The notes under the pieces were generated by a model. The model worked only from the letters and a program-made list of their open reading frames with translations, had not been told where the DNA came from and did no database searches. This document shows, in pieces, positions 1 through 64,000 of a DNA stretch of 64,000 nucleotides. How positions within the stretch are numbered: position 1 is the stretch's first letter; the number at the start of each line of letters is the position of its first letter. Source of the stretch: Thraustochytrium sp. TN22 (Eukaryota > Sar > Bigyra > Thraustochytrida > Thraustochytriidae). The stretch lies in the NCBI GenBank assembly GCA_013306675.1, contig JABLUY010000061.1, positions 62,001 through 126,000 of the forward strand, given 5' to 3'. Both the position numbers and the translations under genes were made by a program.

Positions 1-2
1 CC

Positions 3-2036
3 AGCGCTGGTGGCGATGTCCGCCAAACCAGCAGCAACGGCAGCAGCGACAGCGACGCCAGCGCAAGCGAGGTCAATTCCAAGAATGAAATGACGCAGCT
101 GGCGCAAGTGCTCCAGAAGATCGTCCTGCTAGTGCAGGCACCCATTTGCGAGAATGGTGGCGAGCTCGTGAACGCTTGCGTGTGGGGCGAAAACTTCCAC
201 CTCGCGATCGCCATTGGCGCGGACGGGTATGAGAATGAGCGCATCGCCTGCGCAGCGTCTCGGGAGCTGGAAGGCTTGCTCTCAGGAGCTGGCTTTCGAG
301 CTGTTACTGGCATTGCAACGGGCTGGTGCAAGATCGGCTTGGTGGGCAACGAGCTGCGGAGTGAGTACGCGCTCACAGGGCCGGTTTTCGGCCTCTCCAG
401 CGCGCTTGCTTCAAGAGCGCTGGGAGCCGCAAAGGAGCAAGGTTGCTGGCCTTTGACAATAACAGACAACACCACCTTTCTCGGGCTGCCGCTGGACTAC
501 ACCTGCAGCTTCGTTGCTGGCGACCTTTTCGTCAGGCAGTATGAGGAGACTATTCAAGTCTTCCTCCCACTTTGGGGTTCAAGGCTGACATTGGAGGCGC
601 TGGAGGAGGACGGAGCTCTCCTGGGTTTGTCCGTCACTGGCGACCCGAGACAAGTCAGGGTTGCTGACGCACTTGATGATGTCAAGGCGCACAGAATGGT
701 GAAACGCCGGCATCGCGATCAGCTCAGCGACGTGATGAGGCTCGGACGCAAACTCGGCAACGAGCGAGCGGAGGCCATCAAGCAGTGCCTGCAACTCGTC
801 TCCGTCATGGCGACGGCTCACGTGGAGGTGGACACACAGGCGCTGACGGAAGCGACACGCGCGTTCGCCATCTTGGTAGAAGCCAACGAGGCGCTAAATG
901 TGCTCTCCAGGGACCTGCAGATGCTTCGAAATGTCGGCGCCAACCAGTACGTGGTGAACAGTGTAGAGGAGTGTATGCATCCCATCTACATGAACCTTTT
1001 GCCAAGCTTCCGTATTGCGGCGCACCAGATCTTTGCCGGGCTCTACTCACGGCGCCTCCTCGCTGGCAATTGTGTCTCATGGACTCCGGAGACCGCGCAT
1101 GCGGTCATTGGGACACACCTTTCCTTCTCGGGGAGCTCCCATCATCTGGATGCTGCGAACCACTTCAATCAAGCTCTGCCAGCCCTCACGCGAAGCAATC
1201 CGGCGGTGGCAAAGGCGCTTGCGCGCAGGGCCCACATGCTCGCCCGCTCCTGGGCCGCCTCGCAGAAAAATAAGGCGGAGCGCGTGGCGGCGGAGGCCGC
1301 CATGATAAGCGCTCGTCTCGCGCGCATGTCGCGCCGACTCAACGTCGCCGCTTGCGCCTCCGTAGCCTGCTTGCGCAGCTTCGAGGCGCTCGCACCATTG
1401 CTGGAGCCAATCTGCGGTCTTCATGCCGAGGCCTGCACGGTGTGCCATGCTGCGGAGAACCCGACTGGCATAAGCTGCTCATGTTTCACACTCCGTAAGG
1501 ACCTTCGTGCCAGGGTCATCGTATACCAGTCCGACGATGCCTACGCGAGGTCACAACTGCGCTGCCTTGAGCTCGCAAATGACAACGGCACCGTCGTCTT
1601 GGCGCCGCGCAAACTTGCTATTGACCAGAAGCGCCTCGAGGAGTTGCTCGTACAAGCGCTCCATGGGGAAGATGAGGTTCTGCTCCTGTCACTGCCCGAG
1701 GATGACGTAGCAAGAGTTGTCTCCGAAGACGCGACGCCTAAGAACCTTCCTGTGGAAACCTTCGTGTTGGTGCTGCGTCAATGGCGGGCAGCCAAGCTCG
1801 TGCTGACTGCGTTGACACAGCTCGCCGAATTGTCTCTGCGCGATCGGGTTCAGCAGCTTCGTCCACTCGATCCGGAGGCGTTGCGGAGGGAAGCAAATGA
1901 CAAGGTCGAGGAGGCACGGAGCCAAAGCCCGAGTGGTCTTGAGCAGCGGCACCTCCATGTGGACCAACATCACCAACGGCATCCTCCGGGCCAGCCTCCC
2001 GCGTCTGACCCTTCCAAAGTATGCGCGCTTCAATGA
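3..2036 (+). CDS. Class III nucleotidyl cyclase-like protein, 5' partial
   Basis: The frame is open from the first full codon at position 3 to the TGA at 2034-2036. The first ATG in view is at 90, but the open frame before it means the gene probably begins left of the window. Shortly after that ATG come a GG(E)LVN...WG...FHLAI stretch and then GIATGWCKIGLVGN followed by RSEYALTGPVFGL. These match the C-terminal half of a class III adenylyl/guanylyl cyclase homology domain, most like soluble (ADCY10-type) cyclases. The metal-binding aspartates would lie upstream, so activity cannot be judged. The following roughly 500 residues are helical, with cysteine pairs near residues 440-460 (CTVCHA, CSCF), and match nothing I recognise. 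A role in cyclic nucleotide signalling is inference. It converges on the kinase gene that follows. Confidence 0.6.
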   Translation, partial: SAGGDVRQTSSNGSSDSDASASEVNSKNEMTQLAQVLQKIVLLVQAPICENGGELVNACVWGENFHLAIAIGADGYENERIACAASRELEGLLSGAGFRAVTGIATGWCKIGLVGNELRSEYALTGPVFGLSSALASRALGAAKEQGCWPLTITDNTTFLGLPLDYTCSFVAGDLFVRQYEETIQVFLPLWGSRLTLEALEEDGALLGLSVTGDPRQVRVADALDDVKAHRMVKRRHRDQLSDVMRLGRKLGNERAEAIKQCLQLVSVMATAHVEVDTQALTEATRAFAILVEANEALNVLSRDLQMLRNVGANQYVVNSVEECMHPIYMNLLPSFRIAAHQIFAGLYSRRLLAGNCVSWTPETAHAVIGTHLSFSGSSHHLDAANHFNQALPALTRSNPAVAKALARRAHMLARSWAASQKNKAERVAAEAAMISARLARMSRRLNVAACASVACLRSFEALAPLLEPICGLHAEACTVCHAAENPTGISCSCFTLRKDLRARVIVYQSDDAYARSQLRCLELANDNGTVVLAPRKLAIDQKRLEELLVQALHGEDEVLLLSLPEDDVARVVSEDATPKNLPVETFVLVLRQWRAAKLVLTALTQLAELSLRDRVQQLRPLDPEALRREANDKVEEARSQSPSGLEQRHLHVDQHHQRHPPGQPPASDPSKVCALQ

Positions 2037-2183
2037 TCAGTGATGGGTGGGGAGGGGGGGGGAGGAGCAAGAAAGGGGAAACACAACACTGTATTACATC
2101 GCATAGGCACATTCTTGCTTTGCATCGCAGCAACACTTGCATGTCTGGGATGAATTTCTTGCTGCGCGTCACGCAAGAGCTAG

Positions 2184-3677
2184 CTAGGTAGCTCGTAGGC
2201 TTGGAGACCCAAGAGAGGAAGAGGAGGAGGAGTCCACATCCGCCTCGTCGTCCTCGTCATCTTCGTCGTCCTCGTTCTCATCGACAGCGAGGCCGTGGCG
2301 CGAAACGGAGCCGGGTGGGGGGTGAGCTGTTTGCGCGCGTTGAGCGTCTGTACAGGGACTTGAGGTTGTCGTCGCGGAGGGCGAGGCGCCTTGTAGAGCG
2401 TTGGGGAGGTCTGGAGGCGTCATCATCTCACGCAAGCGCCGTGGGCTGTGAATGACGGCGGCTGATGAGGCCGTTTGCCCGGCAACCCAGGGATGCTCGA
2501 GCGCGTCCGCTGCAGAGAGGCGCGCGGTCGGGTCAACACAGAGCAAGCCGGCGAGGAGATTCTTGGCGGAAGCGCTAAGATTCTTCTCCCAGGAGGGGAA
2601 CTTGAGCACATAGTTCTGACGGCGCCGGCGATGCTTGTTGTCGTCGAAGGGGAAGACTCCGCACAGAAGGACGAACGCAACCACGCCGAGTGCCCAGACG
2701 TCAATGGATCGCGTGTATGCCTTGCGGTGCATCATCTCGGGCGCAATGTAGCCCATGGTGCCGAAGAAAGTGCGCGTGCTGAGCGGTGAATTGTAGGGCA
2801 GTGGGCTGCCCCCCGTTCGCGCGCTGCTCGCAGGGAGCGCCTTGGAGAGCCCAAAGTCAATGATCTTCAACTGGATGTCCCGGTAGTGACTGACTCTTGC
2901 GTGCAGCAAGATGTTCTCGAGCTTGAGGTCGCGGTGGATGACCTTGTGCGAATGCATATAGGCCACGGCGCTGATGCACTGCCGCATGAGGAAGGACACC
3001 TTGGCCTCTGTCAGCGTGCTGTTGGGCCTGCTGACCAGGTAGTCGAAAAGCTCACCGCCCTTGGCGAGCTCCGTGACAACGTGCAGATGCGAACGCGACT
3101 CAAAGACGTCCTGCAGCTTGATGATGTGCGGGTGCTCCAGGCGGCGCAGAATGTCCACCTCCTGCCGAAACTGTGGCAGCAGGTCGCTGTAGAGCATCGA
3201 CACCTTCTTCTTGTTGATCACTTTGACGGCAAAGCGAGTGCCCGTGGCGCGCTCCACGCAGGCGAAGCACTTGGCCGTGCTGCCCTTGCCCAGCTCTTCC
3301 TTGATGTCGTAGCTGTCCGCAAAGGTGGCGTTGTCGCCCCGTTTGAAGGCGCCCCACCTCGCATGGCTGGCTCCCGGCCCGCCCGCTAGCCGCCTGTACG
3401 CGCCGCGCGTGGCGACCGCCTCGTCCTCGTCCTCGCCGTGTGACGCGTCACCCTTGCAGCAACCGCACGCTAAGCAAGAGCAACAGCAGCTCCGCCACAG
3501 CGTGGTCCAGCACGACGGCGTGACCTCCGGGTCGGGGTCGCTGAACCAGCTGCTGCCGCGCTGGCGCAGCGGCGGGCTGTCGAGCCCCGCGAGCGGCGAC
3601 CTCGCCCGCGCGGTGCCTGCGGCCCCGTCGAGCGCTAGCGCGTCGACCTCCAGCGGCCAATCCTCGGTCCCTGCCAT
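2184..3677 (-). CDS. CAMK-type serine/threonine protein kinase
   Basis: A 497-residue protein from the ATG at 3677. The frame stays open upstream to about 3866 without another ATG, so a 5' exon is possible. The kinase domain has all landmark motifs: glycine loop GKGSTAKCF, the lysine in FAVKVINKKK, HRDLKLEN, DFGLSK, GYIAPE and DVWALGV. The order and the HPWV ending of subdomain XI fit the CAMK group (CaMK/DCLK/CHK2-like). The activation segment carries a Ser/Pro-rich insertion of roughly 20 residues before FFGTMGYIAPE. The N-terminal part contains a cysteine cluster (CCCSCLACGCC), a possible palmitoylation site that could hold the kinase at a membrane. The tail is very acidic, then serine-rich. 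No calmodulin-binding helix or EF-hand is evident, so the regulator is unknown. Substrate unknown. Confidence 0.85.
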   Translation of the reverse strand: MAGTEDWPLEVDALALDGAAGTARARSPLAGLDSPPLRQRGSSWFSDPDPEVTPSCWTTLWRSCCCSCLACGCCKGDASHGEDEDEAVATRGAYRRLAGGPGASHARWGAFKRGDNATFADSYDIKEELGKGSTAKCFACVERATGTRFAVKVINKKKVSMLYSDLLPQFRQEVDILRRLEHPHIIKLQDVFESRSHLHVVTELAKGGELFDYLVSRPNSTLTEAKVSFLMRQCISAVAYMHSHKVIHRDLKLENILLHARVSHYRDIQLKIIDFGLSKALPASSARTGGSPLPYNSPLSTRTFFGTMGYIAPEMMHRKAYTRSIDVWALGVVAFVLLCGVFPFDDNKHRRRRQNYVLKFPSWEKNLSASAKNLLAGLLCVDPTARLSAADALEHPWVAGQTASSAAVIHSPRRLREMMTPPDLPNALQGASPSATTTSSPCTDAQRAQTAHPPPGSVSRHGLAVDENEDDEDDEDDEADVDSSSSSSLGSPSLRAT

Positions 3678-4291
3678 GCCTGCCTGCCTGCCGTGCGCGC
3701 CAGGCTCTGCGTCCAGGCACTCGCTGCCGCCGCTACCGCCGCCGCTGCCACCTCGCGCTCGCCGTCGTGCGCCGCGCGTCGCGAGCCGCGGGGCGCGGCC
3801 TTGCGGGCCTTCAGGTTGCACCTTTGGTCGTGTCGTCTTCAACCAAGTTGGTGAATGACACTGCAAGAGATTGACAGGAGGTTCGCCGCCGAACCGGGCA
3901 GACCAAGCAAGTTCGCGCTGCGGCCACGTGCCGTGCCGCGCTGCTTGGTTACTCTACTCTAGCGAGAGCAGGCTGCCATGCAGTATCTGCAGTGCGCTGG
4001 ATTCGGTGAGGCAACCCGGTTTTCCGTGTGGAATCTGCCTTGGAGTCTGTCGTGGCTGACGTGCCTCTCGAGTACAGTGGGGGTCACGTTGCGCGCGTGA
4101 GTGTGCAGGCACCGCGCTCAAGCTTCGTACCTACACTCTTATCAACCAAGTCTTCTTCGAGGGTCAGGCTGTGGTGTTGCACAAAGGTCCTTTGTGAAAA
4201 TTGAGTGGTAGGTGGTAATACATTTTTTTGTCTTGTGTGGTGGTAACTGGTACTGGTACTGGTACAATTCAGCCCTCTTCGCAAATCTCAT
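3678..4291. other. Intergenic: kinase upstream region and 3' flank of the IQ/WW gene
   Basis: Holds the 5' flank of the leftward kinase gene and the 3' flank of the leftward IQ/WW gene. The only visible structure is a short GGTACT tandem repeat near 4243-4265. I see no further gene. Confidence 0.6.
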
Positions 4292-7200
4292 TCACTCGTA
4301 GCGAGGGGCCTGTGCTGGGTCCGCGTAGCGAGAAACAAAGCCCGGCGGGGCCTCCCAGGCCGTTTCGCCAGTGAACTGATTGTAGTAGTAAGCGGCCTGG
4401 TAGGTGTCGTCGTAGTATTGGACCCACTCCTCCTGGGCATAGGCAGCGCTAGGGTCGTTGTAGGCCGCCTCCTGCTGCGCCATCCAGACGTCGGCTTGCG
4501 GCTGCTGTGCGTAGTAATCATTGGGGTCCTGGTACGCCTGCTGCTGGTCCTGCTGCTGCTGCTGCTGGTAGTCATAGAATTGGTATTCGTATTGTGGGTT
4601 GTCGGAGTCGTAGTCGGTGATGGATCCCATGGTCTCGTAGCCGCCACCGGCAGCAGCGCCGCCCTCCACGCGCGGATCGGTCCAGCTCGCTTCCCCCGTA
4701 ACGGTGTTGTAGTAGTAGTAAGCCTGCGAATTCTCGTCCCAGTACTCGACCCACTGCTCCGCCGTGGTTGGCCGCTTCTGCTCCTCGCGCACAGCCAGCA
4801 AGTTGCGGCGACTGCGGAAGCCGCGGTAGACCGCTTGAATACGAGCAGCCGCGGCTTCGCGTTCCTGGGCAAGCACCTGCGCGCGCGCCTCTTGCAGCTC
4901 GCGATCGCGCTGGGCGCGTTTGGCGTCAACACGGAGGCGCGCGGCCTTGGCGCGATACAAGTTCTGCATCTTGGTCGCGGCGAGCGCACGCTCCTGCTCC
5001 TCACGAAGGCGCTGAAGCTCGGCTTCGCGCTCGCTCTCCTCGCGGATGCGCGCGAGTCGCGCCTGGTGCTGGCGCACGCGATCCTGCATTTGCTTACGCG
5101 CCTGGCGCGTGCGGAAAGCGCACTGGATGCGCAGGGCGGCGTCCTCGAGGGATGCCTGGTGGCGGCGCTCCTCCTCGAGGGCGCGTAGGCGCGCCTTCTC
5201 CTTTGCGGCATGGGCGCGGCGCGCGTCCACCTCGCGGCGGGCGGCGCGTACGCGCGTCAGCGACTGAATCTTGAGCGCGGCCTGCTCCTCCTGCTCGTGC
5301 TGCTGCAGCTGGTGCTGCGCGGCCTGCTCTCGACGCCGGCGAGCCGCCGCAGCCTTGTCGTCGCGCTCGGTGCGCAGGCGGCGCACGCGACGGCGCGCCC
5401 GCCAGGCGCGATACATGTTCTGGATCCTGACGGCGGCGACCTTGCGCTCGAGGTCGATCTGTGCGCGGCGCAGCGCGGCCTGCTGGCCGCGCACGCGACG
5501 CGCCTCGCGACGGCGCAGGTGGGCGCGCCAGCAGGCCTGGATGCGCGCGGCGGCCTCGTCGCGCGCATGACCCGCCTCGATGCGAACGCGGTGCTCCTGG
5601 TCGCGTGCCTCGGCGAGCTGGCGCTCGCGCTCCCGCTTGCGGCGCTGCGCAAGGCTACGGGCCTGCGCGCCGCGCACGCGGTTCTGGATGGTGAGCGCAG
5701 CGCGCTCCTGTTCGAGGCGCTCCTGGCGCTGGCGCAGCTGCTCGCGGCGCCTGCCGGCCTCTTTGCGCGCCTGCTTGCCGCGCCAGGCGCCCTGCACGCG
5801 CGCGGCGGCCAGCTGCCTCTCCTCGCGGTCCTGCGCCGCGCGCTCGCGCTCGTGCAGCTGCGCGAGCGCCTTGCGCGCCTCCTCGGCGTGCAGCCTGCGC
5901 ACGCGGTCCCTTGCCCGCCTCGCCCTGAACTGCGCCTGGATCTTGACGGCGGCGCGCTCGCGCTCGGCGCGCGCCTCGCGCTCCGCGCCGCAGCGCCGCC
6001 GCGCCGCGCGCCCGCGCGCCAGCGCCTGCACGCGCACCGCGGCCTCGCGCGCGGCCTCGCGCGCCGCGGCGTCCTGCGCCGCATCCTCCGCGGCGCGCGC
6101 CGCGGCCGCGCGCTCCGCGCGCAGCGCCGCCGCGCGCCGCGCGCCAGCCGCCCGCGCGCCGCCGCCTGCACGCGCACGGCCGCGCCGCGCGCCTCGCGCA
6201 GCTCGCGCGCGTGCAGGCTCTGCCGGCGCTGGAGCGCGCGCCGCCGCGCGACCTGGCCGCGGCGCAGAGCCTGAATGCGCGCGGCGGCGGCGGCGCGCGC
6301 GGCGGCGGCGTCGCGCGCGGCGGCGCCGGCACGGCGCCCGAGGCGCCCGCGCGCGCCGGCCTGGATGCGCGTGGCGGCGGCGCGGCGGCGGCGCGCGTCG
6401 GCGCGCGCGAGGCGGGCGGCCAGGCGCCGCCGCGAGGCGCGCCAGGCGCGCTGCACGCGGCGCGCGGCGCGCTCGCGGCGCAGGGCCGCGACGCGGCGGC
6501 GCGCGCGGGACCCGCGGAAGCACGCCTGGATCTTGAGGCTGGCCTCGTTCTCCGCGATGACCTGCATGCGCGTGTCCATGAGCTCGAAGCCGTGCAGGCG
6601 GCCCTGGTACCCGCGCACGGCGGCCTGGATCACCACGGCGCTCATGAACTCGGCGATGGCCTGCCGCCGGACGGCTACCAGCTGCCGCGCCACGAAGCCG
6701 CGGAAGACCCGCGCGATGTTGGTTGCCGCCACAGCACGGGCGTGCGCCGCCACTGCCACGGCGAAGCGGGCGCGGTCTCGCCGCGCGCGGTACAACGCCT
6801 GCACACGCGTCGCCGCCGCGTTCTCCTGGTGGGCGCGCAGCATGGCTGCCACCACCTTCTTGCCAGCGTGCCCGCGGTAGCACCGCTGAATGAGCAGCGC
6901 CGCTCGCGTCTCCCGCGCCGCGTACCGCGCCACGGCGGCGCGCCGCCGTCCACAAAACCCGCGGAAGACGCGCTGGATCTGCAGCGCCGCGTCCTCGCGC
7001 ACGCGCCGCGTTGCCACGCGCCGTCCCAAGAAGCCGCGCGCCGCGCGCTGCACCTGGAGCGCCGCGGCAAGCCGCTCCAGCGCGCGCTCGTGCTCCACGG
7101 CGCGCGTCCACGACGCCAGCGCCGCGATGCTCTTCTTGCGCTTCCAGTTCGCGAAGAGGTTCGCCAGCCGCCGGCTGCCCTTGAGCTTCATGTACTGTGC

Positions 7201-8090
7201 CACCTGCGCCTCGTTGCGCTGCTTGAGTACGTGCACGCGCCACACCTTCCACGCCGCCATCACGTCGCGGTACTCAATGCGCCGCATGATGTTCTCAAGT
7301 TTCTGCATGCCCCACCGCTTGCAGTACAACTGTGCGCGCAGGCCCGTCACGTTGCAGTTTTCCTGCACCCACTGTACGTTCGCATTCACCTTGGCCTCGA
7401 GCCGTGTCATCACCTCCTGCGCCTCGGAGAGCTCCTCGCGCAGCCCGACGGCCGCCTCGGCGGCCGTCGCCGGCGGCCGCCGCCGCCGCTTGCGCAGCCG
7501 CCGCCGCCTCGACCTCTCCTCGGCCTCCGCCCGCGCGCCCGCCAGCTTTTGTCCGCTGTCTTGCTGGTCAATCTGCGCGTCCAAGGTCCGTGTCATCTCT
7601 TGCATGCGCTTGCGCGACTTCATCAGCGCCACGAACTCCTCGTAATCGATCGTCCCATCGCCGTCCGCGTCCGCGGCGGCCATAATCTCCGCACAGTCCG
7701 CCTGCGCCTCGCCCAGGCTCGCCAGCACCTGCAGCACCTCCTCGCTCGAGAGCGCGCCGCTCCCGTCCTCGTCGAAGCGTTGGAATGCCTGCATGTAGCT
7801 CTCGGCTGCCTCCTCCGCAGCGCGGTCTGCCTCGTCCAGAGCGCGGACCATCTCCTCGTCCATGTCCAGCGCGCCGGAGATGGCGCCGACATCTGCGTCA
7901 CGCGCTGCGCGCTGCTCTTCGCTGTCGCCCACGCGCTCCGTGCCGGGCTTGGCAGCGCGAAGCTTGCCCTCGCGGCCGCCGCGGGCGCGGCTACTGTGCG
8001 CTGGCCTCGCGCGCTTGCCTACGCTGCTGCGGCCGCCGCGCGGGATGCCGCGGCTTGGGCTGCGCGTCCTCGCTCTTGGCCGCGACGACG

Positions 8091-8135
<45 letters not shown>

Positions 8136-8403
8136 ACCGCGAGGCGACCTGTTGCGTCTCCGCCGCCTGGTTGGCTGCGCCGCCGGAGCGCCTGCTTCCG
8201 CCGTCCTGGCCTTGGCTTGCCAGCCGGAACTCCCTCACGGTGTCTACGTCCATGAGCTTGACCTTGCGGCCGCGGCTGACGAGCGGCCTCGCCGCATCAT
8301 TGCCATTGCCACTGCCATTGCCGCCGCCGCTGCGGCTGGCGCTGCCGCCCGCCACCCCGCCAGGGAAGAACACCTTCGACGCGCCCGCCGCGAAGCCATC
8401 CAT
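4292..8403 (-). CDS. EF-hand / multi-IQ / double-WW protein (one frame break)
   Basis: Starts at the ATG at 8403. The N-terminal part has a polyglutamine run (CAG tract at 8092-8132) and then an EF-hand pair (loops DEDGSGALSSEE and DADGDGTIDYEE, about residues 205-265). A helical region follows, and from about residue 455 a long array of IQ-type motifs: I count 21, for example ALQIQRVFRGFCGRR and AVRIQNMYRAWRARR. Near the C-terminus are two WW domains (EQWVEYWDE...SWTDP and EEWVQYYDD...AWEAPPGF). Between IQ motifs 11 and 12, near 6130, the reading frame changes by one base in a run of G and C with no splice signal, so either a base is missing in the assembly or the gene carries a frameshift. 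IQ motifs bind calmodulin-type light chains and WW domains bind proline-rich partners, so a scaffold or cytoskeletal role is likely but inferred. Confidence 0.75.
8092..8132. repeat. CAG/CTG trinucleotide tract (polyglutamine)
   Basis: About 13 uninterrupted CTG units on the + strand, read as a glutamine run in the leftward IQ/WW protein. Confidence 0.95.
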
Positions 8404-9141
8404 GACGCCTCGGGTAGCGCGAGGCCGCGTTTGCGCCAGGCCGGCCCTGCCTCTCGCCTCGCCGCGCCCTCTCCGCGCGGCTCGCAGCCAGCTAGCTGCT
8501 GCAGCCACCGCAGCGCCTCTTCGGCGCCCGCGGCTCGCGTTCCGCCGCCGCCTTGCGCCCCTCCCGGCGCGCGCTCCGAGCCTGAGCCTGCCGCCCGCGC
8601 CCTGCCAGCCTCGCGCTCCAAACGGATACGCGGGCTGACATGCAGGACACGAGCGACAGGAAAATGCACGTGTGCGCCGCGCGGACGGCCCGGGGACCCC
8701 AAGGGGACCCCTGCGCCGCGAAGGAGTGCGAAAGAATGGTGGATATCCTCGGCGTCACTCGAAGTCAGCTTCAAGTTCAAGTTCAGGTTCAAGTTCAAAT
8801 GCGCGGCCGTCGTGCGCGGCGCGGCAGGCCGAGCCCGGGCGCGCAGAGCGCGAACGAAGCGGCGGCGACGGCGCGCGGCGGAGTCGAGCCGAGGGCGCCG
8901 CGCCGTGCCGTGCCGTGCGAGCGAGCCCCTGCTGCTAGCGGCGGGCCAGGCCGGCGCGGCGACGCGCCGCTGCGCGCTTGTCTGAACTGCGCTGCGCCGA
9001 CAACGAGGAGGCGAGCCTGAGCCTGAGCGCGGGCGGCTCCAAGCGAGGCGTGCACAAGAGCGCAACAGGAGGTCGTCCGGGGTCGAGGGCGGCAGCCAGC
9101 CAGGCAGGCGCGGGGAGACGTGGTGTTTGGAGATCGGGAGC
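8404..9141. promoter_or_regulatory. Divergent promoter region with (TTCAAG)n
   Basis: The shared upstream region of the leftward IQ/WW gene and the rightward GH5 gene. It contains a tandem TTCAAG hexamer array at about 8770-8799, a motif that also appears singly in other intergenic regions of the window. A promoter role is inferred only from position. Confidence 0.4.
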
Positions 9142-12100
9142 ATGGGGTTCGAGGAGGCGGACGAGTACCACCCGCCGACGGCGGCTGCGCAGCGCTCACC
9201 GCTGCACAGGAACCCGACGCTGGTGCACCTGCGCACGGAGGACATGGAGGCGGAGGCGGGCGCGGAGGAACCTGTGGGCGAGCGTTGGATGTCCGGTCTC
9301 AAGAGCGGCGTGGAGTCCACGCGCAGCGTGGTGCTGGACGAGCCTGGGTATTACGTGCTGCGACTTGCGGCCATGGCAGGCAAGCTCCAGACAGAGGCGG
9401 AGGCCAAGGACCAGACGGGCGCCGCGCAGCACTCGGACGAATCGGCAGGCGAGGCGAGCGGTGGTGAGCGAGCGCCGCTCGAGCAGGTGGCGCGCAGCCT
9501 GTCGACGCCCAAAATGCGCACGTCCAAACGCGCGCTTCTGCGCGCCAAAGTGGCCTCCATCCGCGGCGGCGGCAGCTCCAAGCGCAAGGTGAACGTCGAC
9601 GTGCGCGTGCGCGACGTGCACCACCTGGCGGTAATGGTCCTGAGCTCGTCCGAGTCGGTGGAGCCAAGTTTAGACGCCTATAGCACGCTCCTTGAGCAGG
9701 AGGCCAAGGCGCCCCGGCCGGGCGCTGAGTCGCGGCGCGCGCGGAGCTCATCCGCCGACTTTGGTCGCACCTCAAGCGGCGTCGGCACGAGCCCCGGAAC
9801 GCCCCTCACGCGCAGCACGCGGCCCACTTCGATGCGCAAGTCCATGTCGCCGCGCAACGCGAACAAGGACGCGCGCGCAGCACTGGAGCTGCGGCCCGAC
9901 GCGGGCGCCGCCGCCGTCGGCACCTCCGCTTTCTTCCTTGACCCGAGTAATGTGCCCGCAGTGCTGGAGATCTCCATGAAGGCGTCCGGCTCGCACGTCC
10001 TCGTGGGCGAGCTTTGCATCTCGTACAAGGGTTCCGTCATGGATGCGGCGGCCGAGCGCCTGCGCAGTGGCTCGCACGACTTCGTCTCAACTAGCGCGGC
10101 GGGGTTCGCGCGTGAGGTCGAGCAGATGATGCTGCCAGGCGAGACCGTCGAGGCGCCGTCAGGGGAGGGGCTGAGCGTGGAGCCGCCCCTGCCACCAGCG
10201 CCAGGCTTCACCCCCTTCGGGCCGGGCACTTTGGACAGGGACGCACCGCCGCGGCCGCAGTCGGCGCGAGGGCGCACGCATTCCCGCTTCAGCATGGATG
10301 ACATCATTCTGCGGCCTTCGGACCCGGGCCTGGACATGAGCGACGCGCAGTCCGAGGGGCACGGCGAGAAGGCCGACAGCCTCGACCTTGCGGAGCGCGT
10401 GCGGCCCACGCTGGCGCCGTTGCCCGGCGAGGTGACGATCGCGGCGGCCTGTGCCGAACCTGGGGAGACGCCAAGTCCGCCAACCGCGGACCGCGCACCG
10501 CCCACCAACCGCCACCGGCGCGCCATGTCGCTCTTCGCACGCTACTCGGACATGTCCTCCTCGCGCACTGTGGGTGCCGAGGACGGCGACGAGGATGACG
10601 ACGAAGGCGATAGCAGCGGTCGCGAGGATGAGGCCCAGGGCGGTGGCCTGCTGCGGCACGCCAGCTCCAAGGCGACCCAAGACGAGGAGGAGGAGGACGA
10701 CGACGACGACGACGACGAGCCGTACGCTGGTGCGCCCGACAGCGGCCTTCAAGGTCCGGATGGCGACGAGCAGGCGGCAAGCTTCGATCGCCCTCGCGCC
10801 GAGCTGGCCACCAGCACCAAGACCCTCATCGATGGGGACGAGGAGGACGAAGAGGACGGCGTGAGCCGCGACGCCTCTGGCGCCGGTGGCAAGGCAGCTG
10901 CGGCTGCCGCCGCGGCTTCCGTCGCCGGCGCCGTCGTGGCCACCGGCGGCGAGGCGAGGGGAGACGCAGATGGGCCGACGGAGCACGTGCACTTCGCGTC
11001 AAAGCGTGCGAGCTCGCAGCGCCGCGTGCGGTTCCGCGGGCAGCAAGTGGCCATGGAGTCGGCGCACCTGAACGCGATGACGGCACCAGAAATGAGTCCG
11101 GAGGGCCTCGCACAAGCGCCCTTTGAAAGGCTGCTTGCGCGCATTGTGTCTTCGAAAGAGACCTCGGCGACGCGTGGCGAGGAGTTCAAGACCTTGAACC
11201 GCATGATGGAGGCGGAGCTCCCCATCAAGCTCAAGCCGCTAGTAACGCAGGGGCGGTGGTTCTACGAATTCAGTGGGCCGAACGAGCCTTTGGGCCGTGC
11301 CGTCCTGCTGCGCGGTGTGAACCTGTCGGGCAACGTGAAGCTGCCGAGCTCGCCCGACAGCCGCACGCACCTCCGGTTTGACTGGGGCAAGCTCAAGGAC
11401 CCGGCGGTGGCGGCGGAGCTCTCGTTTGTTGGGCGGCCGTTCCCGTTGGAGGAGGCGCACGAGCACTTCTCGCGGCTGCGGCGGTGGGGCTTCAACTGCT
11501 TCCGGTTCCTGGTGACCTGGGAGGCAATCGAGCACGCCGGGCCGGGCCAGTACGACGAGGAGTACCTCGACTACGTGGAGTTGATCGTGCGTATCGCGGG
11601 CACGTACGGCTTCTACGTGTTTATCGACCCGCACCAGGACGTTTGGAGCCGCATGACGGGCGGATCGGGCGCGCCGGCGTGGACACTGACTGCCGCCGGC
11701 CTGGACCTGAGCAACCTTGAGGCCAGCGAGGCGGCGTTCACGCACAACAGCGCGGCGGACCCGGCCAAGTTCCAGCGCATGTCATGGCCGCAGAACTACC
11801 AGCGGTTCGCGGCCGCGCACATGTTCACGCTGTTCTGGGGCGGCAACGACTTTGCGCCAGACTTCGCGGTCGACGGAGGCATCCCTGTGCAGGAGTACCT
11901 CCAACGGCACTTCATTGACGCGATGCTGCAGGTCGTGGGCCGCGTGCGCGAGATGCCGCACGTGATTGGCTTCGACAGCTTCAACGAGCCGTCCCCGGGC
12001 TTTATTGGGCGACGCCTGGACGACTTGCCGGACGTGATCATCCCGCCCGGCCCGGTGTTCCGGCCGATCGACGCCATGGTGTGCGCGGCGGGCTACACGA

Positions 12101-13299
12101 CGAGCGTGGGGCGCGCGAACTCGATCGGGCTGCTGACGGGACGGTACAAGGCGAACCGCACGCGTACCTCGGTGTGGCGCGAGGGCGTTGAGGATGTGTG
12201 GCGACGCCACGGCGTGTGGGACATCGAGACCTCGACAAATGAGCAGGGCCAGACGATGGAGACTGCGCGCATCCTGCGCGGAGACCACTTTTGCTCGTTC
12301 CCGCGCGGGCGCTCGAGCGGTGGCGGGCGGAGCGTGGAGAGCAAGGTAGAGTTCTTCCGTGACTACCTGCGGCCCTTCATGGTGCTGTACATCAGCCGCA
12401 TCCGAGCGCTCATGCCGCGCGCCATCCTCTTCGCGGAGGGCGACGGTTTTGGCGAGAAGGAATTCATCTGGGACCACGGCGACCCGCGCGGCGTGGTGAA
12501 CGCCTCGCACTGGTACGACGGGTACACGCTATTCACGGCGAACTTCAATCCGCGGTTCTCCGTGGACGTCTCGAGCAAGCTGCCGGTGTTCGGCGCGCAG
12601 CGCATCTTCAACATGCACGTGCGCGACCTGAGCGCGATCGCGCAGCTGCCTCGCGCGCTGGACGGCGCCGCCATGGAGATGCCAACGTTGATTGGCGAGT
12701 TCGGCCTCCCGTTTAACATGAACAACAAGTACGGCTTCAAGACGGGAGACTTCCGCATGCACGAACGCGCCATGTCCATGTACTACGACGTCATGGACAC
12801 CTTGCAGCTGCACTCGACGCAGTGGAATTACTGCGCCGACAACAGCAACGAGTGGGGTGACAACTGGAACCTGGAGGACCTTTCGCTGTTCTCCCCGGAC
12901 CAGCAGCGACGCACCGCGCACCAGGACATCAACTCGGGTGGCCGCGGCGTGCGCGGGTTCTCACGCCCCTTTGCGCCGCTGGTCTGCGGCGTGCCCACGC
13001 TGACGGCCTTCAACCGCAAGACGCGCGCCTTTGAGCACTCGTATGAGCCGAATCCGCGCAACTTCGAGTACGGAAACCTGGACCACGCCACGGAGATCTT
13101 CGTACCAGACATCCAGTACCTTGCCAAGAAGACCGCTTCGGTCGTCCAGTTCGACATCATGGTGGAGGGCGGCAAGTTCAAGAAGCGCCAGCTGCCGGGA
13201 CGCCACATCCTCTACATTTGGGCCGACAAGCAGGCCATGGAGGCCACGAACCATGTCAACTGCGTCACTGTTCGGGTCCTCTTCCCGGTCAGTGTCTGA
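9142..13299 (+). CDS. GH5 glucosylceramidase/sterylglucosidase-like protein with long N-terminal region
   Basis: 1,385 residues from the first ATG at 9142. The C-terminal half (about residues 690-1385) is a glycoside hydrolase family 5 barrel of the endoglycoceramidase-related type: GVNLSGNVKLP, RWGFNCFRFLVTWEAIEH, IDPHQDVWSR, and the acid/base glutamate in FDSFNEPSPGF (E949). The nucleophile candidate is E1186 in LIGEFGLPF, and the end carries the beta-sandwich part usual in fungal EGCrP-type enzymes. Members of that group remove glucose from glucosylceramide or steryl glucoside. The first roughly 680 residues are low complexity, with acidic, serine and alanine runs. They include one ordered-looking stretch (AFFLDPSNVPAVLEISM...LVGELCISYKG) that might be a C2-like fold. 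Such a head is much longer than in the fungal enzymes. No signal peptide is visible, so a cytosolic or membrane-surface enzyme is likely. Confidence 0.8.
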   Translation: MGFEEADEYHPPTAAAQRSPLHRNPTLVHLRTEDMEAEAGAEEPVGERWMSGLKSGVESTRSVVLDEPGYYVLRLAAMAGKLQTEAEAKDQTGAAQHSDESAGEASGGERAPLEQVARSLSTPKMRTSKRALLRAKVASIRGGGSSKRKVNVDVRVRDVHHLAVMVLSSSESVEPSLDAYSTLLEQEAKAPRPGAESRRARSSSADFGRTSSGVGTSPGTPLTRSTRPTSMRKSMSPRNANKDARAALELRPDAGAAAVGTSAFFLDPSNVPAVLEISMKASGSHVLVGELCISYKGSVMDAAAERLRSGSHDFVSTSAAGFAREVEQMMLPGETVEAPSGEGLSVEPPLPPAPGFTPFGPGTLDRDAPPRPQSARGRTHSRFSMDDIILRPSDPGLDMSDAQSEGHGEKADSLDLAERVRPTLAPLPGEVTIAAACAEPGETPSPPTADRAPPTNRHRRAMSLFARYSDMSSSRTVGAEDGDEDDDEGDSSGREDEAQGGGLLRHASSKATQDEEEEDDDDDDDEPYAGAPDSGLQGPDGDEQAASFDRPRAELATSTKTLIDGDEEDEEDGVSRDASGAGGKAAAAAAAASVAGAVVATGGEARGDADGPTEHVHFASKRASSQRRVRFRGQQVAMESAHLNAMTAPEMSPEGLAQAPFERLLARIVSSKETSATRGEEFKTLNRMMEAELPIKLKPLVTQGRWFYEFSGPNEPLGRAVLLRGVNLSGNVKLPSSPDSRTHLRFDWGKLKDPAVAAELSFVGRPFPLEEAHEHFSRLRRWGFNCFRFLVTWEAIEHAGPGQYDEEYLDYVELIVRIAGTYGFYVFIDPHQDVWSRMTGGSGAPAWTLTAAGLDLSNLEASEAAFTHNSAADPAKFQRMSWPQNYQRFAAAHMFTLFWGGNDFAPDFAVDGGIPVQEYLQRHFIDAMLQVVGRVREMPHVIGFDSFNEPSPGFIGRRLDDLPDVIIPPGPVFRPIDAMVCAAGYTTSVGRANSIGLLTGRYKANRTRTSVWREGVEDVWRRHGVWDIETSTNEQGQTMETARILRGDHFCSFPRGRSSGGGRSVESKVEFFRDYLRPFMVLYISRIRALMPRAILFAEGDGFGEKEFIWDHGDPRGVVNASHWYDGYTLFTANFNPRFSVDVSSKLPVFGAQRIFNMHVRDLSAIAQLPRALDGAAMEMPTLIGEFGLPFNMNNKYGFKTGDFRMHERAMSMYYDVMDTLQLHSTQWNYCADNSNEWGDNWNLEDLSLFSPDQQRRTAHQDINSGGRGVRGFSRPFAPLVCGVPTLTAFNRKTRAFEHSYEPNPRNFEYGNLDHATEIFVPDIQYLAKKTASVVQFDIMVEGGKFKKRQLPGRHILYIWADKQAMEATNHVNCVTVRVLFPVSV

Positions 13300-13326
13300 A
13301 CAACGTGAGCAAGTCGTAATTAATCA

Positions 13327-14070
13327 TCATGACATGGACAAATAGGTTCGCCGGTAGGATGCTTGCACCGCGGAGGGCGCCGCCGCGCTGCCGTCGCCGC
13401 CCATCGTACCCTTGGCCATGGCATCCCACTTGGACGGTGGCGCGAACCAGGCCGCTCCGTAGCGTCGCGGCTTACCCTTGACCCCTGAAGCGCCAAGCAC
13501 GGCCACGTCGCTGTCGTCCACGAGGGCGGCACGGCGACGAGCGAGATCTCGGAGGAGGGCCTCCCGCTCGGCCACTTGCTGCTCCGTGAGCAGCTCACGT
13601 GGAACCTCGAGCGCGACGCCGAGGCGGTCGGATGCCTGCCAGAGAATGGGGCCGTCGCGGCGGCCGTAGTCCTCATCCTCGTCCTCATCCTCGACCTCCT
13701 GTGCCTGCTCCATGGCTTCTATGATGTCTACACTGGGCCTGCGGTGCGAGAGCGCGCTCCCGCGTGTGTGCGTGCTCGACTGTCTGCTCACAACGTGCTC
13801 GGAGAAGACATGTTGCTCGCTCAAGCCCTTGCTCACTGCCATGTCGTCGTACTCCCCGTCCCCGTCCTCGCCCTCGCCCTCGCCCTCGCACTTGTGCCCG
13901 TGGGAGCCGGACGCCTCCGTGTCGAGCCCGAACAGGGCGTCGGCTTCCTCAAAGTTCTCGTCGTCGTCGTCTTCGCCCTCGACTTCGCGGCGTAAGGCCT
14001 CTTCGCGGCGTTCCGAGACCAGGCGCGCCAGCAGCTCTTGCAGCTCTTGCAGCTCTTGCAGCTGCGCCAT
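13327..14070 (-). CDS. Hypothetical acidic coiled-coil protein
   Basis: 247 residues, with the ATG at 14070 in a good context. It starts with a leucine/glutamine repeat (QELQELQELL) that should form a coiled coil. The middle is strongly acidic (EDDDDENFEEAD, EVEDEDEDED), with a short EGEGEGEDGDGE run. The C-terminal part has PRRYGAAWFAPPSKWDAM, faintly reminiscent of the RYGAWYLPP-type motif of FAM47-like proteins; that resemblance is too short to name the gene. Its stop lies only 27 bases from that of the convergent GH5 gene. Function unknown. Confidence 0.65.
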   Translation of the reverse strand: MAQLQELQELQELLARLVSERREEALRREVEGEDDDDENFEEADALFGLDTEASGSHGHKCEGEGEGEDGDGEYDDMAVSKGLSEQHVFSEHVVSRQSSTHTRGSALSHRRPSVDIIEAMEQAQEVEDEDEDEDYGRRDGPILWQASDRLGVALEVPRELLTEQQVAEREALLRDLARRRAALVDDSDVAVLGASGVKGKPRRYGAAWFAPPSKWDAMAKGTMGGDGSAAAPSAVQASYRRTYLSMS

Positions 14071-14398
14071 GGCCGCGGCCTAGGCTGAGGCCGGTGCTGC
14101 ATCTACTGTCCGTGCCGGCTGCCGGCTGTGCTGCAGGTGGTGGCGAGCGGCCCGCCCTGTCGCGCAGCCTGATGCGAGCAAAGCCAGGCTCGAAAGTCGT
14201 GAGCGGAAATAAGGTGCAGCGGCGCGCGAGCGAGCGTCACGCTGGTGCCAGTGACGCCTTCGGCGACGTCGATAAGACAGAGACGCACGATGCAATCGGG
14301 ATCCAGGGCCCGGCAGCAGACCTCGCGCGAGGGCTCGCCGCAGGACGGCAGGCGCGCGCAGGCGCCCGGAGCGAAGCGGAGCGGCACGGGCAGGCAGG
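14071..14398. other. Divergent intergenic region
   Basis: Upstream of the acidic protein (-) and the TMEM19 gene (+). GC-rich; no motif or RNA gene recognised. Confidence 0.5.
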
Positions 14399-15292
14399 AT
14401 GGAGGGCGCCGAGCGGGGCTGGCTTGAGGTGGCGGCCCGCGTGGGCGGGTCGCTGGCGCTGGCCGCGCTGGTGGCGCAGCGCGGGCTCCGGCGCAAGAGC
14501 CTGAGCGAGGAGGGCGCCGCGGCGGCCGTGGGCGTAGCGGCGACGTCGATGGGCTGCCTGCCGCGCAGCGGGCTGTGCATGCTGGCGTTCTACCTGTCGA
14601 GCTCGAAGCTGACCAAGGTGCAGGCCACCAAGAAGGCGCAGCTGGACGAGGAGTACCGCGAGGGCGGCCAGCGCAACGCTGTCCAGGTCCTCTCGTGCTC
14701 GCTGCTGGCGACGCTGCTCGCGGCGGGCCACTTTGCGGCCTTTGGGTTCTGGGACGGCCCGCTGTCGGCGGCGGTGGGCTCGCCGACCCACGCGGCGCTG
14801 CTGCTCGGCACGGCCGCGCATTACGCCACGTGCACGGCGGATACGTGGGCGAGCGAGCTGGGCGTGCTCAACGAGAGCTGGCCGCGCCTCATCACGGAGC
14901 CGACGCGGCGCGTGCCACCGGGCACGAACGGCGGCGTCTCGGGGCTCGGGCTGGCCGCCTCTGCGCTGGGCGGTCTCTTCGCTGGCGCCGTGCTGGCTGC
15001 GGCCGGGCCTCTGTGCGGCACAGGTTACCAGGGCGCCTGGGCCGCCGACTGGGCGCTCGTGCCGCTTGGCGGCGTCTTCGGCGTGCTAGGAAGCCTGCTC
15101 GACAGCTTGCTGGGCGCCACCTTGCAGGAGTCGCGCTATGACGAGGCCAAGCACTGCATCACCACCAACAAGTCCGGCCTGCTGGTCTGCGGTCGCGATG
15201 TCCTCGACAACCAGCAGGTGAACATTGCCTCTGTCGTGCTCATGACGGGTCTCGGCTGCTCGCTGCCGTACCTCGCCTCTGCGCTGTTCTAA
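14399..15292 (+). CDS. TMEM19/DUF92 family integral membrane protein
   Basis: 297 residues, close to the usual length of TMEM19. The protein is almost all hydrophobic segments (about six or seven predicted spans). It contains family hallmarks: a G-rich first helix region (SEEGAAAAVGVAATSMG), SSSKLTKVQATKKAQLDEEY, HYATCTADTWASELG, and LDSLLGATLQESRYDE near the end. DUF92 includes TMEM19 of animals and the plastid phytyl-phosphate kinase VTE6 of plants. The conserved TADTWASE and GS..DSLLGA motifs are present, so whatever chemistry the family has is probably retained. Substrate unknown; no targeting peptide is seen. Confidence 0.85.
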   Translation: MEGAERGWLEVAARVGGSLALAALVAQRGLRRKSLSEEGAAAAVGVAATSMGCLPRSGLCMLAFYLSSSKLTKVQATKKAQLDEEYREGGQRNAVQVLSCSLLATLLAAGHFAAFGFWDGPLSAAVGSPTHAALLLGTAAHYATCTADTWASELGVLNESWPRLITEPTRRVPPGTNGGVSGLGLAASALGGLFAGAVLAAAGPLCGTGYQGAWAADWALVPLGGVFGVLGSLLDSLLGATLQESRYDEAKHCITTNKSGLLVCGRDVLDNQQVNIASVVLMTGLGCSLPYLASALF

Positions 15293-16338
15293 TGATTACC
15301 CCCCATCAAGAAACTTGTTTCGTTTTCCGAGTCCATGCCCCGCAATGAAGCCAAAGGCAGCCAAAGTGGCGCCATGACGTTCTGTCTGGCTGGCAGAGCG
15401 CTTGAGCGCCACCACTGCCACGAAGAGAGAACAGACTCGGAGAGCTCGGAGAGCGGAGAAAATGGCCGCGCTGTGAGGCTGGCAGGCGCCGCGCGCAGCA
15501 CCTCCCTCGCCGTGTCTGTCATCTGTGTTCGTCCCACGTCTCGAAAGGCACAAGAAGGCACAAGAAGCGGCCTCAATTCTCACACCGTCTACCGAGGCAC
15601 ACAGGGCGCCATTGGCCGCACCACATTTTTGCGCGCCTGCCTGCCGCGCAGTTCCGAGACCGCCGATCGAAGCGAAGCAGCGAACTTCACGTGCTGCCAT
15701 TCCAGTGCCGGCCGTCTTGGCGCAGCGCGCCACCGTAGCACTGCAGCGCCTTCTCATCGCCGCCGTGTTCCTGGACCACGTCCGCGCGCTCAGCTGCTGC
15801 CGAAGGGAACGGGGGCAAGATGGAACTCTGCCAGCTCCGAGTTGCCGAAACTACTGGAATGCAGGCGATATAGCACGATCAGGAACGGCAATAACGTTCC
15901 CGGGACCCCCTCCACGGGCAAAAGGAGACAGGAAAAGGATGGCGAGCGCCGCAGAGCCACAACCAGCCATCCGACGGCCAAGGTAGGTGGCGCGCGACGC
16001 GCCCTCGGGCGCTTGGCGGCCGCGGAGCGGGGCGGGCGGCGGCCTGCGCCGGCCGTGCCTCGCCCCTCCCTCCCGGTCAGCCCAGCCGCCGCAGCCCGTG
16101 GCCTGCCCGTGCCTTGGCTGCGCGCAGCTGATGGGCGGGTCCGGCAGGGCCAGGACCCCGGCAGCTGCAGGCAGGCAGGCAGCAAGACGCCTCCTGTATA
16201 GTATACTGAAGCAGCAGCAGCAGCAGCAGCCAAGCATTTTGCGGTCAGAGCAAGCCGGAGACTAACGACGGGAGAATTGGGAACGCGCAGCAGGAGCAGC
16301 AGAAGCAGGAGCAGCAGAGCAGCAAGAAGCTTGGCAAG
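15293..16338. other. Intergenic region upstream of PDX1
   Basis: Just over 1 kb between TMEM19 and PDX1. It contains a palindromic GTATAGTATAC near 16196-16206 and a short CAG run near 16211-16229, both within 150 bases of the PDX1 start; the first could be a TATA-like element. Open frames here look like chance products of high GC content. No gene supported. Confidence 0.5.
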
Positions 16339-17420
16339 ATGTCCCACGACGACAAGGTGATGGAGAACCGCGGCCTCGCCCGCATGCTCTGCGGTGGCGT
16401 CATCATGGACGTGACCACCCCGGAGGAGGCCCGCATCGCCGAGGCCGCCGGCGCCGTGGCCGTGTACGTATGAATGTTGGGAAAGGGTGTGGCTTGGCGT
16501 GGCGTGGCGTGGCGTGGCGTGGCGTGGCGTGGCGTGGCGTGGCGTGGCAGGCGTGGGGACTGACGGAGCAGACGTGGTGGGTGGACGCACGAATTTTACG
16601 CAGCATGGCCCTGGAGCGTATCCCGGCCGACCTGCGCGCCGAGGGCGGCGTGGCGCGCATGAGCGACCCGGACATGATTCTGGCGATCAAGGAGGCCGTG
16701 AGCATCCCGGTGATGGCCAAGGCCCGCATCGGCCACTTCGTGGAGGCGCAGATTCTCGAGGCGATCGAGATCGACTACATTGACGAGTCGGAGGTGCTGA
16801 CCATGGCGGACGAGGAGAACCACATCAACAAGCGCAACTTCAAGGTTCCGTTCGTGTGCGGCTGCCGCAACCTGGGCGAGGCTCTGCGCCGCGTGCAGGA
16901 GGGCGCCGCCATGCTCCGCACCAAGGGCGAGGCTGGCACTGGCAACATCGTGGAGGCCGTCCGCCACCAGCGCTCGGTGCAGCGCGAGCTGCGCAAGCTG
17001 CAGAGCATGGATGAGAACGAGCTCTACGTGTTCGCCAAGAACATCCAGGCCCCCTTTGACCTGGTGAAGCAGTGCGCCAAGGAGGGCAAGCTGCCCGTGG
17101 TGAACTTTGCCGCCGGTGGTGTGGCCACCCCGGCTGACGCCGCCATGCTCATGCAGCTCGGCTGCGACGGTGTCTTTGTCGGCTCTGGCATCTTCAAGAG
17201 CGGCGACCCGGAGAAGCGCGCCAAGGCCATCGTCGACGCCGTGACCCACTTCAAGGACCCCAAGAAGCTTGCGGAGCTCAGCACGAACATCGGCCCCGCC
17301 ATGGTCGGCATCTCGGACCTCAACAAGTCCCGCGTCAACTTCCGTGACCGCGAGGGCGGCAACCCGGCCCAGGCCAATGGCCACGCCAACGGCACCCCGG
17401 CCCCCCACGGCACCTGGTAA
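16339..17420 (+). CDS. PDX1: Pyridoxal 5'-phosphate synthase subunit PDX1 (two exons)
   Basis: Exons 16339-16463 and 16604-17420 join in phase to give 313 residues. The intron (140 nt) begins GTACGTA and ends TTTTACGCAG. PDX1 makes PLP from ribose 5-phosphate (or ribulose 5-phosphate), glyceraldehyde 3-phosphate and ammonia supplied by PDX2. The spliced protein places the key residues exactly where the family has them: D24 in GGVIMDV, K81 in [11 protein letters not shown] and K149 in [11 protein letters not shown]. This register confirms the intron call. [27 protein letters not shown] forms the phosphate site. The tail is short and Asn/Gly/Pro-rich. The intron is mostly a TGGCG pentamer array. 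PDX2 is not in this window. Cytosolic; no transit peptide. Confidence 0.95.
16495..16548. repeat. (TGGCG)n pentanucleotide array inside the PDX1 intron
   Basis: About eleven near-perfect TGGCG units filling over a third of the 140-nt intron. Confidence 0.95.
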
Positions 17421-17788
17421 GCGGCGGCGTGCTCGAGCATACATGCTTGTGAGAGAAGGAGTGTGAGCGAGCGAGAGCGCGCACGCGCGTGAGAGAAAGA
17501 GAGAAAGTCGTCTTGTTCTGAGCGAGCGGCGGAGGCCGCCGGCCTGAGTAGTTTCCACCTCGATGATCTCCCCATTTATTTTCTTTGGCCGCAAGTCCGT
17601 TTTGCAAGGTGCTTGTGAATGCTTGCTTGCGAATGTTCGTAACAACTCGGGAGCCTTGGCGGGCAACGAGCTCGCGGAGCCTCGCTCCGATGAGTGGTTC
17701 ACAGATGTAATCTCCTCGCTCCATCCACGAGGGTCAAACCCTCTCTCACAGTCAGACCTCGGTATGTCAAAGTTACATGTACTATTGC
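17421..17788. other. Convergent 3' flanks (PDX1 / EF-hand gene)
   Basis: Between two converging stops. Contains short GAGA-type runs near 17480-17510 and nothing else recognisable. Confidence 0.5.
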
Positions 17789-18400
17789 TCACCACGCCGA
17801 AGACAAGAGCGTGCTGGCGAGCTCCTCGCTTTTGAATCTACCATTGTCGTCGAGGGCGAGCCTCTCAAAGACGTAGTCCACCTCCTCCTCGGTCATGCGC
17901 TCACCCAAATTCAGCAAGGCATGGCGGAGCACCGTAGCACTGACTGCGCCTGACTTGCGCGGGTCAAAGAGGCTGAGCGCGCCGACGAGGTCCATCACGG
18001 TGTCCTTATCCTGCAGCTTGGCCTTGATCATGTCCAGGAATTCGGGGAAGTCAATGGTGCCGGAGCCATCGACGTCGACGGCCTCGATCATCTCGCGCAG
18101 CTCCACCTTGGTTGGATTCTGGCCCAGTGCGTGCATCGCGGACTCGAGCTCATCGGCGTCAATGCTGCCACCACCGTCCTTATCGAACCTGTTGAAGACC
18201 TTGCGGAACTGGGCAACCTGCTCGTCGCTTAGCTCAAGCTCAGGCTCCTCTTGCTCCTCCTCGCCCCCGTCAGGCGCTACCGCCTCTAGGTTGGGGCTGT
18301 GCGCCTCGACAAGGCCTTGCGCGACGCTTGTGGCGGCAGTCGCGGGGCTCGCGGGCGGCTCCGGGTCGGGTGCCACGGCGGGGCCGCCTATCTCCGCCAT
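17789..18400 (-). CDS. Calmodulin-like EF-hand protein
   Basis: 203 residues from the ATG at 18400; the open frame continues upstream without an ATG. After a Pro/Ala/Glu-rich head of about 75 residues come four EF-hand units in calmodulin order. The first two loops are canonical (DKDGGGSIDADE and DVDGSGTIDFPE). The third (DPRKSGAVSATV) lacks acidic ligands, and the fourth (ALDDNGRFKSEE) is altered at position 1. So probably only the N-lobe binds calcium with normal affinity, as in some light chains. With the many IQ-motif proteins nearby it could be an IQ-bound light chain, but that is a guess. Confidence 0.8.
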   Translation of the reverse strand: MAEIGGPAVAPDPEPPASPATAATSVAQGLVEAHSPNLEAVAPDGGEEEQEEPELELSDEQVAQFRKVFNRFDKDGGGSIDADELESAMHALGQNPTKVELREMIEAVDVDGSGTIDFPEFLDMIKAKLQDKDTVMDLVGALSLFDPRKSGAVSATVLRHALLNLGERMTEEEVDYVFERLALDDNGRFKSEELASTLLSSAW

Positions 18401-18904
18401 GCTCGACCTGTCTCTGCCCTGCCTTGCTCTGCTCTCCAAGCTCGTTTCTGTTGTGCTTGTCGTAGCCCCCGGCACCGCCGGCTCGCTTCAAGTTCCGAGT
18501 CCGAGTCGTGGCCGTATCGCCTGTCTCATTTTCATCTTTATCTCAATAAATTCCGCGCCCACGGGGGCACATCAAGGAGCTTTGCGCGGACCGTGGTGTG
18601 TGGAAACAAGCCTGTCTGAGCCAGGTTCGCCGGGTTCGTGACCGGACTTCGTTCTTAACCCCCATTCTGGCTGGCCGCAGGGGTCGACGCCCCGTGTTCC
18701 CGTGGCGAGCTTAACGGACTGCCAAAATGATGATCTGTCCGGGAGTGCGCAACATGATCGTGTAGCTCGCCTGGGCAAGCACAAGCAAGCCAGGCCACCG
18801 CGGTGGCATGCATAGCGGAAGACAATGATAAGATAAAGCAAAATGTAGTAAGCAAGAGGAGATTGACTTCTGAGTGCCTGCCAGTGCCCTGCGTCACTCA
18901 CGGT
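18401..18904. other. Intergenic region upstream of the EF-hand gene
   Basis: A more AT-rich stretch with CAATAAATT near 18543 and one CTTCAAGTT motif near 18487. No gene recognised. Confidence 0.4.
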
Positions 18905-19249
18905 CAGGCATGGTATGGTGGTGACGCACATGGCACTTGGCGTAGTTTTAAAATGGCCCTGCGCTGGCGGGGATGCATTGCCGTACTCGCAATGCAAGAG
19001 GTCTCAGCGGCCCACCACCTGACGGGCTTCTTGGCCGACACCTCGGCTTGGGAAGGGGGGGGGGGGCGTGCCGATGAAATCCTATGGAGCTCGTGCAGAG
19101 AGACGGTGATCGAGCGGTAGTGGCGCGCGGCCGACCGTGACGCCGCTGATCTTCGGCGGCGCAGCCTTGCGGGCAGCCTCGGTGCGCAGTTTCTTGGCCC
19201 ACGCCTTCCCGCCCGTGCTCTTGCGCGCGGTCTGTTTCATGCGAGCCAC
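18905..19249 (-). pseudogene. Decayed histone H3 copy
   Basis: Reading leftward from 19249, [20 protein letters not shown] continues LRTEAARKAAP...SGV and aligns without gaps to the H3 tail ([20 protein letters not shown]...), including the K4, K9, S10, K14 and K27 positions. The original start codon position reads GTG and the T3 position ATG. Further along, blocks resembling KKPHRFRP, then VALREIRR, and finally AKRVTIMP can be seen, but in different frames and separated by less than the normal distance, so most of the histone fold is gone. A C-run ending in AG lies between the first two blocks. If it acts as a splice acceptor a tail-only product is conceivable, but decay is the simpler reading. 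Confidence 0.55.
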
Positions 19250-19626
19250 CGCGCGAAGGCAGAAGAACCGATGAGGTGCGCGGACTAGAATTTGAGTAGA
19301 GAATTGTGGGTTTGCGAGACTTGTGGATTTGCTGTGATAGGCTTCCGCCGTGCCGCCACATCCGCCGTGCCGCCACAGCCGCCGCGCCACCACATCCGCC
19401 GCGCCATGCATCGTCCTAGCACACTTTGCACAGCCTGAACATCGGCGATGCGACGTTCGTCTCGATCCGTCGCACTCGCGGAGAACATGCTGCGGAATGG
19501 GCCAAAACAGGGCAAAGCAGACTGGCTGATCCAGCAGTTCAGCCGACTCGGATGATGGAAATAAAATTGTTCTTGGCAGACTGGCTTGTCGCACATGACT
19601 TTCATAAAACAACCGAAGACCTCGCT
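19250..19626. other. Intergenic region with short GCCGCCACA repeats
   Basis: Contains several imperfect copies of TCCGCCGTGCCGCCACA near 19346-19403. No gene supported. Confidence 0.4.
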
Positions 19627-20457
19627 TCAGAGCTTGGGCTCCGGAACAAAGTAGTCGGGCGTCTTGCTGGAGAGCGCGCGACCGACGATTTTATCGTTGG
19701 TTGGCACGTGGAGCGAGGTCTTGTTCAGGGTGACATTGATGGCCGTGGCGACGAGATCTTCGTCGTAGATGGCGCTGAGGTGGGCACGCGCCACATCAAC
19801 AGCCTTCAATTTCTTGTTGGCCATTTTCGTCGTGGCCGCGCCGTTCTTGCGAAACTCGGTGTCGAAGAAGCTGCCGACATCGGGCGTGTCCACGATATTG
19901 GGGCAAACGCAGTTCACGCGGACGCCCTTCTTGGCGAGCGGCGCCAGCGACAGAGTGTGACCGACAACGGCCCACTTGGACGCGGCGTAGGCTGGCGTGC
20001 CCGGAACGGGCATCTGGCCCGCCATGGAGGAGGTGTTGACGATGACGCCCCGTTTGCCCGCGGCGATGATGAGATCGGCGGCCATGTTGGTGCCAACGAC
20101 ACAGGCCATCGTGTTGATGGCGAGCATCTTGGTCACGCGTTCGTAGCCGGCGTCGTCGTAAACGACGATGCCCGCGTTGTGCGACACGATCGTCGCGACC
20201 TCGCCGAAGATCTTCTTGGGTTTGTCGAGCGCGGCGCGGACCTGCGCCAGGTCACTCATGTCCGCACGCACAAAGGCGGCGCGACCGCCCTTGGCGGCCA
20301 CCTTTTCCACCTCCGCGGCCGCCGCCTCACCCTTGGCCTGGTCGCAAACGTCCACCAGCACGACGCGCCCGCCCTCGGCGGCCAGCAGCTTGCATAGCTC
20401 CAGCCCGATGCCCTGCGCGGCGCCCGACACCCAGCAAACCTCGCCCTCCACCTTCAT
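19627..20457 (-). CDS. Short-chain dehydrogenase/reductase
   Basis: 276 residues from the ATG at 20457, which gives the usual SDR start just before the first beta strand. Classical SDR marks are present: the nucleotide-binding glycine motif SGAAQGIGLELCK, LVDV after beta 2 (an aspartate favouring NAD over NADP), the HNAGI motif, NTSSMAG with the catalytic serine, and YAASK with the catalytic Tyr and Lys. Overall it resembles 15-hydroxyprostaglandin dehydrogenase-like SDRs, which oxidise lipid alcohols, but the substrate cannot be read from sequence. A perfect 32-bp tandem duplication lies immediately upstream of the start codon. Confidence 0.85.
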   Translation of the reverse strand: MKVEGEVCWVSGAAQGIGLELCKLLAAEGGRVVLVDVCDQAKGEAAAAEVEKVAAKGGRAAFVRADMSDLAQVRAALDKPKKIFGEVATIVSHNAGIVVYDDAGYERVTKMLAINTMACVVGTNMAADLIIAAGKRGVIVNTSSMAGQMPVPGTPAYAASKWAVVGHTLSLAPLAKKGVRVNCVCPNIVDTPDVGSFFDTEFRKNGAATTKMANKKLKAVDVARAHLSAIYDEDLVATAINVTLNKTSLHVPTNDKIVGRALSSKTPDYFVPEPKL

Positions 20458-20460
20458 CCC

Positions 20461-20524
20461 GCCAGCCGAGCGCGAGCGCGTGATGAGCACCTGCCAGCCG
20501 AGCGCGAGCGCGTGATGAGCACCT
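20461..20524. repeat. Perfect 32-bp tandem duplication upstream of the SDR start
   Basis: Positions 20461-20492 and 20493-20524 are identical, beginning GCCAGCCGAGCGCGAGCG. The perfect identity suggests a recent event. It lies in the 5' leader of the leftward SDR gene. Confidence 0.95.
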
Positions 20525-23500
20525 CTACGAACCTCGCCGCGCGCGAGCGAGCTTGCGGACTGCTGGCAACTCTTGCGCCGGCCGCGCTGCTGCTACGGGC
20601 GGACCGGTACTTGTCAGTGGCGGACTCGGACCTCGAAAGGGGTGGGGTGAGTGCGGGTGAGTCCTTGACCGCAAGATCTCGCGCACCGCGTTGAAATACA
20701 CTGCAGCTCGACGAGCTTCGTCGAGTGAAACGTTGCCTGTGGTAGCAACGTTGGCGGACTTGGCCAAGTTGGCGCCGCCTGCCAGTGGCTGTGACGGCGC
20801 CGCCTGGCTACGGTGGCCCGCCCCGCTGGCCGGGCATGGCCGGCCGCACATCTACGCTCACGTAGTGCGCGAACAATCTTCGCTAGTGCGCGAACAACAC
20901 GCGCATGTGCGCGTGCGCTGCACACGTCTCTTTCATCGATCACATGTGTCCGTGGTCAAGCCGCTCAAGCCAGACGTGAACGGTGACGGAGTCCACCCGT
21001 CAGAAGGCATCGTCTCATGAAGCAGTGGCGAAGCGGCCCGAACCTCCCTGTGTTGGCGCACGCGCGTTTTAGCGCGGACGTTGCAGACCGTGACGCACGC
21101 AGCCGTGGTCCAGAGCGGAGCTTGCGCGTTCGGTACCCATCTTACTCCAGGTGGGCGCGTGGCCTCTGTGTCGGCAGCCTTCCACTAACCACTCCGACTA
21201 GGCCTTGACTCGGACACTGGCAGTGCCACACAGTGCAGTGCCACGAATGTTGACCCTCAGTCGCACGAGGTCCTCTTGCGGGAGGCGCCTGTTTTACTAG
21301 CTGGCTGCTCGGAGCGCCGCCGTCATCTCAGTGCTCCTGTGCCACAGTGCCAGTGCCAAGGCGGCCTGGTCCTGGCCGTATCGGAGCTGGGGAGGAGGCG
21401 AGCTCAGGCTAGGTCTGCCTGCCAGTGCCAGCCGGGCCGACTCGGACTGGTCGGCCGTGGGCCGCCGAGGGCCCGCGCTCGCGGCGTCGCGCAAGCGCTG
21501 CGGCACGCGAGTCAGGGATGCGCGCTCGGCTGTGGCGCGTGCTGTGGCGCGCTGTGAACGTTGCGAATGTGAATGCGATGCGATGCGGTGCGACGCGCGT
21601 TGCGACACGCGGCTCGCAGCGCAGCTCGCAACGCACTGCAGCGCGTCGGTCGGCCGCCGGGCGCGGGCTGGCCAAGCTGTCGAGCATTCGCTGGTGAGCC
21701 TGGCGGCGGCGCCGTGGCAGCATTGATCAGATCATACTTGATCGACTTGATCGACAATGCAGAGCCAGCCAGAGTCGTCTCGTGTCCTGCGTTGCTTTCG
21801 CTCGCCTTGGGCCTTCAAGTTGGGCTGCTCCAACGTGGTGTCTTGCTCTGTCTGTCCTGTCCTGTCTGTCCACGTGGCATGCGCGCTTCTTTGCGTGCTT
21901 CTTTGCTACTAGCCTCGCTCTAGCTAGCTCCTCTTTGGCTGCCGCTGGCCAGCGTTGGCCGGCCTCCAGCTGGCGGTCGCAAGAAAGCAGGCAAGCACGC
22001 GGCCAGCGGCCAGCCAGCAGCTTCCGCCCGGCCGGCCGGCCGGCCGCTTGCTTGCTTGCTGCAGCCGCGGCGCCTGCTCGATTCCGGGAAGCTCGTGAGT
22101 CCGAAGCGCGCAAGCGCAGCCAGCCACGCCAGGCACTGCAGTGCACTGCACTGCAAGCAGGCAGCACGAGGCGCGCGCTCCGAGCAGGGTGAACAGACGG
22201 TCAGACTCAGAGGTGGCTCGCGGCTAACCGTTCACGTGCGCAGCGCAGTGCAGTGACAGCGCAGCACAGCACAGCGCCACGCTCCAAAGCACAGGCGCCG
22301 CCGGGCCGCGCCGCGCCGCCGCACCGCGCCGCCTCGCTGCCACGCCTCGCCTCGCCTCGCCTCACCTCGCCTCGCCTTGCGTTGACAGTGAGTTGCCTGA
22401 GTCGGCCAGGTGCACAGAGCAGCCCAGGCACCAGCCCCGGGCAGCCCCAGCACGCGGAATACATTCTCTTTCCCCCTCACAAGGATCAGGATTCAGGATC
22501 CGCCCGCCTGCCTGCCAGCTAGCTAGCTAGCTACCTTTTGCCAGCTGCCAGGCTGCCGTGGCTGGCGGGCAGCCTTGTGCAGTGCTGAGTCACCTGAGTG
22601 CACTGCACTCTACAAACTAATCTTACTGACGAAGTTCAAGTTAGTTGAACAGACAGTTCCAGTAGCCAAGTCGCTGGAGGCGGGCCCGGGCCGGGGCACG
22701 CTGCTCGGAGCCGCTCGGATCGCGCGTCCGAGCCCTGGCCGCCGGCTGGAGGAGGGAGGAGCGCGCGCTCGCTCACGGCCGCTCGCGGCCCGGTCCTCGG
22801 CAAGGATGCCGGCCACTGGCCATGATGGCAGAGCTGAGCAGAGCTGAGCTCGGCAGAGCTGTCAGAGCAGAGCTGTGCACGCATCCGATGCGAGTCGTGG
22901 CCGCTCGCACTGCACTGCATTGCACTGCCATTACCACCAGCGCCGCACCGCACGCGGCGGGAGCGCAGCGGACCAAAAGACGGGATCTTCCGCGGGAGGC
23001 GCCCGCGCCCGCCGCTAGGGTTTCGCCTAGCCGCGCGCGCAGCGAGAGCCCGGGCAGCGCCCGGCACGCGCCGCGCGGCGCCGCGCGCGAGCAGCCGCGG
23101 CCGCGCCGCCCCGGCCTCGCCCCGCCTCGCCTCGCCTCGCCGCGCCGCGCCTCGCCGCGCCGCGCCTCGCGCGCCGGCGCCTCGCGCCGCGCCCCGCCGC
23201 GCCCGCCGCGCCGCGCCGCGCCCGGCCTCGAGCGGCGCGCGCCGGCGCCCGGCCGAGCCCCCCGCCGTGGCTCGGTCGCGCGCGCTGCCGGGGGCGGCGC
23301 CGAGCCCCGCGGGTTGACGGCAGCGGTCAGGCGGCGCGTGTGCACGCGCGCGCGCTTGACGCGCCCAGCAGGCAGCCAGCAAACAAACAGGGTGGCGCCC
23401 GCGTCGAGCGCAGCGCAGCGCAGCAGCAGAGCCGAGCGGAGCCGAGCCGAGCGGAGCCGCGCGAGCAGACCGGCCGCGCGAGCAGGCAGCTAGCTGGCTG

Positions 23501-23683
23501 GCTGGCTGGCAGCGGCGAAAGGGGGGCAGTGCCCGGTCGTCGAGGTCGAGAGCGGCGGCTGCGTGCGTGCGTGCGTGCGTGCGTGCGCGTAGACCCACCC
23601 GCTCGCGCGGCGCGCTGAGGCGTGCGGCGTGGACGCTTACTCTTCGCGCTTCAATCACCGCGCTCTCCGCCCCGTTTTGAAAA
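20525..23683. other. Long gene-poor, repeat-rich region before the ammonium transporter
   Basis: About 3.2 kb in which I find no convincing gene. It is packed with short direct and inverted motifs: CAGTGC/GCACTG words, GGCCGGCC near 22030, GCTTGCTTGC near 22048, a repeated TAGTGCGCGAACAA near 20863 and 20883, GC-rich pentamers near 22340-22380 and 23100-23220, and a (GTGC)n run at 23561-23588. Long open frames on both strands come from GC richness and lack domains. TAGGGTTT near 23016 resembles a telo-box. The right part is presumably the promoter and 5' leader of the transporter gene. Confidence 0.5.
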
Positions 23684-25240
23684 ATGGCGACCGCCGAGGA
23701 TGTGGCGGCGCTCGTGGTGCGCGATGCGGAGCTGCAGCAGTCGATCGACGAGCTGTACTTTATTGTGAGCGCGATTAATATTCTGGGCCTGCAGCTGGGC
23801 TTCGCCATGCTGGAGACCGGTGTGGCGCGCGCCAAGAACACCAAGGCCATTCTTATGAAGAACGTGTGCGATTTTGCCTTCGGCCTCTGGGTCTGGTACC
23901 TGATCGGCTACGGCATCTACGTGGGCGACAGCAAGTGGGTCTCCGGCGCGCCGTTCACGGGCTTCCTGCTGCGCGACGACGAGGACTATGCGCTCTTCGT
24001 TCAGTCCTACGGCTTCGCTATCACGGGCACCACCATCATGTCCGGCGCCGTGCTGTCGCGCATGAAGTTCGAGTGGTACATTCTCATCTCCTGCCTCTTC
24101 GTTGGCTGCGTGTACCCTGTGACGGCGCACTGGGCGTGGTCCTCCAACGGCTTCCTCGGCGCCGATTGGGGCTTCCAGGACTTTGCTGGCTCCGGCGTTG
24201 TGCACATGATCGGCGGCATCTACGGTCTGGTCGGCGCCTGGGTGTGCGGCCCTCGCGTAGGCCGCTTCGTGCAGCAGGGCTTCGACACCAAGTCCGTGCC
24301 GCGCCCCCTCCCGGGCCACTCCAGCACGCTCCAGGTCATGGGCGTCTTCCTGCTCACGGTCTCGTGGATGTTCTTCAACGCCGGTTCCGCCGGCGGCGCA
24401 GATCCAGCGCAGATTCGCGCCGCCAGCCGCGCGCTCGCCAACTCCACGCTCGCCCTCTCCACCTCGTGCACGCTCGTTGTTGGTATCATGTACCTCAAGG
24501 ACCGCACGCACCACCTCACTGAGGCCAGCAACGCCATTCTCGCCGGCCTCGTCGCCATCACCGGCCCGTGCGGCTTCGTTGACCCGTGGGGCGCCTGCCT
24601 GATTGGCCTTCTTTCCGGCCTCCTCTACCTCGTTGTCAGCTACGTCATGCTCTACAAGCTGCGCATCGACGACCCCGTGGACGCCTTTGCCGTGCATGGT
24701 GCCTGTGGCGCGCTCGGCGTCCTCAGCATTGGCTTCCTCGATATCGAGAAGGGCCTCTTCTATTCTGGCAAGTTTGAACTCCTGGAGGCGCAGATTGTCG
24801 GCTTCTTCGCCCTCCTCGCCTGGGCCCTCGCCACCGCGCTCTTCCTCTTTATTACGCTCAACCGCCTCTTCGGCGTCGCTCTCGATGAGGATGACCAGCT
24901 CCTTGGCCTCGATGTCAAGTACCACGAGGGCTACGCCTACCCCGAGTTCTCCGCCCAGGACGTCATGGAGTACAACCGTACCCGCGACGCCGCCACGCGC
25001 AAGCTGCGGTTCGCTGGCAACAAGCGCGGCAACGGCTCCGAGTCCTGGGCTGGCAGCGAGAGCTCCATGCACTCTGCCGGCAACGAGCTCAGCTTCCGTT
25101 CTGCCGGCTCCGAGAGCGACAAGAACATGCACTCGTCCTGGCGCAAGGGCAAGCGCGTCGACTCGGAGGAGTTCGTCAGCCCCCCTGTGCGCCCGCCCGC
25201 CAAGGGCAAGGACGCCGACGACGAGGAAAACTACGTGTAA
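23684..25240 (+). CDS. Ammonium transporter (Amt/Mep/Rh family)
   Basis: 518 residues with about eleven membrane spans. Family marks seen: LDELYF-like start (SIDELYFIVSAINILGLQLGF), the AMLETG...KN motif in helix 1-2, the first pore histidine H149 in TAHWAWSSNGFLG, GSGVVHMIGG in the Amt signature, and the second pore histidine H338 in FAVHGACGALGVLSIGF. Both histidines of the twin-His pore are therefore present, and the protein should conduct ammonium. The cytoplasmic tail of about 80 residues is serine-rich (SESWAGSESSMHSAG...), a plausible phosphorylation region. Single exon; ATG preceded by AAAA. No second Amt gene nearby. Confidence 0.95.
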   Translation: MATAEDVAALVVRDAELQQSIDELYFIVSAINILGLQLGFAMLETGVARAKNTKAILMKNVCDFAFGLWVWYLIGYGIYVGDSKWVSGAPFTGFLLRDDEDYALFVQSYGFAITGTTIMSGAVLSRMKFEWYILISCLFVGCVYPVTAHWAWSSNGFLGADWGFQDFAGSGVVHMIGGIYGLVGAWVCGPRVGRFVQQGFDTKSVPRPLPGHSSTLQVMGVFLLTVSWMFFNAGSAGGADPAQIRAASRALANSTLALSTSCTLVVGIMYLKDRTHHLTEASNAILAGLVAITGPCGFVDPWGACLIGLLSGLLYLVVSYVMLYKLRIDDPVDAFAVHGACGALGVLSIGFLDIEKGLFYSGKFELLEAQIVGFFALLAWALATALFLFITLNRLFGVALDEDDQLLGLDVKYHEGYAYPEFSAQDVMEYNRTRDAATRKLRFAGNKRGNGSESWAGSESSMHSAGNELSFRSAGSESDKNMHSSWRKGKRVDSEEFVSPPVRPPAKGKDADDEENYV

Positions 25241-25609
25241 GCATTACCTCACCTCATTACCGCCTCGAGTTCACGTCGTCGTCCTTTCTCTGCGACGCGA
25301 CGACTACCCTGCCGTCCCAGTTAACCTGGTCAATCTCGCCCTGTGTTGTCTCTTCCACTTTTTCCATGTAGCCCACTTGCTCCCAGTTCGTATTGGGCCT
25401 GCGCATTGATTTTATTTGTTCCGCACCTCAGCCTGAGGCTGCCCTGACTGTGCCAGGCCGGGCCATGCCCAATTCTCAAGACAACGAACACCTATGCCCC
25501 ACCTTGCGTGGACCGTCTCGGGTAGTAGTGACTGCATTTTTGCGCGCATAGCAGTCTTTCTCGCTTTTCAAGCGTCGACGGAAGATGGGAATGGCCTTCA
25601 ACTCTTCGA
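25241..25609. other. Intergenic, 3' flank of the transporter
   Basis: The 3' flank of the ammonium transporter; no gene recognised before the DOHH relic begins. Confidence 0.4.
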
Positions 25610-25962
25610 GGCAAGTGTTTTGGCAGAAGCGAGCACAACGGTCTGTGCTGTGCACGGGAAAGCTGCCGCTACGCTCTGCTGGAACAAGAGACAATGCTCA
25701 CCTACACTCAAAGTACCAATGGGTGCCATGGTGGAGCACGGTATGGTGCGGCTCAAGGTGGCGGCTTCGCTGGGTGCCGTCGCCACGAAGTACTGCGTGG
25801 CGCTCTTGCGAGGGATGGCGGGCTTGAGCAAGGCATGATCGACCATGCGCTAGCATTGGCACAGACGAGGCGGCTGCTGGCGAGGAGGCAGCCAGCCATG
25901 GTCACGACACCAACAAATGCACCAGCGATGTGCCCGTCGCCACGGTGGAGCCAAACGAATGA
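25610..25962 (+). pseudogene. Decayed DOHH copy, inverted relative to the intact gene
   Basis: Translating rightward gives VEHGMVRLKVAASLGAV, then ATKYCVALLRGM. This aligns to EHGMVRHEAAEALGAVGTEHCVALLREY of the intact DOHH (26361-27410, opposite strand). Similarity runs gaplessly upstream (SPTLKVPMGAMVEH against VPALEESLRDTAEH) and fades near 25610. Downstream it covers the GAEAAAGEE region and the last residues (DVPVATVE against DAPVAKAV). A block of the C-terminal HEAT repeat is missing, and the metal-binding HE pair reads LK, so the copy cannot be a working hydroxylase. It represents roughly the last third of the parent gene. Confidence 0.75.
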
Positions 25963-26111
25963 TTTCGCCGCTGCCTTTCCAGCCCTGGATAAGCACCATC
26001 ACAAACCCAACTGACGATGAATGAGGATTGAGACTAATCCTCCCCAAGGGGAATTAGGCGTGGTGAGCAAAGTGAAAACCAAAGGGACTGAGATAAGTCC
26101 TGAAGGAGCAG

Positions 26112-26196
26112 AGAGACAATCAGTCGCATGACAACACAAATAGTCGCAAGACTGACAACACCTTGGCAACCGGCGCTTCGGCAGCTGACGCCTCCA
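26112..26196 (-). pseudogene. Second DOHH relic: copy of the 3' end and 3' UTR
   Basis: The + strand segment ACACCTTGGCAACCGGCGCTTCGGCAGCTGACGCCTC-like at 26157-26196 matches the intact DOHH 3' end (about 26363-26403), with a few substitutions and a small gap. The preceding GAGACAATCAGTCGC matches its 3' UTR. Same orientation as the parent and about 170 bases downstream of the parent stop codon. Confidence 0.6.
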
Positions 26197-26360
26197 GGCC
26201 CTGGCGAAAATGATCTTTTGGGAGAAAGGTGGTGGTACAAGCTGCTGCCGATGGTGCCCGCCGGGTCGTACCGCGCCTTGGCGTCCAGTAGCGGGGATGT
26301 GACGGCCTTCAACGAGAGGAGCTGAATCAGGTTGAAGAAGCAAAGACACAATCAATCGCC

Positions 26361-27410
26361 TTACACCGCCTTGGCGACTGGCGCATCGGCAGCTGACGCC
26401 TCAGGGACTGCCGCATCAACCTTGCTGGGGGCCTCCGCGATCTCCTCCCCATCAGCCGCCTCCGCGGTCTCCTCACCAGCAGCCGCCTCTGCGCCAAAGT
26501 TGGACCAGTAGTCGATCGTGCCGAGGGCAGTCTCGCAGGACTCCGACACGAGCGGCTCCGGGTCATTCAGATACTCACGCAAGAGCGCCACGCAGTGCTC
26601 CGTGCCCACGGCGCCTAGTGCCTCGGCCGCCTCGTGCCGCACCATCCCATGCTCCGCCGTGTCGCGCAGCGACTCTTCAAGCGCAGGCACCGCGGGCTCC
26701 GCCGCGCCCTCCAGCTGGCCTAGCACGTAGGCAACCTCATGGCGGAAGAGCGCGCTGCCGTCCTTGAGGCCCGCCGTCAGCGCCAGCACGGCCTGCTCGC
26801 TGCCACCCGCCGCCGCATTGCGCAACGAGAACATCGCCTGGTACCGGCGGAACAGCGGAAGCGACGTGTCCATGAGCACAGCGCGCAGCCCCTCCGGCGT
26901 CCCGTCCTCGATCTCCTCCGCGCCCGCCGCCGGCGCCGGGTCCACCGACGCAAAGCCGCCGTCTTCCGGCTTGGCGCCCGGATTCTCCTGCAGCCATCGC
27001 AGCCGCCGCACCGCAATCGCGCAGGTCTCCGACACCTCGGGCCGCTCGTCGTCGCAGTACGCCTCCAGCAGCGGCAGGCTCGACGGGTCGCCGATGGCGC
27101 CCAGCGCCTCCGCGGCCTCGTGCCGCACCACCGCGCAGTCCTCCTTGTCCTCCAGCACCGCCGTCAGCGTCGGGATGGCGCTCGTCAGTTGCATCTGGCC
27201 CAGGACGTACGCCAGCTCGTGCCGCAGCAGCGAGCTGTCGTCCTTGACCAGCAGCGCCCTCGACAGCGCCTCGCGCGCCGCCTCGCCCCCGTCCGTGCGC
27301 AGCATGAACACCGCCGACATGCGCTCGCCCATGCGCCCCTTTCGCCCGCGCAGCTCCTCCAGCGCCGCCGCCCACTGCGCCACCGACCCCTCGGCCTGCT
27401 CCGCCGCCAT
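26361..27410 (-). CDS. DOHH: Deoxyhypusine hydroxylase
   Basis: 349 residues from the ATG at 27410. DOHH completes hypusine on eIF5A by hydroxylating deoxyhypusine, using a di-iron centre held by four His-Glu pairs on HEAT-like repeats. All four are present in two symmetric halves: RHELAYVLGQM and VRHEAAEALGAIG in the N-half, and RHEVAYVLGQLEG and VRHEAAEALGAVG in the C-half. The linker (about residues 150-180) is Pro/Ala/Glu-rich. The C-terminus extends about 45 residues beyond the usual end as an Ala/Glu-rich tail. The open frame upstream of the ATG shows no family similarity. Two decayed partial copies lie downstream. Divergent from ALAD. Confidence 0.95.
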   Translation of the reverse strand: MAAEQAEGSVAQWAAALEELRGRKGRMGERMSAVFMLRTDGGEAAREALSRALLVKDDSSLLRHELAYVLGQMQLTSAIPTLTAVLEDKEDCAVVRHEAAEALGAIGDPSSLPLLEAYCDDERPEVSETCAIAVRRLRWLQENPGAKPEDGGFASVDPAPAAGAEEIEDGTPEGLRAVLMDTSLPLFRRYQAMFSLRNAAAGGSEQAVLALTAGLKDGSALFRHEVAYVLGQLEGAAEPAVPALEESLRDTAEHGMVRHEAAEALGAVGTEHCVALLREYLNDPEPLVSESCETALGTIDYWSNFGAEAAAGEETAEAADGEEIAEAPSKVDAAVPEASAADAPVAKAV

Positions 27411-27809
27411 CTTCTCTCCCCGCCGCCGCCGCTGGCCGCGCCGCCGCTGCTCGCGCCCGCGCGCCACTGGTTCTGCGCGTGAGAGATTGAGACTCGGAGA
27501 GAGAGAGAGGGAGGAGAAGAGAGCGTCTGGCACCACCAAGCACGGCAACTCCAAGGCTTGCTTGCCAGTGGCCCGACGACGACAACTCGGCGACTCGGAC
27601 CCACTAGCTCTAGCTAGCTTCTTCTTTGCCGCTCTCCTGCCGCTGCACTGCCCCTCTGGCTGCACAGCACTCGCAGTCCGAGTCATCATCACTGACTCTG
27701 ATCAGTGGCCATGCAGTGACAAGAAGTTGAAGCAAATCCAAGTTCCCCGGCGGCGTGGCGCGGCGCGGCGCGGCGCGGCGGTACAGAGGCAGCGCGGGAA
27801 GACATCAGG
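27411..27809. other. Divergent DOHH/ALAD promoter region
   Basis: Contains a GA-rich run near 27490-27520, a (GGCGC)n cluster near 27751-27780 and one AAGTTGAAG motif at 27724. No gene. Confidence 0.4.
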
Positions 27810-28841
27810 ATGGCGATGCGGCGGCACGAGGCGGGCGGAGGCCGGGCGCGCGGGCTGCACGCGTCGCTGCACTCGGCCGTGGCGCGCGAGTGGGTGGAGC
27901 CGCACCTGCATGCGTCGCAGCTCGTGTACCCGGTGTTCGTGACGCTGGAGGCGGAGGACAAGGATATCGCAGGCTTCAGCCCGAACAAGCAGTGGGGCTG
28001 TGGCGCGGGCGCCGACCCTTACCCGGGGCTCATCGCGCACCTCCGCGAGCTGCAGCAAAAGGGGCTGCGGTCCGTCATGCTCTTCGGAGTTGTCAAGGAC
28101 AAGGACCCGTCTGGATCCATGGCTGCCAGCGATGACACGCCCGTCATCGTGGCCACCAAGGCCATCCGCGCGGCTCTGCCCGAGATGCTCGTCATGTGCG
28201 ACGTCTGTCTCTGCGAGTACACGAGCCATGGCCACTGCGGCGTGCTGCGCGAGGTGGCTGGCGACAACGAGGAGGTCATTGACAACGAGAAGACCATTGA
28301 GATCCTCGCCGACATCGCGCTCGCCTACGCCCAGGCGGGTGCTGAGTTCGTCTGCCCCAGCGACATGATGGACGGTCGCATCCACACCATCCGCGACAAG
28401 CTCGACCAGAACGACTTCGGCCATGTCGGCATCATGGCATACACGAGCAAGAAGGCGTCCACCATGTACTCGCCCTTCCGCGCGGCAGTCGACTCCACCT
28501 TTACGGGCCATCGGAAGCGCTACCAGCAGCCCGTCGGTTCCATTCTGCACGCGCGCCAGGCGCTGCAGCGCGACGAGGCCGAGGGCGCCTCCGTGGTCCT
28601 CGTCAAGCCAGCGCTCTTCTACGGCGATATCATCAAGGAGTACGCCCAGACTTCGTCTCTTCCCATCGCCTGCTACATCGTCTCCGGCGAGTACGTCATG
28701 TTGCAGGACTACGCGAAGCGCGCTGGCGACCTCGAGAGCGTGCTCAAGGAGTCCCACGTCGGCCTGCTGCGCGCTGGCGCCCATGTCCTCATCACCTACT
28801 TTACGCCTCAGCTCCTCGACTTCATCCCTACCTGGAACTGA
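27810..28841 (+). CDS. ALAD: Delta-aminolevulinic acid dehydratase (porphobilinogen synthase)
   Basis: 343 residues, single exon. It condenses two 5-aminolevulinate molecules to porphobilinogen in haem synthesis. The active-site zinc cluster is complete (CDVCLCEYTSHGHCG, three Cys), so this is the zinc-dependent animal/fungal type rather than the magnesium plant/algal type. The two catalytic lysines are in IMAYTSKKAST and VVLVKPALFYGDII. GSILHARQAL and PIACYIVSGEY are further conserved blocks. The N-terminus is short (LHASLHSAV...LVYPVFVTLEAED) with no plastid presequence, so a cytosolic enzyme is expected. Confidence 0.96.
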   Translation: MAMRRHEAGGGRARGLHASLHSAVAREWVEPHLHASQLVYPVFVTLEAEDKDIAGFSPNKQWGCGAGADPYPGLIAHLRELQQKGLRSVMLFGVVKDKDPSGSMAASDDTPVIVATKAIRAALPEMLVMCDVCLCEYTSHGHCGVLREVAGDNEEVIDNEKTIEILADIALAYAQAGAEFVCPSDMMDGRIHTIRDKLDQNDFGHVGIMAYTSKKASTMYSPFRAAVDSTFTGHRKRYQQPVGSILHARQALQRDEAEGASVVLVKPALFYGDIIKEYAQTSSLPIACYIVSGEYVMLQDYAKRAGDLESVLKESHVGLLRAGAHVLITYFTPQLLDFIPTWN

Positions 28842-29119
28842 GCTCGCCCGTCTCCATCTCATATTTGCGTTGCAAAAGGATTCTTTGCTTTTCGTTAGCT
28901 GCTAGCATACATTCTCTCTCCTTGCCTGTGTTTGTGTGTGTGCATGTATGTTTGTGTGTCTCCATTTCTCTCCATTTCCCTCTTCCTCTTCCTCTTCCTC
29001 TTCTTCTTCTTCCTCTCTCCTCCTTCTTTCATCAGATTCCTTTTCCGGTTGATGTTCGCCAGAGCCGCGCCTTTGCGCTGCATCGCGGCGGATCGCGGCT
29101 GGCTGGGATTGTACAAGAT

Positions 29120-32100
29120 TCATTGCAGCGGGAGAGGCAAGCCTGCCATCTCCGTCGCATCCAACATCTCCCCCTCGACCTCTTCCAGGGAGAACTGGTT
29201 GTGCTGGTTGTGCTGATGCTGAAGGTGCTGCTGATGTTGCTGATGCATGACTTCCTCGGTCGGTGCAGCCAGGTCTGTCCCGGCCTCGCTGATGCGGCGG
29301 CGTCGCTCGCGGATGCTGCGCTGAATGACAAGCGTGGCGCTCAGCTGGCGGCGCCAGGCATGGAAATTCTTGCGGGCAAGAAGACACCGCGTCGCGGCCT
29401 GGACCTGGATCACGTCCTGCCGCGCCTGCCGGTACTCCTTGCGCGCCAAGAAACCCTTGCCGACGGCCTGCACCTTGGTCACCTTTTCTTCAAGGTCGGC
29501 GTCCAAGATGCGCTGCTGCTTCGCCTTCTCCTTGCGAAAGCCCTTGGTCTCCGTCTGCAGCTTGCGTGAAGTCATGACACTGCGCCGCAAGAGCCAGCGC
29601 CGGACATTCGTCTGGATGACGCGCACCTCCGCGTCGAGCTCCGATCGTTCGTCCTCGTTCAAGCTCGACAGCACCGCAACCAGGTCCGGCTCGTTCTCCG
29701 AGACAATCATCTTCACCTTGGCGTCGTGGTCCCCCCCGTTCATATCCGATGCCCCGGCGCTCGCGCCCACGGAGGCGCTCTCCCCGCCGCCGCCGCCGCT
29801 GACGCCGCCGCTCGTGGAAGCTTGACCGCCCGGGCTCGGGTACGTGAGGGGGTCGTCGCGCGCGGCGGCCTCCCAGCCGACCTGCTCGACGCCAGCCAGG
29901 GAGCTTGTGCGCGAGTGGCCCGGCGTGGACAGAGCCGCACCGGGGCTCCCCGCCAGACCCACGCTGTCCGTCGCGCCGGCATCCGACTCCCGCATACCCA
30001 GCGAGAGCGCGCAGCGCTCCTTGAGACTCATAGACGCCAGCGCCTTGCGCAACATCTTGTGCTGCATATCGCCTAGCGACTCCTTCGCCCGCCCGTCCAG
30101 CTCCATCGCGCCGTCCAAGCTGACGGACTCCAGCGCAGCCGCGCCGCCCGCCGCGGCAGCCGCCCGCGCAGCTGCACCACGGGGCGACCGCGGCGGCGCG
30201 CTGGTCGCGCCTGGAGACGTGTTCGCCGCCGCCGCGGACGCCGCAAGATCGGCAACGACCGCCGCACCAGAAGCGGCAGCAGGCGTGACCTGGGAGGCCT
30301 GCGAGCAGGACTCGGAGCTCGACGAGATGGACGTGTGCGTGGACTGAAAGCTGTCATAGGCCGTACCCTTGGCGACGCGCGGCGCCTGCAAGAGCTCCAG
30401 AAGCTCGACAGACCCATGCATCTCCGCCAGCTCTGCCGGCGTCTGACCCGAGGCATCTAGAAGCGCCGGGTCGCCGCCGGCCGCCAGCAGCTCGCCAGCC
30501 ATCTCAAACTCGGCCGCCTCTGCCGCCAGGTGCAGCGGCGTGTCGCCGCCCGAGGTCGCCTTGTTCGGGTCCGCGCCGTGCTTGAGCAGGAGCGAGACCA
30601 GCTGCACGTGGTTAAAGGCCACTGCGTAGTGCAGCAGGTTGAAACCGCTCTCGTCCAGCGCGTCCAGCTCGCCCTGCAGGTCGCGCTCCTCTCGGCACAT
30701 GTCCAGCAGGACCTTGACCACGCGCTGCAGGAGCGACTCCGAGAGCTCCGTAAGCTCGTCGTCGTCCAGCTGGTCCATGTCGCGGTCGTCCAGGTCCTCG
30801 CCCTCACCGCCCACCGACGACCCGGGTACCGGTGACGGTAGTCGCCGGCTGCGCTTGCGCTTTAGAAGCCGGCCCGCGCCGGCCTGCTGTGAGGTAGGCG
30901 TCCCGCCTGGGCTTGGCCCGCCCAGAGACCGCAGACTGCCGATGGAGGACCCATCCGAGCTGCGCGGCCGCGTTCTCGCGACGTCCGTCACCACAGACGG
31001 AGGCGCTGCACGCAGCATCGACTGGCCCACAGCCGTCGGCGTGCGCACCTGCGGAGCCCGCAATGCCGCCGGAATGCCGACAAAGTCCACCATGGCGCCG
31101 CCGTTGCACAGGCTTGCTCCAAGGCAGATGCTCGTCCCATTGACCACTACGTTGAATGGCACGCGCGCACCGGGACTCATGCGCGGAGTCGAGCACCGGA
31201 CTACGCCGCTCGAGAGCATCTCGCCCAAGACCACGACCGAAGACCCGAAAACGACCTCCACGCGCTTCACCTCCACGTCCAGCATCGACTTGGAGAAGGC
31301 CTCGCCACCGGCCTGCGACAGCGCGATCAGCATGCGCGTGCCGCCCTCGGCGCGCGCCATGTCCGGCGCGAAGTCCGCCACCTCCAGGCAGCCCAGGTCC
31401 AGCAAGGCCACGAGCTCCGGCGACTTGGGAAAGAAGCCGGTGTCCAGCGCGTCCGAGCTCGCGCTCATGCTGCCGCCGCCCTCCGGCGACTTGGGTACCT
31501 GCTTTGCGTGCACGTCCGGCCCATCCGTGGCCAGGGGCGCCAGCGGCGTCGTGCTTGGGGCGGGCAACGCCTGAGATGCTGGTGCTGCTGCTCTCGATGC
31601 CGCATCTGATGCTGCTGACTGTGCCGGGGGCGCAGGTACAGCAGGCGGCGACGAGGTGCCGAGCCGCATATCGTCCATGTCTACGTCGTGGAGGCCGTGC
31701 AGAAAGTCGTGCATAGCAGCTTCATCGGCGTGCGTCTGCGCCAAGCTCTCGGCCTCTGACAGTGGCTGGAAGCCCGTGGCATCACCAAGCGCGCCCACCG
31801 GCCCGTGGGGGTCTTCCGCGGTTTCGTCTTCCGTCTTAATGCCCTTGGAGCCGGCGACGCCATCGTCATAGTGCGGCGGCAGGGAGACCAAGGACGTGGG
31901 CGAAGAAGGCGATTCGCTCTTGACACTGAGCGAACCCAGGCCGGCCGCCCGTGGCGCGCCCGGTGCGCCCTTGCCTCCTGGCCTGGACTCCGACGAGGAC
32001 GAGGAGGACGAGGACGGCGCCCTCCCGTTTGCAGCAGCGGCATGGCCGCTACTGCCTGAGGCGCTGCACACGGAGCCTGAGCCTGAGCCTGAGCTCGCGC

Positions 32101-32980
32101 TGGAGCCCGGGCGTGAGGCGTCAAGGCCGGCAGCCACAGGCATGACGCCCTCCTCAGACTCGAGCTCCATGGTGCAACCAATGCAGATGCAGTCTGCCGG
32201 GTGCGACTCATGCGCTGGGACGGCGCTGTCCCAATAATGCACGAGGATGAGGTTGTTACGGTTCTTGAGGTCCCAGTAGCTGCGCCGGTGCAGCGAGACC
32301 CGCTCCACCGAGTGCACGTGGCACGCGTAGACACGCTCCTCGTGAGCATACTTGAGCTTGACGTGGTCCTCACGCACGGCCGCGGCGTTGCCCTTCTTCT
32401 TGACGTACTCGTAGCCGTCCACGCGGAACTGTGGCGTGCGGGAGCGGTCGTAGAGAAAGAGCGACCCGCTGGGCGGCCGCATCTGCACCGTGTGCAGCGG
32501 CTGGATGTCGCCCTTGGCGCCCATCTCCAGCAGAAACAGCACGGCGCGAGCGTCCAGATACCTGCGCTTGGCCGAGTCGGCGATGAACTTGAGTTCCTCC
32601 TTGGAGGTGACAATACTGCTGCCTGGGATGACGAGCCTACCGTCCGGACCGACGCGGCCCTTGGCCGGCGACCCGCGCCGAGCGCCGCCCGGCCCGCGGT
32701 GGCCGCTGTTGCGGCTCGCGCGCTTCGTGCCGCGGCCAGCCGCACCGCCGGCCCCCGCGGCGCGCGACATATTGGCGAGCGCCATCTGCTGGTGCGCGTG
32801 CATCATCTGTTGCTGCGCTGGGTGCATCGACATTGGGTACGGCATCATCGGGTACCCGTGCGGGCCCGGGTGGTGCATCTGCTGCGCCATGTACGCCGGG
32901 TGCCCGGGCGTCATGGGCGGCACGCCGTGCGCGCCGTACATGGTCGGGTACAGCCCGTGCGAGAGGTGCGAAGGGTGCAT
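29120..32980 (-). CDS. CAMTA-type calmodulin-binding transcription activator
   Basis: 1,286 residues from the ATG at 32980. Domains in order: a Met/His/Pro-rich head (1-75); a CG-1 DNA-binding domain at about 128-252 (RPPSGSLFLYDRS, VKKKGNAAAVREDHVKLK, RRSYWDL, ILVHYWD); a long Ser/Pro-rich linker; an IPT/TIG immunoglobulin-like domain at about 525-625; ankyrin repeats at about 777-865 (FNLLHYAVAFNHVQLVSLLL, GDTPLHLAAEAAE); and IQ motifs at about 1110-1260 (RVIQTNVRRWLLRR, VTKVQAVGKGFLARKEY, VIQVQAATRCLLARK, TLVIQRSIRERRRR). This is the complete CAMTA layout of plants and animals. CAMTAs bind CGCG-type elements and respond to calcium through calmodulin at the IQ region. No intron is needed to read the protein. 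Confidence 0.93.
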   Translation of the reverse strand: MHPSHLSHGLYPTMYGAHGVPPMTPGHPAYMAQQMHHPGPHGYPMMPYPMSMHPAQQQMMHAHQQMALANMSRAAGAGGAAGRGTKRASRNSGHRGPGGARRGSPAKGRVGPDGRLVIPGSSIVTSKEELKFIADSAKRRYLDARAVLFLLEMGAKGDIQPLHTVQMRPPSGSLFLYDRSRTPQFRVDGYEYVKKKGNAAAVREDHVKLKYAHEERVYACHVHSVERVSLHRRSYWDLKNRNNLILVHYWDSAVPAHESHPADCICIGCTMELESEEGVMPVAAGLDASRPGSSASSGSGSGSVCSASGSSGHAAAANGRAPSSSSSSSSESRPGGKGAPGAPRAAGLGSLSVKSESPSSPTSLVSLPPHYDDGVAGSKGIKTEDETAEDPHGPVGALGDATGFQPLSEAESLAQTHADEAAMHDFLHGLHDVDMDDMRLGTSSPPAVPAPPAQSAASDAASRAAAPASQALPAPSTTPLAPLATDGPDVHAKQVPKSPEGGGSMSASSDALDTGFFPKSPELVALLDLGCLEVADFAPDMARAEGGTRMLIALSQAGGEAFSKSMLDVEVKRVEVVFGSSVVVLGEMLSSGVVRCSTPRMSPGARVPFNVVVNGTSICLGASLCNGGAMVDFVGIPAALRAPQVRTPTAVGQSMLRAAPPSVVTDVARTRPRSSDGSSIGSLRSLGGPSPGGTPTSQQAGAGRLLKRKRSRRLPSPVPGSSVGGEGEDLDDRDMDQLDDDELTELSESLLQRVVKVLLDMCREERDLQGELDALDESGFNLLHYAVAFNHVQLVSLLLKHGADPNKATSGGDTPLHLAAEAAEFEMAGELLAAGGDPALLDASGQTPAELAEMHGSVELLELLQAPRVAKGTAYDSFQSTHTSISSSSESCSQASQVTPAAASGAAVVADLAASAAAANTSPGATSAPPRSPRGAAARAAAAAGGAAALESVSLDGAMELDGRAKESLGDMQHKMLRKALASMSLKERCALSLGMRESDAGATDSVGLAGSPGAALSTPGHSRTSSLAGVEQVGWEAAARDDPLTYPSPGGQASTSGGVSGGGGGESASVGASAGASDMNGGDHDAKVKMIVSENEPDLVAVLSSLNEDERSELDAEVRVIQTNVRRWLLRRSVMTSRKLQTETKGFRKEKAKQQRILDADLEEKVTKVQAVGKGFLARKEYRQARQDVIQVQAATRCLLARKNFHAWRRQLSATLVIQRSIRERRRRISEAGTDLAAPTEEVMHQQHQQHLQHQHNQHNQFSLEEVEGEMLDATEMAGLPLPLQ

Positions 32981-33976
32981 CGCGCCCGCCCGCCGCGCCG
33001 CCCGTGACGGCCGCTGCCGCCCGTGCAGGCGGCTGCGCGCCGCGCCGCGCCGCGCCGCGCCGCCGCGCCGCGCGCCGCCGCGCGCGCGCGCACCAGCCAG
33101 GCAGGCCGCGACCCAGAGGCGGCCAGGAACCAGCGCGCGCGACGAGGCGCGCGTTGAGCTCGGAACGAGGGAGCGCGCGCTGCCGGGCCGCTGCCGGCCG
33201 GCCCCGGCCCCACCGCCCCCGCGCGGTCCGCGTCGGCGCCGACGCGCGCGCGCCGCGCCTGCGCCGCCGCCTGCGCCGCCGCCTGCGCCGCCGCCCGCCG
33301 CCGCGCCGCGTTGCGCCTTTGCGCCTTGGCGCGCCGCGCCGCTCGGCGCCGCGCCGCTTGTTCAAAAAGTAGGTTTTGTAGAGAGCCCTTTCTCGCTCAA
33401 CTTCAAGATCCTGCCTGCCTGCGTGCCTGCGTGCCTGCCTGCCTGCCTGCCTTGTCGAGGAAGCTGTCTGCGCTGCAGAGCCAGCCAGCCGGCCGCGCCG
33501 CCGCCCGCCTCGAGGCCGCGGCTTGGGCGCCTGGGCGGGCGCGGCTTGGGCGCCGCACGTCGTAAAGTTAGTTTTGTCAGTCGCTGATCACTGGCAGGCT
33601 GCAGCAAGTTCAAGTTCAACTTGAACAAATGGTCACGACTCGACGAGACTCGCAGGCGTGACGTGCTCGACGAGTCTTGAAGCCCTGCAGACGAGCCCGG
33701 CCAGCGCGGACAGCGAGGCGGGCGCGGGGAGCGGGGGCGCGCCGCGCCGCCGGCGCGCCCGGAACGGCACCGCGAGGCCCGTGGCGGGCCGCCGGCCAGC
33801 AGGCGGGGGCCAATCAGGCGCCGAGGCGCGGCCGGCCAGCGGGGAAGGAAGCCTGGGAGGGGCGCGGGCGTCGGTCACGTGGCTACCGCGGCGGAGGCGC
33901 GCACACCGTGGTTCGCTTTTGGAGCAGACCCCGTTTGCGTGGTCGGAGCGCGGCGGCGCGCGTGCCAGTGGTTGAG
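32981..33976. promoter_or_regulatory. Divergent promoter region of CAMTA and the AAA gene
   Basis: About 1 kb, extremely GC-rich at its left (GCCGCGCC repeats near 33030-33080 and CTGCGCCGCCGC repeats near 33250-33310). At 33605-33626 lies CAAGTTCAAGTT followed by its near inverted copy CAACTTGAAC, an element of the same TTCAAG type seen elsewhere. No gene supported. Confidence 0.45.
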
Positions 33977-35284
33977 ATGAGTGGCGACGGCCTCCTGCTA
34001 GCGGAGCTGCGCGCGGCGCTGCGCGAGGATGAGCGAGGCCGCCTGCCGGAGGCGCTCGCGCTGTACGCGGACGCGGAGCGCGTGCTGGCCGCCATGGAGG
34101 CTGCCGAGGTGGACGCGGACGTGCGCGCGCTCGTCGCGCGGCCCTTGCAGCTCGTGCGGACGCGGCAAGCGGACGTGAAAGCGCGAATTGAAGAGCTGCG
34201 CGAGATCGGCAGCGAGGGCTCCAGCAGCGCTGCTGTCGCGACCGAGCGCACGCAACTTGAGCTGCCGCCCGTGTATGGGCTGCGGCGCGCCCAGAACTTC
34301 ATGAGGGAGAACTTCATCTTACCAGCGCGCATGCCGGACCTCTTTCGCCGCAAGGTGCGGCGCTGGAACGCAGCGCTCCTGTACGGGCCTCCGAGCTGCG
34401 GCAAGACGCACCTCCTGAGCGACACCTGGGCAAGGCTTGCCGCGCACGGCGACGGCGACGGAGATCAACGCTTCGCGTGCGTGCGTTTGAGCTGCAGAGA
34501 GCTAGCTAGCACAGCAGTTGAGGACGGCACGGCAGTGGCACAGGAGGCGCTCGGGCGCGCCTTGCACCGTCACAGTCAGGGCTTGCCCACAGCGGTGCTC
34601 CTTGATGAGGTGGACCTGCTCAATCCGGACGATGCGGACTTCTCCAAGTCGCACGGCGTACGACGGGCTGGGAAAAAGCACAGGCCCTGCCGGGGCCGCG
34701 CTCGGGCCTTGCGCGCCGAGGTCCTGCGCCTCGCCGAAGCGGCTGCCTCCGGAGACTACTTCGGCGTCCTGGTCGCCGGTGCGACGAGTCGACCCTGGGC
34801 GCTCGACGATGGCCTACGCGCTTTCTTTGACAAGCGCATTCTGTGCCCGCCGTTGGACGAGCCCGAGCTCCTCACGGCATTGGATGACCTCATCATGGAT
34901 ACGCGCGTTCGCGCGGCGATTGAGGAGGAGGTCGTGGACAGCGCCGCGGGCCAGTCCACAGCTCGCGTACTACACGCACTGCGGGCAGGCTTGCGCGCCC
35001 CGCTGCTCGAGGTGCAACAGGGACCACTCGTGGAGCTCGAGTCAGGCTCCTTCGCGGTTAGATCTGAGGAGGAGGAGGAAGAAGAAGAAGAGGAAGGAAA
35101 AGGAGAAGAAGGAAATGGAGCCTGCGCCCCACGACGCGAGTGCGATATTCTGGACGTGCCCGCGCATAAGATTTATGTTGCACCGGCGACCACGCAGCAC
35201 ATCATGGCCGCGCTCGCGCGCTTTCCTGAGCCTGACGTGCAGGACATGCGACAGTATGAGACTGTCTTCTTGCGCAAACAATGA
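33977..35284 (+). CDS. Divergent VPS4-like MIT-AAA ATPase
   Basis: 435 residues from the ATG at 33977. Residues 1-75 look like an MIT domain (three helices, LRAALREDERGRLPEALALYADAERVL). Then YGLRRAQNFMRENFILPARM and the AAA core match VPS4: Walker A GPPSCGKT (K143), Walker B VLLDEVD (D210, E211), GATSRPWALDDGLRAFFDKRI, and a C-terminal block like that of VPS4 (HIMAALARFPEPDVQDMRQYE). VPS4 disassembles ESCRT-III. Two oddities: the arginine fingers in the normal IRRRFEKRI stretch are replaced (LRAFFDKRI), and a run of more than ten glutamates interrupts the C-terminal part. The lost fingers suggest it cannot support trans-activation in a homohexamer. It is probably a paralogue or regulatory partner rather than the main VPS4. 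Confidence 0.75.
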   Translation: MSGDGLLLAELRAALREDERGRLPEALALYADAERVLAAMEAAEVDADVRALVARPLQLVRTRQADVKARIEELREIGSEGSSSAAVATERTQLELPPVYGLRRAQNFMRENFILPARMPDLFRRKVRRWNAALLYGPPSCGKTHLLSDTWARLAAHGDGDGDQRFACVRLSCRELASTAVEDGTAVAQEALGRALHRHSQGLPTAVLLDEVDLLNPDDADFSKSHGVRRAGKKHRPCRGRARALRAEVLRLAEAAASGDYFGVLVAGATSRPWALDDGLRAFFDKRILCPPLDEPELLTALDDLIMDTRVRAAIEEEVVDSAAGQSTARVLHALRAGLRAPLLEVQQGPLVELESGSFAVRSEEEEEEEEEEGKGEEGNGACAPRRECDILDVPAHKIYVAPATTQHIMAALARFPEPDVQDMRQYETVFLRKQ

Positions 35285-35398
35285 GAGTCCAAAGAACAGG
35301 ATTCTGCATGGTGGTGTTCATTTCTGATATTTAGAGAGAGAGAGAGCGCGAGAGAGAGAGACAAAGAGAGGCCGCACAAGGAACAAGTAATCACAAAG

Positions 35399-37354
35399 TC
35401 ATGCGAGCGGGCGAGGCGCTTTCCCTTTGCGCAAGTACTCGCCGTGCTCGCCGGTGTTCTCGGCGCGTATGTAAGGGTGGTAGATAAGCTTGGCCACGGC
35501 CGGACGCTTGAGCGGGTCGAGCTGGCAGCATTGGTGCAAGAAGTCGATGCCATCCTCGTGGATTCGGGTGTCGTCGACGACGGGCGGGCCGGATGCCTGG
35601 GCGATGGCAAACATCATGGCGGCCGGGTTGGAGAAGTTGTTCCACGGCGGCTTGCCCATGACCATCTCGACGAGCGTGCAGCCAATGGACCATATATCAG
35701 CCTGCTTCCAGCCAGCGAGCCTGGCGGCCTCGTCCTCGGCGACCTTGCCAACCTCCTGGCGGATGACTTCGGGTGACATCCATGGAATGGAGCCCTGGAT
35801 TGAGCTCGTGGGGCCCAAGCTGCGATCTGAGACCTTCTTGGCGCTGCCAAAGTCCGCCACCTTTAGCGTGTTGTCGCTGGCGAGCAGCAGATTTTGACAC
35901 TTAATGTCGCGGTGTGCGATGCCTGCTGCATGTAGGGAGCGTACGCCGAGCAGGAGTTGGCGCATGTAGTTGCGCACGACGTCCTCGGGGAGCGCACCGC
36001 GCGACTCGAGTACGCTCGCGATGGACCCGTGCTCGACAAACTCCATGAAGACGTTAAACTGCTTGTTGACAGCGCCCTCCCTGTCGAGGCCGTCGAGCGT
36101 CTGCACGGGCATGCCGAAGCGCTCCTCCTCGGATATGGCAGCGTTGGACATGTCGTCGGTGATGGACCACCCCAGGCACTGCACGACGTTTTGATTGCGG
36201 AAGGAAGCGCGACACATGAGAACGACCTCATCGATCATAAGGTCCAGCATGGCGCGCGAGGAGATGCGTACCTGCTTGACCGCGAGTTTCTCGCTGGTGC
36301 GCAGGTTCACCGCCTTGTACACGACGCCGAATTGCCCCTGGCCAATGACCTTCTCGCGCCGCCACGGCTCGAGGAACATGCCGTAGCCGTCGCCCAGCCG
36401 CGTGGTGGTGCCGGCGCCGCCCGGACCGGCCTCCAAGGCCGGTACGGCGTGTGGCCTCCGCGGGCTGTGCACGACGGGGTCCGGCCCCCCATGGAGTGCC
36501 GGCGCCGTGCCCAGGCGCTGTTGGAGGTTTGCCTTGCGGCGGCTGGTCTCCTTGGCCTGGCTCGCGAGCGCCGTGACGCTGTTGGCGGAAGTGGGCGAGC
36601 TCACCACGGCGGAACCCGTCGTGGGAGGCAAGATGTGCGGCGAGCGCGAAGGGGACATGAGACGATCGAGACCGAGGCGCGGCGGCCCGGCGTCGACGGC
36701 TACGGCGAGCGAGGGCACGGCCGGGATCCCGCCAGGGTTCTCGGGCACGTCGCCGCGGTAAAAGGGCTCGGGCAGGTCCATGAGCGCTGACGCTGTGCGC
36801 GTATGTGTGGGACTGCCAGTGCGCGCGGGAGGGCTGAAGGCCGGCGCGCTTAGCGTTGAGTGCGTCCGCGACACATCAGCGGAGGGCGAGGGTTGTAGGA
36901 CTGCTGGGAGCGTGCGGATTCGCTCGAGTGAGTCGGGCGGAGCGTCTCTGCCGAGAGCGCCAGGACCGGCACCAGCATTTGCAGCACCGGCGGCACGGCT
37001 CTTGCCGTCGCCCGGAGTCATCGGCGAGAGCGCCGAAGGCGGGCTGACGGCGCGCACATCGGTCTTGAAGTGATGCAGCGGCGGCGGCGCCAGATGTGGA
37101 GGCAATTTACCGGGCGTGGGCGGCAGACCCTGCGGCGGTGGTGAGAGGCTGCCGTGGGCGGGGCTCAGAGGCGGCGCTCTTGTCTGCGGGCGCGAGGCCC
37201 TGGCGGCGAGCGGCTTGAGCTGGCCGGTGCTTGTGGCGTGCAACGGCGGCGACCCCGCGGGCCTGCTCTGCCCTTGCGGCGGCGGTGACATCGGTCGGGG
37301 GCGGCCATCTGCCGCGCCGTCGCTGGCCTGGTAGTCTTGGTGCGCGTTGCTCAT
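35399..37354 (-). CDS. STE11/MEKK-like MAP kinase kinase kinase
   Basis: 651 residues from the ATG at 37354. The N-terminal half (1-325) is Pro/Ser-rich and low complexity. The kinase domain starts near 331 with VIGQGQFGVVYKA and continues with LAVKQVRI, the MEFVEHGSIASVLESRG hinge region, HRDIKCQNLLL, VADFGSAK, GSIPWMSPEVIRQE and DIWSIGCTLVEMVMGKPPW, ending near 628. These motifs are those of MAP3Ks of the MEKK/STE11/ANP type. An insertion of about 30 residues lies between beta 4 and beta 5 (SITDDMSNAAISEEERFGMP...). No SAM, RA or PB1 domain is visible, so upstream regulation is unknown. Confidence 0.9.
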   Translation of the reverse strand: MSNAHQDYQASDGAADGRPRPMSPPPQGQSRPAGSPPLHATSTGQLKPLAARASRPQTRAPPLSPAHGSLSPPPQGLPPTPGKLPPHLAPPPLHHFKTDVRAVSPPSALSPMTPGDGKSRAAGAANAGAGPGALGRDAPPDSLERIRTLPAVLQPSPSADVSRTHSTLSAPAFSPPARTGSPTHTRTASALMDLPEPFYRGDVPENPGGIPAVPSLAVAVDAGPPRLGLDRLMSPSRSPHILPPTTGSAVVSSPTSANSVTALASQAKETSRRKANLQQRLGTAPALHGGPDPVVHSPRRPHAVPALEAGPGGAGTTTRLGDGYGMFLEPWRREKVIGQGQFGVVYKAVNLRTSEKLAVKQVRISSRAMLDLMIDEVVLMCRASFRNQNVVQCLGWSITDDMSNAAISEEERFGMPVQTLDGLDREGAVNKQFNVFMEFVEHGSIASVLESRGALPEDVVRNYMRQLLLGVRSLHAAGIAHRDIKCQNLLLASDNTLKVADFGSAKKVSDRSLGPTSSIQGSIPWMSPEVIRQEVGKVAEDEAARLAGWKQADIWSIGCTLVEMVMGKPPWNNFSNPAAMMFAIAQASGPPVVDDTRIHEDGIDFLHQCCQLDPLKRPAVAKLIYHPYIRAENTGEHGEYLRKGKAPRPLA

Positions 37355-37930
37355 GGACGGCAGCTGCTCGTCACCATGGACAGCCGCAGAAGCTGCGCAG
37401 CGAGCGCACAAGGGCCCGCCCTGCAGCGGAGGCCTCGTCCGCGCGCCCCGCGCGCGGCCGGGCACCTCGCTGGCAAGGGCCGCGGCTGCGCCGGGCCGCC
37501 CGGCGCCGCCCGCGCCGCCTGCTAGGTTATATGTTCTGCTGATGTGAGTGGGAACGTTGCAACGGCAAGGAGAAAAGCGAGCCTTGTCGCAGTTTTGCGC
37601 GACCAAGAGCATGATAAGCACAGTGCCAATGCACTGCCAGTGCCAGGGCAGTGGCACTACTTCACGCACTGCCAATGCCAGTGGCACAGGCACAGGCACT
37701 GGCATAGATGTGAGCAACTTGAACAAAGTGCCGTACGGACCGTGCATTCACCATGGGCCCTGGTGCGATGATGGCACTGCCGGCGCAAGCAAGGGACGGA
37801 AGTTGACGAGCAAGCAAGCACGAGAGAAGAATCTTGATGGACGCGAAAACAGTCACAACATGCCTTGCACTGCCAAGGACATGCGTGTGCGTGGACATCA
37901 TGCTCAAAATCATCATGGTCATGCCTTCGA
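37355..37930. other. Intergenic between ASL 3' end and MAP3K 5' end
   Basis: Contains repeated CAGTGCCA/TGGCACTG words at about 37625-37705, including a GGCACAGGCACAGGCACTGG run, and one CAACTTGAAC motif at 37710. No gene. Confidence 0.45.
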
Positions 37931-39472
37931 TTACTTGGCGGCCTCGTACTCGTCGAGCCAAGCGGACATGCGCTGGACCTGGTCGAGGACGGAGCGCTTG
38001 GACGTGGAGCCCTGGGCGTCGCGGCTCTCGACGGAGGCCTCAAAGGACCAAACGCCGGCGACATCCTCCTCGAAAGCGCTGTGGAGGGTCTTGAGCTCCT
38101 CAAGCGTGACGCTGGAGAGCGGCTTGTCCTGGGACTCGGCGATCTGCACGGCCTGGCCCGAGATGTGGTGGGTCTCGCGGAAGGGCACGCCCTTGCGCAC
38201 AAGGTAATCAGCGAGGTCGGTGGCAAGCATGTCGGCAGAGAGGCCGGCGCGCATGCGGTCGACGTTGGGCGAGAGCGTGGCGAGCACGCCGGTGGCGATG
38301 GGCAGGCAGCCGAGCATGGTGTCGACAGAGTCGAAGAGCGGCTCCTTGTCCTCCTGCAGGTCCTTGTTGTAGGTGGAGGGCAGGCCCTTGAGCGCGACGA
38401 GCATGGTGGTGAGGTTGCCGATGTTGCGGCCAGACTTGCCGCGGAGCAGCTCACAGGCGTCCGGGTTCTTCTTCTGCGGCATGAGCGAGGACCCGGTCGA
38501 GTAGGCGTCAGACATACGAATGTACTTGAACTCGTTGGTGGAGTAGATGATGCAGTCCTCGGCGAACTTGCTCACGTGCACGCCGGTGAGGCTGGCCCAG
38601 AAGAGGAACTCGACGACAAAGTCGCGGTCCGAGGTGGCATCGAGCGAGTTCCAGCACGGGCCCTGCGCGAAGCCGAGGTCCTCGGCGAGCGCCGCGCGGT
38701 CCTCGGGGCCGAAGTATGAGTGACCGGCCAGGGCGCCCGAGCCGAGCGGCATGTGGTCGACGCGGCGCGCCAGGTCCTGGAGACGCTCCGCGTCGCGCTT
38801 CCACATGTTGCAGTACGCCATGAGCCAGTGGCCCCAGCGGATGGGCTGCGCCGGCTGCAGATGCGTGTAGCCCGGGAAGATGATGTCCACCTCGGCCTCG
38901 GCGCGCTTGGTGGCGGTGCGGATGAGCTGCACCATCTCGCCCTGGAGGTCCTTGATCTGCGCCTTGAGCCAGAGGCGCACGTCCGTGGCGACCTGGTCGT
39001 TGCGCGAGCGGCCGGTGTGCAGCTTGCCGGCCACATCGCTGCCGATGAGCTCCGTGAGCCGGCGCTCGTTGGCGCTGTGGATGTCCTCGTCGCTGCTCTT
39101 GATCTTGAACGTGCCCGAGGCCCACTCCTCGTGCACCAGCTTGAGGCCCTCCTGCATCTTGGCGCCCTCCGCCTCCGTCAGCAGGCCGGCGCGCACCAGC
39201 GCGCGCGTGTAGCACATCGACCCGAAGAGGTCCTCCTTCCACATGCGCTTGTCGAAGCCAATCGACGCGTTGAACTTCTCCATGAGCGGGTCCACGGCGC
39301 CCGTGAACCGCCCGCCCCACAGCTTCGGGCCCTCGTCGCCCGACGCGCTCCCGCTCAGCCGCTGCGCGTGCACCAGCGCCTGCGGCGCCACGCGCGCCCC
39401 GTGCCGCAGCTGCACCCGCGCCGCCGCCAGCGCCGCGCCGCCGCGCCCCAGCATCAGCTTGCCCGCCTGCAT
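37931..39472 (-). CDS. ASL: Argininosuccinate lyase
   Basis: 513 residues from the ATG at 39472. It cleaves argininosuccinate to arginine and fumarate. The superfamily signature GSSLMPQKKNPD is present, as are KLWGGRFTGAVDP at the start of the core, DEDIHSANERRL, KLHTGRSRNDQVATD and HLQPAQPIRWGHW. Core length and order are normal. The first 45 or so residues precede the usual start and are rich in Arg, Ala and Leu without acids (MQAGKLMLGRGGAALAAARV...), which looks like a mitochondrial presequence. ASL is usually cytosolic, so this location is worth testing. The 5' leader contains a CGAG/GCTC repeat at 39476-39495. Confidence 0.96.
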   Translation of the reverse strand: MQAGKLMLGRGGAALAAARVQLRHGARVAPQALVHAQRLSGSASGDEGPKLWGGRFTGAVDPLMEKFNASIGFDKRMWKEDLFGSMCYTRALVRAGLLTEAEGAKMQEGLKLVHEEWASGTFKIKSSDEDIHSANERRLTELIGSDVAGKLHTGRSRNDQVATDVRLWLKAQIKDLQGEMVQLIRTATKRAEAEVDIIFPGYTHLQPAQPIRWGHWLMAYCNMWKRDAERLQDLARRVDHMPLGSGALAGHSYFGPEDRAALAEDLGFAQGPCWNSLDATSDRDFVVEFLFWASLTGVHVSKFAEDCIIYSTNEFKYIRMSDAYSTGSSLMPQKKNPDACELLRGKSGRNIGNLTTMLVALKGLPSTYNKDLQEDKEPLFDSVDTMLGCLPIATGVLATLSPNVDRMRAGLSADMLATDLADYLVRKGVPFRETHHISGQAVQIAESQDKPLSSVTLEELKTLHSAFEEDVAGVWSFEASVESRDAQGSTSKRSVLDQVQRMSAWLDEYEAAK

Positions 39473-40632
39473 TTCGCTCGCTCGCTCGCTCGCTCCTTCG
39501 CGCTGCCGCCGCTGCCCGCTCCGCGCGCGCGCTGCTCCGCTCGCCCTCGCGCGTTCTCGCGCAGCGCAGTCGCCAATCCGAATTTGCGGCAGCCTGCGCG
39601 GTGGCCGCGTCGGCGCCTCTGCACTAACTAGTAGCAGTAAGCGCAGTGCCTGGAGCTGGCTGGAGGCCAAGGTCTACCTCTGCAGTGGTAGTGCTTAGTA
39701 CTACTGGCTGACAAGCGCAGCCAGCACTTCACTGTCAGTCATCATCAGGCACTGGCAGGCTGCCACCGGCGTGCACACGCCTGGCGGCGAGCCAGGCACC
39801 AGTGGTCCCGCCGGGGCGTATCGATCGAGGAAAAGGATTTCGAGCCTGTGCTACCACCATGTAACTTAGGCCTGGTTTCGCTGACTGACTCGGACTAACC
39901 TGCTGGCAGCTGCGGCTGCAGCGGCGCAGCCGTGGGTGTGGCCGGGCCTGACAGAGATCGATCGCCACGTCGGCTCTGGCCAGCCCTGCGTGCGCCAGAC
40001 TCCAAGTCTTTGATGAGACTGCAGCCGGGCCTGCAGTGAGGGCGAGCTCCTCGTGACCGCAGACTTTGCACGTCTGGACCCCACTTGCGGAGGATGGTTT
40101 GGGAGAAAAAAGAAGCCTTACGGCACGCGTGAACTCGGCTTTGTGTCCAGAGGCTTGGCAGGGGGGTTAAGGTGGCAGGACGGAAAGGCCGCGTGTTGCG
40201 ACTTTACGCGCGGCGCAGCGGCAGTCTGAGACGCTCCCGCGGCCGCGACGCAGACCGGGTCTTCGCGCGCGCCCCGCGTGACTGCTCCGCGGCGCCCTCG
40301 CGCTCGCCGCCCCGCCCGCCACCGGCCCGCTCCGCGGCCTAGCTAGGTACGTGCGCGCAGGCGAAAGAGAGAAAGAAAGAAAGAAAGAAAGAAGGGCAGC
40401 CGAGGCGGTGCGGTATCCTCTCGGCAAGCAAGCAGGGCAAAGCTATCCATCCCTCGCCTCCCTCCTCCGCCTCTGGCGCCGCGCCGCCCGCCGTACGCCG
40501 CGCCGCCGCCGTTCGCCGCTGCGGAAGGGCAGAGCGACTGACGCCGCGCCGCGCGCCCGCCCGCCCGCGCCGGTCGCCCCGCTTGCGCAGGAACAGGACA
40601 GCGAGAGCTCCCCCACCCCCCACCGAGGCAAG
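39473..40632. promoter_or_regulatory. Divergent ASL / V-ATPase G region with a possible 5'-UTR intron
   Basis: About 1.2 kb without a gene. The sequence from GTACGTGCG at 40347 to GCTTGCGCAG at 40590 has the same ends as the confirmed introns of this window and could be a 5'-UTR intron of the V-ATPase G gene. A (GAAA)n run lies at 40369-40392. Confidence 0.4.
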
Positions 40633-40983
40633 ATGGCGGACATGCAGAAGCTGAAGAAGGCCGAGGACGAGGCCACGAAGCAGGTGGAGGCCGCGCGCAA
40701 GCAGCGCGCCGCCACGCTCAAGCAGGCGCGCCAGGATGCGGACGCCGAGATCAAGGCGTACCGCGACAAGGTGACGGCCGACCTCAAGGACCTTGAGTCC
40801 AAGAACCAGGACGATGACACCACGGTCAAGGACCTCGAGCAGAAGGCGGCGCAGGACGTCGAGACGCTCAAGGCCGACGTGCAGAACAACTCGGACAAGA
40901 TCGTCGAGATGATGCTCAAGGTCGTTACCGACGTCAACCTCGTTGTGCCCCCTTCCCGCAAGGGCGTCAAGACCAAGGTCTAA
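40633..40983 (+). CDS. V-type proton ATPase subunit G
   Basis: 116 residues, all helix, the normal length for the subunit. The start KKAEDEATKQVEAARKQR has the conserved A-E-x-x-A...V-x-x-A-R pattern of the peripheral-stalk subunit, followed by ARQDADAEIKAYR. The C-terminal part (KIVEMMLKVVTDVNLVVPPS) pairs with subunit E in the stalk. The ATG lies in a GCAAGATGG context, as for other highly expressed genes here. Subunits c and A of the same complex lie 8 and 11 kb to the right on the same strand. Confidence 0.92.
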   Translation: MADMQKLKKAEDEATKQVEAARKQRAATLKQARQDADAEIKAYRDKVTADLKDLESKNQDDDTTVKDLEQKAAQDVETLKADVQNNSDKIVEMMLKVVTDVNLVVPPSRKGVKTKV

Positions 40984-41291
40984 GCGTGCGCGCGTCTTTC
41001 TTTGGCGAGCCTCGGCCCCTTTGTCATCCTCCTCTTACTTATGCCCGTGTTGCTGCTGCCGTCCGTCCCGTGCTCTCGCCCTGGGAAAGAGCGCGTCTGT
41101 GCGGCCCGCGAGCCTACGAGCTCTTTTTCCTCTCTCGATCGTCGCCGCCCTGCTTTCGTCGCGTGGACGCTCGCATGCTCGCATCGCGTCGCATCGCGTC
41201 GCATCGTATCGTATCGCCGTCAGCATGAAAAGAAAAGCAAACAAAAATCAGGCAGGACTTCTTCTTTACGTTGATCGCACTCGCTGGCTCG
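40984..41291. other. Convergent 3' flanks (V-ATPase G / SAE1)
   Basis: Contains a tandem GCATCGCGTC / GTATC pentamer-type repeat at about 41173-41215. No gene. Confidence 0.5.
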
Positions 41292-42434
41292 TCAGGCGCT
41301 TTCCGCAGCCGGAGTCAAGCGGCAAACCATGCCCGCACCGGAGATGCCGTCGAAGACGAAGAGGTTCTCAACTGGTGCGTCCTTGCCGCTCATAGCCTTG
41401 AGCAGCTCCTGGCCCACAATGCCACCCACAACCGCGCACGTGGGCGACAGCTCGGCACCCTCGCGCACGCCGCGCAAGTGCTCCAGAACGGCATCCGCCG
41501 AGGCCGCGTCTTCTTCCACATGCTGCGCGGAGAGAAGCGTCTCCACGATCTGCCGAGCCGCCGTCTCGTCCCAGGTCCCATCCGGCGCCCCCGCCTCTAG
41601 CGTCTGCAGCGTCTGCAGCGCCGCCACCTGCTCCGGCACGGCGCGTTTCGAGTCGCGCCCAGTCGCCGTGCGCCGCCGCTTCCGGTACAGCTTGGCCACC
41701 TCGGCCAGCGGCATGCGCAGCGCCTCTTCCAACGTGCAAAAGGAGGCCCCCTTGGGCTCGTACGTGGCCTCCTGCTCGCCATCCGAGTTCACCTTGCCCG
41801 ACTTGACCTTGGCCAAGTACGTGTGGTTCTCGCCCAGATCCTGGAACATGAGCGCCGACCAGCCAAAGCTCCACGCCGACACGAAGCCGATCGACAGCGC
41901 CCTGCACAGTGCGTTCACAGTCAGGTGCGTCTGCAGACTGCCGTCCGTCATGCACACCTGCGAGTACGCCTTGAGGTCCTCCAGCGTCAGCGCCTCCGGC
42001 GCCTTGGCCAACGTCTTCACCTTGACCAGCGGGTTGAGCTCCTGCACGGCCGGCAGGGCCGCCTCGGCGCGCCCCTTGCCCACTGCCTCCGCCGTCAAGA
42101 AGAAGTTCCCGCCCAGATCCGCTGCCTCCACCACGCCCTCATCCAACAGGGTCACGCTCACGCCGGCCAGCACCACATTCTTGCACACCTCCGCGTTGAG
42201 CGTCCGGAAGCCAATGAAGAGCACGTGCGAGCTGCGCATACGCCGCTGCGCCTCCACGCCTGCGTCGCGTAGTCTCCGTCAGTCGGGTCAGCTCTTCGCG
42301 AGACCAAGGACGAGATTGAACGAAGCCCCTTGCCGCCGCCGCGATATCGAACGAAACCTACCCCAGAGCCGGATCTGCCGGTCGTACACGGCCGCCTCCT
42401 GCTCGGAGATCTCCGTCTCCCCCGCCTCCACCAT
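41292..42434 (-). CDS. SAE1: SUMO-activating enzyme subunit 1 (two exons)
   Basis: Exon 1 is 42362-42434 and exon 2 is 41292-42259; the 102-nt intron begins GTAGGTTT and ends GCGACGCAG. The spliced protein is 346 residues: EQEAAVYDRQIRLWG is encoded across the junction and followed by VEAQRRMRSSHVLFIGF, the canonical start of SAE1/AOS1. SAE1 pairs with UBA2 to adenylate SUMO. The N-terminal ThiF-type half carries the LWG arginine motif and LLDEGVVEAADLGGNFF. As expected for this subunit there is no catalytic cysteine. The C-terminal SCAVVGG..GQE-type block (TCAVVGGIVGQELLKAMSG, NLFVFDG) closes the fold. UBA2 is not in the window. Confidence 0.92.
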
Positions 42435-42636
42435 TGTGCTGCCCTCTCCGCCCCCCCCTTCCGCGCGCCGCCGCTCTCTGCCCGCCGCCGGCAGCTGCCG
42501 CCGTCGCCGCCGCGCCAGTAGTAGCTGGACTGCATGCAGACGACTGCCGCGAAACCGGGCTATAGCCGAGCTAACGACCGGCCAAGAGCCTGAGGACTCG
42601 GAGGGAGAGGTAAGGAAGCGCGCGCCCGCCCACGCG
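42435..42636. other. Short intergenic region between SAE1 and the small + strand frame
   Basis: Upstream of SAE1. It contains GAGGTAAGG near 42607, a possible splice donor if the small frame to the right has an upstream exon. Confidence 0.3.
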
Positions 42637-42885
42637 ATGCTGGCAGCCGTGCATGAGGACGAAGCACTACGTAAGGCTAACCTCTTGCGTCAAGACGTCT
42701 CGCAAGCGAAACGTTCTCTGCTTGCACTTCAAGGTGAGACCTCACTCAGGCTTTTGCTTGGCGAAGAGATTGCGCGTCTCCGCGTGCGGGAGTCACAAGA
42801 CCGAGAGGAGTGCTCTCTCTGCACATTGCGGAGGAGCCCAAGAGGCCAGCAGCCAGCAGCCTTGCCAGCCCGGCCCAGCCGGTAG
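42637..42885 (+). CDS. Possible small coiled-coil protein
   Basis: An 82-residue frame from the ATG at 42637 to the TAG at 42883-42885. The first 60 residues are amphipathic and charged (HEDEALRKANLLRQD...LLGEEIARLRVRESQDREE), as expected of a coiled coil. A CSLC pair follows, then a Pro/Arg-rich end. It lies in the gap between two leftward genes. No family recognised; it could be chance, because codon use is only weakly biased. Confidence 0.35.
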   Translation: MLAAVHEDEALRKANLLRQDVSQAKRSLLALQGETSLRLLLGEEIARLRVRESQDREECSLCTLRRSPRGQQPAALPARPSR

Positions 42886-42922
42886 CTGTTTATTTTTTTA
42901 AAGTGCCTCACTGTCTGTCAGC

Positions 42923-43648
42923 TCAGCTCGCATGCCTTCGCTTTCCCTTGGCCGCAGCAACTTTACGCTCCATTTTACGGTGCACGCAAAAGGCATCCGC
43001 AACAGGACCCGGCACGAGGCCGAGTCCAGCGAGGGTCTCGGTGGAGCACTGCGGCATGTAGCGGGGCTCCTCGCGCAAGCCGAGCGCCCGAATGGCCTGC
43101 GCGCGCTCGGGGAGCGTCTTGAGTTGATGCGCCTTGTGCACGGCCCGCGCCAAATGCGTAACGTCCTGGATCTCGACCGCGCTCTCCACGTAGCGAATGG
43201 AGAGCGGACCGGATAGCCCGATCTGAATGGCACGCTGCCGGAGGCGCTTCGCCGGCTCGATCTGCTTTGTGCCGGACGCCGACAAGAGGTCGCGCTCCGG
43301 GTCCCACTGCACGCGGCCAGCAGCCCCACCGCCACCAGGCTTACAAACGCACCGCGAGAGCAGCTCGGCCACGTCTGCGTGAGATACCTTGACGCGCAGT
43401 ACGCGCTCTTGATTGTGCTTCAAGCCGTAGCCGCATCGGTACAGCATCCATGCAAAGCTGGGCTTGATCCACGTCATGCGCTCGGGCTTAAATTCCGGGC
43501 CGCCGAACCGCTGGTGCTCGACGGCCCAGCTCGCGATGGATTCCTTGAAGGCCTGATAAAAGTACACGCCCTCCTCGTCGTGCTCCGCCCGCATTTCCAG
43601 CGGCGATGTGGACAAGTCTGGTGCGCGTCGTAGCTCGTAAAGTTGCAT
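42923..43648 (-). CDS. DUF4291 family protein
   Basis: 241 residues from the ATG at 43648. It carries the recognisable DUF4291 core: VYFYQAFKESIASWAVEHQRF, then RMTWIKPSFAWMLYRCGYG, then HNQERVLRVKVS, and later QWDPERDLL and RAIQIGLSG. The family occurs in bacteria and scattered eukaryotes. Its function is unknown to me and I assign none. The C-terminus (HRKMERKVAAAKGKRRHAS) is strongly basic and could be a nuclear signal. Single exon. Confidence 0.85.
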   Translation of the reverse strand: MQLYELRRAPDLSTSPLEMRAEHDEEGVYFYQAFKESIASWAVEHQRFGGPEFKPERMTWIKPSFAWMLYRCGYGLKHNQERVLRVKVSHADVAELLSRCVCKPGGGGAAGRVQWDPERDLLSASGTKQIEPAKRLRQRAIQIGLSGPLSIRYVESAVEIQDVTHLARAVHKAHQLKTLPERAQAIRALGLREEPRYMPQCSTETLAGLGLVPGPVADAFCVHRKMERKVAAAKGKRRHAS

Positions 43649-43933
43649 GCTGCTGCTGTGAGGGACCGCCTCTGGCCGTTGCGCAGCGGCCTCCTGGCCG
43701 GTGACTGGCGCGCTGGCGGAAACTGGCGTGTTCGCCTGTGTTCGCTCTCTCCTCCTCCTCCTCCTCCTCCTTCTGCATTGGGGTCTGCTGCGCCCCAGGG
43801 CGCTGGTCTTCGCACCGCGGCCGCGCCGCGCGCCGCGATCCAGGAGCGCTCTGAGCGGGTTCCGTGGGGACCTTGTAAACCAGTCCCCAGGCTCGAAAAG
43901 TCAGGCGAGATGATCAGATGGTTTACAAGAGGT

Positions 43934-43995
43934 CAAAGAGTCGCTCGAGAGTCAGCGGAGCGTGCAAAGAGTCGCTCAGAGGTCAGCGGAGCGTG
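43934..43995. repeat. 31-bp tandem duplication across the myosin stop codon
   Basis: 43934-43964 and 43965-43995 are copies differing at only a few central bases (both begin CAAAGAGTCGCTC and end CAGCGGAGCGTG). The right copy contains the last codons and stop of the leftward myosin gene; the left copy lies in its 3' UTR. Confidence 0.9.
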
Positions 43996-46900
43996 GCGAG
44001 TTCCTGGGGCGGCGGATTGCGGCGCACTCGGCGGCGCTGCTGGCCTTGCTGCTGGCGCTGGAGCTGTTGCTGCTGCTCGAAGGCAGCCCTGTTCGACTCG
44101 AACTGGTCCATCTCGTCCATGAAGAACTTGCCCACGCCGCCCACGGTGCGCAGGATGCTCTCACCGGACGAGACAATGCCCTTGAGAATGAAGGAACCCG
44201 GCAGCGAGCCTGGGAGTTCCTCCTCCGCATCGAGGACGCCGCGCTGCGCTCCGTTCGCCTCGCGCGGCGCGTTCTCGCTGAGGTCGCGCGGCTGCAGCGA
44301 GCGCGGGGCGGCAGAGGCCGTCGAGGCCGTGAGCGGCGCAACCGAGGCGCGGAGCTGCGCGGCGAGCGCGGCATTCTCGTCCTTGAGCCGCGCATTCTCG
44401 CGGGAAAGACGCAACACAGCGGCCTTGAACTTGCGCGCCTTGGCTGCGGGGACCAGGACGTCGTCGCTCTCGCCCGCGGGCTCCGGCGCGGGCGAGGTTG
44501 AAGGGGGTGCATCAGGGGGCGCCACGGCGCGTGCAGCCCGTTCGGCGTCCAGCTCGGCCTGAAGCGCGGCGAGGCGCGCCTCCAGGGCCTGCACCTGGTT
44601 CTTCAGACCGCGCACAGACTGCGCCTCGCGATGCGCCGCCAGGCGCACAAGGAAGCGGCGCCGTGCCTGGCACGCACGAACACAGGCTTGCGTCCTGGCC
44701 ACGACGCGACGCACGTGCGCGTAGGTCTTGGCGCACGACGCGGTACGCGCCCAGGACTGCAGGCGCAACGCGGCGGCACGGCGACGGGCCCGCTCCGCCA
44801 GCCAGTTGCGCGCCTGGCGCTGCGTGAGGATTAGCGCAGCGCGCCAAACAAGGTACTCGCGGCGCTGCACCCGCTGGCGCCACACAGCCTGCAGCTTAAG
44901 CACGGCCGTGCGAAGGCGCCGGTAGCCGGCGCGCACGAGGTAGCCTCGAGCGACGTGCTGCAGGCGCGCCGCGGCCTTGAGCGCCCGGACGCGCTCGCGC
45001 GCCAGGCGCGCGCGCGCTGCGGCCTGCAGACGCGTGGCTTGCTCGTGCAACAGGACTTGGTGCCGCTCCCGAAGGGTGCGTAGAATGCCCTGCGCGAAGA
45101 AGGTGCGCGTCTTACCAACGAAGAAGGCGTCGTCGGTGGCGGCGAGGTCAGCCAGGAAGTGGCGAGTAACCTGGTCCGCGGCCTCTCGCGCGGCCTCGTC
45201 CTCGCCGCCCACACCACGGGCCGGAGGGCGCGGCGCAAGACCTGCGCCGAAGCGCGCCACAAGCGTCGAGTGCGGCAGGCGGTCCGCGTAGCCGGCGCGC
45301 GAGATGCGCAGGGCCTCGATCACGCCGCTGCAGCGGAGCTGTGAGCGAACCATCTCATGGTCGAAAAGGTCGGAGCGCATGTCCGCGTTGGGCTTGATGC
45401 ACCGCACAAAGTGCGTGTCGGTGGCGCCGATGGCGCCCATGAGGTCGTCGAGCTGTGCGCGGAACTTGTGCGTGAGCGTGCGCGAGCCGGAGGTTGCGCC
45501 GTCGCGCTTGTCGCGCATGAGGCTGCAGAGCAGGCCGGCGCAACCGATCGCGTCCAGGCCCGGGCCCGCGTCCGAGCCAGCATCGGCGTCGCAAACGACC
45601 AGCGCGCGCAGATCCTCGCTGAGGTGGTCGAGGTTCTTCTCGAGGAAGCTCTGCGCGTGATATGGCACAGGCCCGGCGAAGTGCTGCACGGAGAAAACGA
45701 GCTTGTCGAAGCGGTCAGCGCGCAGCAGCTTCCCGCCCTGGCGTGCAGTCGTGAGCTTGGACACGAGCGCGGCCTCGGAACCGTTCGGACGTACGGACTC
45801 CTCGTGCAAGAGCGCGAACACGCTGGCGGCCTTGCCCTGAATCAGATCAATCACGGCTGCGCCGTCGTTGTGCTCGATGTGCGTCCACGGCACGCCCTCG
45901 CGCTCGTACTCGAGCTGGACCTGGCGCAGCACGCAGTCGTTGAAAGTCTGCTGCAGGCGCTCGTTGGTGAAGTTGATGCAGAGCTGCTCGAGCGAGTTGT
46001 GGGCGAAACACTCGAAGCCGAAGATGTCCAGGATGGCAATGCTCGCCGGCGCTGTTGCCGCCTCGTGCGGCTTGGCGTCGGCCCCGGGGCCCGCGCGCAT
46101 GCTCTCGTTGACGCGCGCCACGAGCCAGTCGAAGAGCGCGGCGTAGACCGCCTTGGCTAGGGCCGGCGCGCTGGCCTGCGCCTGCTCCAGGGGCAGCGGC
46201 TTGGCGATGGTCTCACCGCCAATGGTCATCTGGCGGTGCGTCAGCGCGCGCTCGATGCGGGCCGCGGCCTCATTCTTGCCCTCGTCCTGCTCCCCGTTCT
46301 CGTCGTCGTCGGCGGCGGTGCCCATGGCTAGCGCCCGCAGGAGGCGCGGTACGACGAGCTCGCGGGAGGCGGGCGTGAGTCGCACGCCGACGTCCTGGTC
46401 CGCCTCGAGCTCGAGCTCCAGCAGCATCAGGACGACGGCCAGCACGCCGAGAATGCCCCGGAGCTGTGGGCCATCGCCAAGGCCCAGAGCGCGCAGCGCC
46501 GCCAAGGTGCGCGCGCCATGGGCCCGGTCCTGAGCAGCCTGCGTATTGTTGGCGAGCGAGTGCAGGGCGAGGTCACCTAAGGCTTCCTCGGCGAAGGCAG
46601 CATCGAGTCCGCCGTTGGCGAGCTGGTACAGCACGTGGAAGGAGCGCTCGCCCGGGCCCTGGTGCGTGAGACGACTCTTCTCGAGCAAATAGGTGGACAG
46701 CGCCGCGCCCTGCAGGCAGTGGCGGTCCTTGTCAAAGTGGAGCGCGATGAACTTGCCGAAGCGCGAGCTGTTGTCGTTGCGCGCGGTCTTGGCGTTGCCA
46801 AAGGCCTCGAGCAGCGGGTTAGACTGCAGCACACGTTCCACGGTGCCAGCACGCTCGGCCTCGGCGCCCGCGCTGCTGGCGCTCACACGGTCGCTCACGT

Positions 46901-47255
46901 GGGCCAGGTGGTCCATGAGGATCTTTGTGGACTCCGTCTTGCCGGCGCCTGACTCGCCGCTCACCAGGATGCTCTGGGAGCGGCTGCCCTCGCGCAGCTG
47001 CAGGTAGCTCGCGCACGACGTCCTGTACAGGTGTGGGCTCAGCGTCGCCGGGTCGCGTGCCTCGACGACGAGCTTGTCGGCGAAGTCGGCCTGGCACGAG
47101 CCCGAGTACAGGTGCTCATGCCTGAAGAAGGGGTTCACGGCGATGCACATGCCCACGGCCCACGTGTACGGCTTGCCATCCTCGAACCGCGCCTGCAGGT
47201 TGCCCAGCACCGCCTCCTCGTCCAACTGCGGCAGCTCGTTCAGGTCCTCCGCCAT
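43983..47255 (-). CDS. Unconventional myosin heavy chain with IQ motifs
   Basis: 1,090 residues from the ATG at 47255, which sits in GCCATGG; an in-frame ATG at 47411 would add 52 residues without similarity. The motor head is complete: P-loop GESGAGKT at about 100-107, switch I NDNSSRFGKF, switch II DIFGFECFAHNSLEQLCINF, and the actin-binding/HCM-loop block HFVRCIKPNADMRSD. It begins directly at LPQLDEEAVLGNLQARF, so there is no N-terminal SH3-like subdomain. After the converter come six IQ-like motifs (for example AARLQHVARGYLVRA, VLKLQAVWRQRVQRR), a short coiled coil (ALEARLAALQAELDAE), a Ser/Pro linker, another helix, and a Gln-rich C-terminus. There is no MyTH4, FERM or DIL domain. Class assignment needs a tree. 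Confidence 0.92.
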   Translation of the reverse strand: MAEDLNELPQLDEEAVLGNLQARFEDGKPYTWAVGMCIAVNPFFRHEHLYSGSCQADFADKLVVEARDPATLSPHLYRTSCASYLQLREGSRSQSILVSGESGAGKTESTKILMDHLAHVSDRVSASSAGAEAERAGTVERVLQSNPLLEAFGNAKTARNDNSSRFGKFIALHFDKDRHCLQGAALSTYLLEKSRLTHQGPGERSFHVLYQLANGGLDAAFAEEALGDLALHSLANNTQAAQDRAHGARTLAALRALGLGDGPQLRGILGVLAVVLMLLELELEADQDVGVRLTPASRELVVPRLLRALAMGTAADDDENGEQDEGKNEAAARIERALTHRQMTIGGETIAKPLPLEQAQASAPALAKAVYAALFDWLVARVNESMRAGPGADAKPHEAATAPASIAILDIFGFECFAHNSLEQLCINFTNERLQQTFNDCVLRQVQLEYEREGVPWTHIEHNDGAAVIDLIQGKAASVFALLHEESVRPNGSEAALVSKLTTARQGGKLLRADRFDKLVFSVQHFAGPVPYHAQSFLEKNLDHLSEDLRALVVCDADAGSDAGPGLDAIGCAGLLCSLMRDKRDGATSGSRTLTHKFRAQLDDLMGAIGATDTHFVRCIKPNADMRSDLFDHEMVRSQLRCSGVIEALRISRAGYADRLPHSTLVARFGAGLAPRPPARGVGGEDEAAREAADQVTRHFLADLAATDDAFFVGKTRTFFAQGILRTLRERHQVLLHEQATRLQAAARARLARERVRALKAAARLQHVARGYLVRAGYRRLRTAVLKLQAVWRQRVQRREYLVWRAALILTQRQARNWLAERARRRAAALRLQSWARTASCAKTYAHVRRVVARTQACVRACQARRRFLVRLAAHREAQSVRGLKNQVQALEARLAALQAELDAERAARAVAPPDAPPSTSPAPEPAGESDDVLVPAAKARKFKAAVLRLSRENARLKDENAALAAQLRASVAPLTASTASAAPRSLQPRDLSENAPREANGAQRGVLDAEEELPGSLPGSFILKGIVSSGESILRTVGGVGKFFMDEMDQFESNRAAFEQQQQLQRQQQGQQRRRVRRNPPPQELATLR

Positions 47256-48952
47256 GGCGCCGTGCGCTCGTTCTCTCGAGTCGAGTTGTGCGTCGAGTGT
47301 CGACCCGACTTCGGCCGAGCCGAGCCCAGCCGAGCCGCCGGTGCAAGCGTGTTTGCCTGCCCGCCTCGCAAACCTCGCGCCGACGTTGTGCGGCTCAGGC
47401 TGCGGAATCATCGGCGCAGCCGTTGCGCGTCGTCAAGCACGCGCGTGCCCATGCCAGACAGAGTGTGCGACTCGTCTCGTCCCGCGGAGCTCGACCGGGG
47501 ACTCTTGCGCGCGCCCTGGGGCGGCAGAGGGACTCGAGCGGGCGCGGGGAGCAGCGTTTCACGTGCCTTGGTACGGCTCGAGACAAAAGCCAGGCCGCAA
47601 TTCGCGAGCTTGCTTGAGCTTGCGGCGGATCAGCGAGCCCAGCGAGAGCGAGCAGGCGAGTGAGAAGGAGGCTCGACAACTTGAAGACACGACGGATTCC
47701 TCCTTCACGTGCAAGTTGTGCCTTGTACTTCTTTGGAATTTCGTTATCACAGCGACGCCTTGCCCTTTTCGCCGCAGCCAGATGTTTTCGTAGCTTTTGC
47801 GCGCACGCGATCAGGCGGTTTTCCCCTCGAGACGTCTCATCAAAGGCGACAAGACAAAGGGCTCTTGCAGACAGCACCTTGTGAACATTCCTCTGCTTGC
47901 TCTCTCAGGCTCAGGCTGTTCGACATGGCCGAGCGTCCCTTCAGGTTTCAGGCGGCTGCCCTGCACTGCACTGCACAGAGCTGAGCGCGCAGTGCCGGCA
48001 AGAACTTGGCAAAGTCGCTCGTGACGCCTCATGACAGCGACGCTGCGACAGCGACAGCGTGAGCGACAGCGTGTAATTCACTTTCCGGTCTGTCCCCACT
48101 GACGCAGCTCATCCCCCGAATCCCCACTGGGCGCTCAGCTTCCCACCGCCCCCTCGAGCGGCACATCGAAGCGCGAGCTGCGGGATCCCCCTGGTGGTCA
48201 GAAAATCTTCCCCGCAGCCGCGCCGGCCTGCAGGGGAAGAGCGCCGAGACCCGCATGCCTTCTCCCCCTCGCGCGAAAAGATTCTCGCAGAGGCCCCGGG
48301 GGCAGGGGCGCGAGGGAGCGCGCCTCTGGGGCGGGCCGGCGAGGCGGCCGCGCGGCACAGAGCCGCATCCAAGACCTCCCTCCTTTCGCTCCGCCAAGTC
48401 CAGGTACGTCTCGGGCGATTGCGCGCGCGCGCGCGCGCGCGCGCGCGGGGGCGCACGGCGGCCGCCGCCTCTGCGCGCGGCCTGCCACCGCCGCCGCCGC
48501 CGCCCCCCGCGGCGCGCGCGAGGACGAGCGCGGCCAGCGGGATGGCTGGATGGCTGAAAGCGCGCAGGGCCGATGAGCTTATTACCGGCCACGCTTTGGC
48601 GCCGCTGTGCGGCGCGCGCGCCGGGGCTGCGCGCGGGAAGCTGCGCGCGCCGGGGCCAGCTGGCGGCGCGCGGCGCGCCGCCGCCGCCGCCACCCGCCGC
48701 CACCCGCCCCGTCGGCGCTAGAGCGCGTCGGCGGCGGCGTGTGCGGGGGCGCTTCATGCGGCGGAGCCGACTGGCGCCACGCCACGGCTTGGCACGGCTC
48801 GGCTCGGCACGCTGCTTGATAGACGGAAGGCGCGAGAGACGGAGGTTCGGCTGCGCCGGACAAGGGCAGGAGACTGACAGCGCAAGCTTGGCGCGTGGCA
48901 CGTAGACAGCAGGTACTTGGTCGGCCAGCTCCACCTCTCCCACACAGGCAAG
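47256..48952. promoter_or_regulatory. Divergent region upstream of myosin and V-ATPase c
   Basis: 1.7 kb without a convincing gene. Contains a (CG)n run of about 14 units at 48420-48448 (Z-DNA-prone) and tandem GCGACAGC words at 48030-48070. GTACGTC at 48403 could be the donor of a 5'-UTR intron of the V-ATPase c gene, though I cannot fix the acceptor. TTGATAGACGG near 48816 precedes the start by about 135 bases. Confidence 0.4.
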
Positions 48953-49666
48953 ATGTCGACCGACACGGAGATCCTCAACTCCCTCACCGGCCCCTCGGCC
49001 TACTTTTTCGCCTACATTGGCGCGGCCATCGCGGTCGTCTTCGCCAACCTCGGCACGGCCTATGGCACCGCCAAGGCCGGCGTCGGCATTCTGTCCATGG
49101 GTGTCGTCTCGCCGCACCTGGTGATGAAGGTAAGTCGGGTCGAAGCGAAGCGAAGCGATGCGCAGCGCAGCGCGCCGTGGATCCTTCCTTGCTTGCAGGC
49201 ACACTGACTTGCGTGCCTCCGCTCACGCGTGCAGAACATCATTCCCGTCGTCATGGCCGGTATTCTCGGTATCTACGGCCTTATCGTGGCCGTGCTGCTG
49301 AACGGCAGCATCACCGCGCCGCTGGCCCCGGTGAACGGCACCGTGTGCCCGGATGCCGACTGCTTCAAGTACTCGGACGGCTTCCGTGCCCTCGCGGCCG
49401 GCCTCTGCTGTGGCATTAGCTCCCTCGGCGCTGGCATGGCCATTGGCATCGTCGGCGACGCCGGTGTGCGCGCTGTCGGCCAGCAGGTACGTGATGAGCG
49501 CGAGGGAAAACCACCCCCATAATTGATTGGGGGAATAAGGACAAGACTAACAGGACTCGTACCGCGCCCGCAGGACCGCCTCTTCGTCGGCATGATCCTC
49601 ATCCTCATTTTCGCCGAGGCTCTTGCCCTCTACGGCCTCATCGTTGCCCTCGTGCTGTCGATTTAA
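48953..49666 (+). CDS. V-type proton ATPase proteolipid subunit c (three exons)
   Basis: Exons 48953-49129, 49235-49486 and 49574-49666, all joining in phase 0, give 173 residues. Introns are 105 nt (GTAAGTCGG...CGTGCAG) and 87 nt (GTACGTGAT...GCCCGCAG). The protein has four hydrophobic helices: [20 protein letters not shown], then [39 protein letters not shown] and [20 protein letters not shown]. The last holds the essential glutamate ([10 protein letters not shown]) that carries protons through the Vo rotor. The loop between helices 2 and 3 ([17 protein letters not shown]) is longer than usual and has two Cys. The ATG lies in GCAAGATGTC. Confidence 0.95.
49139..49175. repeat. (GAAGC/GCAGC)n pentamer run in intron 1 of V-ATPase c
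   Basis: CGAAGCGAAGCGAAGCGATGC followed by GCAGCGCAGCGC, within the 105-nt intron. Confidence 0.85.
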
Positions 49667-51195
49667 ACGCGCTCTTCTCACCGAATCGCATCAAGTCTTC
49701 TTCGTCGCAAGTCGTCGCTGCTCTCTCGTCGCGCTAGCCTTCGACTAGCTAGTCTTCTCCCTCACCCTCTCACTCCTCTTCTCCACGCACGCGGGTTGCC
49801 CCGGCGATCCGGCGGCACGTCTCGGGCGCTGCCGCCGACCTCGCGTCGCAAGATGTTGAACATTCTCTGTCGCGCACGACTAGCCTAAGCTACATCCCAT
49901 AACTTCGAGACTTTTTTAAGGAATGCCCCGCCCTTGTCCTTTTTCACCCTCCTCGTGACGGTGGCCGCTTGATGCCGCTCGCCCTCGCTCTGGCGGTCGC
50001 TAGCGAAGTCGCTCATGGTTGGGACGGTTTCAGCTCGCCTGATAGGTCTCTTCTACGAAGTATCTTCTTCGTCTCTCCCTTCCACAAGCAAGCCCTGCAC
50101 CGGTTTCCCGCAGCTTAAAATTTTTGATCAGTGGGAAGAGGGGGGTTGCAGCCCCGCCTCCATCTCCACGCGAGGGTCCCGCAGTCCGCCTCGGGGTCCC
50201 GCAGCCACCGCAGCCCGAAACCCGGCACCACTGCATCCAAAATCGTGTTCTTACCCACGTTGCCCCACTGCGCCATCCAGACGCAGAGGCGTCCCGTGCA
50301 CTAGCGTATTGCCTAGCGAGGCCTAGCGCCCGCCGCGGCACGTCCGCTATTCTGAGGAGGCGTTTAGTACGCTTGCCGTCCGCCACTGGTGCCTGCCTGC
50401 CTTGGCCGGTCCGAGCCCCCTGCCGGGCAGCCAGGCCGCCTGGCCGCGGCCATCGCTCGCTCGCAGCGAGCTCTCCGCCGACGCTGCGCAGTGCGCGCTC
50501 AGCACTTGCGCGCCGCGGGCGGCTCCAGGTCGGCAGGCAGGCAGGCAGGCAGGCGTGGCTTTTTCGCTAGGCTAGTAGGCTAGCAGCGCCTTGCTGCCAG
50601 CCACGGCACGCCGTAGCGCGCTCCGCTTTCCCTCCCTCCTTTCCTGCAGTCAGTCAGTCGGTGTGCTGTGGCTGTGGCTCCTGCGCTGCGATCTTTTGGC
50701 GCCGGGCGGCCGGGGCGGGCAGGCGGCACTGTGGCTGCGCCTCGCGGCCAGAGGAAAGGGCGCGAGAGGGCGCGAAAGGGCCGGCCGGCGCTTGCGCAGG
50801 CGAGGGCCGCCGCGGCGGCGCTGGGCTTGGCTGCCACTGGCCGCGGCAGGCTGCCCGCCCATGATGTGGAACATGTCACGGTGACGGCCCGGGTGTGCTG
50901 CGGCCTTGCGGCCCTTTTTCTCCCGCTATATCTCACTGTCAGGGTCAGTCAGGCTGGCTTGGCTCACTTGGCAAAGGCGCCTGGCCTGGCGTGGCTGCCT
51001 TGGCAGGCTCGCCTGCCTGCCTGTAAGGGCGCGCCGCGGCGGCAATCCAATCCGAGGCGCGCGCGGCAGAGAGCGGCGGCGCGGCGGCGGCGGCAGGGCG
51101 GCGGCGGCGGCAGCAGCGCGGCGGAAGGCGGCGTGCGGCTCGCGCCGCGGACCAGCGCGCTCGACCCCCGCGGGCTCCTGCGGAGCGGCAGCGCG

Positions 51196-51236
<41 letters not shown>

Positions 51237-51298
51237 AGAGGGAAAGTAAAGCGGCCGGCTGTATCTATTGCATCGCAGTGGAAAAGGAGGAGGAGAAG
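49667..51298. promoter_or_regulatory. Intergenic region upstream of V-ATPase A
   Basis: About 1.6 kb without a recognisable gene. Contains an AT-richer patch (TTAAAATTTTTGATCAG near 50116), GGCAGGCAGGCAGG near 50534, and a perfect (GA)n run at 51198-51230, 70 bases before the ATG. Confidence 0.45.
51198..51230. repeat. (GA)n dinucleotide run in the V-ATPase A leader
   Basis: About 16 uninterrupted GA units, 70 bases upstream of the start codon. Confidence 0.95.
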
Positions 51299-53155
51299 AT
51301 GAGCGACCCGTACCAGGCCGGCGACTCCGAGTCGGACTATGGCTTCGTGCTGCGCGTGAGCGGTCCCCTGGTGGTGGGTGAGCGCATGGGCGGCGCGGCC
51401 ATGTACGAGCTGGTCCGCGTGGGTAACGAGAAGCTGGTCGGTGAGATCATCAAGCTGGACGGCGACACCGCGAGTATCCAGGTGTACGAGGACACGAGCG
51501 GCCTGACCGTTGGCGACCCGATCCAGCGCACCAAGGCGCCGCTGTCGCTCGAGCTCGGCCCGGGCATCATGAACCAGATCTTTGACGGTATCCAGCGGCC
51601 GCTGCAGACCATCTGCGAGATCTCGGAGGACAGTGTCTTCATCGACAAGGGCATCACGTGCAACGCCCTGGACCGCGAGAAGAAGTGGGTCTACAAGCCC
51701 AAGAACATCAGCAACGGCGATGTCATCACGGGTGGCGACATCTTCGCCGAGGTCTTCGAGAACGAGGTGCTCAACGCGCACTCCATCATGTGCCCGCCCA
51801 ACATCCGCGGCACTGTCGTCGAGATGTACGGCGCCGGCACGGACAACAACGAGGAGGTCACCCTCAACGACACCGTGCTCAAGGTCAAGGACGAGAAGGG
51901 CAAGGTGCACGAGATCAAGCCCTACCACCTGTGGCCCGTGCGTACGCCGCGCCCCATTACGGAGAAGCTCGCCGGCAACCAGGCGCTCGTCACGGGCCAG
52001 CGCGTCATCGATACGCTCTTTCCCTCGGTGCTCGGTGGTACCTGCGCCGTGCCGGGTGCCTTTGGCTGCGGCAAGACCGTCATTTCCCAGAGTCTCGCCA
52101 AGTTCTCCAACACGCAGGCCGTCGTCTACGTCGGCTGCGGCGAGCGCGGCAACGAGATGGCGGAGGTGCTCGCTGAGTTCCCGGAGCTCATGATGGAGAA
52201 GGAGGGCAAGGAGTACCCTGTCATGCTCCGGACCGTGCTGGTGGCCAACACCTCCAACATGCCCGTGGCCGCCCGCGAGGCCTCCATCTACACCGGCATC
52301 ACGCTCGCCGAGTACTACCGCGACATGGGTCTCGACGTCGCCATGATGGCCGACTCCACCTCGCGCTGGGCCGAGGCTCTGCGCGAGATCTCCGGCCGCC
52401 TTGGTGAGATGCCCGCCGACTCGGGCTACCCGGCCTACCTCGGCGCTCGCCTCGCTGCCTTCTACGAGCGCGCGGGCCGCGTGCACTGCCTGGGCGGCCC
52501 CGAGCGCCAGGGCTCCATCACCGTCGTCGGCGCCGTCTCGCCGCCCGGTGGCGACTTCTCCGACCCGGTCACCTCGGCCACGCTTGGTATCGTCCAGGTC
52601 TTCTGGGGCCTCGACAAGAAGCTCGCCCAGCGCAAGCACTTCCCCTCGGTCAACTGGAACATCTCCTACACCAAGTACATGAACGTGCTCGGCCCCATGT
52701 TCGAGCGCATGGCGCCCGAGTACGGCGCGCTGCAGCAGGCCACCAAGCGCATCCTCTCCGACGAGGCCTCGCTCGCCGAGATTGTGCAGCTCGTCGGCAA
52801 GGACTCGCTCTCCGAGGACCAGAAGCTCACGCTCGAGGTCGCGCGCATCATCCGTGAGGACCACCTGCAGCAGAACGCCTTCTCCGACTACGACTTCACC
52901 TGCCCGCTCCACAAGTCCGTTGCCATCCTCAAGGCCATCGTCAAGTTCTACGAGATGGCCGTCAAGGCCATCGAGGAGAGCCCGGCTGAGAAGCGCATCA
53001 CCTGGGCCATCATCCGCAACACGCTCGACAAGGAGATTGTGCAGCTCACCGAGATGAAGTTCATCCACCCCAGCACCTCGCCCGCCGAGGTCAACGAGAA
53101 GACCGACGCCCTCCTCGCCAACATCGAGGCCCGCTTCGAGGCTCTTAAGAGCTAA
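51299..53155 (+). CDS. V-type proton ATPase catalytic subunit A
   Basis: 618 residues from the ATG at 51299 (the open frame upstream is leader sequence). This subunit hydrolyses ATP in V1. P-loop [12 protein letters not shown], the catalytic GERGNEM block, [23 protein letters not shown], and [21 protein letters not shown] are all present and normal. The non-homologous region typical of A subunits (residues about 85-190) is present. This is the gene that in yeasts (VMA1) hosts an intein in the region after the P-loop; here that region is uninterrupted. Single exon. Strong codon bias toward C and G ends suggests high expression. Confidence 0.97.
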
Positions 53156-53167
53156 GCACGCCCTGCA

Positions 53168-53192
53168 TGCAAGCGAGCGAGCGAGCGAGCGA

Positions 53193-53243
<51 letters not shown>

Positions 53244-53310
53244 AGCGAGCATGCTTCTTTGCTTGCTTGCTTGCTCGCTCACTCGCTCGCTCACTCGCTC
53301 GCTCGTCAGT
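53168..53310. repeat. Tetranucleotide array forming an imperfect inverted repeat downstream of V-ATPase A
   Basis: (GAGC)n then (GTGC)n on the left, and (GCTT)n then (GCTC/ACTC)n on the right. GAGC and GCTC arms are complementary, so the transcript could form a long hairpin just after the stop codon. Confidence 0.85.
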
Positions 53311-53573
53311 TCACCCACCTCACCTCTGTGTGTCGCCTCTGACCATGAGCCATTCGGGTCTAGCCTCCTCTCCTTTTACTTCATTCATTTCCACATAAAA
53401 GTACGTATCAGATCAATTCGTGGTCTCCCTTGCTCTGTTATTAGACACCCGTCATTCCCGATGTCCATCAGCGAGCCAACGCACTCCCTGTTGCGCTCTG
53501 CTCGCTCGTAGCCGTGCACCTTCAGAAGCAGACCGCCAACACACGCGGGTGACGTCACAGTGACGAAGCAAAC

Positions 53574-54097
53574 ATGACGGTCCCGGCGGAGCTCTCGCTC
53601 GAGGAGCGCCTGCAGCGTCTCGAGCTTCTCGGGCCCAAGTTTGCTGCTGCCGCGGCCGCCGCGCCAGACGCCACGGACAGCGAGAAGAGCGTACGTTTTC
53701 GATGAGCACGCCGCCAGGCCAGGCCAAGGGCCCCAGCCATCCGCAAGCCCGGAGAGCACGGCGCTCCACCGTCCGTACGCCGGTCGCTGCGGGCGGCGCA
53801 GGCCAGGTCTCTGTCTCCTCCAGGGCAAGCTCTCCACTCATCACGCCGCCGCGCGCCGGCGAGCCGCCACGCCGCACGTATAGCGCAGCGCCGGCTTGCC
53901 CCGTTGGCTTGTAGCTCGTAGCTAGCTAACATAGAGACTCGACCCGACTGACCACACGGACCGTGGCGGACACCAACGCGCAGGCACTGCTCGAGGAGAA
54001 CGCCCAGCTCAAGGAGAAGGTGGGCAAGCTTGAGTACCGCATCAAATTCCTGCTGCGCGCCCTTGACGAGCGCGACGCTGCTACGGCTGCCAACTAA
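53574..54097 (+). CDS. Small leucine-zipper-like protein (two exons)
   Basis: Exons 53574-53690 and 53984-54097 join in phase 0 to give 76 residues. The 293-nt intron begins GTACGTTTT and ends AACGCGCAG, matching the other introns. Exon 1 encodes VPAELSLEERLQRLELLG and an alanine run. Exon 2 encodes ALLEENAQLKEKVGKLEYRI then KFLLRALDERD. The ENAxLKxKxxKLxYRIxxLLRAL pattern resembles the N-terminal zipper of cytosolic arginyl-tRNA synthetase (EENLKLKYRLNILRK type) and short proteins with the same motif. Such helices mediate protein-protein contacts. The exon structure rests on the splice signals and on the coiled-coil character continuing to the stop. Confidence 0.65.
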
Positions 54098-54318
54098 GAG
54101 TTCAAAGAGACATTTTGGTGCTGGTGATACCAGGTACTGCACATTCGAGGCGAAGGAGCTGAGCTTCCGTGCCCATGCTCGTCCTCCTTGCCCCGGCCCC
54201 CGTGCGCTCGTCCTTCTCACTGCTCGCAAGCTTCATCGACAGCTCCGTAGAGCCACGCGCTATGCTGAAGCCACGCTTCGATAGAACGCGCTGAAATGGG
54301 CGCAAAGAGGTTCATCCT

Positions 54319-54377
54319 TCAGGCGCCGTACCGCCTCGTGATGGCCTGGAACCTCTCGCGGCGAATCTCGCCGTCAC
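54319..54377 (-). pseudogene. Relic of the centrin 3' end
   Basis: Reading leftward gives GDGEIRRERFQAITRRYGA followed by a stop. It aligns without gaps to [19 protein letters not shown] and the stop of the intact centrin at 54470, about 93 bases away in the same orientation. Only the last EF-hand end is copied. Confidence 0.75.
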
Positions 54378-54469
54378 CCTCTCCGCGCGTTCAATCAGTA
54401 AAACGCACGGAGGCGCAAACGAGGCCGCTGGGTGGCGTGACGTGGCGCTCAGAGACGCAGCAGGGTCTT

Positions 54470-54949
54470 TCAGGCGCCGTACTGCGTCATGATGGCTTGG
54501 AACTCCTCGCGACTGATCTCGCCGTCCAGGTCTTTGTCGAACTCGTCAATCATGGCCTGCAGCTCATGCTCCGACAGATTCTCGCCGAGCTCGCGCGTCA
54601 CCTTGCGCAAGTCGCGCAGAGAGATCTTGCCCTTGCCCTGCTCATCAAAGAGCTCAAAGGCCTTGCCCACCTCCTCGTCGGGGGTGCGTTGCGCGCGCTT
54701 GCGTGCCACGATGTTCAGAAAGTCCTCAAAGACCACGAGCCCCTCGTCGCGCACGTCGTACTCGCTCGCCAGTGCGATGACCTCCTTCTTGGTCACCGTG
54801 TAGCCCAGCGCGCGTAGGGCCACCTTGAGCTCATGATAGTCGATTGTGCCACTTCCCTCTGCGTCGAAGAGATCAAAAGCCTCCTTCAGCTCCCGCTCCT
54901 GCTCCTCCGTCAGCTTGGCGGCCCTGGGCCGCGCGGAGCGCGAGCTCAT
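54470..54949 (-). CDS. Centrin
   Basis: 159 residues from the ATG at 54949, the typical centrin length. The protein has a short basic head ([16 protein letters not shown]) and four EF-hands. Loop 1 ([12 protein letters not shown]) and loop 4 ([12 protein letters not shown]) look calcium-competent. Loop 2 ([12 protein letters not shown]) and loop 3 ([12 protein letters not shown]) are altered. [27 protein letters not shown] and [17 protein letters not shown] are centrin hallmarks. Centrins act at basal bodies and centrioles and in nuclear export, so the organism probably makes flagellated cells. The end lacks the usual KKTSLF-like tail and stops at YGA. Confidence 0.92.
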
Positions 54950-55837
54950 GCTTGTGTGTGTCTCTCTCGCTCTCTCTCTCTCTCTGTTGTTGCCGACGGC
55001 ACGCGGCGGCCGCGCGGCCAGGATCAACAAGCCTGCTCGGCCCTCGTCGCGGCCACGCCGCCGCGCCGCACCGCGAGCCGCCGCGCCGCCCTTCTCCGTG
55101 GGACCTCGAACCCAGGACTGTCTGCCCCTCCAAGTTGCGCGGTGCTCGCTGCATTGCTGCAAGCTCGCCGCTGCTCGCAGCAAACGGTTTCAGGGACAGT
55201 CCGTGCGTGTCACATTTGTCGAGTGCAAGGCTTCAAGTTAGTTAGCAGCCTCACAACCAAAGCCAGTCCTGCGCGACGGCAAGGCTCACACACGGGCAAG
55301 GCCCCGAGCCCATGAGCCTCGTGCTCACGTCCCGTGCGCACGTTGAGCTTCAAGTTCAAGTTCACTATCAAGTGCTTCTCCACATGGATGTCTGCCGAAA
55401 ACTGACCCGCATTACCAGTCCTTGCAGGCACGCAGACCTCGAATCCATCGATGACGTCGACGAACTCGACGACCTCTTCCAAGACCACCACGACCTGTAC
55501 GACGACCTCAAGGAGCAGGCAGACCACATCGCCGAATGGGACGGTGGTGGCAGCTGAAGACGCAGGCGCGAGGGGGAGCCGGTCAAGCGTTGTGACAAAC
55601 GTGAAGGAAGGTGCCAAGGCGATGCAGCCCACATGCAACCGAAGACCCAGGTCCTGCGTGAGCGACCTGCCGAGCAGATCGATCACACCAGTCCGCAGCT
55701 TCAAGTTATGTGTCTTGACCATTTTTCCTGGAGCCGCGCGGCGGGTCCGAGCACCACATCGAGCTCGGTGGGCGATCTCCCATTTTATCAATCACATTGC
55801 CGTTTGTTGTGGTTTTTATGGTACCTGAGTTTTGAGT
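54950..55837. other. Intergenic region with ambiguous opposing frames
   Basis: Holds a 170-codon leftward frame (ATG at 55722, stop at 55210) overlapping a rightward frame at 55312-55557 whose end is acidic and helical (DDVDELDDLFQDHHDLYDD...). Neither shows a known domain and codon bias does not decide between them, so I annotate no gene. CTTCAAGTTCAAGTTC lies at 55347-55362, and further single copies of TTCAAGTT lie near 55229 and 55699. Confidence 0.35.
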
Positions 55838-57640
55838 TCACATCTTCATGTCAGCGAGCGATTCATCGAGATCCTGCATCTGTTGCTTCTTTTTGCGACG
55901 CGCCTTGGCCTTGGCCCTTTCTTGTGCAGCCCGACGCAGAGCCTCAGCGTCGGGGCCGGGGGGGACCACGGCCGGACGCCGCCGACCCTGGCTGTGATAC
56001 TTGTCGGAAGGCGCGGGCCCGAGGTCGAGCAGAAAGGCACCCTGGGAGCGCTTGGCCATGACTATGGCGTCCGTGGCCGGGATGAAGGAGGTGCCATGCG
56101 CGCGCAGCGACACGAGCATGGGGCAGTCAGATATAATCTCCTCGAGCGAGAAGGCTGTCACAAAGGTGCACCACGAGCAGTCCACATAGCGCATGGAGCG
56201 CATCCAGCGTGCGATCGCGAGAATACCCTCGTCCTTGAGCTTGCTGCACTTGGCAACAGACAAGCGCTCCAGGCGGCCACCAACGGGGCTTTGGGCGAGC
56301 GCCTTGAGCCCGTCGTTACTGATGAGCTTACAACCGGTGAGATTTAGCTCCCGAAGGGACGTCGAGTACCTGGCCAGCGCGTGCAGGGATCCATCATCCA
56401 CGAGCTCGCAGCCCGGGAGCTCCAAGCAGGCCAGCTGCGGACAGGATACAGCGGCGCTTCGCGTGGTGATGGAGGTAAGTCCACCTGCACCGGACACCAC
56501 GAGGCGCCGCAGCTTGGGCCAGCTAGCCATGAGCGGAGCCAGCCCTGTGTCTCCCAGTACTGGGCGCTCCAGGATGGCTAGCTCGCGCAGGTTGCCACAG
56601 TGCCGTGCAAAGTGTTCCAGAGGTGCTGGCGTGCCACGCCGGAACCCCACGATACGCAGCACCTCGAGGGCCGGGCCGCTCTCATGCGTTACGCCATGAA
56701 TAATGCTGCTGTCCAGGCTCTCTCCACGGCACGCAAAGACGCGGAGGCGGGAGAGCGAGTACTGGAGCCCATTCCACATCATGTTGCGAAAGGCCTCAGT
56801 CGGAGCCGTCTCGCCTGGTGCGCTCTCGTCCATGTACAGCTCTTCGAGTCGATCTCGCAGCCGCCCCCCGGAGATCATTCGAGTCATCGCAAGCATCGTG
56901 AGCACCTCATTTGCCAGGTCTGGGTATGGCCGTACGCCGCGCAAGCGGATCACGCGCGGGTGCTCCACCAGGCCATGCAGGAGGGTCTGCAGGTTCACAC
57001 GGTCGTACACGTGGTGCTCATCCTCGTGCGAGACCCGAATGCCGAGCTCACTCAGGCCCGGCAGTGCAGGCACGTTTTGGTTCCTAATCGCCTCGCGTGC
57101 CGCCGTGAACTCAGCCTCTCCGTCAGTACGCCTCGGTGGCATCATTCTGAGCACGTCAATATCGAAAACGCGGAGGCAGGCTTGGAGCCGCTCGTTCTCG
57201 TGCAGCAGCTGCAGGAGGCCTGCGCGCGTGATGCCCGGGCACCGCAGCACGCGCAACTCCTGCAAGTGGCGCAAGTACAAGGGCTGCAGCACTGCGTCGC
57301 CGACGTGCGGGCCCAAGTCGCGCAGGTCCACAGCGCGCAGCGCCTCACAGCGTGCCAGTAGCTGCACCAGCGCGGCCACGTCCACCTGCGAGCCGGCGCA
57401 GCGCACCTCGGCGACGTGCTCGCGCAATAGCTGCGCCGTCTGTGCTGCCGTCCGCCGGCACGCGGGCGCGAGCCGCAGGAGGTCCTGCGCCGTCAGCCAG
57501 CCCAGGGCCGCCAAGTTGAAGAAGATGTCCACAACATCGCGCGTGAAGGCCAATGGCACGGCCAGCGGCGGCGGCGGCGTCAGCCCTCGCGGTGACAGCG
57601 CAGACGGCGACGGCGGGCCCGAGCTCGCCGCCGTCTCCAT
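55838..57640 (-). CDS. Leucine-rich-repeat protein, F-box/AMN1-like LRRs
   Basis: 600 residues from the ATG at 57640. The first 75 residues include a helical region (DVVDIFFNLAALGWLTAQDL...LAPACRR) where an F-box could lie, but the motif is weak. From about residue 90 onward there are cysteine-containing LRRs of the F-box type: LRAVDLRDLGPHVGDAVL, LRVLRCPGITRAGLLQLL, LACLELPGCELVDDGSLHAL, LRELNLTGCKLISNDGLKAL, LERLSVAKCSKLKDEGILAI and RYVDCSWCTFVTAFSLEEI. The C-terminal 60 residues are basic and helical (ERAKAKARRKKKQQMQ). If it is an F-box protein it would deliver substrates to an SCF ubiquitin ligase; otherwise it may be AMN1-like. Confidence 0.8.
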   Translation of the reverse strand: METAASSGPPSPSALSPRGLTPPPPLAVPLAFTRDVVDIFFNLAALGWLTAQDLLRLAPACRRTAAQTAQLLREHVAEVRCAGSQVDVAALVQLLARCEALRAVDLRDLGPHVGDAVLQPLYLRHLQELRVLRCPGITRAGLLQLLHENERLQACLRVFDIDVLRMMPPRRTDGEAEFTAAREAIRNQNVPALPGLSELGIRVSHEDEHHVYDRVNLQTLLHGLVEHPRVIRLRGVRPYPDLANEVLTMLAMTRMISGGRLRDRLEELYMDESAPGETAPTEAFRNMMWNGLQYSLSRLRVFACRGESLDSSIIHGVTHESGPALEVLRIVGFRRGTPAPLEHFARHCGNLRELAILERPVLGDTGLAPLMASWPKLRRLVVSGAGGLTSITTRSAAVSCPQLACLELPGCELVDDGSLHALARYSTSLRELNLTGCKLISNDGLKALAQSPVGGRLERLSVAKCSKLKDEGILAIARWMRSMRYVDCSWCTFVTAFSLEEIISDCPMLVSLRAHGTSFIPATDAIVMAKRSQGAFLLDLGPAPSDKYHSQGRRRPAVVPPGPDAEALRRAAQERAKAKARRKKKQQMQDLDESLADMKM

Positions 57641-57944
57641 CTCGCGGTATTGGTCCTGCCTGACGCGGCGCGCAGCACGACTTGGAGTTGGCGAGGCGCA
57701 GCACAGTGCGACAACACCGCCACCACCCACACCACCTGCACTACCACGGTAGTAGTAGAAAGCGACTCGGATAACCCGGACTTGACTGCGAGGTTGAAGA
57801 AGACGAAGAAGACGAAGATGACGATGACGTGACTGACGTTTGTTGTTACCTCTTGACGTCACATCTTGGCAAAATGCAAAAAGGCAGAGATGGCAAAATC
57901 GGTTGGATCAGAGAGGACTTCAAAAACCTCGGCGCGGTCACAGC
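57641..57944. other. Short intergenic region
   Basis: Between the 3' end of TYW1 and the start of the LRR gene. A GAAGAAGACGAAGA-type repeat lies near 57797-57823. No gene. Confidence 0.45.
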
Positions 57945-60900
57945 TCACGCGGCGGCGCGGCGCTTGGCGCGCGCCTTGGAGGGCGGCAGGCCCACGGGCG
58001 GGCGCTCCGAGGCAGTGGTCGACATGGAGACGGCGTCCGCGTTGCTGCGCCGCTCCTTGCGGAAGCGAACCTCGACCGGGTCGAAGCCCTCCTCGGGCGC
58101 GCCCCAGACGGCCCACTCGGGTGTATCAGCCAGGTAGTCGCGAGAGGTAAAGGTGGCGGTGCCGCCCGAGTCCTTGTAGGCTTGCGCCAGCTCGTGGAAG
58201 CGATCGTAATCGATCCAGGTGCGCCAGGTCTTGCCATCCTCCGCCAAATAGGTGTCGGTGCGTGCCAGCAGCGTGCAGCACGAATGCACGTGCTCCGAGG
58301 CGGTGCCGTAGGCGCCGTTGGTGCGCTCGCAAATGGCCTCGGCAAACTTGCGCACCTCGTGATGCCAAGGCACGTTCTCAATGGTCAGGTTGGAGGCGTC
58401 CGACTTGCCGCAGTACGTGACGGACTTGATCTCGATCAGGTCCGGCTGGCCGAGCTCGATAAGGCGAGCGTAGCCCTCGAGCTCCTCCTCCATCATGTTC
58501 CACTGCTTGACCAGCGTCAGACGGTACGTGGTGCGTTGGCCCTTGTCGCGCAGCGCCTCAAGGCTGCCCACGAAGCGCTCCCAGAAGTCCTTGAAGAGCG
58601 GGCGATCCACCTCGCGCAGCGCGTCCTTGCTTGCCGCGTCCACGCTCACGTAGAGCTGGGTCACGGGCTGCAGGTCGCGGATCGCATCCGGGAACTGTGC
58701 ATTCGTCACCAAAAACGTCGAGATGCGCCGCGCGTGCAGCTCGTCCACAAGCTCGTTGATGCGCGGGTACATGATGGGCTCGCCCACCAGCGAGAGAGCG
58801 CAGTGACGCACGTTGAAGGCCTCCTCAAGGCGCTCCGGCTTGACGCCCGGCACGCCCTTCATCTGCTTGATCATGCCGCGGTGCAGATCCACGGCCTGCT
58901 CCACAATTGCGCCCGGCTCATCCTCCTTCCACCGCCACTCGCGGCCCACCGGGTTCTTGTGATGCCGCCAGCAGTTGTGCACCACTACACCGTTCGCCAC
59001 GAAGCTGCCCTCGCGGCTCTCAGGGAGCGGCACCGTCAGGTCGAAGACGCGCCGCGGCCCCGCCGGCCGCACCGCGAGCACCTCCAGCGCAAGCGTTGGC
59101 CACCCGGCCGCCTCGTCGCGCTCCGCCTCCTCGAGAAACGCGTCAAGGCCCAGGAGGTCGCGCACGAGGCGCGCTGTGGCGCTCGCGTCCGTGCGGGGCG
59201 TCCACGCCGCGAGCGCCGGATGCAGGTGGCCATCGCGCGCCGCGAGAGCCTCCTTGGCCTGCGCCAGTGCCGCGTCGGCATCCGCAGCGACATCCAACTC
59301 GGCCTCGGCCTCGGCCTCGGCCTTGGCGGCGGCGAGGCACGCCCGCAGCGCCGCCTCCTGGGCCCGCACGAGCGAGAGCGCCCGCTCCAGCGTCGCGCCA
59401 GCTGCCAGCCGCAGCTGGGCCGCGCGACGGTGGCGCAGGCCGACGGACTCCGCCAGAGCGCGCGGCGCCGGCCGAGCCGGCCGCTGCACGCCGAGACGCT
59501 CCATCAGCGCCTGGACTTCCGGCAGGCACGCGGAGCTCAGGTCAATGATGCCGCCGAGCTCGGCGTCGACGTGGGCGCGCTGGCCGAGGTAGGCGCCAAC
59601 AAATTCGCGGAGCACGGGCGCCGGCGCACCTTCGACGAAGCCGGGCACCTGGGAGGCCCCGGCGCCGCACGCGGACAGGGCCGCGGCAACGGGCGCTGGC
59701 ATGCGCAGGCACCAGCGGCCGTCACGCGTGCGCCGGGCGACGCAGCGGGCTTCGGCAAAAGGCGCGGTCGCGGCCAGTAGCGCCTCCACGTCGCCGCGCA
59801 GCGTGGCCACGTCGGCGGCGGCGTCCAGGACCAGGTCCGCGTCGCGGACCTCGGCCTGCTGCGCGCAGAGCACACCTGCGACGCGCGCAAAGGCCAGCGC
59901 GAAGGCCGACGCTGCGCCGCCGTCCAGGCGCAGAGCGGGCTCGCCTAGGCCGTCTGCGCGCGGCAGCGCGAAGGTCCAGGTCAAAGAGGCCGCGTCCGGA
60001 GCGTTCAAGGTGCTGCCGCAGAAGTCGACCGTAGCCTCAACCTGTGCGCCAGGCGCGAGCTTGCCGGCCGGGACCCATGCAGCCGCCTCCGTGGGCGAGG
60101 CGGACACGCGGATGCGGTGGTCTGGCGTGCAGACGAGCGTGCGGCCGTCTACGAGGACAAGCTCCACGCAGTCCTTCGTACCGCTGTCCGTGAAGGCGGT
60201 GAGCTGCTGCGCACTGAGGCGCTCCACGTCGCCGGCGTCGAGCGCCAGCACGGAGCCGGCCGACACGCCGGCGAGCGGAGCGAGCTGCTCAATGGGCAGG
60301 GCAACGCCGGAGGCGAGGGCAACGAGCGTGCCCTCGGCAATGCAGAAGACGCACTTGTTCGCACACGCCAGGCTCGGCGTGGCCTCCATGCACTGGTACG
60401 AGGTGATGCCGTAGAAGGTGTGCTTGTAGCAGCCGCCGCGGCCTCGCAGCTGGTGCTTGGTCCAGCGGCACAGCTTGACGGCCGAGTGCGTGCCAATGAT
60501 CTTGTACCCCTCCTTGGTGAGCGCCGCACGCTGCGAGGTGGTCACCATCTCGGGCCGCTCGGCGCCGGGCTCCGTCGGGCCGCTGCTCGTGCCCACCACG
60601 ATCATGTCTTCCATGTCGTCCAGCATCATCTCGTTCATGCGGTCCTCCTGCTCTTCCAGGGCCGAAATGGCGGGTGCCAGTTCGGAAGGTGCCTCGTTGG
60701 CCTGCTGCTTCGCCGTTGCCCCGCTGAGCTGTTGCTGCTGCTGCTGCTGCTGCTTCTGCTGCGGGGCGCCGCGGCCGGCAACAGCCTGCCGCGCCGGCAG
60801 CGGCACGACCTCGTCGCGCTCGATGGCCGCGCGCACTCGGCCGCCCAAGTTCTCAATCTTGGCGCTCGCGTCCGCATCGTCCACCAGGATGGGCAAGCAC

Positions 60901-61278
60901 AGGCGTCGTGCGCCCAGCTTGCCCACCGTCTCGTCCAGCCGCCAGCCGGTACGGCAGAAGAGACCCTTGCCGTACGCGCGGCTGCCTAGCGCCACCACCG
61001 CAAAGCGAAGGTTGGCCAGAAAGCGCGACTTGTCCACACGAAAGTCCAGCACCATGTCCTCCAGCCAGGCCACGAGCGCCTCGCCGCTGCTGGGAGGCGC
61101 GCCATCCGTCCAGGTCGGCATCACGAAGATCACCACGCGTTCGTCCTCCAGCTCGTCCGCAAAGCTGTAGTCCGCGGCGTCCACCACGCGCGCACCCTCC
61201 ACGCCGCCCGCCACGATGTCCGCAATTTTACTCGCGGTCCCGGTCGTCGTTGCGTACACGACCGTCACCGGAGTCGGG

Positions 61279-61323
<45 letters not shown>

Positions 61324-61601
61324 AGCTGCAGGCTGAGCTGCTCGGCGTCCACCGCGAGGTCCTCCTCCAGGGCGCCATCCTCGTCAGCGCCGGCCTTGCT
61401 CCTCGCGTTGGCCAGCGCCGCGCGCAGCCCGCCGCGAAAGGGCCAGGTGCTGCGCACCACCTGCTTGGCGCGCTTGGCGAGCGCGCTCGCCGTGCCGGGC
61501 TCCACCAGGGTGCCCCAGGCCGCCGCCACCACGGCCAGCGTCGCCGCCGCCGCCAGCGACGCGATGGCCGCCTCGCGCCATCCCGCCGCCGCCGCCGCCA
61601 T
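57945..61601 (-). CDS. TYW1: tRNA wybutosine synthase TYW1 interrupted by an intein
   Basis: A single 1,218-codon frame with the ATG at 61601. Residues 11-33 form a membrane anchor, as in other eukaryotic TYW1. Two glutamine runs (about 95-107 and 283-291) flank a flavodoxin-type FMN domain (TVVYATTTGTASKIADIV onward). The radical-SAM half begins EGYKIIGTHSAVKLCRW and has the motif ACANKCVF (C413, C417). There the sequence switches to an intein (residues 420-876) and resumes at C877 with CWRHHKNPVGREWRWKEDEP. Without the intein the protein is 761 residues, normal for TYW1. TYW1 uses pyruvate, SAM and two iron-sulfur clusters to build the tricyclic base of tRNA-Phe at position 37. After the cluster, GEPIMYP, VTNAQFP and LYVSVDA are as expected. 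No intron is needed. Confidence 0.95.
58974..60344 (-). mobile_element. Intein in TYW1 with degenerate LAGLIDADG endonuclease
   Basis: 457 residues (TYW1 420-876) in frame. Block A is CIAEGTLVALASGVALPIEQ with the Cys1 nucleophile. Block B is LVCTPDHRI with Thr73 and His76. Block F is RRVFDLTVP, and block G is ANGVVVHN with the penultimate His and terminal Asn, followed by Cys+1 of the host. All residues needed for class 1 splicing are present. Between the splicing blocks the layout is that of a dodecapeptide (LAGLIDADG) endonuclease. FARVAGVLCAQQAEV (about 152-166) and FVGAYLGQRAHVD (about 248-260, then IIDLSSACLPEVQALMERLG) occupy the two motif positions, but each lacks the catalytic acid. 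So it probably splices but no longer homes. Base and codon use match the host, which suggests long residence. Confidence 0.93.
61282..61320. repeat. CAG/CTG tract encoding the first TYW1 glutamine run
   Basis: About 12-13 CTG units on the + strand with one CAG-to-CAA type interruption at the end. Confidence 0.9.
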
Positions 61602-62265
61602 TCCCGCCTCCCGCCTCCCGCCCAGCCCGTGCGAGGCGCGCTCCGAGTCGAGTCCTCGTTCTGCCTCGGGCAGTGGTCATCAAGGTCCACAACCAGCCAG
61701 CCAGTTCCGAAGCCGGGCCCCTCATGACTCAGAACTGCGAGTCGCGACCGTGACAGACAGAGAACCGTGACCGCTGAAGCCGCGGTGACGGCTGCGCTTT
61801 GCGTTTCGTCCTGGGCGGGCTGCGTCGCGCTCTCCCAGTCACGCTCGTCCACGTCGTGCACGTCATGTCCTGCCGAGCCCGCATCGCGCAGCCCATTCTC
61901 AGGCCGCGGTTCTGTGGCCAAGCCAACTTGAAGTCGAGGCCAACCTGAGCCGCCGCCCTCATCATCACTGCACGGCCACACCAGTGCGCCCCGCCGGCTG
62001 CGCAACGCATTCCCGCCCACCCCGACCGACCCTGCCCCGGCCGGCGCGCGGCGGCGGCCTAGCGCGGCCCTACGCGTTGCGCCTAGCGGCAGCCCTAACC
62101 CTAGCCGGTTTGGGCCGCTAAATTGGGGCGGCGGGGCGTGTGGCTGGCTATGGCGGCGCTAGGCGGTGGGTGGGTGGGCGGCGGCGGCGGCGGAGCAGGG
62201 CGCGGCAAAGCGCAGCGAGGCGGCAGTCTCTCTCGCTCGCGCAGAAGGAGGGCAAGGGCAGCAGG
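61602..62265. promoter_or_regulatory. Divergent TYW1 / uL2 promoter region with a telo-box-like element
   Basis: Contains AGCCCTAACCCTAGCC at about 62090-62105, some 160 bases upstream of the ribosomal gene start. In plants a telo-box (AAACCCTAA type) in ribosomal protein promoters has this position and sequence. Function here is inferred. No other gene. Confidence 0.4.
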
Positions 62266-63214
62266 ATGGGCCGCATCATCCGCGCGCAGCGCAAGGGCGC
62301 GTCGCCGATCTTTCGGGTACGTGGCGGGCGTGGTGGCGAGGCGAGGCGAGGCGTGGCGTGGCGTGGCGAGGGCATGATTGACGCGGAGGGCACGGCACGG
62401 CACGGCACGGCACGGCCGGCAAGGGCGCGGAGGGCGGCGAGGAGGACGCGCGCGGGGACGGGAGACTGACGGATGAGGTGGGCTTGATGATGCGCAGTCG
62501 CACACGCACACCCGCAAGGGCGCGGCGAAGCTCCGGGTGTTCGACTACAGCGAGCGCCATGGCTACGTCCGGGGCGTGGTGAAGGACATCATCCACGACC
62601 CGGGGCGTGGCGCGCCGCTGGCGGTCGTCCACTTCCGCAACCCGTACAAGTACAAGAAGGACAAGGAGCTCATGATCGCCACCGAGGGCACCTACGTCGG
62701 CCAGTTCATCTACACCGGCGCCAAGGCCAAGATGGACGTGGGCAACATCCTGCCCCTGAGCGCCATGCCGGAGGGTACCGTTGTGTGCTGCCTCGAGCAG
62801 ACCGCCGGTGACCGCGGCAAGATCGCCAAGGCCTCGGGCGAGTACTGCACCATCAAGGTGCACGACCACGACAACGGCAAGACCCAGGTCGCCCTTCCCT
62901 CGGGCAACAAGAAGACCGTGCCCTCGGCCTGCCGCGCCATGGTCGGCCTCGTCGCCGGCGGTGGCCGCATGGACAAGCCGCTGCTCAAGGCTGGCGCCGC
63001 CTTTTACAAGTACCGCGTGAAGCGTAACGAGTGGCCCAAGGTCCGTGGTGTTGCCATGAACCCCGTCGAGCACCCGCACGGTGGTGGTAACCACCAGCAC
63101 ATCGGCCACGCCTCCACGGTCAAGCGCGACGCGCCGGCCGGTAAGCGTGTCGGTCTCATCGCCGCTCGCCGCACCGGTCTGCACCGTGGCCGCACTGCTG
63201 CCAAGGACGAGTAA
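62266..63214 (+). CDS. RPL8: 60S ribosomal protein uL2 (L8), two exons
   Basis: Exons 62266-62316 and 62498-63214 join in phase 0 to give 255 residues. The 181-nt intron begins GTACGTGGC and ends GATGCGCAG. Exon 1 encodes [17 protein letters not shown]; exon 2 resumes [17 protein letters not shown], matching the uL2 family across the junction. uL2 sits at the peptidyl-transferase centre. The conserved loop [20 protein letters not shown] is present, including the histidine essential for peptide bond formation (GGGNHQHIG). Length is normal. The intron holds pentamer repeats. The start lies in GCAGGATGGG. Confidence 0.97.
62333..62416. repeat. Pentanucleotide repeats in the uL2 intron
   Basis: A (GGCGA/GGCGT)n run at 62333-62371 and a (CACGG)n run at 62391-62416, both inside the 181-nt intron. 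Confidence 0.9.
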
Positions 63215-63631
63215 GCGAAAGCCTGGGACTACCTTTATTCTTTTTCCATCATCACCAACTCCTCCACCTCCACCACGTCTTCTCCCCTTTTCCCGCCGGC
63301 GACTTTTGCCCCATCGCGCCGCCATTGCTTTTGCGGCCGCCCAGCCGCGCGTCGCTTGCGCGCTGCGGCGTGAAGGGCTATTGCTTCTCCCACTCTTCTG
63401 GCTGCTGCTGTTGCTGCTTGAGCACATGCGCGCGGTGGGCGTCTGCTCCCCTCTGTTGCTGACTCCCCGCCGTCCTTGTCGTAGCTTTTAGAGTACCTGG
63501 AACGTAGCAAAGTGCAACTTTTCATCCAACAGACTCCCCACCATCGCCCACCATCATCCGTACGTCTGGGCAATCGAGTGGAAAACGTACGTTCATACCT
63601 TACTTCGTTCTTGGGTGTCTGCACTGCCCTC
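63215..63631. other. 3' flank of uL2
   Basis: Pyrimidine-rich near 63235-63300, then unremarkable. No gene supported. Confidence 0.4.
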
Positions 63632-63711
63632 ATGTTCAAGTTGCTGCAGTGCCTCTTGGGGCGCGGGTCCATGTTCAGGACGGTGTGCGGCAGGCAGCCT
63701 GGGTCCAACTT
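63632..63711 (-). repeat. Imperfect copy of the 3' end of the right-edge gene
   Basis: CATGTTCAAGTTGCTGC...GCGGGTCCATG and the following bases match 63866-63935 (CATGTCAGACTTGCTAC...GCGGGTCCATG) with gaps, in the same orientation. The right copy contains the putative stop codon of the leftward partial gene at the window edge. Confidence 0.6.
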
Positions 63712-63802
63712 AAAGGAGATCCCAACAAAAGTAACACGAGACCCAAAATTCGTGGCAAGGAATGCATGCTTTATGATTTGTTCTTGAAGTCTGTCTGCTC
63801 TT

Positions 63803-63843
63803 CACTGGCTGGGCTGGCTGGGCTGGCTGGGCTGGGCTGGGCC
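63803..63843. repeat. GGCTG-type tandem repeat
   Basis: GGCTGGGCTGGCTGGGCTGG-type run of mixed four- and five-base units. Confidence 0.85.
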
Positions 63844-63877
63844 GGCAGACAAGCTGCCTGCCTGCATGTCAGACTTG

Positions 63878-64000
63878 CTACTGGTGCGGGTCCATGACCA
63901 GGACGGCCTGCAGCAGGACCCACTTCTGCGGCGGATGCAGTCTCGAAGGCAGACTCGCCGTGAAGACGTAGGTGCTCGCACGGGCCTGAGTTCGGTATAC
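63878..64000 (-). CDS. C-terminal end of a possible gene entering from the right
   Basis: A leftward frame is open from the window edge to the TAG at 63878-63880 and gives 40 residues (STYVFTASLPSRLHPPQKWV then LLQAVLVMDPHQ). Codons in its second half almost all end in G or C, as in real genes here. It is too short to identify, and it could be chance. Confidence 0.35.
   Translation of the reverse strand, partial: VYRTQARASTYVFTASLPSRLHPPQKWVLLQAVLVMDPHQ

Follow-up and report, generated by a model that had tools for sequence, protein, structure and literature searches.

Introduction

The most common hosts of nuclear inteins are Prp8, VMA1, RNA polymerase subunits, ThrRS, GLT, CHS and eIF5B, as compiled in Table 1 of Green et al. 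2018 (PMC5784728). TYW1 is absent from this table, which is headed 'most common' and is not exhaustive. Archaeal Taw1 and eukaryotic TYW1 share with the protein discussed here a radical-SAM domain with the motif CxxxCxxCW, and eukaryotic TYW1 is described as combining a flavodoxin with a radical-SAM domain (PMC9186531), which is also the layout of the protein discussed here. The motif CxxxCxxC of TYW1 binds a [4Fe-4S] cluster, and a second cluster is held by three other cysteines (PMC5352715).

Here, we analyze the TYW1 gene encoded in a stretch of 64,000 nucleotides of Thraustochytrium sp. TN22 DNA, which is referred to as the window. Its sequence suggests that a segment of 457 residues in the middle of the protein belongs to the class 1 inteins, here encoded by a nuclear gene, and it is predicted to splice itself out of the precursor; we assign this reading a probability of roughly 0.93.

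The TYW1 gene and its genomic context

The TYW1 open reading frame is located on the minus strand of the window (57945..61601) and encodes a precursor of 1218 amino acids. The insert, which corresponds to precursor residues 420-876, lies within this frame (58974..60344, minus strand; 1371 nt, 457 codons), and the frame contains no internal stop codon, as had been stated in a first-pass annotation made from the letters of the sequence. Flavodoxin_1 (1.4e-24), Wyosine_form (3.2e-21) and Radical_SAM (8.2e-12) of Pfam all match the precursor above their cut-offs, and the NCBIfam model TIGR03972 aligns with it in two stretches around the insert (285.2 bits; cut-off 317.95). Taw1 chains of the PDB also match the precursor as two stretches, one on each side of the insert.

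The N-extein (residues 1-419; 60345..61601, minus strand) contains the flavodoxin domain at residues 114-248 and the conserved cysteines Cys378, Cys391 and Cys404, which are invariant in a three-sequence alignment with two Taw1 chains, and it ends shortly after Cys413 and Cys417, the first two cysteines of CxxxCxxC. The C-extein (residues 877-1218 and the stop codon; 57945..58973, minus strand) opens with Cys877 (58971-58973). Joined to each other and aligned with parts of two archaeal Taw1 chains (42% and 34% identity), the exteins run gaplessly through the junction, and the predicted spliced TYW1 has 761 amino acids. According to this alignment of the joined flanks, removal of the insert in frame restores a normal host protein, and the earlier claim that the two halves join exactly into a normal TYW1 therefore holds. 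The GC3 of the insert (0.869) is close to that of the exteins (0.895 and 0.886), which fits a long residence in this genome or a GC-rich source. The N-extein also carries two poly-Gln runs of 14 and 8 residues, located before (61281-61322, minus strand) and after (60729-60752, minus strand) the flavodoxin domain. Long open reading frames opposite TYW1, for instance one of 646 amino acids at 57840-59780, are treated as chance occurrences in GC-rich DNA.

The genome assembly comprises 37.9 Mb in 453 contigs, in which one copy of TYW1 was found; a genome search at E 0.01 revealed no second one. We refer to the gene as nuclear because of the size of this genome and because it neighbors a eukaryotic-type RPL8 (uL2) gene with a GT-AG intron: the start codon of RPL8 is located at 62266, followed by the intron at 62317-62497 (181 nt) and an exon that continues into the frame at 62537. 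Ordinary introns thus exist in this genome. The top-ranking PDB entry for RPL8, 11he, obtained its score through a duplicated stretch. TYW3 was also found (E 3.3e-48); it shares a single frame of at least 1442 amino acids with Kelch repeats, a methyltransferase domain of the TRM5/TYW2 type and, at the C-terminus, a Cupin_8 domain (L130:2-4327; G000:C66:251500-260500; minus strand). Plants possess a TYW3-Kelch-TYW2 fusion, and the addition of a cupin to it is of note. The presence of this gene leads us to expect the wybutosine pathway and hence a working TYW1. Other long frames in the window encode a protein of 1390 amino acids that combines a family 5 glycoside hydrolase domain with the C-terminal domain belonging to it (9127-13299, plus strand), a CAMTA-like protein of 1286 amino acids with CG-1, ankyrin and IQ regions (29120-32980, minus strand) and a myosin head (43983-47411, minus strand; 1142 amino acids). 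A conserved pattern of the small-subunit rRNA is not matched exactly anywhere in the assembly, from which the rDNA may be missing.

Motifs and profile similarities of the insert

The insert follows Phe419, starts with CIAEGT and is directly followed by Cys877, the Cys+1 residue. Its first residue, Cys420, is the Cys1 of block A (60342-60344, minus strand). The N-terminal splicing part (insert residues 1-105; 60030..60344, minus strand), which is supported by the start of the model TIGR01445 at Cys1 and by phmmer matches in the PDB, contains block B with the TxxH motif TPDH (insert residues 73-76; 60117-60128, minus strand). The C-terminal splicing part, which is recognized by TIGR01443 (insert residues 416-457; 58974..59099, minus strand), contains block F, VFDLTVP (insert residues 433-439; 59028-59048, minus strand), and block G, VVVHN, which is followed by cysteine (insert residues 453-457; 58974-58988, minus strand). 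All of the blocks named in the first-pass annotation, that is A, B, F and G with Cys1, TxxH, His-Asn and Cys+1, are present in the sequence.

The intein C-terminus model TIGR01443 exceeds its cut-off of 15.6 bits in the whole protein (23.3 bits), in the insert (19.7 bits) and in a junction fragment (27.2 bits). A search of the six-frame translated genome with this model up to E 10, in which the best candidates were scored, yielded a single match, namely this insert (27.5 bits, E 2.3e-4). The intein N-terminus model TIGR01445 begins exactly at Cys1, and its scores of 20.4 bits in the whole protein and 21.2 bits in the insert lie below the cut-off of 24.5; only in a junction fragment of 101 amino acids is the cut-off exceeded, with 25.6 bits. 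PF14890 (Intein_splicing) reaches 17.2 and 20.0 bits, below its cut-off of 35.8, which is a limit for scores and no biochemical property, and gives no matches genome-wide, this insert included; because the model misses even this insert, its result is no proof that the genome lacks further inteins. We also used a profile of 18 inteins, which consists of one annotated intein of a Caulobacter phage and 17 archaeal inteins from 29 loci; the 12 archaeal loci left out were 11 that were partial or overlapped a used one, and L099. This profile aligns from end to end with the insert (profile positions 1-380, insert residues 1-457) at 46.3 bits, compared to 1.0 bits for the best of 600 shuffles and 5.2 bits for the best of the 178 other open reading frames of at least 150 amino acids in the window. 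The best eight PDB matches of the insert, in which alanine makes up 23% of the residues, are entries of the MtuRecA intein (E 0.0011 to 0.015); the top phmmer match is 2imz (PI-MtuI; E 0.0011), and one non-intein chain is found among the matches at E 0.86. The similarity to inteins sought by profile searches was thus found, although the Pfam model remains below its cut-off, and with the TIGR01443 and 18-intein profile scores a nuclear intein, as originally suggested, is clearly the best reading of the segment.

The middle of the insert

The region between the two splicing parts shows a faint resemblance to homing endonucleases. In the profile alignment, insert residues 149 to 290, approximately, correspond to a possible, decayed LAGLIDADG endonuclease core (59475..59900, minus strand). 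The first LAGLIDADG position reads GVLCAQQ (59856-59876, minus strand) and the second AYLGQRA (59574-59594, minus strand), both without acidic residues; the two motifs with acidic residues that mark an active LAGLIDADG endonuclease are therefore lacking, and Pfam, up to E 10, detected no LAGLIDADG family. The endonuclease blocks C and E, which the first-pass annotation did not name, are present at best in this possible decayed form. The core is followed by an alanine-rich linker (insert residues about 300-415; 59100..59447, minus strand; 32% Ala), most of which has no counterpart in the intein profile. Scored alone alongside shuffled sequences, the middle (insert residues 106-415) takes first place among 1001 for two whole-intein profiles (5.5 and 3.7 bits) and second place among 10001 for a profile of the endonuclease core, where it reaches 6.5 bits and one of 10000 shuffles 9.6 bits. 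These alignments weakly support the view that the middle is a remnant of a LAGLIDADG homing endonuclease, which would no longer cut. If so, the intein is now likely inherited vertically.

Insertion site and predicted splicing

The insert directly precedes the third cysteine of CxxxCxxC, which consists of Cys413, Cys417 and, once the protein is spliced, Cys877. Judged from the alignments, Cys877 is both the Cys+1 residue of the intein and the third ligand of the radical-SAM cluster. In the precursor, it is Cys1 that is spaced like the third ligand, so that Cys413, Cys417 and Cys420 read CX3CX2C.

By analogy with established intein chemistry, we infer the following steps: a single precursor of 1218 residues would be translated, in which Cys420 carries out an N-S acyl shift on Phe419; the resulting thioester would be attacked by Cys877, Asn876 would cyclize with the help of His875, and an S-N shift would join Phe419 to Cys877. 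Splicing would thereby rebuild the sequence CANKCVFCWR, the [4Fe-4S] motif of the radical-SAM domain. As the splicing nucleophile Cys+1 is itself the third cluster ligand, the enzyme should not work unspliced, and its maturation should need protein splicing. The same dependence of activity on splicing is expected from the single TYW1 copy found and from the cluster motif being split in the precursor.

The intein might also serve TYW1 as a gate that responds to metal or redox conditions, an idea that we consider rather doubtful. It derives from Cys1, the nucleophile that would start splicing: in the precursor this residue occupies the third-ligand place, which Cys+1 would take over after splicing. 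If this idea is correct, zinc or iron-sulfur species bound to the precursor motif, or oxidation of the cysteines, could hold back splicing and thereby tie the modification of tRNA-Phe to the metal or redox state. The mycobacterial DnaB intein stops splicing when zinc occupies its initiating cysteine (PMC7360933), and metal control of splicing is directly testable in the TYW1 intein.

Alternative explanations

The alternative that survives best is an intein that splices poorly or not at all, that is, a degenerate segment within a TYW1 which lacks activity or which the organism can do without. The divergence of the sequence, with PF14890 below its cut-off, and the loss of the acidic residues of the putative endonuclease would agree with such a decay; however, Cys1, TxxH, His-Asn and Cys+1 are all retained, the host open reading frame is intact, only a single copy of TYW1 was detected and the TYW3/TYW2 gene is present as well, and we therefore regard this explanation as unlikely.

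Far less probable still is a spliceosomal intron that is open in frame by chance. Introns do occur in the genome, as illustrated by the 181-nt GT-AG intron of the neighboring RPL8 gene, and the length of the insert, 1371 nt, is a multiple of three. However, none of the five placements that would join the flanks exactly has GT-AG, GC-AG or AT-AC ends, the five pairs being CT-AA, TG-AC, GC-CT, CA-TG and AT-GC. Among 14 in-frame GT-AG pairs listed near the junctions, six keep both flanks but add residues inside the cluster motif, and the remaining in-frame pairs within the tested range destroy a flank. No splice-site pair thus gives the exact join, and the segment is open over 457 codons that carry intein motifs and profile similarity, which is hard to reconcile with an intron.

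Inteins, BIL domains and hedgehog-type domains all possess the Hint fold with a nucleophile as their first residue. Given this shared architecture and the modest similarity scores, a non-mobile autoprocessing domain of the BIL or hedgehog type, which cleaves rather than ligates, could be considered, but it is hardly credible for an insert that lies inside a conserved motif between flanks that join exactly, is followed by Cys+1 and matches intein models, the C-terminal one above its cut-off.

Relatives of the insert and of its insertion site

Searches of viral contigs and of plasmids yielded no relatives of the insert, TYW1 is likewise not found in the viral contigs, and the only match for a second copy in the genome (E 0.38) is to the alanine-rich part of the insert. 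Among phages, tblastn returned 12 records, none of which covers 80% of the insert. The annotation under the match names an intein in three of them and the terminase large subunit or DnaB helicase in four, and the remaining five lack annotation there or carry one that points neither to an intein nor to a usual host of inteins; the best record, a DNA repair protein (E 0.002), belongs to these five.

In archaeal Taw1, a loose motif test found CxxxCxxC uninterrupted in all 80 loci kept from 241 relatives, a sample that is biased since an uninterrupted motif is already a requirement of one of the two search patterns. In one archaeal phylum, Taw1 is matched in 275 of 294 genomes (263 above the cut-off), and for part of these the continuity of the motif is inferred from the score. 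Thirteen genomes had a best E value weaker than 1e-100; eight of them were left out and five were examined. Taw1 of G076 is intact with a short insertion elsewhere, the pieces in G033, G089 and G194 span the insertion site, and in G066 the protein is truncated by a contig end ahead of the site. A second phylum yielded matches in 149 of its 151 genomes, 145 of them above the cut-off, and the four weak ones were left out. No intein at this site was found among the archaeal Taw1 proteins that were judged.

An apparent bacterial parallel is provided by the NCBIfam model NF038136, which describes intein-containing radical-SAM proteins of the Rv2578c family and matches the precursor across both junctions. 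Precursor residues 412-497 align with model positions 68-148, at 26.4 bits when the whole protein is scored and at 24.5 bits for a fragment, and residues 863-879 match positions 321-337, a stretch of equal length, weakly (12.6 bits, E 0.044); read from the alignment ends, Cys877 falls at model position 335. With 26.4 bits compared to a cut-off of 700, the TYW1 protein is not a member of this family. Based on these matches, bacteria appear to use the same position of CxxxCxxC, that is, inteins of the Rv2578c family appear to share the insertion site, as read from alignment ends and at a score far below the family cut-off. This suggests that the codons of CxxxCxxC are a recurrent intein site. 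If the NF038136 inteins share the position and also start with cysteine, the arrangement of Cys1 at the place of the third ligand would be recurrent as well.

The proposal of the first-pass annotation that the insertion site may be undescribed holds for eukaryotes: no report of a TYW1 intein was found in the open-licence literature. It is qualified by the bacterial NF038136 family, in which the equivalent position is apparently used. Where this literature names both intein and TYW1, the two words occur in unconnected parts of the text, and some publications that touch on both inteins and radical SAM place their inteins in terminase, PhoH and ribonucleotide reductase rather than in TYW1-like radical-SAM enzymes. 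The words radical, SAM and tRNA are all absent from PMC5874633, and no open-licence publication was found that names both intein and Rv2578c.

Comparison with known systems

As far as these searches reach, the host gene seems to be new for eukaryotic inteins, and the mechanism is a known one. A tRNA-modification enzyme would thereby be added to the short list of nuclear intein hosts. The nuclear inteins in Table 1 of PMC5784728 likewise reside in nuclear genes at conserved sites. With class 1 inteins that start with Cys1, such as the MtuRecA intein (2imz) and the archaeal inteins, the TYW1 insert shares the block A cysteine, the TxxH motif, the terminal His-Asn and an alignment to the intein profile from end to end; it differs from them in its host, a nuclear TYW1, in its middle of approximately 300 residues without a recognizable active endonuclease, and in its alanine content of nearly a quarter. 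The 80 archaeal Taw1 loci kept here all carry an uninterrupted motif according to the loose test, whereas in Thraustochytrium sp. TN22 the putative intein lies inside it. An apparent parallel is the Rv2578c family, whose radical-SAM proteins also contain inteins, apparently at the same position of CxxxCxxC; however, these are other enzymes, and their modelled intein spans about 259 positions by the same coordinates, compared to the 457 residues of the insert in TYW1.
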